Position numbers and translations under genes: made by a program. Of a stretch of DNA of 38,684 nt, positions 1-38,684 are shown in pieces. The DNA comes from Lachnospiraceae bacterium (GTDB taxonomy: Bacteria; Bacillota; Clostridia; Lachnospirales; Lachnospiraceae). Every line of letters starts with the position of its first letter. Within the stretch, counting starts at the first letter, position 1. Below the pieces are notes generated by a model, which worked only from the letters and a program-made list of their open reading frames with translations, did not search any database and was not told where the DNA came from. The stretch is from contig JAFSYI010000069.1 in assembly GCA_017450065.1 (NCBI GenBank), positions 1-38,684 on the forward strand. The letters run 5' to 3'.

Positions 1-1611
1 AAGAAAAATCAGACTGTGGAGATCGACAAGTCCGAAGAACTGACTGTTGGCACCAATGATACACGCAATGTTGGATACGGTGTTTTCAAGACATTGTATA
101 AGATGCTTGATCTTGATAAGTTCTGGAATTGGAAAACAAGAGGAAAGAAGACAAAGTTCAGCACTGATCAGATTTTTCGCCTTCTGACTTTCTCCCGGGC
201 ACTTAATCCCGGATCAAAAAAATATACGCTCGAAAACAAAGACTTCTTTTTTGAACCATTCAATGGTTTCTCTCTCGATGATATCTATCACGCCCTGGAT
301 ATCATAGCTGCCAATCAGGAGGAGCTTCAGAAGTGGGTTTTTGAGCACTCAAAAAAGATATGTGAAAGGGATATCTCAACTTCATACTTTGACTGTACCA
401 ACTACTACTTTGATATCAGTCATCCTGATATAGATGAACTCGATGATGATGGAAACCCTGTGGATCCGGATGGTAATCCTGTTCCTGCCAGGTATCGCAA
501 GCGCGGACCGGAGAAGAATCATAGACCTGATCCCATCGTTGAGATGGGACTGATGATGGATGCGAACGGGATCCCTGTCGCCTATGATCTGTTTCCCGGA
601 AATGAGTCAGAAAAAGTGCATATGCGTCCTATTATAGAGCGCATAAAAAGAGAGTATGAAGACTGTCGTATCATCTTTGTTGCAGACAGAGGACTTAACA
701 CTTCCGATAACATCTACTGGCTTAATGGGGATAATAAGTCAGATGTAAACGAGCGTGATGGATATGTGTATGGACAGACAATCCGAGGTGCAGATGCAGA
801 ATTCAAATCCTTTGTATTAAGCGGAGGATACAAGACAGATATCATATATGATGACGGGGACAAGGTAACCTTCAAACACAAATCCCGTATCTATCCGAAA
901 GAGCTTCATGTAAATGTCACAAAGCCAGGGAGCAAGAAGCCGGCAAAGAAATCGGTAAAAGTGGATCAGAAACAGATGGTCTACTACTCTGAAAAATATG
1001 CCAAAAAGCAGAAGGCTGACCGAGATGCAATGATCGCCCGTGCAAACGACCTTATAAAATATCCAAAGAAGTATGATCGTGTCACGGCAAAAGGAAGCGC
1101 AGCATATGTTAAGAACATCGCTTTTGATAAATCAACAGGAGAGATCATAGACGGCCGAAGCCTTGAACTTGATATGGAAAAGGTCAACGAAGAGGAAAAA
1201 TACGATGGCTACTATTCTATCGTAACAAGTGAACTCCAAATGAAGGATGAAGAAATGAGAAAAGTTTACCGAGGCCTTACAAAGATAGAAGACTCATTTA
1301 AGATAACAAAAACATTCTTTGAATCACGCCCTGTTTACGTCAGAACTAATGATCACATAGATGCACACTTTGCAACGTGTTTTCTGGCACTTGTTTTGGA
1401 AAGGCTTCTTGAACATAAGCTTGATCATAAATATCCGACCGGACAGATCATAGACTCAATCCGGAAATACAACTGTACACATCTTGACACAAACAACTGG
1501 CAGTTTACCTACTATGATGAAGTAATTGATGCCTGTGGAAAGACTCTTGATATGGATCTAAAAAAGAAGTATCGAACACAGCAGGAAGTACAAAGACTTC
1601 TTCGATATTAG
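1..1611 (+). CDS. IS1634/IS4-type DDE transposase, 5' end outside window
   Basis: This is the catalytic part of a cut-and-paste DDE transposase of the IS1634 (IS4 superfamily) group. The frame is open to base 1, so the true start lies upstream; the first in-window start-like codon is GTG at 16. Counting from that GTG, I see the first acidic residue in STSYFDCTNYYFD (about D126), the second in FVADRGLNT (D224), and the Y-R-E-K signature with E425 in YRGLTKIEDSFKITK. A basic RKRGPEKNHRPDP stretch and the GNESEK motif between them also fit the family. There is no frameshift or internal stop in the visible part, so the enzyme may be active. It is followed by two hairpins, then by a decayed XRE gene. 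The terminal inverted repeats cannot be delimited because the left end is missing. Confidence 0.9.
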   Translation, partial: KKNQTVEIDKSEELTVGTNDTRNVGYGVFKTLYKMLDLDKFWNWKTRGKKTKFSTDQIFRLLTFSRALNPGSKKYTLENKDFFFEPFNGFSLDDIYHALDIIAANQEELQKWVFEHSKKICERDISTSYFDCTNYYFDISHPDIDELDDDGNPVDPDGNPVPARYRKRGPEKNHRPDPIVEMGLMMDANGIPVAYDLFPGNESEKVHMRPIIERIKREYEDCRIIFVADRGLNTSDNIYWLNGDNKSDVNERDGYVYGQTIRGADAEFKSFVLSGGYKTDIIYDDGDKVTFKHKSRIYPKELHVNVTKPGSKKPAKKSVKVDQKQMVYYSEKYAKKQKADRDAMIARANDLIKYPKKYDRVTAKGSAAYVKNIAFDKSTGEIIDGRSLELDMEKVNEEEKYDGYYSIVTSELQMKDEEMRKVYRGLTKIEDSFKITKTFFESRPVYVRTNDHIDAHFATCFLALVLERLLEHKLDHKYPTGQIIDSIRKYNCTHLDTNNWQFTYYDEVIDACGKTLDMDLKKKYRTQQEVQRLLRY

Positions 1612-1642
1612 ACATGTGTAGTTGACAGCCCATTTCAATTCA

Positions 1643-1666
1643 AAGGTTCGCCGTAAGGCGAAGCTT
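1643..1666 (+). terminator. Hairpin after transposase
   Basis: The arms at 1643-1652 and 1657-1666 enclose a GTAA loop and pair over ten positions with one G-G mismatch. The sequence CCTTTTAT follows. This fits an intrinsic terminator 32 bases after the transposase stop. Confidence 0.5.
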
Positions 1667-1743
1667 CCTTTTATAAGCAATGCCGCCAGGCAAAAAATCA
1701 CATCTACACCCAAACAGAAGTAAATAAGCCATACAGAAGAAAC

Positions 1744-1776
1744 GGCTCAATCCCTTGCCATTACTGGGATTGAGCC
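1744..1776 (+). terminator. 11-bp perfect inverted repeat, terminator-like
   Basis: GGCTCAATCCC at 1744-1754 pairs perfectly with GGGATTGAGCC at 1766-1776, and AATTTTGCTT follows. It could be a second terminator blocking read-through from the IS, or part of the right end of the element. The two cannot be separated without the left IS end. Confidence 0.5.
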
Positions 1777-1812
1777 AATTTTGCTTCCAAACTTGAGGTT
1801 ACTATTATATCA

Positions 1813-1952
1813 TTATTGTTTCTTCTTAACAAGAGAAATTTTCAATCCTTGCTCCTGATATTTTCATAATGGGACAATACATCCATGGACTGCTCATCAC
1901 GTGTCGGGTTAAGACCTGATATGATATAAGTCCGTGTATCCCGGCTTGAACG
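1813..1952 (-). pseudogene. Decayed 3' remnant of an XRE-family HTH gene
   Basis: The minus strand here resembles the 3' half of the intact XRE gene at 5388-5621. It first reads NPTRDEQSMDVLSHYENI, matching SMRAEPSMDVLSRYANSM of the intact gene. About one base is then missing, and the other frame ends KISLVKKKQ-stop, identical to the intact protein. The first frame hits a TGA just after the shift (SKD-stop), and a stop codon lies immediately before the homology begins, so no functional protein can be made. The remnant abuts the IS region, so decay after a transposition or duplication event is plausible. The alignment was done by eye. Confidence 0.65.
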
Positions 1953-1956
1953 TTAT

Positions 1957-1985
1957 TTGCGTTTTGTTTCAATTTTTCTTATAAT
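1957..1985 (+). promoter_or_regulatory. Sigma-A promoter of the cyclase gene
   Basis: TTGCGT at 1957-1962 is followed by a 17-base spacer and a perfect TATAAT at 1980-1985. The predicted transcript would carry a leader of about 60 bases before the ATG at 2054. Confidence 0.65.
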
Positions 1986-1995
1986 AATTAAAACA

Positions 1996-2024
1996 CCGGA
2001 AAAACAATAAAGAAAACATTCCGG
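1996..2024 (+). promoter_or_regulatory. Inverted repeat in the cyclase leader
   Basis: CCGGAA at 1996-2001 and TTCCGG at 2019-2024 form 6-bp arms around an A-rich 17-base loop. They lie between the promoter and the ribosome binding site GGGAG at 2041. This could be an operator or an mRNA hairpin; the evidence is limited to the symmetry. Confidence 0.35.
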
Positions 2025-2053
2025 CTATTCATGGATGGTTGGGAGACATTCAT

Positions 2054-3460
2054 ATGCTTGAAATGAAATGGAATAATAATATTATGGACTGTATATCTGA
2101 GGGTCTCATCATCATAGATCTACGTGGCGATGTTTCATATATAAATGCCGCAGGCTCTGTAATTCTTGGGTTAGATCCGGATAATATTACCGGAAAGAAA
2201 TTCGCAGACTGCTTCCTTAACGATCCCGAAAATGACACCTTCGTTCAAAGCTTTTTAGATGTTATCTACGATCATGATTCTAATAATGAATCATATATAA
2301 CCTATCATGCTAAGAACGGCGTGAAGAGGCTTCGTATCATGACTTCCTGTTTAAAGCATGGCAATGAGACTACGGGTATAGTAGTCCTCCTTGAAGATTT
2401 AAGCTCTCTTATCGAGCTTAAGGATTCCATCGTTGCAATGGAAAAAATTCAGGAATTGAATAACCGGCTCAGTATAAGGAATGAGCTTCTTACGGAAACC
2501 TTTGGCCGATATCTTTCGGATGAAATCGTAGAGAAGCTGCTCTCGAAGCCCAATGAACTGAATCTTGGCGGCAGGAAGCGAAATGTAACCATACTAATGA
2601 GTGATCTGAGAGGGTTTACTGCTCTTAGCGAGCATATTGAGGTCAAATCTTTGGTTTCAATGCTGAATCATTATCTCGGGGAAATGATAGAAGTGATTGA
2701 AAACTTTGGCGGAACTGTTATAGAAATCCTCGGTGACGGGATATTGGTCGTGTTTGGTGCACTCGGGAACATATCCGATCACGCCGATAATGCCATTGCC
2801 GCTGCCATTTCAATGCAGAACCGTATTCCGGCTATAAATTCCTGGAATAAAAAGCACGGATATCCCAATCTTAAAATGGGCATCGGGATAAACACCGGAG
2901 AGGTCATAGTAGGAAACATCGGCTCCCGCAAAAGAGTAAGATTCAACGTTATAGGAAACGAAGTCAATATATGCGGCAGGATTGAAAGCTATACCGTTGA
3001 CGGACAGGTACTGGTTTCCAAAAACACAGTGAATTCAGTAAAGGCTCCTCTTTCAATAGAAAGAGAGATGTCGGTAACTCCAAAGGGTATTGATAAAGAA
3101 ATGTCTCTCTATCAGATAAAATCTATTGGAGAGCCATACAATATTGTCGTAAGAAATGAAGAGACAAAAACAGAACTTCTCAGGGAACCGGCTCCTGTCT
3201 GTTTTTATAAACTGGAAGAAAAACATGAAATAAAACAACCCTGTTTCGGAGGGCTGATCTCAGTTGCACCAAACGGGGCTGTTCTGAGTACCGATACTGA
3301 ATTACTTATTTATGATAATATCTGTATAATGGCCGGCGGAAAGCTGTCGTGTAAGGTTATGGAGAAATCCGGAAACGAATATCTTGTTCGCTATAATTCC
3401 ATACCGTCTCAATATGATGCGTGGATTAACAAGTATAAATCTTCAGAAGACAGCAACTGA
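2054..3460 (+). CDS. PAS domain class III nucleotide cyclase with PilZ-like tail
   Basis: This protein should convert a nucleoside triphosphate to its 3',5'-cyclic monophosphate in the cytoplasm. The ATG at 2054 is preferred over an in-frame TTG at 2039 because GGGAG lies eight bases before it. A PAS-like sensor covers about residues 10-115 and a short coiled coil 120-155. The cyclase domain covers 165-340, with metal-binding D184 (SDLRGFTALSE) and D228 (ILGDGILVVFG) and transition-state N305/R309. The two base-recognition positions are unusual: E224 replaces the lysine of adenylate cyclases, and N298 replaces the usual Asp/Thr. Glu at the first position is typical of guanylate cyclases. The C-terminal 80 residues resemble a degenerate PilZ-like domain (weak). 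It converges on the MBL and twin-cNMP-binding genes, 12 bases from stop to stop. Product identity, cAMP or cGMP, is open. Confidence 0.85.
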   Translation: MLEMKWNNNIMDCISEGLIIIDLRGDVSYINAAGSVILGLDPDNITGKKFADCFLNDPENDTFVQSFLDVIYDHDSNNESYITYHAKNGVKRLRIMTSCLKHGNETTGIVVLLEDLSSLIELKDSIVAMEKIQELNNRLSIRNELLTETFGRYLSDEIVEKLLSKPNELNLGGRKRNVTILMSDLRGFTALSEHIEVKSLVSMLNHYLGEMIEVIENFGGTVIEILGDGILVVFGALGNISDHADNAIAAAISMQNRIPAINSWNKKHGYPNLKMGIGINTGEVIVGNIGSRKRVRFNVIGNEVNICGRIESYTVDGQVLVSKNTVNSVKAPLSIEREMSVTPKGIDKEMSLYQIKSIGEPYNIVVRNEETKTELLREPAPVCFYKLEEKHEIKQPCFGGLISVAPNGAVLSTDTELLIYDNICIMAGGKLSCKVMEKSGNEYLVRYNSIPSQYDAWINKYKSSEDSN

Positions 3461-3472
3461 TAATATTTCTCA

Positions 3473-4270
3473 TTACAGCCGGAGCACATCGCCCTCACGG
3501 GCATAACGGACATTTGCGTTATTGATCCTTGCCTCCCTTTCCTTAAGGGCTGTATCCCCGCAGTCGGGAGCATGGTGTATTATCAGCATACGCTTTGCTC
3601 CGCTTTGCTCCATCAAAATAACACCCTGTTCAGCCGTCGAATGCCCATACCCCTTCTTTACCTTACTTTCCTCAACCGTAAACTGTCCGTCATAAAGGAG
3701 CAGATCTGTGCCCCTTGCAAAAACCGTCAGGGCTGCAAATGATTCTTCCTCATATTCATAATCCGTTACATAAACAATGGTCTTCCCTCTGTAGCATAAT
3801 TTCATTACAAGACAACCTCCGGGATGATTCCCTTCCATACCATCTACTGTCACCTCACCTATATGCATGGGGAAACTCAACGGATCATATTTCAAATTTC
3901 CGTTATAATCAGCAAGCTTCAGGGGCCATAGCGGGGGTGAGAAAAGTGAATCGATCGCTCTGCCTGTCCCACCATCATACCTTACCGGGACACATATCCG
4001 GGTATCTGCCCCTCTGCGGGACAGCCTTGTGTACATCCCAAGTCCCATGATATGGTCAATATGAAGATGGCTCAGTAAAATAACCGGCGTCCCTGTAAGC
4101 TCTGATGGAGCGTTTACCAAACCGCTTCCGGCATCCAGAAAAATGCTTTCATCTCCGGCCTTAACCAAATAGCAGGAGGTTGCCATGCCAAATTCGGAAT
4201 AATCCCTGCCGCTGACGGCCATAGATCCTCGTGTACCTAATACCGTCAAACTGAATTCTGCTCCGCTCAT
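3473..4270 (-). CDS. Metallo-beta-lactamase-fold hydrolase
   Basis: This is a 265-residue MBL-fold protein of the RNase Z/phosphodiesterase-like branch. The metal site looks complete: H68-x-H70-x-D72-H73 in LLSHLHIDHIMGL, then H149 (EGNHPGG), D170 (YVTDYEYEEE), a histidine in GYGHSTAEQ and HH in LIIHHAPD. The ATG at 4270 is chosen over TTG at 4276 because AGGAGG sits six bases upstream. It starts 39 bases after the twin-cNMP-binding gene, so the two are probably co-transcribed. Together with the converging cyclase, the context suggests cyclic-nucleotide turnover or another phosphodiester substrate. That role is inference, as MBL folds have many substrates. No signal peptide is visible, so it is cytoplasmic. 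Confidence 0.8.
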   Translation of the reverse strand: MSGAEFSLTVLGTRGSMAVSGRDYSEFGMATSCYLVKAGDESIFLDAGSGLVNAPSELTGTPVILLSHLHIDHIMGLGMYTRLSRRGADTRICVPVRYDGGTGRAIDSLFSPPLWPLKLADYNGNLKYDPLSFPMHIGEVTVDGMEGNHPGGCLVMKLCYRGKTIVYVTDYEYEEESFAALTVFARGTDLLLYDGQFTVEESKVKKGYGHSTAEQGVILMEQSGAKRMLIIHHAPDCGDTALKEREARINNANVRYAREGDVLRL

Positions 4271-4309
4271 AAGCAACCTCCTGCTTCTTCTGTTATTTAT
4301 TGGGAAATA

Positions 4310-5311
4310 TTATAACTTCAGGCACTGTAAAACAAGCGTCATATCCTTATCTTTTCTGAAGTCGTCTGCCTTCTTCTTTACCTCGGTTTCAGATGTTCCG
4401 TTATCCTTAGCTTCTTTCATCTCTGCCAACAGCTTACAGGCTTCAAAATATTCCTTCGTTGTACGACGAAGCCTTTGTGACAGCAGCTCAAGGATCATTT
4501 CAACCTTGCCCGGATTCTTCTCAAACAACGTCTGAAGATCCTTCTCATATATTACTTCAACAATAGTATCATTCTCAAGAACCACTGCAGTAGCACTGCG
4601 GGGTGCCTTTTCTATAAGACCCATTTCTCCAAAGAACTGATTTGCATTGACTTCTGCGATTTTCTTCTCTTTGTCTGTTCCGTATTCATAGTAAATTCCC
4701 ACCTTGCCTTCATGTATATCATACATACAGGTTCCGGGATCATCTGCACGGAATATAACCGTACCCTTATCATATTTTTCAATCTGCTCATAATATCCTT
4801 CTGCATGATTGGAACCCTTCTTCTCTCTGACTTCCTCGGCAGTGAGTCTGTCTGCAGCTTTCCTGCGTTTGAAATAAATATCTGCAAACTTCTTAAGCTT
4901 ATCCGAAAAGCCTTCGCTCTGATCTGATTTACCGCTGGATATCTCCTCAATAGCCTGTCCTGCCTGTATATAATCCTTTGTAATCTCACGCAGACGGCCG
5001 CTCAGGAGCTTCATTACATCAAGAAGCTGATCCGGATGATCTTTAAAGTAATCCATAGCTGAGTCTGCCGGAATCTCATCAGTTACAAGGCTGTCTGAAA
5101 GAACTACGGCGGTAGCACTTCTGGGATAAACCTCCATTACGGCCATTTCACCGAAATATTCACCATCCGTAAGTTCTCTGATCTTAGTCTCTTCCTGTTC
5201 ACCGTATCCGGCATATATGCCGACAATACCACTCTTGATACGGTAAAAGGCTTCACCCTGTTCACCCTCCTTAAAAATAACCTCTCCCTTTGCAAATTGT
5301 CTCTCTGCCAT
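4310..5311 (-). CDS. Protein with two cyclic-nucleotide-binding domains
   Basis: This soluble 333-residue protein is built from two CRP-like cNMP-binding domains and no DNA-binding or enzymatic domain. Each half has an intact phosphate-binding cassette: FGEMA 53-57 with R64 in PRSATAVV, and FGEMG 227-231 with R238 in an identical PRSATAVV. A charged helical linker (about 115-175) separates them, and a lysine/glutamate-rich helical tail follows the second (about 285-325). The start has a perfect AGGAGG. It heads a probable two-gene operon with the MBL hydrolase and faces the cyclase. In eukaryotic PKA regulatory subunits tandem domains inhibit a partner, so this may be a cNMP-responsive adaptor. 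That comparison is functional analogy only, and no partner is visible. Confidence 0.85.
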   Translation of the reverse strand: MAERQFAKGEVIFKEGEQGEAFYRIKSGIVGIYAGYGEQEETKIRELTDGEYFGEMAVMEVYPRSATAVVLSDSLVTDEIPADSAMDYFKDHPDQLLDVMKLLSGRLREITKDYIQAGQAIEEISSGKSDQSEGFSDKLKKFADIYFKRRKAADRLTAEEVREKKGSNHAEGYYEQIEKYDKGTVIFRADDPGTCMYDIHEGKVGIYYEYGTDKEKKIAEVNANQFFGEMGLIEKAPRSATAVVLENDTIVEVIYEKDLQTLFEKNPGKVEMILELLSQRLRRTTKEYFEACKLLAEMKEAKDNGTSETEVKKKADDFRKDKDMTLVLQCLKL

Positions 5312-5332
5312 TTCAAATACCTCCTGTATTAT

Positions 5333-5361
5333 ATGTTAAAATTTCAGCACCTTTTTTTCAA
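5333..5361 (-). promoter_or_regulatory. Possible promoter of the twin-cNMP-binding operon
   Basis: On the minus strand TTGAAA (5361-5356) and TAACAT (5338-5333) are 17 bases apart. A TATAAT lies just downstream without a good -35 box. The start site would be within about 20 bases of the ribosome binding site. Confidence 0.35.
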
Positions 5362-5387
5362 AACCGTCAAAACTTATGTTCGGCGAA

Positions 5388-5621
5388 TTATTGTTTCTTT
5401 TTTACAAGAGAAATTTTAATATCCATCCCCATGCTATTTGCATAACGGGACAGTACATCCATAGAGGGTTCCGCCCGCATCGATTCAAGCCGTGCGATAT
5501 TCGGACGCATTATGCCCGAACGGTCGGAAATATCCTGCTGCGTAAGCTTATGCTTCTTCCTGTATGCGATAAGCTCCTTTATAACCTCATCCGAATAAAA
5601 ACTTCTGTCTTTATCAGCCAT
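5388..5621 (-). CDS. Small XRE-family HTH transcriptional regulator
   Basis: This 77-residue protein is almost entirely a Cro/CI-type helix-turn-helix: KELIAYRKKHKLTQQDISDRSG then IMRPNIARLESMRAEPSMDVLSRYANSMG, ending in the basic tail KISLVKKKQ. The ATG at 5621 is preferred because AGGGGA lies nine bases upstream; an in-frame ATG at 5645 adds MTERGTGG but has a weaker site. It lies 59 bases after the large membrane protein gene on the same strand and before the twin-cNMP-binding gene. A decayed relative lies at 1813-1952. Proteins of this size and form are often antitoxin-like or local repressors, but no toxin ORF is adjacent. Confidence 0.8.
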   Translation of the reverse strand: MADKDRSFYSDEVIKELIAYRKKHKLTQQDISDRSGIMRPNIARLESMRAEPSMDVLSRYANSMGMDIKISLVKKKQ

Positions 5622-5680
5622 ACCGCCGGTTCCCCTTTCAGTCATGTCAAATCCGCATCCTATAGTCTGTATAGGATCTG

Positions 5681-7561
5681 TTATTTAGCCGTCCAGTAAC
5701 TGTCGGCTTCAATGGCATTATAATAATGATTAACGGGGATCACTTTACCCTTCCTTATATCGAAGGGCTCCCATACAACTCCAAGATGTCCGAGGGGAAC
5801 ATCGAAGGTTGCCGTTATTCCTTCATTACTGTAAATATACACTCTGGCACCCGAGGATGTCATATTCCCGGAATTAGCGTCACCGCCTATACAGTCACTG
5901 TAATCAGACACGTAATACCTGTATACGTCTTCTGCTTCCGTTTCAGCTCCGGTATTAAGTGATATGGTTTCCGTTGAGAGCGAACCTACACTGTCCTGAT
6001 GCCCACGTATCACGTTGACCGCTCCCGATGATATCAGACGTGCGTCAAGATCAAGCGGTGTCATATCCCATGCCAGTACTATCTGGATCTCTCCGTCCGG
6101 AATATCCTTAACCGCATATCCCACCGTAGCCGGCCTGTTCACCGTAACGATCACATTAAAGAACGAATCCTCATATCCGCCTTTGCTGACCTCAGCCGTG
6201 TAATTACCCGACTGAAGTGTAAACATTGCGGCGCCGGTCGCGTCTAGCACAGAGCTTGCAATAACATCACCCTCCCGACAGTTAAGTCCGGAACGAAGTC
6301 TTATTGACGCATCCGTAATCGGAGCTAAATTATCTATTGAATCTCTTACAACAACCTGCAGATTATATTCAGCTCCATCATCCGAATAGGTAAGTCTCGG
6401 TACAGGTGGAAAGATCGTTCCGGAACCTTCACAGGCTGTTATTCCGTATATATTGACCCCGTCCAGAGCATCCTTCCGGGCAGCAAGCATATAGCTTCCG
6501 TTATCATCAGCCGGCATGCTGAGCCTGTAATGCCCGTCTCCGTCCGTCATACCCGATGTAACCTCAGAATTATCGGCCTCATCAATGATCTGTATCTGAA
6601 CATCACTGAGCGGCTGCTCATATTCATCCAGAATATAACCTTCTATAAGCTGCATATCCGGCAGAGAATCTGCCGCATTAAGTGTGATGTACGCCTTATT
6701 TAACATCTTTGCTTCAAGATATTCGTACTGACCGACTGTACCTTCGCTGTAATCCTTAAGAGAGGCTGCATTAAATACTGTTGCCTTGTTATCTTCACAA
6801 TACGAATACTTTACCATCGTATCATAGGCAAAATAATATCTTGAAGTTATCTTCCCCGACGAAATGTCTACAGGCTCATCTATATCCGCTGCTCTTTCTG
6901 CAATATAATTAACAACTCCGTCATTATAATAATAATCTATTATCCCCATGGGCCCACTGCCGTATTCAACAGCGGTTATCTTTTCCACTTTCCTGGTTGA
7001 CGGATCACTGTAGATACACAGCTCCAATTGTCCACCGTTAGCAAGAGAACTGTACCTGCGTTTAAGATCATACGAATTCACCCTCGCAGCAGCAGGCTGC
7101 TTCACGTTCTCAATCTTCGAAAAAACCTGATCACTCCATTTAAGTGAAGCATCCCTTTTACCGGGTTTGAACAGCTCAACAGAATAATCAATGCTCCCGT
7201 CCTCTGTCATGTATTCGCTTGGATCTGCCCCATGTTCCTGAGGTATGCCTGCTCCCGGGTCAGATACTGTTTCAGTAACATTGTCAACTGATTCAGCCAC
7301 AGATGCAGTATCAGTCTTATCATTCATTGTCACATCCATGGCTTCCGCTTCTGATCCGGAACCGGATCCTGCGGCTGTTACAGCCGCAGCCACTTCTGCA
7401 TCCTTCTTATTAAAAGTGTTTCTTATTGCAAAGAAGGTTCCTATAACAATCGCGATAAGTATCAGACCATATCCTATAAGCCCCATAAGCACAATATAGA
7501 ACTGATCTCTCGAACGCTTCCTCTTTGCTTCTGTTATCTCTTTTTTATGCTTTATTTCCAT
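5681..7561 (-). CDS. Single-pass membrane protein with extracellular CNA-B/carboxypeptidase-regulatory-like domains
   Basis: A basic cytoplasmic N-terminus is followed by one membrane helix (about 20-46). A low-complexity Ala/Ser/Glu/Thr stalk (about 55-125) comes next, then a large outward-facing region. Around 305-375 there is a carboxypeptidase-regulatory-like beta-sandwich (EGYILDEYEQPLSDVQIQI and DGDGHYRLSMP). A second similar repeat covers about 400-480 (VVVRDSIDNLAPITDASIRL). The last 120 residues (AWDMTPLDLDARL, ETISL, YRYYVSDYSD, ITATFDVP, GKVIPVNHYYN) resemble the C-terminal domain that follows such repeats in bacterial surface proteins (YfaP-like, tentative). There is no LPXTG anchor or lipobox. 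It follows the small membrane protein gene by 41 bases. Function is unknown; a structural or ligand-binding cell-surface role is likely. Confidence 0.75.
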   Translation of the reverse strand: MEIKHKKEITEAKRKRSRDQFYIVLMGLIGYGLILIAIVIGTFFAIRNTFNKKDAEVAAAVTAAGSGSGSEAEAMDVTMNDKTDTASVAESVDNVTETVSDPGAGIPQEHGADPSEYMTEDGSIDYSVELFKPGKRDASLKWSDQVFSKIENVKQPAAARVNSYDLKRRYSSLANGGQLELCIYSDPSTRKVEKITAVEYGSGPMGIIDYYYNDGVVNYIAERAADIDEPVDISSGKITSRYYFAYDTMVKYSYCEDNKATVFNAASLKDYSEGTVGQYEYLEAKMLNKAYITLNAADSLPDMQLIEGYILDEYEQPLSDVQIQIIDEADNSEVTSGMTDGDGHYRLSMPADDNGSYMLAARKDALDGVNIYGITACEGSGTIFPPVPRLTYSDDGAEYNLQVVVRDSIDNLAPITDASIRLRSGLNCREGDVIASSVLDATGAAMFTLQSGNYTAEVSKGGYEDSFFNVIVTVNRPATVGYAVKDIPDGEIQIVLAWDMTPLDLDARLISSGAVNVIRGHQDSVGSLSTETISLNTGAETEAEDVYRYYVSDYSDCIGGDANSGNMTSSGARVYIYSNEGITATFDVPLGHLGVVWEPFDIRKGKVIPVNHYYNAIEADSYWTAK

Positions 7562-7602
7562 ATGCTGTTCCCGGATGACGGTATTTCTTCTTTAGTCACC
7601 TG

Positions 7603-7965
7603 TCATTCTGCTTCATCCGGCTCTCCTGTCACGCCGGCTCCCTCCGGTATGTCCTGTTCATTCTTTATCTCATCAGGTTTTTTTTCAATCAGAACAGTTT
7701 TTCCGTCATCATTCATATCTGGATCTGCCGGCTTATCCTCCTGATCACGAAAGTCCTTATAATCCTTATTTATATATGCTTTTATCGCAAATGCAATAAT
7801 AAGAACACCCGCAAAGGTAAATGCTATGGCAAAAGCCGCCATCAGCCTTACATTGGGCGCCGTATCCAGTTCCGTTATTATTGAATGCGCCAGATAAATA
7901 AGGTATACCGCAACAACACATCTGATCAGAAGATTTATCTGGGTCGTCTGTCTCTTTTTTTTCAT
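7603..7965 (-). CDS. Small two-helix membrane protein, unknown function
   Basis: This 120-residue protein has a basic N-terminus (MKKKRQTTQ), two hydrophobic segments (about 10-30 and 41-64), and an acidic, lysine-rich cytoplasmic-type tail (DEDKPADPDMNDDG onward). The ATG at 7965 lies four bases after the galM stop, which points to translational coupling; a TTG at 7977 would overlap galM. The large surface protein follows 41 bases later, so the two may form one envelope-related unit. I do not recognise a family. Confidence 0.65.
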   Translation of the reverse strand: MKKKRQTTQINLLIRCVVAVYLIYLAHSIITELDTAPNVRLMAAFAIAFTFAGVLIIAFAIKAYINKDYKDFRDQEDKPADPDMNDDGKTVLIEKKPDEIKNEQDIPEGAGVTGEPDEAE

Positions 7966-7969
7966 ACTC

Positions 7970-9010
7970 TTACACAAATTTATATATTGTTACTGTGTGA
8001 TACTTCTCTCCAGCCTTTTTAACAGGTGATTCAAAAGCCGGTTCATTAACACTGTTCGGGAAATATTGGGTTTCAAGACAGAAGCCGCCTCTGTCGCCAT
8101 ACTTTGCTCCGTCCTTTGCTTCAAATGGTGACAGTCCGTTACCCGAATAGAACTGCAGTCCGGGAAGATCGCTGTATACCTCCATCGTCCTGCCGTCATA
8201 GCTTGCCCTTGCAACCAGTCTCAGGGTTCCGTCATAGTTATCTATAACAAAATTATGGTCATAGCCGTTTCCAAGCTTCATCTGCTCCCAATCCGAATCA
8301 ATATCCTGACCGATCTTCTTGGGAGAAGTAAAGTCCATAGCAGTTCCCTTTATATCACAGATCTTGCCTGTGGGTATCAGACCTGCCCTGACCTCAGTAG
8401 CCTTTGATGCATTTATCATAAGCACAGTGTCAAGAAGCGCCCTGCTTCCGGCCTCATGTCCCCCAAGGGCAAAATAGCTGTGATTGGTCATATTAAATAA
8501 TGTAGCCTTATCACTTACTCCTTCATATTCAAGCTTAAGCTCATTATCATCGCTGAGGGTATATGTAACAGAAGCTGTTATATTTCCGGGGAATCCCATT
8601 AATCCATCCTCTGTCTTTACTTTGAACTTAACACCGTTATCTACAAGTTCCGCATTAAACAGCTGCTTATGATAACCAAGATCAAAATCACTGTGCAGGT
8701 TATTTCCTCCGTCATTATCCTTAAGCCTGTACTCCGTCCCGTCTATTGTAAAACTGCACCCTGCTATCCTGTTTGCGCTCGGCCCTATAGTACCTCCGAA
8801 GAAATTGGGATTACTCTCATACTGGGCAACATTGTCAAATCCAAGCACCACATCTTTAACCTCTCCCTTGTCATTAGGTACCTTAAGGCTTACCAGTATG
8901 GCACCAAGATCGGTAAGTACCGCTTTCATTCCCTTTGCATTCTTTATCGTATACAGGCTTACTTCCTTACCATCCTTTGTTTTTCCAAAGCTTTTTACTT
9001 CTACAACCAT
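7970..9010 (-). CDS. galM: Aldose 1-epimerase (mutarotase)
   Basis: This enzyme interconverts the alpha and beta anomers of galactose and glucose, feeding the Leloir pathway in the cytoplasm. The 346-residue length is normal. Family landmarks are SANRIAG around R81, NNLHSD with H106, the catalytic acid H177 in FNMTNHSYFALGG, and the catalytic base E313 in GGFCLETQYFPNSVN. The ATG at 9010 has AGAGGT upstream. It lies 98 bases after recR and is followed immediately by the two-helix membrane protein. No other galactose genes are in the window. Confidence 0.93.
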   Translation of the reverse strand: MVVEVKSFGKTKDGKEVSLYTIKNAKGMKAVLTDLGAILVSLKVPNDKGEVKDVVLGFDNVAQYESNPNFFGGTIGPSANRIAGCSFTIDGTEYRLKDNDGGNNLHSDFDLGYHKQLFNAELVDNGVKFKVKTEDGLMGFPGNITASVTYTLSDDNELKLEYEGVSDKATLFNMTNHSYFALGGHEAGSRALLDTVLMINASKATEVRAGLIPTGKICDIKGTAMDFTSPKKIGQDIDSDWEQMKLGNGYDHNFVIDNYDGTLRLVARASYDGRTMEVYSDLPGLQFYSGNGLSPFEAKDGAKYGDRGGFCLETQYFPNSVNEPAFESPVKKAGEKYHTVTIYKFV

Positions 9011-9108
9011 TTGTTTACCTCTTTCATCTTTCCATCCGGTTTATATTTTTCATTCAGTTTTCTTTATTTGTAACTGCTTTAAACAGCATATAGGTTCAAA
9101 ATATGCCA

Positions 9109-9708
9109 TTATAGCTCAACCCTTGCATCCAGAGCCCTTGACAGGGTAACCTCATCAATATTCTCAAGTTCTCCTCCTACAGGTACTCCGCTTGCTATCC
9201 TTGTCACCCTTATACCCGATGACTTTATAAGCTTACTGATATACATTGCGGTTGTCTCGCCCTCAATACTTGAATTGGTAGCTATAATAACCTCTGTAGC
9301 ATCCACACTCTGAAGCCTTCTCAGAAGTTCCGGAAGCCGTATATCATTTGGTCCCACTCCGAGACTGGGGTTTATCGCACCGTGAAGCACATGATAAACG
9401 CCCTTGTATTTACCCGTTTTTTCATAAGCGGTCATATCTCTGGTATTCTCCACAACCATTATCTGTCTGTGATCGCGGCTCTCATCCTTACATACAGGAC
9501 AGATATCATTATCCGTAAGTGTAAAGCATTCCTGACAGTATTTTATATTGTTTCGTGCCTCGGTCATGGCTTTTGCAAGATTATCTACCTTGTCCTTCGG
9601 CATATTTATTATATGAAAGGCAAGCCGCTGTGCGGATTTGTTTCCTATACCGGGCAGAACCGACAGTTCTCCTATCAGACGGCTTATATATCCGCTGTAT
9701 AGTTCCAT
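9109..9708 (-). CDS. recR: Recombination mediator RecR
   Basis: RecR works with RecO (and RecF) to load RecA on gapped DNA. The protein has an N-terminal helix-hairpin-helix (LPGIGNKSAQRLAFH), a four-cysteine zinc finger (CQECF, then CPVC, about residues 54-70), and a Toprim domain beginning at IMVVENTRDM with E at about 88 and later IATNSSIEGE. The ATG at 9708 (MELYSGYISRLI) is chosen over an earlier in-frame start at 9729 because GGGGA lies seven bases upstream and the family starts here. It belongs to the classic dnaX-ybaB-recR cluster, although 109 bases with a hairpin separate it from ybaB. Confidence 0.96.
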   Translation of the reverse strand: MELYSGYISRLIGELSVLPGIGNKSAQRLAFHIINMPKDKVDNLAKAMTEARNNIKYCQECFTLTDNDICPVCKDESRDHRQIMVVENTRDMTAYEKTGKYKGVYHVLHGAINPSLGVGPNDIRLPELLRRLQSVDATEVIIATNSSIEGETTAMYISKLIKSSGIRVTRIASGVPVGGELENIDEVTLSRALDARVEL

Positions 9709-9778
9709 TAGTATTCCCCTTATGACCAATCTCTGTTTTCATAATCCATTTTATATTATTTAAAATGTAAAAATCATA

Positions 9779-9803
9779 AGGAATCCTCATACAAAAGATT
9801 CCT
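9779..9803 (-). terminator. Weak hairpin between ybaB and recR
   Basis: Seven-base arms (AGGAATC/GATTCCT) surround an 11-base loop 15 bases after the ybaB stop; on the minus strand a T-rich run (TATGATTTTTAC) follows. It could attenuate transcription into recR. The stem is short, so confidence is low. Confidence 0.3.
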
Positions 9804-9817
9804 CCTCATGATCCGTA

Positions 9818-10174
9818 TCAGAAAGGAAAGCCTCCTCCCATTCCGAGTCCGCCTGTCAGCTTACCCATACTGTTCTGAGTTTCTTCTTCAACCTTGCGGA
9901 GCGCTTCATTCATGGCAGCCATTATAAGATCCTCCAGCATCTCTATATCATCTGGATCAACCACCTCTTCCTTAAGCTTTACCGCTGTTACCTGTTTCTT
10001 ACCGGATATGGTAACCTCAACCGCTCCACCACCCGCTGAAGCGCTGAATTCCTTTTCTTCAAGCTCCTTCTGACTCTCTTCAAGCTGCTTCTGCATCTTC
10101 TGAGCCTGCTTCATCAGGTTACTCATGTTTCCGGGCATTCCCATACCTCCGGGAAATCCGCCTCTCTTTGCCAT
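9818..10174 (-). CDS. ybaB: YbaB/EbfC nucleoid-associated protein
   Basis: This small homodimeric DNA-binding protein is encoded between dnaX and recR in most bacteria. The 118 residues show the typical order: a Gly/Met-rich N-terminus ([13 protein letters not shown]), a long helix ([24 protein letters not shown]), a beta core ([24 protein letters not shown]), a second helix ([18 protein letters not shown]), and a glycine-rich tail. An AGGAGG lies upstream. It begins 19 bases after dnaX. Confidence 0.95.
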
Positions 10175-10193
10175 CTGTTATTTCCTCCCTACA

Positions 10194-11777
10194 TCAATAT
10201 TCATCCGTATCACTGTCATCCATCGTGATTTCCATATTTATCTTCGAAAGATCCGGGAATTTCCTTCCTGCTCCTTTTCCTTCTCCCTTCAGGATAACCT
10301 CATAATCCACCTCTCCGCCCATAACCTCCGTAAACGTTCTATTAAGTTCTTCGGCTGCCATATCCTTCATCAGATACTCATAAGCAAATGGATCTTTTGT
10401 TGTTATTATAAGCCTGTCATCATCTGACAGAGACAGACTGCTCTTCTTAAGAAAGCTTTGTACGGGATTCCGGACAAGATTTATTATTTTCGGCCACTGC
10501 GATACTATTTTTTTTATATCTCCCGGAACCGGCCTTGTAAGCTGCACGGGCTGTTCATCATCATCGTCCGTTGCGTTTACCTGACTCACGGCACCCGGCA
10601 CCGGTGCGGGTATCATACCATTCTCAAGCTTCTCCTCAAGCGCCTTTATCCTGTCCTTAAGAGAATCCGTGTCCGTCTCCATGTCGGGTCTGCACAGCTT
10701 TATTATCGCAATTTCTATAAGTATTCTCTTTTGCGTCGCATATTTTATCTCATTTGACAGCTCGGAAAATACTCTGATATAGCGCATTATCCTGTTTAGA
10801 TCTATTGCCGAAGCTTCTCTCATGAGCTGTTCGAGGTTCTCGGAAGACATATCCAGAACCTCTTCGATATTGTCCTCTTCCGAGGATTTGACCAGCAACA
10901 GATTCCGTAAATACCAGGTAAAATCAGTAACGAACTGATTAAGCTCCCTTCCCTGGGCAACCACATCACCGAGCAGCTCTACAGATGACTTTATGTCCCG
11001 TGCCATTACTGAACATAAAAGATCCGAAAATACTTTGGTATCAACAGCCCCGAGAACCTCCAGCACCTTATCATAGGTAAGCTTCTGTCCGTAATAGAAG
11101 GAGCTGCACTGATCGAACAGACTGAGCGCATCTCTTAATCCACCGTCTGCGGCTTTTGCAATATAAGCAAGAGCCCTTTCATCTGCCTCAATACCCTCAC
11201 CCTCCATCAGTTCATGGAGGCGTTCCACTATGGTGTCGGCTGCTATCCTCTTAAAATCATACCTCTGGCACCGCGACAATATGGTTACGGGTATCTTATG
11301 GTATTCAGTGGTCGCAAGAATAAAGATCACATATGAAGGCGGCTCCTCCAATGTCTTAAGCAGGGCGTTGAACGCCGCATTCGAAAGGTTGTGAGCCTCA
11401 TCTATTATATAAACCTTATATCTTCCTTCAGTAGGAGCATAAGTAACTTCATCTCTTATAAGACGGACATCATCCACACCGTTATTGGATGCTGCATCCA
11501 TCTCAATGACGTTCATTGAACTTCCTTCGGCAATTGCCCTGCAGCTTTTGCATTCTCCGCAGGGACTCCCGTCTATGGGATTCTCACAGTTGACCGCCTT
11601 TGCCACTATCTTGGCTATGGTGGTCTTTCCTGTTCCTCTGGTACCGCAGAACAGGTAGGCGTGTCCGATGCGGTCACGAATTATTTGATTTTTAAGGGTG
11701 GTTACTATTGCTTCCTGCCCCTTTACATCCTGAAACCTTTCGGGCCGCCATTTCCTGTATAACGCGGTATATGACAT
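10194..11777 (-). CDS. dnaX: DNA polymerase III subunit gamma/tau
   Basis: This is the AAA+ clamp-loader ATPase of the replicative polymerase. The 527-residue protein has Walker A GTRGTGKT (45-52), zinc-binding cysteines at 64, 73, 76 and 79, DEAH at 126-129, sensor/arginine-finger region ILSRCQRYDF at about 167-176, and a C-terminal region with a KxExEL-type linker from about 375. No A-rich slippery heptamer with a nearby stop is evident, so a single full-length product is likely. It follows pfkA by 24 bases and precedes ybaB by 19. Confidence 0.97.
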   Translation of the reverse strand: MSYTALYRKWRPERFQDVKGQEAIVTTLKNQIIRDRIGHAYLFCGTRGTGKTTIAKIVAKAVNCENPIDGSPCGECKSCRAIAEGSSMNVIEMDAASNNGVDDVRLIRDEVTYAPTEGRYKVYIIDEAHNLSNAAFNALLKTLEEPPSYVIFILATTEYHKIPVTILSRCQRYDFKRIAADTIVERLHELMEGEGIEADERALAYIAKAADGGLRDALSLFDQCSSFYYGQKLTYDKVLEVLGAVDTKVFSDLLCSVMARDIKSSVELLGDVVAQGRELNQFVTDFTWYLRNLLLVKSSEEDNIEEVLDMSSENLEQLMREASAIDLNRIMRYIRVFSELSNEIKYATQKRILIEIAIIKLCRPDMETDTDSLKDRIKALEEKLENGMIPAPVPGAVSQVNATDDDDEQPVQLTRPVPGDIKKIVSQWPKIINLVRNPVQSFLKKSSLSLSDDDRLIITTKDPFAYEYLMKDMAAEELNRTFTEVMGGEVDYEVILKGEGKGAGRKFPDLSKINMEITMDDSDTDEY

Positions 11778-11801
11778 CTTATCCTAACTTCCTTCCCCTG
11801 C

Positions 11802-12884
11802 TCATTCGTCACCAAAGCTTATTCCGAGAAGCTTGGCTTCCTTGATTATCGTTGCATCCGGAGATACGTATTTAAGCTTGCCCGCAACATCATCAAGCGG
11901 AACCTTAACGATCTCTCTGTTTTTATATCCAACCATAAAGCCGTATTCACCCTTCATGATAAGCGCGCCGGCTTCCGCTCCCAAACGGCTTGCGAATACG
12001 CGGTCATATGCGCACGGTGTTCCACCTCTCTGTGTATGTCCGGGAACCGTAACCCTTATTTCCTGTCCTGTCCTCTTCTGAAGCTCATCAGCAAGCTCAT
12101 ATGATACAGAAGGATATTTTGTCTTCTCCATGTATTCCTTAAGTTCCTTCTTGCTCATCTTTGCCTTCTGCTTGCTCATCGCTCCTTCGGCAACCGCAAG
12201 AATGGTAAAAGTAGAGCCTCTCTTTACTCTTAAATTAATGGCTTCAACTATCTTATCGGTGTCATAAGGGATCTCAGGGATAAGTATGATGTCCGCACCG
12301 CCCGCAATACCTGCGTTAAGGGTAAGCCATCCTACCTTGTGTCCCATTACTTCCACTATAAATACACGTCCGTGAGATGATGCCGTTGTATGTATACAGT
12401 CAATGCAGTCAACTGCTATATCCACCGCGCTCTGGAAGCCGAAAGTCATGTCTGTTCCATACAGATCATTGTCTATGGTCTTGGGCAGCGTGATAATATT
12501 AAGTCCTTCCTGGCTCAGCAGATGAGCTGTTTTATGTGTTCCGTTACCTCCAAGTACAACCAGACAGTCAAGATTAAGATTATAATATGTCTGTTTCATT
12601 GCGGCAACCTTATCCAGTCCGTTCTCATCCGGCTCCCTTATGGTCTTAAAAGGTGTTCTGGATGTTCCGAGTATTGTACCGCCCCTTGTAAGGATACCGG
12701 AAAAATCCTTAAACTCGAACTTCCTGTAATCGTGGTAAATAAGACCTCTGTATCCATTGTTGAATCCATAGATCTCTACCTGATCTCCGCCAAGTGTATA
12801 CCACAATGATTTAACAACACCTCTCATTGCCGCATTAAGTGCCTGGCAGTCCCCGCCGCTTGTTAGCATACCGATTCTCTTCAT
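11802..12884 (-). CDS. pfkA: 6-phosphofructokinase, group III (G104/K124) type
   Basis: The enzyme phosphorylates fructose 6-phosphate, the committed step of glycolysis. The ATG at 12884 (MKRIGMLTSGGDCQALNAA) has GGAGAAGGG just upstream and is preferred over an earlier in-frame start at 12914. The phosphate-donor loop reads GGNGT, with a glycine at the position equivalent to G104 of the E. coli enzyme, which favours ATP. PKTIDND carries the lysine (K135) seen in PPi-dependent and mixed-substrate PFKs, and D138 is the catalytic base. Glycine plus lysine defines the group III subfamily. MGR of the E. coli family is MGH here. It is followed 24 bases later by dnaX and preceded by the ACP/FkbH pair. 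Confidence 0.93.
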   Translation of the reverse strand: MKRIGMLTSGGDCQALNAAMRGVVKSLWYTLGGDQVEIYGFNNGYRGLIYHDYRKFEFKDFSGILTRGGTILGTSRTPFKTIREPDENGLDKVAAMKQTYYNLNLDCLVVLGGNGTHKTAHLLSQEGLNIITLPKTIDNDLYGTDMTFGFQSAVDIAVDCIDCIHTTASSHGRVFIVEVMGHKVGWLTLNAGIAGGADIILIPEIPYDTDKIVEAINLRVKRGSTFTILAVAEGAMSKQKAKMSKKELKEYMEKTKYPSVSYELADELQKRTGQEIRVTVPGHTQRGGTPCAYDRVFASRLGAEAGALIMKGEYGFMVGYKNREIVKVPLDDVAGKLKYVSPDATIIKEAKLLGISFGDE

Positions 12885-12925
12885 ATTCCCTTCTCCTTTC
12901 TGTAACCCTTTCAATATTATAAAGC

Positions 12926-12984
12926 CATAAGGAATCCACCGCTACGCCCTAAAGGACTAGCTTCGCGTCGCGGTCCCCCTTATG
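12926..12984 (-). repeat. REP-like imperfect palindrome overlapping the end of the ACP gene
   Basis: Outer arms CATAAGG (12926-12932) and CCTTATG (12978-12984) are perfect. Inside them ACCGC pairs with GCGGT, and TACG nearly pairs with CGTC, around a loop containing CCTAAAGGAC. The element supplies the last seven codons of the ACP gene (GTATRS and the stop). A shortened relative (CTTCGCG followed by GGTCCCTCCTTATGA) lies at 29070-29091. This looks like a dispersed repetitive palindrome, but only the two copies are seen here. Confidence 0.5.
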
Positions 12985-13208
12985 ATAAAATCAACCATTT
13001 CGCCTACATTTTTCATTTTTACAACTGTCTTCATATCGAACCTTATGTCGAATTCCTCTTCCACGGCATCCATGAGTGTAATATGTATAAGGCTGTCCCA
13101 CCCATCTATATCCGCTGCCGTGGTTTCATCACCAACCGTGATGTCGTCCCTGTCAAACACATCGCGAAATACTTCGTTTAACCGGGTATATACCTCTTCT
13201 CTGCTCAT
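12957..13208 (-). CDS. Acyl carrier protein (stand-alone)
   Basis: This 83-residue carrier protein has the phosphopantetheine attachment motif GWDSLIHITLM, with serine at about 39, and the usual acidic four-helix pattern (ITVGDETTAADIDGW and AVEEEFDIRFDMKTV). The ATG at 13208 has AAGGGG upstream; an in-frame GTG at 13238 is less likely. It starts 34 bases after the FkbH-like gene. In known pathways FkbH-type proteins load a glycerate unit onto exactly such an ACP, so this is most likely its carrier rather than the fatty-acid ACP. Its C-terminal tail GTATRS is encoded by a REP-like palindrome. Confidence 0.88.
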   Translation of the reverse strand: MSREEVYTRLNEVFRDVFDRDDITVGDETTAADIDGWDSLIHITLMDAVEEEFDIRFDMKTVVKMKNVGEMVDFIIRGTATRS

Positions 13209-13242
13209 TTCTTCCCCTTTCAGTAGACCTGTCAGCACGGCA

Positions 13243-15027
13243 CTATTGATCTGAATTTACCGCTATATACTGATTCTTGTCTTTATAATCATCTTTAATC
13301 TTAAATTCCCACGTCCGGTTTCCGTCACTGTCCTCATTTATAAGCTCAAATCCCATAAGCCCGTAGAAATCCTTAACCATCTTATTCTTTGCTGTCGGAT
13401 AATAATACCCGTGAATGATCTTGATCCCTGCTTCCCTTGCCCTGTGTACCAGTTCATCCATCATGGCGAACTCCATATCCCTCTTAAGCACACGACAGCT
13501 CATTATCCACAGATCCAAATCCAGGACATCACCGTTCTTATGACCTATAACGACCGAAACCACTCCGTTATCTCCGAACTTATCCTGCAGCTTTCCGTAA
13601 ATATCTATATATTCATCCGATGCTGCCGTTTCTTCAATTTCAGCCCGTGTATACCGCTTTGTCGTCAGATTGAACTGTTTGCTCTTATTGGAAAGCTGAG
13701 CTATTCTTTCCATATATACAGGTTCAAAGGGTTTAATTGTTCCCTTCATTTCAAGAGACGTCAGATAATCCCCGTAATTGTCAAAGCTCGCTTCAAGCTT
13801 TGCCCTCTTGGCGTTTTCCTTATACATCTCATTACGTTTGGCATCATCCGAGGATAAATTGGTAACCTCGAAAAAACCCGAATGGTCAATAATCCTTATA
13901 TAATCCTCGACACTCCCTATCTCCGGGGATACAACATTAAGCTGGCTTCTGACAATCTCACGCTCTGCCGGGTTATCATCTACAAAAACAAAGGATTCCG
14001 GAAGCAGATTAAGCTCTCCTGCCATATCTGCAAGGTTCTTGCTCTTCGGATCCCAGTTTGCCTTTATCTCTATAAAATCATCCGGCTTAAGTATCCCGTC
14101 CGGATGATTAAGTCCGGCTATGGCATTCTCTTCCTCGTTCTTGGAACAGACATTCAGGATAACTCCTATGTCCTTCTGCATCTTAAGATATTCCTGAAAC
14201 TCCGAATATACCTGACCCATAGATGTCTCAGGCCCTATCTCGATACCATCTACGCCGTCATCTCCGACTATTCCGCCCCAGAGTGTATTGTCAAGGTCTA
14301 ATGCCAGAGCTTTCTTATTCTTACCGTAAATGGATTTGATCATGTTGCTTACGCTAAACGCAAGTGTGGGAATAGCTTCCATCGACAACGCATATTTATA
14401 CATATGCCAGTACAGCGGATCGGACCACTTATCCAGACCATAGCATGCCGAAAGATAATTGATATCCTGGATGAAAAAATCCTTATGCTTTCCTGCGTAT
14501 TCCGCAAATCTGGAATTCAATCTGTTAATATAGTTCACCCTTCCGTGTATATCGGTTGCATCCGCATTACCCAACAGTCTGTAAAACGGATACTCGAAAT
14601 TGTTCTGAATGACCGGGCATTTATATGAACTTTCAATCTTACCCCACATTTTTAAATAGTGGTCATAATCGGCTTTCAGAAGCTCCTCTGTTTCATCCGC
14701 GCTCATAGAAAGAGTGGGATACTGTCTTATATTCCTGTTACTGGTATGTATATATATGATATCCGGCTTAAATTCCACAAGCTCCGGATTATCAAACATA
14801 ACATCTTCCCAATACCGGGCATATTCACTCTCGTAGAACTGAGGACGTATTCCCTGATCGAGAAGAAACAGCTCCAGTATCATTATTATATCATGTGTGG
14901 TAGAGCCTCCAAGTACAGCGATCCTCTTATCGATAAATCCGCTCCCCTGTTCAAGAAGCTGTCTTTTAATGGATTTTTTCTTCTTTATTATGTATCTGCT
15001 GTCAAAGGGATATTGCAATTCCTGCAT
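13243..15027 (-). CDS. FkbH-like HAD-IIIC/GNAT protein
   Basis: FkbH-type proteins take 1,3-bisphosphoglycerate, remove phosphate with a HAD domain and pass the glyceryl group to an ACP. The 594-residue protein has an N-terminal SGNH-like region (AVLGGSTTHDI). The HAD nucleophile motif is ALDLDNTLWGG (D244, D246), a second HAD motif is FVFVDDNPAERE, and the C-terminus is GNAT-like (LDLDLWIMSCRVLKRDMEFAMMDEL, YYPTAKNKMVKDFYGLMGFELI). The ATG at 15027 has AAGGAAGG upstream; the in-frame TTG at 15054 is rejected. It has its own promoter and is followed by the ACP and by pfkA. No ketosynthase, acyl-CoA dehydrogenase or methyltransferase is nearby, so the fate of a glyceryl-ACP is unknown. Confidence 0.88.
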   Translation of the reverse strand: MQELQYPFDSRYIIKKKKSIKRQLLEQGSGFIDKRIAVLGGSTTHDIIMILELFLLDQGIRPQFYESEYARYWEDVMFDNPELVEFKPDIIYIHTSNRNIRQYPTLSMSADETEELLKADYDHYLKMWGKIESSYKCPVIQNNFEYPFYRLLGNADATDIHGRVNYINRLNSRFAEYAGKHKDFFIQDINYLSACYGLDKWSDPLYWHMYKYALSMEAIPTLAFSVSNMIKSIYGKNKKALALDLDNTLWGGIVGDDGVDGIEIGPETSMGQVYSEFQEYLKMQKDIGVILNVCSKNEEENAIAGLNHPDGILKPDDFIEIKANWDPKSKNLADMAGELNLLPESFVFVDDNPAEREIVRSQLNVVSPEIGSVEDYIRIIDHSGFFEVTNLSSDDAKRNEMYKENAKRAKLEASFDNYGDYLTSLEMKGTIKPFEPVYMERIAQLSNKSKQFNLTTKRYTRAEIEETAASDEYIDIYGKLQDKFGDNGVVSVVIGHKNGDVLDLDLWIMSCRVLKRDMEFAMMDELVHRAREAGIKIIHGYYYPTAKNKMVKDFYGLMGFELINEDSDGNRTWEFKIKDDYKDKNQYIAVNSDQ

Positions 15028-15067
15028 TGAATGATATGCCTTCCTTGTTATCAAAAGTTATACATTA

Positions 15068-15096
15068 AGTATATCCGATTTACCCATCGATTTCAA
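15068..15096 (-). promoter_or_regulatory. Sigma-A promoter of the fkbH-acp-pfkA unit
   Basis: On the minus strand TTGAAA (15096-15091) and TATACT (15073-15068) are separated by exactly 17 bases, about 40 bases before the ATG at 15027. It separates this unit from the signalling cluster upstream. Confidence 0.65.
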
Positions 15097-15119
15097 TCAA
15101 AACAAAAAGGTACTGTCTC

Positions 15120-15884
15120 TTACTTAAGCTTCTCATACAGAAGATTTAACAGGTTCTCTCTCGATGTGGATTTAAGAATGTATCCGTCAGGTTTTAATGA
15201 CATAATACGCTCAACCGCCTCCCTGTTTCCTATACCTGTCAGGAAGATAACCGGGATATCCTTTGTATCCGGTTCCTGTTTTAACATCTGAAACACCTGC
15301 GGACCGTCAATTCCAGGCATTTCATAATCAAGCAGTATAAGATCTGCCCTGTTCTTTAACAGGAACTTGATAGCCTGCATCCCGGCTGTAACTATATCGG
15401 TCTGATATTCTTTCCTGATCCATTCCCTTATCATTTTGGCATATGAAGAATCATCATCTACGATAAGTATCCTTTTTAAAGATCCTGACGATCCCGGCAG
15501 ACCGACAGCATTCTCTATTACAGGCACAAGAATATCCATTTCTACAGGTCTGTCAACCCATGTGTAATCACCGATCATGGGCACCTTATCAAACAGACCG
15601 GCACGGTCTTTTTCCTCTCCTATAATGATCATGCTTCTGCCGCTTCTGTTTACCTTATCACAGATATATGTCAGTTCTTCCGTCTTATCTTTCATTTCCG
15701 CTATATTTCCCGGAAGATAAAGAAGAAACAGATCTGTACTGCATGAAATATCCCTTAATTTCTCAAAGCCTTCCGAAAGAATAGAGGCTTTATATCCTGC
15801 ATCCTTCAGTTTTCTCTCAATGCCTTTCACAACAACACTGTACTGTAATACGATCAGTACAAGGCTTTTCTGTCCTTCGCTCAT
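15120..15884 (-). CDS. Double receiver protein, N-terminal domain degenerate
   Basis: The second half (about 135-255) is a full CheY-like receiver: ILIVDDDSSYAKMI, phosphorylation site in LILLDYEMPGIDG, IFLTG, and the conserved lysine in DGYILKS. The first half (about 8-125) has receiver-like alternation (LVLIVLQYSVVVKGIERKL, LFLLYLPG, SMIIIGEE, YTWVDRPVEMDIL) but lacks the acidic pocket and the phospho-acceptor in the usual place, so it is a pseudo-receiver. There is no output domain. The ATG at 15884 is preferred to a GTG at 15896. As the last gene of the seven-gene cluster it is a likely phosphorelay end point or adaptor for the two HPt proteins. Confidence 0.82.
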   Translation of the reverse strand: MSEGQKSLVLIVLQYSVVVKGIERKLKDAGYKASILSEGFEKLRDISCSTDLFLLYLPGNIAEMKDKTEELTYICDKVNRSGRSMIIIGEEKDRAGLFDKVPMIGDYTWVDRPVEMDILVPVIENAVGLPGSSGSLKRILIVDDDSSYAKMIREWIRKEYQTDIVTAGMQAIKFLLKNRADLILLDYEMPGIDGPQVFQMLKQEPDTKDIPVIFLTGIGNREAVERIMSLKPDGYILKSTSRENLLNLLYEKLK

Positions 15885-15957
15885 TTTTCTTCCCACCGCG
15901 TATTTCGAGCCTTATCCCATTCAGACATCTAATGACGATGTGTCTGCACTCATGGTT

Positions 15958-16923
15958 TTATCCCAGTATCTCACAATATACCAGCGTCTGGTTAAGGAGC
16001 TGATAAGCCACTTCACCGAAGGTAACAGGGCCTGTATACGGAGGTATCTTCTGCCCTTTTAAGTTTCCAAACTGATAATTCAGTATACAATTACAGGATA
16101 AAGCAGGCCTGTGAGCTCCCGCTTCATTGATCCTCTCCCTGAACTTTGCGGCATAATCCTCCACATCAACCGCAAAACGGTATTCAATATTCCTAAAGAC
16201 AGGAGCATAGAAACTTACAGTGCTGTCTGTCACTTCCTTGATCGAAGTATTTATATACGAACCATTATAATCCGCAACCAGCGGCATCTTTATGTCTATA
16301 CCCTTCTTCCTTATATATTCCGATAGATTCACATCCTGCCCGTTAACTATGCAGTTTGTAACGCTCAGATCATTATCGTTAAACTGAATGATCGGATCGG
16401 TCTTATCATCCGAGAAAATATTTATCATATTTATCATGGCGCTCTTCCCTTCCGGAAGCTTTATATACATTGCCACTGCCTTATCTGTATATGATTCTCC
16501 CCTTGTACCGTCATAAACCCTGGCCGTTCCGCCCGTTTCAAGATCGAACCCGGATATCCAGCCTATAGTCGGATGCATAAGCAGTTCTTCCACCTCGGGA
16601 GCTTCCTTGGCATACTTTGTAGCTACCTGCGATCCGTATGGAATGATAAGCATGGTAAGACCGTTATCATAGCATTCTTCAACAATCTGAAAGATATTAT
16701 ACTTTCCGTAAGCTTCTACTCTTATTTCCTCGGCATAATCTATCTCATCCACAAAAAGTCTCTCTTTTGTAAGAAGTCCGCCCTCTTCACTGATGAAATA
16801 CGGAGTTGTTCCTCCTATCCAATTGCCCTTTGGAAGCTGTTTTAACAGTGATTCATCCGCTGCTATATGTAGTTTTTTCCCTTCATTTATTAAATTTATG
16901 GTCTCTTCCAAATTAATAAGCAT
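15958..16923 (-). CDS. FIST-like sensory/adaptor protein (tentative)
   Basis: This soluble 321-residue protein lies inside a histidine-kinase cluster. The N-terminus (NWIGGTTPYFISEEGGLLTKERLFV) and the middle region do not match anything I know with certainty. The last 50 residues (RPALSCNCILNYQF, then FGEVAYQLLNQTLVYCEI) resemble the end of FIST_C domains, which have a conserved cysteine followed by a GE-x-N-Q-T pattern. FIST domains are putative small-ligand sensors found with kinases and diguanylate cyclases, which fits the neighbourhood. AGGAGG is seven bases before ATG. The family may carry a DUF name; I am not sure which. Confidence 0.5.
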   Translation of the reverse strand: MLINLEETINLINEGKKLHIAADESLLKQLPKGNWIGGTTPYFISEEGGLLTKERLFVDEIDYAEEIRVEAYGKYNIFQIVEECYDNGLTMLIIPYGSQVATKYAKEAPEVEELLMHPTIGWISGFDLETGGTARVYDGTRGESYTDKAVAMYIKLPEGKSAMINMINIFSDDKTDPIIQFNDNDLSVTNCIVNGQDVNLSEYIRKKGIDIKMPLVADYNGSYINTSIKEVTDSTVSFYAPVFRNIEYRFAVDVEDYAAKFRERINEAGAHRPALSCNCILNYQFGNLKGQKIPPYTGPVTFGEVAYQLLNQTLVYCEILG

Positions 16924-16948
16924 ATTTTTTCCTCCTTTTCTCTGCCGT

Positions 16949-17167
16949 CTAAAGTGCCGCTATATTAGCAAGATCAACCTTGGCAACTATGGGATATTTT
17001 GCCAGAAATTCTTCCATTTCTTTCATGCATGTCTCCATATCCACAGAATTTGCTTTAAGCCTCTTCTGCATTTTGGAGATCATCATATTGAAGGCAAGAT
17101 TTGCCGATGTGTATCTTATCTCTCCGTACAGTATCTTCTCAATCTTTTCCTTAACAACCGCGTCCAT
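16949..17167 (-). CDS. Small helical protein in the kinase cluster, unknown
   Basis: This 72-residue, all-helical-looking protein (MDAVVKEKIEKILYGEIRY, then MISKMQKRLKANSVDMETCMKEMEEFLAKYP) has no signal peptide or membrane helix. It has a good AGGAGG ribosome binding site and sits 13 bases after the DegV-containing kinase and 25 bases before the FIST-like gene. It is therefore almost certainly translated as part of the operon. Its size and position suggest a small adaptor or regulator of the kinases, but no family is recognised. Confidence 0.65.
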   Translation of the reverse strand: MDAVVKEKIEKILYGEIRYTSANLAFNMMISKMQKRLKANSVDMETCMKEMEEFLAKYPIVAKVDLANIAAL

Positions 17168-17180
17168 AAAACTCCTCCTT

Positions 17181-20100
17181 TTAACTTAATGCCTCTAAGA
17201 TCCCGTCATAATCAAATTTGTCTGCCTTCTCACAGATCAGATCAAACTTGTCTTTTTCCGAAGCAGGAATGGCGTATTCTTCTATTTCCTTCATGATATC
17301 ATCAATCATTTCACTGTTCATCTCTTCAGCCGCATTACGGAGTTCTTCATAAATACTCTCCATAAGAAACTCATCCGCCATGGGTTTATCGGAATCACCC
17401 CGGCTTTCCGACTCAAATAGGGGAGCCAGTATTTCCAGATAACTTAAATACTCATCCATTACGAATCCATGATTTTCTTTTATGTATTGAATATTATCTC
17501 CCTTTCCCGCCATTTCGAGCTTCTCTGCACAGTCTCCGAGCTCAACGGCTCCAACAAGCCTTGCGGAACTCTTAAGAGCATGTATCTTTATCGTATAATT
17601 CTCCCAGTTTCCGGATGAATAAGCATCTTCAAGTTCCTCATACTTACCCTTTATGGAATCATAGAATATCTTTAGCACCGTCTTGAAGGCCGCTTCAGAT
17701 CCTGAATTCTTTATTGCAATTTCTGTATCGATTCCTCTGATGTCTCCTATTGACAGATCATTATCCGGTTCGTCATTATCATCCGGTTTCTCATATGATC
17801 CCGCCTCTGCAACGGCTTCGGAGTATTCCTCTGCAAGCTCCTCCCCAACCGCAGATTCTCCGTATTCATCACCTGAGACATCCTCATGTGAAGATTCTTC
17901 CTGTATGTTCATATCATCTATATATGATGCTATGTTATATGATTTATTTGATTTAAGGAAATAAAGTATTCCAAGTGAGCCGGGACCGCAATTTAAAGAT
18001 ATCGCAGCCGATGCCTGCTGAAAAACAACGTGATCAAAATACGCTGTCTTATGGATCTCTTCTTCGATCCATTTAAGCATCTCCGTCGGAACATCCGCAT
18101 AAGTAATAAACAGTATATCAGAATCCGGTATTGCATCAGGCGGAAGGGCATATTTAATATATTTCCGGTATACTCTTCTTGTCCCGCCCAGCCATATTCC
18201 TCCTATATCTGTCCTGTCGTTTCTGATCCTTAGCGCCGGATGGATATTTAAAGCGCCTGCAAGCTTATTCAGATTAGAACTAACAAGCCCCTTCTTAGCC
18301 ATATATTCAGTGGTATTAATGATAAAGCTGCACTTGAGACGTTTCTTTACCGTATCAAGCTCTGACAGAATATCTTCAACCTGCTTTCCCTGCTGCATCA
18401 GCTTATATGCGATCAGTACAAGTATACCTGTGGTACTTGAGATACTCTCCGAATTGATGACCGTAACATTATCAAATGCTTTGGCCGCCTCGGAGGCTAT
18501 TTTAAAATCATCACTCATGCTTGTTGTGATAGCTATATGGATAAGATGATGCGCCTTCTTTAAATTTTCCACAAAGAATTCCGTATAATCGGCTTCACAC
18601 GGAGGTGCCGAAACTGCTTCCTTTCCGGATCCGATATGCTTAATAAGTTCATATGCGTCCATATGAAACCCATCTTTAAATATTCCTTCTTCCGTCTTAA
18701 TCACAAACGGAATAATGGGTATATGCAGCTTTCTTATCACAGAATCCGGAAGATCGCACATACTTGAGGATGTAATTATTACCGGAAGCTTCTGCGAATA
18801 CTTATCGGCCGTATGTATCTCTTCACCGTCTCCCGTCAAAACGGATCTTAATATGATCTTTTCACCTGAGATATGCCGTATAAGCATTTCTTCCATAGCT
18901 TCGCCGGAAACGGGCTTTACAAGGTATCCGTCAAATCCTGCCTGGTTATACAGCTCCCTGTTTTCGCTTCCCGCATTGGCTGTCAGAACAATAACCGGTG
19001 TGTTTCTGTTAAGGCCTCCGGTCTGGTTCCTTAATACTTCAAGACACTCTATTCCATCAATACCCGGCATCAGATGATCCATAAATATCGCATCATAATG
19101 AGTCCTTAAGCACATCTCCAGAGCTTCTTTCCCACTCCTTGCCACATCGATACCCATATCTGTATCCTCAAGCAGTCTGCGCTCAACCTCTAAGTTCATT
19201 TCATTATCATCTACTATGAGTATCCTGACTTCAGGCGCTAAGAAGCTGCTCTCATACACATTTCTTTTAACTATCTGCTGGTTATGGATATTCAGCTCTC
19301 CAATCCTGCTATGATCCGATACCTTCTGCTTTACCATAACAGTAAAGGTAGAACCCTCACCATAAACACTGTTAACAGTGATCGTTCCATCCATCAGTTC
19401 AGTAAGCTGTTTTACAATGCTCAGTCCCAATCCTGTTCCTTCAATATGACGGTTTTTCCCTTCATCCACACGCTTGAAAGCGTCAAACAGATATGGCAGG
19501 TCTTCCTTTTTTATTCCAATTCCCGTATCCGAAACGGATATCATCAGTTCCGCCTTATCCGTCTCTGCCACTCTGCTCTCTACACGAAGTCCGACATGAC
19601 CTTTTGCCGTATACTTTACTGCATTGTTTAACAGGTTTATTATTATCTGCTTAATACGGACCTCGTCTCCGTAAAGAACCGTGGGTACCTCAGGATCCAC
19701 GCTCACTTCAAATCCCAGTCCCTTATCATGGGCCCGAAGCCACATCATATTAACGATCTCCGAGAGCATATCTCCTATACGGTAGTCAACGGGAACTATG
19801 TCCATGCTCCCTGCTTCAATCTTGGAAAAATCAAGTATATCATTTATAAGTGCAAGGAGCATCTTACCTGAACCCTGTATACCCGAAGCATCCTTTATTA
19901 TATCATCCGACGCATCCTGATCTCTCAGGATAAGTTCGTTAAGACCTAATATTGAGTTGATCGGAGTCCTGATTTCATGACTCATGCTCGAGAAAAAGCG
20001 GTTCTGGGACCGGTTTAATTCTTCAACCCTTTCGGCTTCCGCATGAGCTCTCTTACTCTCTTCAGTGAAGATATTCTTTTGATACATAAGCATAAAATAC

Positions 20101-20615
20101 ATGCATATACCAACCAGTATAACCGACACAAGCGGATCCAGAAAGCTCATCAACATGGAATGCGGATATATCCATTCCAAATGCCTGTATGCCGACCAGA
20201 ATTCAAAAATACCGATGAACGTGAGTATGCCCATCATCGTAACCCTTAATCGGCCCGTAAGAGACATTCCGATGAACATATATGCAAATATGATCCAGTA
20301 TACTCCTCCTCCCCTTATTCCTCCTCCGTAATAGAAGGTTATCGGTAATATTATAAAGATCAGTACGCACACAGATATTAACGACCCTATCTGGATTTTT
20401 TCAAAGCGTATACTTAATGAAACCCATACCGGAATAGCTATTATGGATGCGGAAATGGTAACTATCTCCTGCATGCTTTCGCCTCCGATTATATCAAATA
20501 TCAGGGCTATCACCATTGCGGAGACTCCTATTATCGACAACATGATAAACGTTCGTTCTTCATAACTGCGTGTGAAGTCTGTAAGTCTTGCAAACAGCTT
20601 TTTTATAAGCTTCAT
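17181..20615 (-). CDS. Hybrid histidine kinase with embedded DegV domain: 7TM-HisKA-HATPase-REC-DegV-HPt
   Basis: This 1144-residue sensor has about six membrane helices (22-180), HisKA with phospho-accepting H213 (SSMSHEIRTPINSILGLNEL), and an HATPase with N-box NLLNNAVKYT, DTGIGI and GTGLGLSI. A receiver follows with D513 (IFMDHLMPGIDG) and K567. Residues 608-890 match the DegV fatty-acid-binding fold: IITSSSMCDLP for the usual TDS-x-x-DLP start, SAPPC for TSQPS, IAITTSMSDDF, VINSESISSTTGIL, INTTEYMAKKGLV, and GPGSLGI for GPGTVGV. An acidic linker leads to an HPt with H1012 (YTIKIHALKSSARLVG). The start overlaps the preceding kinase stop by four bases (ATGA) and has GGGAGGGG. I infer that lipid or fatty-acid binding modulates the relay; the fusion is directly visible. 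Confidence 0.9.
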   Translation of the reverse strand: MKLIKKLFARLTDFTRSYEERTFIMLSIIGVSAMVIALIFDIIGGESMQEIVTISASIIAIPVWVSLSIRFEKIQIGSLISVCVLIFIILPITFYYGGGIRGGGVYWIIFAYMFIGMSLTGRLRVTMMGILTFIGIFEFWSAYRHLEWIYPHSMLMSFLDPLVSVILVGICMYFMLMYQKNIFTEESKRAHAEAERVEELNRSQNRFFSSMSHEIRTPINSILGLNELILRDQDASDDIIKDASGIQGSGKMLLALINDILDFSKIEAGSMDIVPVDYRIGDMLSEIVNMMWLRAHDKGLGFEVSVDPEVPTVLYGDEVRIKQIIINLLNNAVKYTAKGHVGLRVESRVAETDKAELMISVSDTGIGIKKEDLPYLFDAFKRVDEGKNRHIEGTGLGLSIVKQLTELMDGTITVNSVYGEGSTFTVMVKQKVSDHSRIGELNIHNQQIVKRNVYESSFLAPEVRILIVDDNEMNLEVERRLLEDTDMGIDVARSGKEALEMCLRTHYDAIFMDHLMPGIDGIECLEVLRNQTGGLNRNTPVIVLTANAGSENRELYNQAGFDGYLVKPVSGEAMEEMLIRHISGEKIILRSVLTGDGEEIHTADKYSQKLPVIITSSSMCDLPDSVIRKLHIPIIPFVIKTEEGIFKDGFHMDAYELIKHIGSGKEAVSAPPCEADYTEFFVENLKKAHHLIHIAITTSMSDDFKIASEAAKAFDNVTVINSESISSTTGILVLIAYKLMQQGKQVEDILSELDTVKKRLKCSFIINTTEYMAKKGLVSSNLNKLAGALNIHPALRIRNDRTDIGGIWLGGTRRVYRKYIKYALPPDAIPDSDILFITYADVPTEMLKWIEEEIHKTAYFDHVVFQQASAAISLNCGPGSLGILYFLKSNKSYNIASYIDDMNIQEESSHEDVSGDEYGESAVGEELAEEYSEAVAEAGSYEKPDDNDEPDNDLSIGDIRGIDTEIAIKNSGSEAAFKTVLKIFYDSIKGKYEELEDAYSSGNWENYTIKIHALKSSARLVGAVELGDCAEKLEMAGKGDNIQYIKENHGFVMDEYLSYLEILAPLFESESRGDSDKPMADEFLMESIYEELRNAAEEMNSEMIDDIMKEIEEYAIPASEKDKFDLICEKADKFDYDGILEALS

Positions 20616-22666
20616 CTTACACCCCTCCCGTCATAGCTTATTTTCTTTGCCGGAAGTACCCGAAGCATAACTCTTTCAAAATCAGATGTATTGATAGGCT
20701 TGGCTATAAAGCCGTCGAAGCCTTCTTTCATAAACATTTCTCTTGCACCTGATACTGCATTTGCGGTGAGTGCAACGATCACGGCCTCCCTGTCCATATC
20801 TTTTGCCAGGGCTTTTATCTGCTTCATGGCTTCCACTCCGTCCATTTCCGGCATCATATGATCCATAAATATAAGATCATAATCATTCTCTCTGAATTTT
20901 CGGATAGACTCCATACCGCTTGCTGCAGTATCGATAACCATCATATAATCCCTGAACAGGGAAGTGGCGACAACAAGATTCATTGGTTCATCATCAACTA
21001 CCAAAGCCCTGACACCTTTAAAAACAGGCTTTTCCCTGTTCTCATTATTTTCTGATTCCCCGACATCATGTCCATCATTCAGTATCTTCATTATCGGATA
21101 AGCATATAAAGGTTTGGGCATAAGTATTATCCGGCTGTTTTCAGGAAGTTCAAAACCCGGCTCCGCCGTTACCACGATCGTTATTTCTTCCCTGGCAAGC
21201 AATTCGAAATAGCCTCTGTTCTCCTCATACTCTTCCTGTCCCATGAATACATGAGTCGCATTCAGCTTCTCCTTGAGACGTTCCACTTCATAGACCGTTT
21301 CTGCCGGATACAGTGGAACATTCATAGCCGATGCAAGGTTTGCAGCCATGTTCCGGTAAAAATCGCGAAGTCTCGGAACCTTATACTTATCGGGTCTTAC
21401 ATGGAAAAGAACTGCACCGTCAAACGACTCCCCCAGCTTAAGACAGGGTTTATCATCAACAACTTTCTGTGGAATAGTAACCCTTACTGTTGTTCCGTTT
21501 CTCCTGTCGCTTTCAATCTTGACAAAGCCACCCATCCTGTGTGCAAAACCATATACTATGAAAAGTCCCAGGCCTATGCCGCCGGAGCTGCGGTTTCTCT
21601 TCTTGTTAGCCTGGTACATTCCCTCAGTAACAGACCTTATATCATCACCATTCATGCCTATTCCGGTATCTGTCATTTCTATGGTAAGATTCACGCCGTA
21701 ATCCATATTCTCGGTATACATTTTCACATATATACCGCCTTTTTTCGTGAACTTTATCGCATTCTCCAGAAGATGCCTGAATATCTTATGAAGCTTTTTT
21801 ATATCTCCTGTCATCATCGCAGGTGTCATAGGGTTTAAATCAACAATAAGTTCCAGATCTTTAGCACTGTCATTCATACGAAAACTTGTAACCACATCAT
21901 TTATAAGGGATGTGCTCATGTAATTATCTTCTTCAAGAAATATCTTGTTTCTTTTGCATTCGGTATAATCCTGGATATCCTCGATCTGGTATGAGAGCCT
22001 TACTCCGGCTGTTTTAATGGAATCCGCCTCATATCCGATCCCTCTTTTGATCAGAAGGTCTGACATACCGTTAACCACATTTACCGGTGTCCTTAGCTCA
22101 TGTGATATATTGGACAAAAAATCTTCCATGCTATCATCATTTGCTTTAATACGTTCTTCTTTTATCCTGTTCTCTTCTTCACCATAGAGCCTGTCATTTA
22201 TACCCCTCACGTTGATATAATATATAAAAAGCACTATCAATATATGAAGCAGAAGCCTTGATATGACAAGCTTATCAAATACTAACGGGTCACCTCCGGG
22301 AAGATTAAAGATGTGAATAAATAACAGGGCAAAGTACTCAAAAAGAAAAATATGTATCATATAGATGCTGTTAAACATGGAATATGCTGCCATTGCCACA
22401 ACCACTACCAATGCCGTATCAAATAATGAACTCTTATGTACCCCATAATAAAACACCAAAAGAGCAGCATAGACAAAATAAAACACTTTCCGTATATCAT
22501 AATCTACCCGGCCGGAAAGATTAACTGCCCAAAGAGATATAAGTCCGACAACAATAACCGTAGGAACCCAGAATTCCCATCCCATCAGCTTTATCCCGGC
22601 AATTAAACCCAATGAAGACAGGGTTGCCAAAAAGACTATAAATTTCTCGTTATTCTTCTGACTCAT
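20612..22666 (-). CDS. Hybrid histidine kinase: TM-HisKA-HATPase-REC
   Basis: This 684-residue kinase has about six N-terminal membrane helices (8-152) and a short coiled coil. HisKA carries H189 (SNISHELRTPVNVVNG), and the HATPase shows LENAIKFT, DTGIGM and GGIGLGLFIV. A roughly 140-residue region resembling a decayed receiver follows (410-535, ending IILMPKPLYAYPIMKIL), then a complete C-terminal receiver with D602 (IFMDHMMPEMDG) and K656. It has no HPt of its own, so phosphoryl output should pass to the HPt of a neighbouring protein. It overlaps the REC-GGDEF gene by 17 bases and the DegV kinase by four. GGAAGGA precedes the ATG. Confidence 0.9.
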   Translation of the reverse strand: MSQKNNEKFIVFLATLSSLGLIAGIKLMGWEFWVPTVIVVGLISLWAVNLSGRVDYDIRKVFYFVYAALLVFYYGVHKSSLFDTALVVVVAMAAYSMFNSIYMIHIFLFEYFALLFIHIFNLPGGDPLVFDKLVISRLLLHILIVLFIYYINVRGINDRLYGEEENRIKEERIKANDDSMEDFLSNISHELRTPVNVVNGMSDLLIKRGIGYEADSIKTAGVRLSYQIEDIQDYTECKRNKIFLEEDNYMSTSLINDVVTSFRMNDSAKDLELIVDLNPMTPAMMTGDIKKLHKIFRHLLENAIKFTKKGGIYVKMYTENMDYGVNLTIEMTDTGIGMNGDDIRSVTEGMYQANKKRNRSSGGIGLGLFIVYGFAHRMGGFVKIESDRRNGTTVRVTIPQKVVDDKPCLKLGESFDGAVLFHVRPDKYKVPRLRDFYRNMAANLASAMNVPLYPAETVYEVERLKEKLNATHVFMGQEEYEENRGYFELLAREEITIVVTAEPGFELPENSRIILMPKPLYAYPIMKILNDGHDVGESENNENREKPVFKGVRALVVDDEPMNLVVATSLFRDYMMVIDTAASGMESIRKFRENDYDLIFMDHMMPEMDGVEAMKQIKALAKDMDREAVIVALTANAVSGAREMFMKEGFDGFIAKPINTSDFERVMLRVLPAKKISYDGRGVR

Positions 22667-23999
22667 AACGTTCCTTCCTCAGCTCTGACATTGCATACTC
22701 TATTTTGATCCTGTCATGATATCCCGCAAGCGATAATTCCTTCATTATGCGATCGATCAGTATGCTAATATTATCCTGTTTACACATGGGTAAAACCACA
22801 AAATACATATTATGCTGCCACCTGATCATAATATCGGATTTTCTGAGTGTATTTCTAAGGATATTACCGAATTCGGATACCATCTCCGAGAATAATACCC
22901 CCTTCTCCCCGGACGATAAGGAAAACAATATTCTTACAGCAGTTCCTCCGTAACGCACTAAAAAACGTTCAATAAAACGATAATTGCTTAAAAACGCTTC
23001 CTGTCCCAAAAGTAATGCCCCCTTACCCTCAGTACGTTCAGCCATAATCTTGATTATCCTGATAAGTTCCCCGTCTATATCCTTCTTAGGATTCTCTGCC
23101 GTCGTATCGGGATCATATATACGATAGCCATGCTTGCCTTCCCGTTTAGCTTCATAAAGCGCATTATCCGCATACTGAAACAGTATCTGATAATCCTTCC
23201 GGTTATCATCGGTAAAAGCAGCTCCTATCGATATTCCCAAAGGAATTCCATGATCTTCTCCCATCAGGGATATCGCTTCCTCTGCCAGCTGTTCATTAAG
23301 CCTCTGAGTTATGGATGCCACCGAATCCTCATTATTCATATCTGTGAAGAATCCCATAAACTCATCGCCGCCTATCCTGCATATCATATCATCGTTTCTT
23401 ACATTGAGCCTGACTATTCCGGAAAACGCAACAAGGACACGGTCACCCATATCGTGACCATAGAGATCGTTTACAAGCTTGAAATTATCAAGATCCATTA
23501 CCATTAAAGCACCTTTATCTGTCCTGCAAAGCTCGGATACTTTTTCCGTACCGCTGGCCTTGTTCAAAAAGCCTGTCAGCTTATCAAGTGTAGCTTCCTC
23601 GGTAAGGCTTTCTATCGTTTTATTGTTATCTATTGTGTTTTTTATACGTTTGATAAGGATGTCCTTGTCAAAAGGCTTGCGTATAAAATCAGAAGCTCCT
23701 GCCTTAAGTCCCCTGCGCTCTGTTTCGCTGTTATTCTCACCGGTCAAAAAGATCACCGGCGTCAGATTTCTTTCATGGTCTTCTTCATATTGACGCAGTG
23801 CGCGGTATGTCTCAAAACCGTCCATATCGGGCATCAATATATCCAGCAGTATAAGATCGGGTGTATGATCCATAATAAATTCCAGCAGATCCGCACCCGA
23901 ACGCAGACAGCTCACACGCATATTCTCTTCACGCAGCATATTTTTTGCATTTGTGAGGCTGAAAGGTTCATCATCTACAACTGTTATCCAGTAACCCAT
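22650..23999 (-). CDS. Response regulator REC-GGDEF with second, degenerate GGDEF
   Basis: This should make cyclic di-GMP when phosphorylated. The receiver (1-125) has D53 in LILLDILMPDMDG and K108. The active GGDEF domain (about 133-295) has GGDEF at 210-214, the DLDNFKLVND substrate region and the inhibitory I-site R201-x-x-D204 exactly five residues before GG. The last 140 residues look like a second, decayed GGDEF domain. KSDIMIRWQHNMYFVVLP aligns with RxxDxxxRxGGDEFxxxLP, keeping R386/D389 but losing the GGDEF signature. The gene begins 21 bases after the Cache kinase and overlaps the next kinase by 17 bases. No PilZ or EAL effector for c-di-GMP is clear in the window. Confidence 0.92.
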   Translation of the reverse strand: MGYWITVVDDEPFSLTNAKNMLREENMRVSCLRSGADLLEFIMDHTPDLILLDILMPDMDGFETYRALRQYEEDHERNLTPVIFLTGENNSETERRGLKAGASDFIRKPFDKDILIKRIKNTIDNNKTIESLTEEATLDKLTGFLNKASGTEKVSELCRTDKGALMVMDLDNFKLVNDLYGHDMGDRVLVAFSGIVRLNVRNDDMICRIGGDEFMGFFTDMNNEDSVASITQRLNEQLAEEAISLMGEDHGIPLGISIGAAFTDDNRKDYQILFQYADNALYEAKREGKHGYRIYDPDTTAENPKKDIDGELIRIIKIMAERTEGKGALLLGQEAFLSNYRFIERFLVRYGGTAVRILFSLSSGEKGVLFSEMVSEFGNILRNTLRKSDIMIRWQHNMYFVVLPMCKQDNISILIDRIMKELSLAGYHDRIKIEYAMSELRKERYESEE

Positions 24000-24020
24000 A
24001 TCTCTCTCCCAAAGTATCTG

Positions 24021-26309
24021 TCAGCCGTTCAGTAGTCTGATTATGGTCTTGTACTCATATTTATCCGATGCATCTTTGAGTTTATCAAATAATTCCTTAC
24101 TTTCTGCCGGAATGCGGTAATCACCCATTTCGGCAAAGATACTGTCAAGCATCTCGCAATCCATATCTTCCGCGGCTGCCCTTATCTCTTCAAATACACT
24201 CTCCATAAGGTCTGTATCGGCTTCCGGTTTATCATAGTCGGAATCAAATCCCGAAAACACCTCTTCCAGGGACTTTTTAAAGGAATCATATCTGTTTATA
24301 AATACATCATGATGGCTCTGTATATAGGCAATGTTTTCTTCTTTACCTGCATCCTCAAGTCTCTGTGCCTCCTCACCGAAGTCGTCCGCTCCTATGATCC
24401 TTGCCGAGCTTTTCAGGGCGTGAACCTTTATCGTATAATTTTTATAATCCTTATTCTCATAGAAGCTGTTAAGCTCCAAGGATTTTTCATCTATCGACTC
24501 ATAGAATACCTTTAAAAGAGCCAGGTATGACTCAGCGCTTCCACTGTTCTTAAGTCCTTTCTTTGTATCAATAATATCTGTATTTATCATAGCTATGGCT
24601 TCCGGAAGGTTTATGTGCTCTTCCGGGTTATCATCCCCGGTGCCGCATACCGTTACCTTATCCTCTGAAATATATTTAAGCATTATTTCTTCAAGCATTA
24701 TCGGATCAACCGGTTTTGCAAGGTAATCGCTAAAGCCCTCCGAAATATATTTTTCCCTAACTCCCGATATTGCATTTGCCGTTAGACACACAACAGGGGT
24801 TGAGACATTTTTATTTGATGGACTCTCTTTTATTCCATGAAGCGTTTCTATTCCATCTTTTTCCGGCATCATATGATCAAGAAAGATCATATCATACCTG
24901 TTCTTTTCAGTCAGCTTAACACACTCATCACCACTGTGCGCAGTATCAAGCATCACTCCCGTCTGCTTAATAAGGCTCTTAAATACCATAATATTCATGG
25001 GATTATCATCCACTACAAGCACACGCGCATCGGGAGCCGTAAATCTCTCATGATATTTGTAATCAGCGGTAGCCCGCTTTCTTATATAAAGGCTGCTGTC
25101 CTCATCTGCACCTTCTGTTTCAGCTAAGTCAGACTTCTCTGCACCTGTCTCCGAATAATCGAGCATTTCATCAACCAGACCCAGCAGATGCCTGCCAGCT
25201 GTCTTAACATTCTCAGAGTATTCACGGATCGCCGGTTCACCGCTCTCCCTTAAGATCATTTCGTTCATTCCAAGAATCGCATTGATAGGTGTCCTTATCT
25301 CATGGGACATTTTGGACAGAAAGTCCGATTTGGCATCACTCGCAGCGATCGCCTTCATCGACATATGCAGATATCTGTTGGAGCGTGTCATAATAATACT
25401 TATTATAAGCATAATGGCTATGACTACAGTAATGGTTACAAACATAATGGAATTAAGTGAACCAAATACGGATGTAGCATCTTTAACTGATATACAGAAC
25501 CATTCATTCTGTATATCCGCAACATATACTATATAGTTCGCCCCATTAAATATGAACTCAAAATAGTCGTTCTCTTTATTGAGCCTGCTTAATATCTCAG
25601 ATCCCAGCGTGCCCTTTTCATCATGATAATTCTTAAAAACCTCGCCAATATCCGAATGAGCCACTACCATTCCATCATCATTGAGGATCATTTCAATATC
25701 GGAGTTCCCGTTTTTTACAGCCTGCTCCGTCAGGTTCTGTATCCGGTCAAGAGATACATCAACCGATATTACGCTGACACCGTCACACAACGTCTTACCG
25801 AGAGCAAGCATCATATTTCCTGACTGAACATCAATGTAAGGATCCAGGATCGTAATTTCACCCGGATTCTCCATCGGTCTTTTATACCAGGGCCGCTCCG
25901 TTGCGTCATAATCCTTGGGCGGCTCCCAGTTGGTACCGCTGAAGAATCTTCCGTTTATGTATCCGTACAGGCCCGTCGAATTCTCTATAACGGCATTTCT
26001 CACCGCTGTTGATTCACCTACAAGATAATCCTGTATTTCTTCATCCGTCCTCTCTTCATTTATCATTTCATCCAATGTATAGGCGGCAAGTTTGACGGAA
26101 TCGATATTTGTAGTCAGATACCGCTCTATCTGATCTGCGGATTCTTTAGCTGTTATCTCACCGGTTTTTACTATATTATTTCGTTTCTCGTTATAGAGCA
26201 TACGGTAATACACTATGATTATTCCGGTAAAAAACAATATAACAAGAACGGCTATCACTATATTTCTTTTTATAAGCTTTCTTTTATCCCTGTCTGTATC
26301 TGTACTCAT
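24021..26309 (-). CDS. Cache-HisKA-REC-HPt protein lacking an HATPase domain
   Basis: Residue numbers here count from a TTG at 26342, the longest frame. Helix 28-47 is followed by a periplasmic/extracellular dCache sensor (about 50-290, with ATERPWYKRPMEN and ILDPYIDVQSGNMMLALGKTL) and a second helix (298-318). HisKA has H347 in SKMSHEIRTPINAILG. After HLLGLVDEMLDYSE there are only about 40 variable residues before the receiver (VLVVDDNPMN, D489 in IFLDHMMPEKDG, K543). The whole ATP-binding domain is therefore absent. An HPt follows with H641 (YTIKVHALKSSARIIG). It cannot autophosphorylate and must be phosphorylated in trans. The start is uncertain: TTG 26342, ATG 26327 or ATG 26309, none with an ideal ribosome site. 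It is the first gene of the cluster. Confidence 0.85.
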   Translation of the reverse strand: MSTDTDRDKRKLIKRNIVIAVLVILFFTGIIIVYYRMLYNEKRNNIVKTGEITAKESADQIERYLTTNIDSVKLAAYTLDEMINEERTDEEIQDYLVGESTAVRNAVIENSTGLYGYINGRFFSGTNWEPPKDYDATERPWYKRPMENPGEITILDPYIDVQSGNMMLALGKTLCDGVSVISVDVSLDRIQNLTEQAVKNGNSDIEMILNDDGMVVAHSDIGEVFKNYHDEKGTLGSEILSRLNKENDYFEFIFNGANYIVYVADIQNEWFCISVKDATSVFGSLNSIMFVTITVVIAIMLIISIIMTRSNRYLHMSMKAIAASDAKSDFLSKMSHEIRTPINAILGMNEMILRESGEPAIREYSENVKTAGRHLLGLVDEMLDYSETGAEKSDLAETEGADEDSSLYIRKRATADYKYHERFTAPDARVLVVDDNPMNIMVFKSLIKQTGVMLDTAHSGDECVKLTEKNRYDMIFLDHMMPEKDGIETLHGIKESPSNKNVSTPVVCLTANAISGVREKYISEGFSDYLAKPVDPIMLEEIMLKYISEDKVTVCGTGDDNPEEHINLPEAIAMINTDIIDTKKGLKNSGSAESYLALLKVFYESIDEKSLELNSFYENKDYKNYTIKVHALKSSARIIGADDFGEEAQRLEDAGKEENIAYIQSHHDVFINRYDSFKKSLEEVFSGFDSDYDKPEADTDLMESVFEEIRAAAEDMDCEMLDSIFAEMGDYRIPAESKELFDKLKDASDKYEYKTIIRLLNG

Positions 26310-26535
26310 ATCCTTCGTCTTCACCATATCAAATAAATTCAATTATCATGCAATATCTTTACTGCCTCATACAATATGTAATGCTGCCCTGTGGATATAG
26401 TGACTCATGGTTTAAGAATACCATAGTTCAGGAGCCTGTTCAAACATTATAGACAACTCCCCGGATTTATCTGACATTAAAAAAACCATTCATATCGATC
26501 CGGCTTTTATGACTGTCAAAAAGACCGGGGGCTTT

Positions 26536-27414
26536 TTACAGATCAAATAAACTCATCTGCCTGTATTTCTCCGGAAGGTCGCTCATGAAACGGAAGCATT
26601 CCTCAGGACTTGACATAATACTGTTTTCTTTACATATCCTTTTGAATATTGCTGTCAGATTACGTGCGTTTGGACTCGGAAGTTCATATGAATTTCCGTA
26701 CTGCTTAATATATCGCTCCTTCATTCCGGGAAAATGCTTATCAAGCGCCGCGTAGTAGTATTCCCTGTTTCCTTCCCGAAGAGTCAGTCCCATGCCAAAA
26801 TCTATGATACCCTTTACCCCGGCACGGACACATTCATTCAATATAGATGTGATGTTTTCCTCTGTATCGTTAATGAACGGCAGGACAGGCGTGATCCACA
26901 CTATCGCCGGAATGCCTCTTTTGCGCATCTCCTCCAGTACTTCTATCCGCCGCTTCGTATTACAGACATTTGGCTCAAGTACTTGACACAGGTCATCATC
27001 ATAGGTCGTAAGAGTCATCTGCACCACACATTTTGCCGATCGGTTTATTTCATCAAGCAGATCTATATCCCTAAGGATCAGGTCTGATTTTGTCTGTATC
27101 GCGACACCGAATCCATATTTTAGGATAATCTCCAGACACTTTTCTGTAAGCCTTAAATCTTTCTCAATGTGCATATACGGATCCGACATCGCACCTGTCC
27201 CTATCATACCCTTTTTCCTTTTTGATCTCAGTTCTTTTTCCAACAGTTCCGGAGCATTCTGCTTTACCTCTATATCCTCGAACGGATGCGTGAACCGGTA
27301 GCAACGGCTTCTGCTGTCACAATAAATACAACCGTGGCTGCATCCACGATATATATTCATTCCATGGCGGCCGCCATTAGCGGTCAGTATTCCTTTTGCT
27401 TTAACATAGTGCAT
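26536..27414 (-). CDS. Radical SAM protein, SPL (spore photoproduct lyase)-like family
   Basis: The [4Fe-4S]/SAM motif is C25-x3-C29-x2-C32 in NIYRGCSHGCIYCDSRS. Later GAMSDPYMHIE, QTKSDLILRDIDLL, TLTTYDDDL and the stretch ITPVLPFINDTEENI match the Rv2578c/SPL-like radical SAM group, whose substrates are mostly unknown. The ATG at 27414 (MHYVKAKGIL) is preferred because GAGAGGG lies seven bases upstream; an in-frame start at 27435 adds MKQRGYK. Its upstream region holds a 19-bp palindrome and perfect 12-bp direct repeats, so it is probably specifically regulated. It is monocistronic. Confidence 0.85.
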   Translation of the reverse strand: MHYVKAKGILTANGGRHGMNIYRGCSHGCIYCDSRSRCYRFTHPFEDIEVKQNAPELLEKELRSKRKKGMIGTGAMSDPYMHIEKDLRLTEKCLEIILKYGFGVAIQTKSDLILRDIDLLDEINRSAKCVVQMTLTTYDDDLCQVLEPNVCNTKRRIEVLEEMRKRGIPAIVWITPVLPFINDTEENITSILNECVRAGVKGIIDFGMGLTLREGNREYYYAALDKHFPGMKERYIKQYGNSYELPSPNARNLTAIFKRICKENSIMSSPEECFRFMSDLPEKYRQMSLFDL

Positions 27415-27459
27415 CTTATACCCTCTCTGTTTCACTCTTTGGTATCTTTATTGCCATAG

Positions 27460-27478
27460 TAACTGTTCCGAACAGTTA
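27460..27478 (-). promoter_or_regulatory. Perfect 9+1+9 palindrome upstream of the radical SAM gene
   Basis: TAACTGTTC, a central C, then GAACAGTTA form a perfect palindrome 46 bases before the ATG. This is a typical place and form for a repressor operator. The half-site orientation (GTTC then GAAC) is the reverse of the Gram-positive LexA box, so the binding protein is unknown. Confidence 0.5.
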
Positions 27479-27488
27479 GTTGCCAGAC

Positions 27489-27516
27489 ACTTATAACATA
27501 CAATACTTATAACATA
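27489..27516 (-). repeat. Two perfect 12-bp direct repeats, 16-bp period
   Basis: ACTTATAACATA occurs at 27489-27500 and again at 27505-27516, separated by CAAT. It lies just upstream of the palindrome before the radical SAM gene. On the minus strand each copy reads TATGTTATAAGT and could contribute a -10-like element or an activator site. Confidence 0.5.
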
Positions 27517-27598
27517 ATTTGACGCCGGTATCTTTATAATAGTATTAAAAAGATTAAACCAATTGATTATTTGAAAGCTGTCCCATACCGGTTTCAGG

Positions 27599-27626
27599 TT
27601 GACAGAGATACTTTTTTTGATATGAT
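27599..27626 (+). promoter_or_regulatory. Sigma-A promoter of the YunG-like gene
   Basis: A perfect TTGACA at 27599-27604 and TATGAT at 27621-27626 are separated by 16 bases. The predicted transcript would have a leader of roughly 110 bases before the ATG at 27742. Nothing else obvious is encoded in the leader. Confidence 0.65.
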
Positions 27627-27741
27627 AAATTATAAATATGCCGGCTATACCATCCTTACATGATGAATTGTATATAATATGGCAGTGATATCGTGGTGAA
27701 ACCATAAAGAGAGACAGAACTTCTTAAGTATGGAGGCAGAT

Positions 27742-28167
27742 ATGGAGTATAGTTTTTTCGGCTGGGAGACAGCTGATTCAGCACCTGTTACAGATGAATA
27801 TCCCGGAATAAATTCACCAAGGGATCTGTATGATGCTTTATCGGATATATGGTGTGAATACACCTGCGCTCCCAGGCTCAGGGACGGATGGAGTAAGGAA
27901 AATAAGACTCTGGGGCAGTGTTCGGTCACAGCCTTCCTGGTTCAGGATATATTCGGCGGTAATGTATACGGGATACCCAGGGAAGGCGGCACCTTCCATT
28001 GTTATAACGTTGTAGGTGACCGGGTTTTCGATCTTACCAGTGAACAGTTTGGTGACGAGGAACTTGATTACACAGACAATCCCGAGCAGTTTAGGGAAGT
28101 GCATTTTGCCGGGGAAGAGAAGAAACAGCGCTACGAGTATCTGCGCAGAGAATTGAAGGCTTATTAA
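27742..28167 (+). CDS. YunG-like protein with possible Cys-His-Asp active site
   Basis: The core DGWSKENKTLGQCSVTAFLVQDIFGG, then GTFHCYNVV and RVFDLTSEQF, matches small proteins annotated YunG-like in Bacillus, of unknown function. From the ATG at 27742, C60 (GQC), H86 and D97 occur in the order of a papain-like/NlpC-like triad, so a peptidase- or amidase-like activity is conceivable. That is inference from residue order only. GGAGG lies five bases before this ATG; an in-frame ATG at 27730 has no ribosome site. It is monocistronic with its own promoter and converges on ylmH. Confidence 0.7.
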   Translation: MEYSFFGWETADSAPVTDEYPGINSPRDLYDALSDIWCEYTCAPRLRDGWSKENKTLGQCSVTAFLVQDIFGGNVYGIPREGGTFHCYNVVGDRVFDLTSEQFGDEELDYTDNPEQFREVHFAGEEKKQRYEYLRRELKAY

Positions 28168-28263
28168 ATTATTATACCCGATGTTACTTTGTTTTACTGC
28201 ATCTGTATACATCTGTCGATATGTATCAGAAATTCGGAATTCGTACCGGACCGGGCTTTGCTG

Positions 28264-28289
28264 AAAGCAGAGGCGTGTCATGCGGAACG
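28264..28289 (+). repeat. Dispersed 26-bp repeat, copy 1
   Basis: This stretch, containing GGCGTGTCATGCGGAACG, matches the reverse complement of 36882-36907 at 25 of 26 bases. Both copies are intergenic. This copy carries only half of the short hairpin present in copy 2. Confidence 0.6.
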
Positions 28290-28307
28290 GTTTTATTGCA
28301 ATTTTCA

Positions 28308-29051
28308 TCACCTGTATATCCTGACTCTGCAGTTAAGCTTACCCTTTTTGCTCAGATTCAGTTCTTGTGAGAACTCGAACTTACCCTTTCCCCTTACGGA
28401 TATCACATCTTTTGTACTTAACTGCTTTGCATTCTCACTGCAGCTTCGGCCGTTAAGAAAAACCAGTCCTGCAGGGAACAGATCAAAAGCTTCCTGTCTT
28501 GACAGGTTATATACCCTTGCTATAACAGCATCAATTCTCTGCGAGGATACCTGTATGACTTTATCATCCATATCCGGTGTGGTTATTCCAGCGATATTAT
28601 CCGCTATTTCGGTTTTTACTGATGTATGCTTAACCCTCGTAAGATTATCAATAATGAACTGTGCTATATTGTCCCTGCAGAAGACACAGGCTTCCTTGTC
28701 CTTTACAAAAATATCTCCCAGCATCTCCCGCTTGATCCCAAGGTTCATAAGAGCACCGAGAAAATCCCTGTGATTCAGGTCATCAGCGAATTTACTTGCA
28801 AGAGGTCTTACAGACAAAGCCGTTATAGGGAATTCCTGTGCGTAACCCAGTTCATCTTCGCTTCCGAACCGTATGATCTTACGTTCAGACAGATTGCACC
28901 CTCCAAATAACTTGGGATGAGCATATTTAAGCTCGGATTCATTATCATAATATACCGAAAGCTCGGCAACAGACATAAAATCAGTAAATGTATACTGTCC
29001 GTTGTTATAGCTTCTTTCAGCAAGCTCACGCAGTCTTTGTATTTCATCCAT
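28308..29051 (-). CDS. ylmH: YlmH-like S4-domain RNA-binding protein
   Basis: This 247-residue protein matches the YlmH family: an N-terminal region with FTDFMSVAELSVYY, a central domain (YAQEFPITALSVRPLASKFADDLNHRDFLGALMNLGIKREMLGDI is the characteristic block) and a C-terminal S4 domain (INAVIARVYNLSRQEA-like, GLVFLNGRSCSENAKQL, DVISVRGKGKFEF). In Bacillus, YlmH binds the large ribosomal subunit and takes part in ribosome-associated quality control. Here it is separated from the usual cell-division cluster and stands alone downstream of an ABC transporter gene on the same strand. The leader holds a truncated copy of the REP-like element at 12926-12984. Confidence 0.88.
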   Translation of the reverse strand: MDEIQRLRELAERSYNNGQYTFTDFMSVAELSVYYDNESELKYAHPKLFGGCNLSERKIIRFGSEDELGYAQEFPITALSVRPLASKFADDLNHRDFLGALMNLGIKREMLGDIFVKDKEACVFCRDNIAQFIIDNLTRVKHTSVKTEIADNIAGITTPDMDDKVIQVSSQRIDAVIARVYNLSRQEAFDLFPAGLVFLNGRSCSENAKQLSTKDVISVRGKGKFEFSQELNLSKKGKLNCRVRIYR

Positions 29052-29158
29052 AGGCTTACTTATCTCCCTCTTCGCGGGTCCCTCCTTATGACAAGTTATC
29101 GTGTGACTCTCTTTATAAACAAAAACATCTTATATATACGAAACTATTCAAAACAGGC

Positions 29159-30892
29159 TCAGATAGTACTAAGCTGCATACGGTAGTATTTCTCATACAG
29201 ACCACCGAGCTTTATAAGTTCTTTATGACTGCCTCGTTCCTTAATACCCTCATCATCAAGGACTATTATCTCGTCGGCACCAAGAATTGTTGATAATCTG
29301 TGTGCTATGGTGATAGTTGTACGTCCCTGTGCCAGCCTGTCAAGGCTGTCCTGGATATATCTTTCACTTTCGTTATCAAGCGCACTCGTTGCTTCATCGA
29401 GTATAAGTATCGGAGGATTCTTCAGAAAGACACGGGCTATTGCTATACGCTGCTTCTGTCCACCGGAAAGTCTGGTACCGCGTTCTCCGACCTGCGTATC
29501 AAACCCATCCGGCAGCCCTTTTATAAAGTCAAGCAGGTCGGCATTTCCTGCTGCTTCGATTATCTCATCCATGGCAGCATCCTGTTTACCGTATGCGATA
29601 TTATCCCGTATGGTACCGTTAAAAAGGTAGACATCCTGCTGGACGATACCGATAAAAGACCGAAGGGACTGCTGTGTTACATCCCTTACATCCGTTCCGT
29701 CAATCCTGACACTTCCTCCCGTTACATCGTAAAACCTCGGTAGCAGGGAACACAGGGTAGTCTTACCGCCACCTGAAGGACCGACTATGGCCACAGATTT
29801 TCCTGCATCTATATGAAGGTCTATATGTGTAAGGACTGAATCCTCATCCTCATAGGAAAAGCTTACATCGTCATAGTCAATAATACCCTTAACATCCTTA
29901 AGCTCTCCTGCATCAGGCTTATCCACTATCTCGGGCATCGTTTCAATCACTTCGGTAAAGCGCTCAAAACCCGCAAGTCCCTTCTGAAGCTGCTCGGTGA
30001 ACTCGACAAGCACATTTACCGGATTAATGAAAATATTTATGTACAGGGCATATATCGCAAGGTCCTCACCTGTTATCGCGCCCTTTGCAATGAAGAACCC
30101 GCCTGCTACAAGTACGGTTACAAACATCATCCCTTCGAAGAAATTGTTACCCGAATGAAAGAGAGCCATCTGTTTATAGTTGGCCTGCTTGGAATCAAGA
30201 AAAGCAAGATTGCTCTTATCGAATTTATCCTGCTCCACCGCTTCTCCTACGAATGACTTTACCACCCTTATCCCTCCCAGGGTATCCTGGAGGGATGAAT
30301 TTATTCCTGCGATCTTACGTCTGTTATCTGTAAAAGTCGCCCGCATGCGTTTATTCTGTTTAACGGAAAATACTGCCATACACAATGCAACCGCAGCCAG
30401 ACACAGTGTCATCGGAATATTTATCCGCATAAGGAGGATAAAGGATCCTATAAGCTTTACCACAGATATGAATATGTTCTCCGGACCGTGATGCGCAAGC
30501 TCTGAAATATCAAACAGATCCGATACGAGCTTGGACATCATCTCACCCGTGTTATGTGTATCATAGTAGGAAAAGGAAAAAGCCTCGAACTTCTCAAACA
30601 GGTCGTGGCGCATGCCCGATTCCATGCGCGCACCCATCATATGTCCCTGATAGGTAACATACCACCTGCACAGGGTACGTACCGCATACATAAATATGAG
30701 TACAATCGCAATAAGCCCGAGACTCTTAAGTATCTTCTCAGGAGATTCCAGAAACAGAGTTGTGCGCAGTATCCTTAAGAACTGCGGAAATGCAAGATCA
30801 ATGACCGACAGTATGCTTGCACACAGCAGATCCAGAAAGAAAACATCTATATACGGTTTATAATAAGGAATAAACTTTTTTATCAGCTTCAT
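29159..30892 (-). CDS. ABC exporter half-transporter, fused membrane and ATPase domains
   Basis: The N-terminal six-helix exporter fold (about 15-300) is followed by an ATPase with Walker A GPSGGGKTT (371-379), Q-loop IGIVQQDVYLF, signature RLSGGQKQ (474-481), Walker B ILILDEATSALD and H-loop ITIAHRLS. The 577-residue length and order fit MsbA/LmrA-like homodimeric or paired lipid/multidrug exporters. It follows the flavoprotein gene by 19 bases, so the two are probably co-transcribed. No second half-transporter is adjacent, so a homodimer is likely. The substrate is unknown. Confidence 0.9.
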   Translation of the reverse strand: MKLIKKFIPYYKPYIDVFFLDLLCASILSVIDLAFPQFLRILRTTLFLESPEKILKSLGLIAIVLIFMYAVRTLCRWYVTYQGHMMGARMESGMRHDLFEKFEAFSFSYYDTHNTGEMMSKLVSDLFDISELAHHGPENIFISVVKLIGSFILLMRINIPMTLCLAAVALCMAVFSVKQNKRMRATFTDNRRKIAGINSSLQDTLGGIRVVKSFVGEAVEQDKFDKSNLAFLDSKQANYKQMALFHSGNNFFEGMMFVTVLVAGGFFIAKGAITGEDLAIYALYINIFINPVNVLVEFTEQLQKGLAGFERFTEVIETMPEIVDKPDAGELKDVKGIIDYDDVSFSYEDEDSVLTHIDLHIDAGKSVAIVGPSGGGKTTLCSLLPRFYDVTGGSVRIDGTDVRDVTQQSLRSFIGIVQQDVYLFNGTIRDNIAYGKQDAAMDEIIEAAGNADLLDFIKGLPDGFDTQVGERGTRLSGGQKQRIAIARVFLKNPPILILDEATSALDNESERYIQDSLDRLAQGRTTITIAHRLSTILGADEIIVLDDEGIKERGSHKELIKLGGLYEKYYRMQLSTI

Positions 30893-30911
30893 AATGCAAT
30901 ATCATACCACA

Positions 30912-32063
30912 TTACATATGAACCTGTCTGTACAGATCCTTTCGTTTTAAACCGTTCTTTTTTGCTCCTTTAGGCCAGCCCATATCTGCCGCAAACATAT
31001 ACAGAGTTCTCGGGAACCTGTAAGCGTCCGCATAAATATCCTCAATCTCTTTTAAGTCATTGATCGCAGCCGAAAGCTTATTAAGGCCTTCCGCCGCATT
31101 TTTTGCGGGTCCTTTATCTGTTGATGTTATAATAGAACCTGTCATCTCACCGGCACCTATCGCAAGACCTCCGCCGTATATGAAGCCGCATTTCTCACAC
31201 CAGCTTTTGACCATACCCATAAGGTTTTTAAGCTGGGAACTTTCATAGAATCCCATATTTGAAACGACGTATATGCTCTTTTCTCCTGCTGTCCTGTAGT
31301 TCTCAAGTCTTTCCATGACACGCAGTAAGGCAGACGGTATCCCATCTACATAGAGAGGTATGCCAAGAACTATCGTACCCGCTTCGATAAGTATTTCAGC
31401 CAATTCATCATACCGGTTTATATATGTTGAGAGATTGATACTCTCTGTATTGCCTTTTATATTGGAAGAAAGCCGGTCAAGGAACTTCTTTGAATTGGAA
31501 TTACCGGCTCTTAAACTACAGTTAAGAAGTACTATCTTATCCGGATCGGATGTAACAGGTAATGTACTTTCATCTGCCTTATCTGACTTTACCTGACATT
31601 CTTCAAACCGGATCTCTTTTATTATACCGTGAAAATTTCTGCACACGGCTTCAACATAAGTCTTAGCCTTTATTCTGTCAGAATCACTAAACTGCCCTCT
31701 GAAGATAAACGTGATCGGCTTATCCTCAGGATACCTCCTTTTATGATGCATCTCTCTATGAACTATCTCAAAATACGGAAGTACCCACCCGATGCTCCTG
31801 TCAAAAACATTTTTCACAAAACTGCTGAATCCACCGTATGTGTATGTGCTTATTACAGTGACCTCATCTGCCTTGTGTATAAGCGCCCCCATCTTCTCAT
31901 AGCCATCCTTGATGACACATTCACCGGGCTCCTTTAACCAGCATCCGAAGCAGCCGACACAGGGTTTTATCGTACTATTATCGGAAATTATTTCCCATCC
32001 CTTGTAATCATCGCAGACCTTGATCCATTCCTCATCGTTCAGATCATGTATCAGCAGATTCAT
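30912..32063 (-). CDS. Two-domain flavodoxin-fold iron-sulfur flavoprotein
   Basis: The N-terminal half (1-165) has the cluster motif C35-x2-C38-x2-C41-x7-C49 of iron-sulfur flavoproteins and a flavodoxin-like core (VISTYTYGGFSSFVKNVFDRSIGW). It lacks the usual first FMN phosphate loop, having only MNLLIHDLNDEEW. The C-terminal half (about 176-345) is a second NADPH-dependent FMN-reductase-type domain with an intact loop (LLNCSLRAGNSNSKKFLDRL) and LGIPLYVDGIPSALLRVMERL. This looks like a fusion or internal duplication in which the first domain keeps the cluster and the second the flavin loop. GGGAGA is five bases before ATG. It leads the ABC exporter gene by 19 bases. Substrate is unknown. 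Confidence 0.78.
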   Translation of the reverse strand: MNLLIHDLNDEEWIKVCDDYKGWEIISDNSTIKPCVGCFGCWLKEPGECVIKDGYEKMGALIHKADEVTVISTYTYGGFSSFVKNVFDRSIGWVLPYFEIVHREMHHKRRYPEDKPITFIFRGQFSDSDRIKAKTYVEAVCRNFHGIIKEIRFEECQVKSDKADESTLPVTSDPDKIVLLNCSLRAGNSNSKKFLDRLSSNIKGNTESINLSTYINRYDELAEILIEAGTIVLGIPLYVDGIPSALLRVMERLENYRTAGEKSIYVVSNMGFYESSQLKNLMGMVKSWCEKCGFIYGGGLAIGAGEMTGSIITSTDKGPAKNAAEGLNKLSAAINDLKEIEDIYADAYRFPRTLYMFAADMGWPKGAKKNGLKRKDLYRQVHM

Positions 32064-32249
32064 AATTCTCTCCCTCGACTTTCTTAATTCTGCTAATACT
32101 TATATCACGATTTTCAGCCCGCGTCCTTAATAAATGATTAAAATAATGTTAAAAACTTTGCCCAAATAAACGTACCAACCGATAAACCCCATTACTCATG
32201 ATCAGATTTAGCTGATAATGTAATAAAGCATATCAATTTCTTACAGAAA

Positions 32250-32279
32250 CAGACAGTAGTGCCGTAGCTCCACTGCCTG
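32250..32279 (-). terminator. Strong hairpin after the three-gene helical operon
   Basis: Thirteen-base arms (32250-32262 and 32267-32279) pair with one mismatch and two wobbles around a four-base loop. On the minus strand TTTCTGTAAG follows. It lies 57 bases beyond the last gene. The rest of the interval 32064-32335 shows no gene. Confidence 0.45.
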
Positions 32280-32335
32280 CATCCTATGGTAGTATATTAC
32301 AATTTAATCATTTTCTATAGATTAAGCGGCTATGC

Positions 32336-32962
32336 TTACGCCGGCACGCTTTCTTTTGACTTATAATAGTCATCAAACAACTGGTTTGCTGCGGACAGCG
32401 TATCATGACTGATGCCGGGTAATTTACCGCCCCAGCTCTTTGTGGCCTGTTTGAAGCCTTTCTCCATCGCCGCCTGCATTTCCTTCATTTTCTCTACATC
32501 ATCACCTGCAAGAGCACTTGCAAAGTCAAACAGCCTCTGAGAAGTCTGCTTAACGCCCCAGTACCCGTCTTCTCCGATATCTTTCTGTGCCTGGGCTTTG
32601 GTTGCGGCATCAACTGTAAAGTTACCGCTTGCAAGGGTACGCCAGATGCTGTCATTACCTGCAGTACCAAAAGCCTTTACCTGTCCCGATATTGTCTTAT
32701 GGACAATATCAAGAAACTGGCTCTGTCTCTGTGCTGCATCAGCTTTAAGCTGATCAACAAGTGCTGCTCGTTCCTCCTTGCTCATCTTATTAATGCTGTA
32801 TGTTGCTTTTTGTTCTACTCTTCCCTTTTCATAAATCACGCCTTCACTACTATTCCCGGTCTTTTCATTTTTGCCGGTCGCATCCTGATCCTTACCGTTT
32901 ACTTTTGTCGCGTAACCTGTCTGCTGTGTGGTTATTCCCGATATTACACTGTTTAATTTCAT
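32336..32962 (-). CDS. Helical protein of unknown function, last gene of LytTR-box operon
   Basis: This protein of about 208 residues has no signal peptide or membrane helix. A variable polar N-terminus (about 1-55) precedes a compact alpha-helical domain (MSKEERAALVDQLKADAAQRQSQFLDIVHKTI; DGYWGVKQTSQRLFDFASALAG; MQAAMEKGFKQATKSWGGKLPGIS). The high similarity-type spacing of Trp/Gly residues suggests a real folded domain, but I do not recognise the family. The ATG at 32962 is chosen over GTG codons at 32977 and 32968; the upstream AAGGAAGGTGA could serve more than one of them. It follows the FlxA-like gene closely and is the last gene before a hairpin. Confidence 0.7.
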   Translation of the reverse strand: MKLNSVISGITTQQTGYATKVNGKDQDATGKNEKTGNSSEGVIYEKGRVEQKATYSINKMSKEERAALVDQLKADAAQRQSQFLDIVHKTISGQVKAFGTAGNDSIWRTLASGNFTVDAATKAQAQKDIGEDGYWGVKQTSQRLFDFASALAGDDVEKMKEMQAAMEKGFKQATKSWGGKLPGISHDTLSAANQLFDDYYKSKESVPA

Positions 32963-33016
32963 TGACACGATTTTCACCTTCCTTTGCGTTTGTATTTATT
33001 ATCCTTAATACTTCAT

Positions 33017-33856
33017 TTACAGCTTCAGATCCACATTCCTGCCTTCCGGCTCAGCAACCGACGTGCCATTAACTGTTATTCCATCCGATACCACGTCTAT
33101 CGGAGTGTAATTTACAGGAATAACATTCTCACTCTGTTCGGCCTCTTCATTTCCGGACTTTTCAACTTCTGCCTTATTATTGTCTGTTTCCTTGGCCTTA
33201 TCTGCCTCCTTCTTTTTAGCCTTTTCCTTCTCTTCGACTTTTTCAGCCTCGCGGTCTGCTTTGGCTGCCTCATCAATCTTCTTATTTATATCGGAAAGAG
33301 CGTTCATCTGCGATTGTGTGATCTCATTTACATTTTCTTCTGTCTTTGCAAGTTCCTCTTCTTTCTTCTTGGTATCACCGCCACGTCCTGAGTCAAGCTT
33401 GATCTCTGCTTTAAGGACTCCTGCTTTTCCTTCTGCCTGACCTTTTGCCGCTCCCTGTATCTTTACCTGATCCATCGAAGTATCAGCTGAAATCAGCGCC
33501 TTCATGCTTGCATTTGACATACCTTTACTGCCACCGGCCTGTCTTTGTGTCTGTCTGTTACCTCCGAGCATATCGTCCATGGAAGTACCCTTTTTCTGCC
33601 TGTCTTCCTTGCTCTTTTCAATCTGATGCTGGCGGAGCTGATTCTGCAGATCACTGATCTGCTGTTGGATCTCCTGCCGCTTCTTCATCTTCTCTTCCAG
33701 CGACATTTCCTTATTATCACCAAGCTCCTGCATCTGTTTCTGAGCATCTGCTATCCGATTTTGAAGATTTTTGCTGACAGAATCATTCCCCTGATTTCTG
33801 TTCATTCCAAATGACTGTAATCCTGTGCCGCCTCCGTTAACTCCTTTTACATTCAT
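33017..33856 (-). CDS. FlxA-like coiled-coil protein
   Basis: This 279-residue, highly charged protein starts with a Gly/Asn-rich head (MNVKGVNGGGTGLQSFG). A FlxA-type coiled coil follows (SKNLQNRIADAQKQMQELG, MKKRQEIQQQISDLQNQLRQHQ), then an Ala/Ser segment (MSNASMKALISADTSMDQ) and a long Lys/Glu-rich helix (about 190-245). FlxA in enterobacteria is a flagellar-class gene of unclear role; the match here is by sequence style only. AGGAGG precedes the ATG. It lies 41 bases after the 193-residue gene and 54 bases before the helical protein, in a three-gene operon headed by a LytTR operator. There is no flagellar gene in the window. Confidence 0.65.
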   Translation of the reverse strand: MNVKGVNGGGTGLQSFGMNRNQGNDSVSKNLQNRIADAQKQMQELGDNKEMSLEEKMKKRQEIQQQISDLQNQLRQHQIEKSKEDRQKKGTSMDDMLGGNRQTQRQAGGSKGMSNASMKALISADTSMDQVKIQGAAKGQAEGKAGVLKAEIKLDSGRGGDTKKKEEELAKTEENVNEITQSQMNALSDINKKIDEAAKADREAEKVEEKEKAKKKEADKAKETDNNKAEVEKSGNEEAEQSENVIPVNYTPIDVVSDGITVNGTSVAEPEGRNVDLKL

Positions 33857-33897
33857 GATGCTTTCCTCCTTGACCTTGATCTGAATTCCATTTCCAG

Positions 33898-34479
33898 TTA
33901 TATGCGGTAATCGATCCGCTTATATTTTTCTGCTATTTCCTGAGCAGATAATCCTTCAATACCATTTGTTCCGGGCAATACTCCCTTTTCCATGTTTGTT
34001 TCAGATAATGCTTCGTCTGACATTTCCTTAAGCTCTTCTGTCATTTCTTCTGTAACTTCCTCTGTTACTTCTTCAAGCTCTTCTAAGATATTTCCAAGCA
34101 TTCCCTCACTCTTCTCTACTCCGGTTGCTTCCTCTATAATATCTTCATGACGTTCCTCAGCAGTCTTGGGAGCGAACTTCTCAGCCATTTCAGCTATCTT
34201 TTCACCTCTCTCACGTGCCTCATCAAGTACATGGAATACCTGAGAGTTATTGTATGCTTTTTTAGCTGCAGCAATCTGATCGTCATAGTCATGCAGCATT
34301 TCCAGCTTCCTTGAAATATCTTCGATAGAATCTGTCTTCATATACTTAAGCTGTGATTTTCTCTGTTCAAGGAATGCTATCTGATTATCCCTTTTTGCCT
34401 GCGTCTCCATCCGGTCCTGTACGCTTTTCATTCCGCGATTGCCAAATATGTTGTTGGTACCCTGTATCTTAATATTCAT
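33898..34479 (-). CDS. Coiled-coil protein, first gene of LytTR-box operon
   Basis: This 193-residue protein has an N-terminus similar in style to the next gene (MNIKIQGTNNIFGNRGM), helical segments rich in Lys/Gln/Glu (ETQAKRDNQIAFLEQRKSQLKYMK; DDQIAAAKKAYNNSQVF), and a strikingly acidic stretch with repeated EEVTEE-type units at about 130-150. No signal peptide or membrane segment is seen. GGAG lies eight bases before ATG. A pair of 12-bp direct repeats matching those upstream of the LytTR regulator lies about 85-115 bases upstream. Its expression is therefore probably under that regulator. Family not recognised. Confidence 0.65.
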   Translation of the reverse strand: MNIKIQGTNNIFGNRGMKSVQDRMETQAKRDNQIAFLEQRKSQLKYMKTDSIEDISRKLEMLHDYDDQIAAAKKAYNNSQVFHVLDEARERGEKIAEMAEKFAPKTAEERHEDIIEEATGVEKSEGMLGNILEELEEVTEEVTEEMTEELKEMSDEALSETNMEKGVLPGTNGIEGLSAQEIAEKYKRIDYRI

Positions 34480-34562
34480 AGGTTTTCTCCAGGTAAATAA
34501 GAGTACGAGATACTACGTCTATTCTCTTTTTCGGAGATAGAAATGCACATATAAACCCCTAT

Positions 34563-34595
34563 GTAGTGAATGGCAGGTTTTTCGTAGTAAACGGT
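34563..34595 (-). promoter_or_regulatory. LytTR-type operator 1 (upstream of helical-protein operon)
   Basis: On the minus strand ACCGTTTACTAC (34595-34584), nine bases, then GCCATTCACTAC (34574-34563) form a direct repeat with a 21-bp period, followed by ATAGGGG. The spacing and ACNGTT-like core match AgrA/ComE-type LytTR sites. An almost identical pair lies at 37010-37042. Confidence 0.75.
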
Positions 34596-34602
34596 AAAAA
34601 AA

Positions 34603-35973
34603 TCACTCAGGAATCATCATCATGGACGTAAAAACCACCATACCATTATCTTGCTCAAGGCGTAACGTCCCGTAGTATTTCTCCGTGATTCTCTTCATGT
34701 TCATAAGACCATACCCGTGACTTTCCCTGTCAGATTTAGATGTGTCAGGATACCCTGTTTCCGTATTCAGGGACAATTCACCCAAAAAGCTGTTTTTGAC
34801 CTGTATCAGAAATGCATTATTATTCTTCCATGATCTGACCTCAATCTTTGGGTCTTCGCTGTTCGATGCTGCTCTTATCGCATTTGCCAGAGCATTATTC
34901 AATATGACGCCTATATCTATGGATTCAACCTTACCGCTTGCAGGATAGTGAAAATCATCCAAGAACAAAATACCGGCCTCTTCCGCTTCCCGTTTTCTCT
35001 CGGACAATACGATATCTGTGACAGGATTACCTGTTTTAGCTGTGATCTCAGGCATGGGGAATCCATTCTGCCATTCATTAAGGTATGACTTTGCCTCTTC
35101 ATCCTTTCCTTTATCAAGCAGATTCCCAAGGATCATGATATGAGAATTGACATCATGCCTTATTCCTCGGATATCGGAATAAAGCTTCTCTATTGTATGA
35201 ACATGGCCGGTAAGCTCCTCAACCTGCTTGGAAACAAGAGCACTCTGTAGCGCTTCTTCCTGTGATCTTTTTATCTGCTGGTATGAATATATGACCGAGA
35301 TCACCACAAAAAAGGCTATCACCCCAAACATTGGCCGAATCAGTTCATAAACCGGATAATTATTCCAGATGTACTCTCCCGATTTGTTCACATATGCATC
35401 AGACATGAACGAGCTGATCCAGTAACCTGCAATAACAGCTATGTAGGGTGTCACCAAAATTGACAGTTCCCGCCACTCCATCTGCTCACTCCTCCTTGAG
35501 TAAACCCTTTCAGTAATATATATGGCAAGAAACAGAAGGATTTTTTCAATGATGACAAGCGTTGTCAGAGCAACAATAAACAGGGCAAACTGCCTCTCGC
35601 TTTCCACTGCCCGCAGATAAGTGGCTTTGCTTATGACTTTCCAGGGTAACAGTGCTATAACATCCGATATCCATATGAGCATATATATGGTCACGGACAA
35701 AAATATCTTTTGTGGGATATTTCTTCTGTCCATGATCAGGGATACGATACAGACTGCGCTTCCCCCTACAATATATGCAGTGATCCCTGTCATAATAAAA
35801 GGAATCAGGTATAAAACCGTCATCACAAGAAAGAAGGTTATTCCAATAATCACTGCCCTGTATTTACTGTTTATATATGAATAGTAAAACCTTGCGACGA
35901 GTATACCGCTTAAGAGCAATCCGACAAGCGCCGATATCGTATTCGCAGCATCCCACATTTGTTCCGTGATCAT
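34603..35973 (-). CDS. GHKL-type sensor histidine kinase (AgrC/ComD class)
   Basis: This 456-residue kinase has six or seven membrane helices (about 11-232), a coiled coil, a phospho-accepting H273 in DIRGIRHDVNSHIMILGNLL and a GHKL ATPase (LNNALANAIRAAS as N-box, SHGYGLMNMKRITEKY as G-box). This arrangement is that of peptide-sensing kinases paired with LytTR regulators. AAGGAAGG precedes the ATG at 35973. It follows the LytTR regulator by 71 bases on the same strand, so the regulator gene comes first and both are probably co-transcribed. No AgrB-like protease or precursor peptide was found nearby, so the ligand is unknown. Confidence 0.9.
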   Translation of the reverse strand: MITEQMWDAANTISALVGLLLSGILVARFYYSYINSKYRAVIIGITFFLVMTVLYLIPFIMTGITAYIVGGSAVCIVSLIMDRRNIPQKIFLSVTIYMLIWISDVIALLPWKVISKATYLRAVESERQFALFIVALTTLVIIEKILLFLAIYITERVYSRRSEQMEWRELSILVTPYIAVIAGYWISSFMSDAYVNKSGEYIWNNYPVYELIRPMFGVIAFFVVISVIYSYQQIKRSQEEALQSALVSKQVEELTGHVHTIEKLYSDIRGIRHDVNSHIMILGNLLDKGKDEEAKSYLNEWQNGFPMPEITAKTGNPVTDIVLSERKREAEEAGILFLDDFHYPASGKVESIDIGVILNNALANAIRAASNSEDPKIEVRSWKNNNAFLIQVKNSFLGELSLNTETGYPDTSKSDRESHGYGLMNMKRITEKYYGTLRLEQDNGMVVFTSMMMIPE

Positions 35974-36043
35974 GATGACACCTTCCTTTTATAATGAAAC
36001 GCCCCTCACATTCGTTCGGCGGCATATCGGGCGGTGCATTAAA

Positions 36044-36060
36044 ATCATGCTTCGCATGAT
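36044..36060 (-). repeat. Short hairpin spanning the response-regulator stop codon
   Basis: ATCATGC, TTC, GCATGAT form a perfect 7-bp stem whose left arm overlaps the stop codon of the LytTR gene. The sequence resembles the hairpin at 36877-36893 in the same operon's leader (TCATGCG, TTC, CGCATGA). It could act as a processing or translation element between regulator and kinase. Confidence 0.45.
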
Positions 36061-36767
36061 AACACCTTCCTCTGCACATATTCCATGTATGCTCTCAGAA
36101 ATCCGTCATATTCTCTTCTTGCGATGGGAATACTGTCACCGCCTGTCAGAGTCACAAATGCTTTATCATAACGCTCTATATATTTCATGTTCACAAGATA
36201 TGATCTGTGGATACGATAAAAATCACTTCCGGCCAGTTTCTCAAGAGCCGATAACTGTCCATAGTATTCAATGTTTCCCTCTCTCGTATGAAGGATCGTC
36301 TTCCTGTTAAACACCTCTGCATACAGCAGTTTTCTAAGTTTTAACCGGATATGCGAAGTTCCCGACCTGATATCAATATATCTGTCATTGTCCGCAGGTG
36401 GCTTTTCCATATGTTCTAGCTCAGATACCGCGCTTTTAAGAACTTCCTTAAGTTTTTCATCCGTTATCGGCTTTACGAGGAAATGAAACGCGTGAAGATC
36501 AAAGGAGTCAAACACCCGGTCTTCCTCGCCGGTGACAAAAATAAGAATCTTACGCCAACCCTTTTCTCTAAGCTCCTTTGCAGTATCCATACCGTTCATT
36601 CCCGGCATCTTTATATCAAGTAGCAAAAGATCCGGAAATATATCATCCAAAAGAAGTTCCTCCCCTGATGTGTATGTTATAACTTCCGCATACGGACAGA
36701 TTTCCTTAACTTTCTCCTTAAGGATTGAGCATATCCTTTTTTCATCATCACATATGACAATACGCAT
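36045..36767 (-). CDS. LytTR-family response regulator (AgrA/ComE class)
   Basis: This 240-residue regulator has an N-terminal receiver (MRIVICDDEKRICSIL, D51 in LLLLDIKMPGMNG, K in FHFLVKPI). The C-terminal LytTR DNA-binding domain covers about 130-235 (YIDIRSGTSHIRL, ILYAEVFNRKTILHT, FYRIHRSYLVNMKYIERYD, IPIARREYDGFLRAYMEY). The frame stays open upstream to 36869, but those codons lie in a long hairpin. The ATG at 36767, where the receiver begins, is the real start. It precedes the GHKL kinase gene by 71 bases. A pair of direct repeats 240 bases upstream matches the pair in front of the helical-protein operon, which points to autoregulation plus control of that operon. Confidence 0.93.
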   Translation of the reverse strand: MRIVICDDEKRICSILKEKVKEICPYAEVITYTSGEELLLDDIFPDLLLLDIKMPGMNGMDTAKELREKGWRKILIFVTGEEDRVFDSFDLHAFHFLVKPITDEKLKEVLKSAVSELEHMEKPPADNDRYIDIRSGTSHIRLKLRKLLYAEVFNRKTILHTREGNIEYYGQLSALEKLAGSDFYRIHRSYLVNMKYIERYDKAFVTLTGGDSIPIARREYDGFLRAYMEYVQRKVLSCEA

Positions 36768-36807
36768 TGTCCCGTCATTCTCCCAAAAAACCATCACAGT
36801 GGTTGCT

Positions 36808-36869
36808 ATGCATTTCCTTATTTGCATCCGGAAAGTCATGACTTTCTGAATGCAAATAAGGAAATGCAT
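36808..36869 (-). repeat. 62-nt near-perfect hairpin in the response-regulator leader
   Basis: Perfect 20-base arms (36808-36827 and 36850-36869) enclose a further self-complementary core, GAAAGTCATGACTTTC. The whole is a 31-bp stem with one mismatch and one wobble. It ends 41 bases before the regulator ATG. With two other hairpins it makes the leader highly structured. Confidence 0.75.
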
Positions 36870-36876
36870 TCAGAAA

Positions 36877-36893
36877 TCATGCGTTCCGCATGA
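36877..36893 (-). repeat. Short hairpin in the leader
   Basis: TCATGCG, TTC, CGCATGA form a perfect 7-bp stem. It is part of the dispersed 26-bp repeat and related to the hairpin at the regulator stop codon (36044-36060). Confidence 0.5.
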
Positions 36894-36907
36894 CACGCCC
36901 CTGCTTT
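36882..36907 (-). repeat. Dispersed 26-bp repeat, copy 2
   Basis: The minus strand matches 28264-28289 at 25 of 26 positions. It lies in the leader of the LytTR operon and overlaps the short hairpin at 36877-36893. Confidence 0.6.
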
Positions 36908-36928
36908 TGGCAGTGGCTGGTCCAGTAC

Positions 36929-36960
36929 GAATAGCGAATTTCTGATGAAATTCACTATTC
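36929..36960 (-). repeat. 14-bp stem-loop at the start of the leader
   Basis: GAATAGCGAATTTC (36929-36942) and GAAATTCACTATTC (36947-36960) pair at 13 of 14 positions around a TGAT loop; the odd pair is a G-T wobble in the minus-strand transcript. It lies just downstream of the LytTR operator and possible promoter. Confidence 0.55.
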
Positions 36961-37009
36961 TATACTTTATATCATTATCGGATATCATTCAAAATTTATT
37001 GCCCTCTAT

Positions 37010-37042
37010 GTAGTAAACGGTTGATTTTTTGTAGTGAACGGT
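37010..37042 (-). promoter_or_regulatory. LytTR-type operator 2 (upstream of the LytTR regulator)
   Basis: On the minus strand ACCGTTCACTAC (37042-37031), nine bases, then ACCGTTTACTAC (37021-37010) form a direct repeat with a 21-bp period, followed by ATAGAGGG. A TTGAAT about 20 bases further on may be the -35 element. It sits between the terminator of the DUF5674 operon and the regulator leader. The 330-base interval 36768-37097 otherwise holds only the leader hairpins. Confidence 0.78.
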
Positions 37043-37064
37043 ATGAAACAATACCTTTATGTGT

Positions 37065-37088
37065 AAAAAAGAATGCCATCCGGCATCC
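37065..37088 (-). terminator. Intrinsic terminator of the DUF5674 bicistron
   Basis: On the minus strand GGATGCC, GGAT, GGCATTC form a 7-bp stem with one wobble, followed directly by TTTTTT. It starts ten bases after the last stop codon. Confidence 0.75.
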
Positions 37089-37097
37089 TTTTATATA

Positions 37098-37400
37098 TTA
37101 TAATCGCCCCAGAAATGCATCATAATATCTGGTGAGCACTTCATCGGTCGTCTGATAATTGTTATCTCCAAGGAAATAATCCTGAAGTTCTTCTATGGCA
37201 CATTCAAATTCATCTGTTCTGTGTATGTTTTTAGGGTCCTTTAATGATAAACGCCAGAAATCAATTGCTTTATTACAGAAATTCTCCGCCTTCTGCATAT
37301 CACCTTTTTTCTTCCATCTGATAGCACGGGCTACTTCGCTTCCTATGTTGCTTATCTGCATCCACACCGGCATATCAAACCATCTTATATCTGTATCCAT
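37098..37400 (-). CDS. Small partner protein of the DUF5674 gene, unknown function
   Basis: This 100-residue helical protein (MPVWMQISNIGSEVARAIRWKKKGD; AENFCNKAIDFWRLSLKDP; EFECAIEELQDYFLG) has no known motif. Its ATG overlaps the end of the DUF5674 gene by 16 bases with GGAGGT just upstream, so translation is coupled. The overlap, shared promoter and shared terminator show a two-gene module. Similar small helical proteins occur beside nucleotidyltransferases and toxin-antitoxin genes, but nothing here proves such a role. Confidence 0.7.
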   Translation of the reverse strand: MDTDIRWFDMPVWMQISNIGSEVARAIRWKKKGDMQKAENFCNKAIDFWRLSLKDPKNIHRTDEFECAIEELQDYFLGDNNYQTTDEVLTRYYDAFLGRL

Positions 37401-37732
37401 TTATTTACAACCTCCGCTATTTTCTGTCTTTCTGCCGGATCTGCAACATATCGTCCTACTCTTGGAAAACCGGCCTCCCTGTTTCGCGGAGGATTTATCA
37501 ATGAATCATATTCAATTTCCCATTCATCATACAGGATGTTTATTCCATATAATGAATGCTGATCAGAACCATTATCCAATAACAACTGCTCAAGATCCGA
37601 ATGCAGATCAGCGTTAACTGCAATCAGTTCTTTATCTATATCAACGACACACTTGATCATGTCGTCAAAATAAGTATCCTCTTCAATACCTTTTAATTGT
37701 TCTTTATCAATTGTTTTATCAAGGATAAGCAT
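37385..37732 (-). CDS. DUF5674 family protein
   Basis: This 115-residue protein has the family pattern: MLILDKTIDKEQLKGI, DMIKCVVDIDKELIAVNADLHSDLEQLLLDNGS, the YGINI block, EYDSLINPPRNRE and the C-terminal helix PAERQKIAEVVNKWI. Family function is unknown as far as I know. The ATG at 37732 has AGGAGA eight bases upstream and a near-consensus promoter. It overlaps the following 100-residue gene by 16 bases. The pair sits between two GHKL kinases but has its own promoter and terminator, so it is an insertion rather than part of their operon. Confidence 0.8.
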   Translation of the reverse strand: MLILDKTIDKEQLKGIEEDTYFDDMIKCVVDIDKELIAVNADLHSDLEQLLLDNGSDQHSLYGINILYDEWEIEYDSLINPPRNREAGFPRVGRYVADPAERQKIAEVVNKWIQI

Positions 37733-37767
37733 TCTCTAAGTCTCCTATTATGTGTTCTTTGTTTTGA

Positions 37768-37796
37768 ATTATACAAATGTCATGAATGCAAGTCAA
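37768..37796 (-). promoter_or_regulatory. Near-consensus sigma-A promoter of the DUF5674 bicistron
   Basis: On the minus strand TTGACT (37796-37791) and a perfect TATAAT (37773-37768) are 17 bases apart, giving a leader of about 30 bases. Confidence 0.8.
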
Positions 37797-37825
37797 ATTC
37801 AAAAAGCTTTACAAATAAAAAATCA

Positions 37826-38684
37826 TCATGCAACCATCATAACGTTCAATTTGAACCATATACCTTCATCTGATTCTTCCTGCAATATCTCGATATCGCC
37901 GTTATACTTACGGGCAATGTTCCTTATGTTCTTGAGTCCATAGCCATGACCGGATGCATCTTTAGTAGAATTAACAAGCCCGTCTTCATTTATATCGACT
38001 TTTGCAGCAATACGATTCCTGATTTTTGCTATAAAAATCCTGTCCTTTACAGATGAGGATATGACTATCCGGGACTTCTCCTGAGATTTCGACGATTCAA
38101 GAGCATTCTGCAATGCATTTGACAGCACAACACACATATCAAACACGTCTATATCCAGTTCGTCAGGATAAACAAATCTGCTTTCAAAAGAAATACCATC
38201 TCTGCTGCAGTACTGCGCATATTCCGACAGGACTACATCAGTTATCGCATTGCCGCTCTTAACTGTCTGCTTAAGTTCATCAAAGCTGGTCTTCCACTTT
38301 CCAATATACTCGGCAAGTTCGGTATCCTTACCTGATTCTGCCAGTCCCTTGATGACAGTCATATGGTTTCCCATATCATGCCGCATTGCCCGCATCTGAT
38401 CATATAAATCTTCAATCCGTTCAATATGTCTGTGAGTCTCCTCTATCTGATTTTCAATAGCATGGCGGAGGAATTCTTCTTCCCTATTATCTTTGATCTG
38501 CTGATAAAAATAGATCATAACCACCATTGCAAGGTACGATAGGATACAGAACAGTAATCGGAATATATCTCCGTGGATATTGGATTCGAGTGTTCCTTTT
38601 TCAATACCGTCCATCCATAGCTTGTAATATGAAAGCATGATCGGCCTGACGAGGAGTAATGATCCTGCAGGCATCAGGAGCATG
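37826..38684 (-). CDS. GHKL sensor histidine kinase, 5' end outside window
   Basis: This is the C-terminal part of a second AgrC-class kinase. At least two membrane helices are visible (SLLLVRPIMLSYYKLW and LFCILSYLAMVVMIYFYQQI), then a coiled coil, phospho-accepting histidine in MRAMRHDMGNHMTVIKGLAE and the GHKL ATPase (LSNALQNALESSK, SGHGYGLKNIRNIARKYNG). It resembles the kinase at 34603-35973 throughout the cytoplasmic part, so the two are paralogues. The frame is open to the window edge, and the first ATG at 38683 falls in the membrane region, so the true start lies upstream. Its cognate regulator is not visible; it could share the LytTR protein here. Confidence 0.88.
   Translation of the reverse strand, partial: MLLMPAGSLLLVRPIMLSYYKLWMDGIEKGTLESNIHGDIFRLLFCILSYLAMVVMIYFYQQIKDNREEEFLRHAIENQIEETHRHIERIEDLYDQMRAMRHDMGNHMTVIKGLAESGKDTELAEYIGKWKTSFDELKQTVKSGNAITDVVLSEYAQYCSRDGISFESRFVYPDELDIDVFDMCVVLSNALQNALESSKSQEKSRIVISSSVKDRIFIAKIRNRIAAKVDINEDGLVNSTKDASGHGYGLKNIRNIARKYNGDIEILQEESDEGIWFKLNVMMVA

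Follow-up and report, generated by a model that had tools for sequence, protein, structure and literature searches.

A FakB-type DegV domain within a paired hybrid histidine kinase of Lachnospiraceae, a candidate intracellular acyl receptor

The stretch of DNA analysed here, called the window in its full length, comprises positions 1 to 38,684 of the forward strand of contig JAFSYI010000069.1 from a Lachnospiraceae bacterium (assembly GCA_017450065.1). On its minus strand, at 17181..20615, lies a gene for a hybrid histidine kinase of 1144 amino acids (the DegV kinase), with the order membrane region, HisKA, HATPase, REC, DegV, HPt and C-terminal helical extension, and all of its segments are accordingly encoded on the minus strand. 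Residues 1-180 (20076..20615) form long predicted helices without a Pfam match, and would be membrane-spanning. HisKA (residues 204-269; 19809..20006) carries the phospho-acceptor His213 in the motif SHEIRTP, HATPase_c (residues 316-430; 19326..19670) has the motifs NLLNNAVKYT, DTGIGI and GTGLGLS, the receiver (residues 465-577; 18885..19223) has Asp469, Asp470, Asp513 and Lys567, and the HPt domain (residues 980-1035; 17511..17678) contains HALKSSA from His1012; FMDHLMP completes the relay motifs found. All four of these domains exceed Pfam's cut-off, and the HisKA histidine, the receiver aspartate and lysine and the ATPase-box residues are invariant across a 42-row alignment. A model of the full-length protein reached a pTM of only 0.46, at which contacts between domains are unreadable, and was set aside.

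An earlier note on this DNA had placed a DegV domain at about residues 608-890, between the receiver and the HPt, and both its identity and its position were borne out. PF02645 matches residues 614-886 (17958..18776) as a whole domain, at 116.1 bits against a cut-off of 27 and over profile positions 4-278 of 280, and TIGR00762 is also over its cut-off. Comparison of the predicted structure with solved structures supported the FakB-like fold through matches to DegV/FakB-type proteins, and, going by their titles, long-chain fatty acids are bound in many of the solved structures nearest to it.

An alignment served to compare the residues that define FakB function between fused domains (136 distinct sequences, reduced from 150 by removing identical ones) and stand-alone DegVs (47 before and after this step), with FakB1 numbering transferred through column conservation and spacing (777/809 and 173/205 are both 32 apart) and with no direct alignment to FakB1. 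According to excerpts of PMC8892158, Thr62, Ser95, Ser171 and His270 of FakB1 form a network round the fatty-acid carboxylate, FakB is destabilised by mutating this hydrogen-bond network, and Arg205 touches the membrane and FakA. For S. aureus FakB1 it is further described, in excerpts of PMC9136124 and PMC8892158, that R173 is required for phosphorylation and not for fatty-acid exchange, and that R205 binds FakA and the membrane. At the R205 position, arginine is found in none of the 136 fused domains as against 42 of 47 stand-alone ones, the window having Leu809; at the R173 position it is found in 23 of 136 as against 45 of 47, the window having Leu777. The H270 position is asparagine in 132 of 136 fused domains (Asn875 in the window) and histidine in 44 of 47 stand-alone proteins; the fused exceptions are L066 and L172 with His, L051 with Lys and L063 with Ser. 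The hydroxyls around the carboxylate are largely kept, the T62 position being Ser or Thr in 129 of 136 (Ser669) and the S95 position Thr or Ser in 113 of 136, with Ala or Gly in the other 23 (Thr697), and both changes in the window are conservative. Further class-defining differences lie at 617, 775, 807, 839 and 869 when the 136 fused domains are set against 44 stand-alone DegVs, a comparison that leaves out three Asn-type stand-alone proteins, and core positions 621, 648, 726 and 877 are kept around the changes. Read from the alignment, this signature is the pattern expected for a pocket that was kept and a carrier function that was lost, and the DegV domain has probably lost the ability to shuttle fatty acids. 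The carrier signature persists in part, since the R173 position is still arginine in those 23 domains. The change from His to Asn may alter which ligand the fused DegV holds, and because it affects nearly all fused domains, the pocket may bind something other than a free fatty acid.

The gene that precedes the DegV kinase encodes a second hybrid kinase, HK2 (P0002; 20612..22666, minus strand; 684 aa), with HisKA, HATPase and REC and without an HPt match, and overlaps the start of the DegV kinase gene by 4 bp. From 145 loci, 131 distinct fused genes were obtained, and leaving aside 10 with no upstream ORF in the locus gave 121 for counting. The upstream gene is on the same strand in 120 of these and is a hybrid kinase with ATPase and REC domains in 114, mostly of the P0002 type among the rows listed; exactly 4 bp of overlap occur in 83 of the 114 kinase-kinase gene pairs. 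Seven lack such a partner (L082, L132, L138, L166, L169, L172 and L183), several of these partners being cut or split. In the reverse direction, at a threshold of E 1e-45, all 48 HK2 matches in 22 genomes adjoin a DegV kinase, and 48 of 51 DegV kinases adjoin an HK2 match, the exceptions being G311 C212, G315 C27 and G318 C28. The same-genus genomes that lack a DegV kinase (G302, G310 and G312) also lack HK2. The DegV kinase and HK2 are a near-obligate kinase pair; the domain layout given in the earlier note stands, and its view of the protein as a single kinase does not.

The pair has one HPt. Among 112 pairs with the DegV gene complete at its 3' end, which have common ancestry and are not independent events, the HPt is on the DegV protein only in 89 (including a DegV-HPt protein without a kinase, L164), on HK2 only in 22 and on both in none, giving a single HPt in 111. 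The remaining pair, L083, has it on neither protein, and this gene looks broken because the next short ORF carries an HPt. At L165, the HPt is a separate gene that falls under Pfam's cut-off, and the DegV kinase runs off the contig, making a second HPt possible. The main switch of HPt position may have happened just once, and L164 would be another arrangement distinct from it. That the HPt simply moved from HK2 to the DegV kinase was considered and is unsupported by an HPt tree of 99 columns with few resolved forks. In this tree the HPts of 18 of 19 DegV-HPt proteins group (SH-aLRT 99) with 23 HPts of other kinases, some of these rows being duplicates of long DegV kinases dropped from the list (L044, L091, L119), while all 20 HK2 HPts and that of L164 fall outside.

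Upstream of the pair lie the genes for a REC-GGDEF protein (P0003; 22650..23999, minus strand; 449 aa), a candidate c-di-GMP output of the relay, and a dCache-HisKA-REC-HPt protein (P0004; 24021..26342, minus strand; 773 aa). P0004 has SHEIRTP and no HATPase match, and could therefore be phosphorylated only by another kinase; in the HPt tree, its HPt and that of the DegV kinase belong to one large group, and the version of P0004 at L050 has an ATPase match. The gene order is P0004, REC-GGDEF, HK2, DegV kinase, DUF6976 and small REC protein, and since the gaps among the first four are 21, -17 and -4 bp, these likely form one operon. The DUF6976 protein (15958..16923, minus strand; 321 aa) and the small receiver-domain protein (15120..15896, minus strand; 258 aa; Pfam REC at 143-252) are recurrent downstream neighbours, the former in close relatives. 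In 33 of 90 loci a REC-GGDEF gene lies no more than three genes upstream of the DegV kinase; downstream, a GGDEF gene is that close in 8 of 109. The second DegV kinase of the same genome has a REC-GGDEF-REC-HD gene two genes upstream (L056:13449-15824), whose product combines HD_5 with a domain for c-di-GMP synthesis. Downstream of the DegV kinase, the same 109 loci have a 507-aa gene, recognised by motif and length, in 57, the small REC gene in 52, DUF6976 in 29 and none of these three in 28. The 507-aa gene, one tested copy of which belongs to the Na:alanine symporter family (e.g. L041:5520-7043), is the commonest recognised downstream neighbour and does not adjoin the window's kinase pair. 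No lipid gene was seen among the annotated neighbours of DegV kinases, most neighbours being without annotation. Elsewhere in the window, a protein with PAS and Guanylate_cyc (2039-3460, plus strand) and one with two cNMP-binding stretches (4310-5311, minus strand) make a cyclic nucleotide circuit possible, and at 34603-38683 (minus strand) two GHKL-type kinases flank a LytTR response regulator in an arrangement like that of AgrC/AgrA.

The genome itself has five DegV genes: three stand-alone genes that all keep the FakB residues, the window kinase, and a second hybrid kinase of 893 aa that ends in DegV and has no HPt match. Among 61 relatives searched, frames of at least 450 aa matching the DegV stretch occur in 34 of 37 same-genus genomes (G300 among them through a 660-aa frame that matches only in part), and none was seen in 24 genomes of the order that belong to different families. 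Of 299 genomes sampled from the family, with up to seven candidates scored per genome and misses possible, 50 have a match at E 1e-38 or better; 47 of these are fusions by frame length, those of G163, G174 and G240 running into contig ends, and G044, G165 and G274 have matching frames of stand-alone size only. Relay domains accompany DegV in all 28 of these family matches that were opened as loci. The earlier note had proposed a survey for other REC-DegV-HPt proteins, and such proteins exist: of 524 loci confirmed in GTDB species genomes, the best 80, a choice biased towards close relatives, are all fusions, and 79 have the HPt in the same ORF. Their titles mention Lachnospiraceae and Butyrivibrio along with a few other taxa (Eubacterium, Clostridiaceae), many of them from the rumen. 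Outside the window's family, a search of 398 phylum and 295 order genomes, scoring at most five (phylum) or seven (order) candidates per genome so that misses are possible, gave, among the matches listed, frames of at least 700 aa in one genome only, G954, from another family of the same order; its fusion (L251) also lies behind an HK-REC-HPt gene. Four other candidates with longer frames (L248, L249, L250 and L252) proved when opened to be over-long ORFs of stand-alone DegVs, and five more have frames of 362-387 aa. An assembly chimera was rejected because many genomes carry the same architecture in single ORFs, and the fusion is also present in records titled Butyrivibrio sp. XPD2002, VCD2006, NC2007 and MC2021, all without a MAG label.

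Two forms of the fusion predominate: HK-REC-DegV, of some 895 aa, and HK-REC-DegV-HPt, of some 1140 aa. Three others are rare: the kinase-less DegV-HPt of L164, an N-terminal DegV ahead of HK-REC at L165 (5431-8304, the frame cut by the contig end), and a HATPase protein ending in DegV without a HisKA match at L166; the arrangements at L165 and L164 suggest that DegV is a movable signalling module. At L169:6887-9880, the fused frame after DegV enters unreadable letters and a proline run, and the tail is probably not real. In a tree of 80 representative DegV domains (40 fused, 38 stand-alone and two solved; quick method, no bootstrap), one side of a branch with an SH-aLRT of 100 holds all 40 fused domains together with three stand-alone DegVs (L204, L221 and L223), which are those bearing Asn at the H270 position. 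Each of the three genes comes after a hybrid kinase gene (loci L225, L226 and L227). At L226 it lies behind an 809-aa HK-REC-HPt gene with a 13-bp overlap and before a REC-GGDEF gene, and at L227 it lies behind a 926-aa HK-REC-HPt gene with a 4-bp overlap. At L225, the DegV gene (L204) overlaps the preceding HK-REC gene by 74 bp in a different frame, and while counted as stand-alone, with its pieces put through separate searches, is possibly a broken fusion. A path from carrier gene to subunit beside a kinase to fusion appears likely from these arrangements.

The reading to which these results are best suited, with a probability of a little under one half (about 0.48), is a two-kinase phosphorelay in which a FakB-derived DegV domain acts as cytoplasmic acyl receptor feeding a single HPt, with c-di-GMP as output. 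The domain would be a former FakB-type fatty-acid carrier turned receptor, its pocket taking up a ligand that is putatively of acyl type. No longer docking on FakA or having its ligand phosphorylated, it would have its occupancy read as a conformational change, which could alter phosphotransfer between the receivers and the HPt shared with HK2, or how the two kinases pair. Phosphate would pass between HK2 and the DegV kinase, and the HPt would hand it on to the REC-GGDEF or the small REC protein. The relay would most likely set c-di-GMP through the REC-GGDEF protein, an output that we infer together with the direction of control. Against this reading stand the replaced carboxylate histidine, the Ala or Gly at the S95 position in 23 of 136 domains, and the presence of REC-GGDEF near a minority of loci.

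That the domain is still a working FakB, delivering fatty acid to FakA and tethering the kinase to lipid metabolism, is very improbable. The DegV fold is intact and the genome has a Dak2-domain (FakA-type) gene, but the FakA-docking arginine is lost in all 136 fused domains and the catalytic arginine in 113, and the same genome holds three stand-alone DegVs with FakB residues; these losses, with a kinase gene upstream in 114 of 121 cases, favor the signalling role proposed in the earlier note over a carrier role. A receptor for a different small molecule, such as a neutral acyl compound or a non-lipid nutrient linked to the symporter, with the pocket re-tuned by Asn and the lost arginines, is somewhat unlikely. 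The His to Asn change in 132 of 136, the changes at 617, 839 and 869 round the kept core, and the 507-aa gene at 57 of 109 loci, with its one symporter-family copy, all fit such a receptor; the long-chain fatty acids titled in many of the closest solved structures, and the carboxylate hydroxyl contacts kept in most fused domains, argue against it.

It is also conceivable, if rather unlikely, that DegV binds no ligand and serves structure or docking, placing REC and HPt or bringing in the partner kinase. FakA has a C-terminal DegV domain (excerpts of PMC10146087), and since this part of FakA binds FakB (excerpts of PMC9136124), docking is a role that domains of the DegV type are able to fill. 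The partner kinase is nearly obligatory (114 of 121; 48 of 48), and ligand binding by the fused DegV is itself a prediction from sequence.

Returning to the acyl-receptor reading, an extended and more tentative form of it is that a FakB branch left lipid metabolism to become a dedicated intracellular acyl receptor of two-component signalling, first as a separate subunit behind a hybrid kinase and then fused into a second kinase, and that the pair now reports the pool of free fatty acids or acyl compounds to c-di-GMP in rumen butyrivibrios, among which Butyrivibrio fibrisolvens is inhibited by polyunsaturated fatty acids. The DegV kinase may represent a mode of intracellular fat sensing that has so far not been described in bacteria; to our knowledge, few bacterial receptors read fatty acids directly into a phosphorelay. 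A well-studied carrier fold is now seen as a kinase module in many Lachnospiraceae, and a clean test is at hand because the residue changes separate binding from catalysis. One HPt for two hybrid kinases, kept despite rearrangement, provides a natural case for the study of shared relays. In excerpts of PMC2836310, Butyrivibrio fibrisolvens showed a longer lag phase with linoleic and linolenic acids, and the conclusion drawn there is that the species carries out biohydrogenation to survive the bacteriostatic effect of those acids. If the proposal is true, a lipid-reading relay in relatives of this species would bear on rumen lipid chemistry.

Among known systems, the FakB/DegV family (PF02645, TIGR00762) shares with the fused domain its fold, full domain length, core motifs and carboxylate hydroxyl residues, whereas the fused DegV lies inside a hybrid kinase and has other residues in place of the docking and catalytic arginines and of the carboxylate histidine. 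Hybrid kinases of the TorS/BarA/ArcB type (HisKA-HATPase-REC-HPt) have the same relay modules in the same order, TorS and BarA being the best NCBIfam neighbours, both below cut-offs; unlike them, the DegV kinase has DegV between REC and HPt, and one HPt is present per two neighbouring hybrid kinases. DhaQ, the co-activator of the dha operon (2iu4/2iu6), turned up in the comparison with solved structures; it binds dihydroxyacetone and acts with a transcription factor, with no phosphorelay. RpfC of Xanthomonas, too, has REC and HPt domains and a c-di-GMP output. It is described in excerpts of PMC5391125 as a membrane-bound, DSF-sensing histidine kinase activated by its fatty-acid ligand, which it binds through a 22-residue N-terminal sensor region, whereas the candidate receptor of the DegV kinase is a whole FakB-type domain placed after the receiver. 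A DegV-kinase fusion was not found in print in the open-licence PMC literature, and the excerpts of PMC3146951, PMC12688256, PMC9912610 and PMC10146087 deal with DegV genes that stand alone or with FakA's DegV domain, and with no kinase fusion. Hybrid kinases with HPt and kinases that sense fatty acids, such as RpfC (PMC5391125, in excerpt), are already known; what appears to be new is the FakB-type domain as a kinase module.
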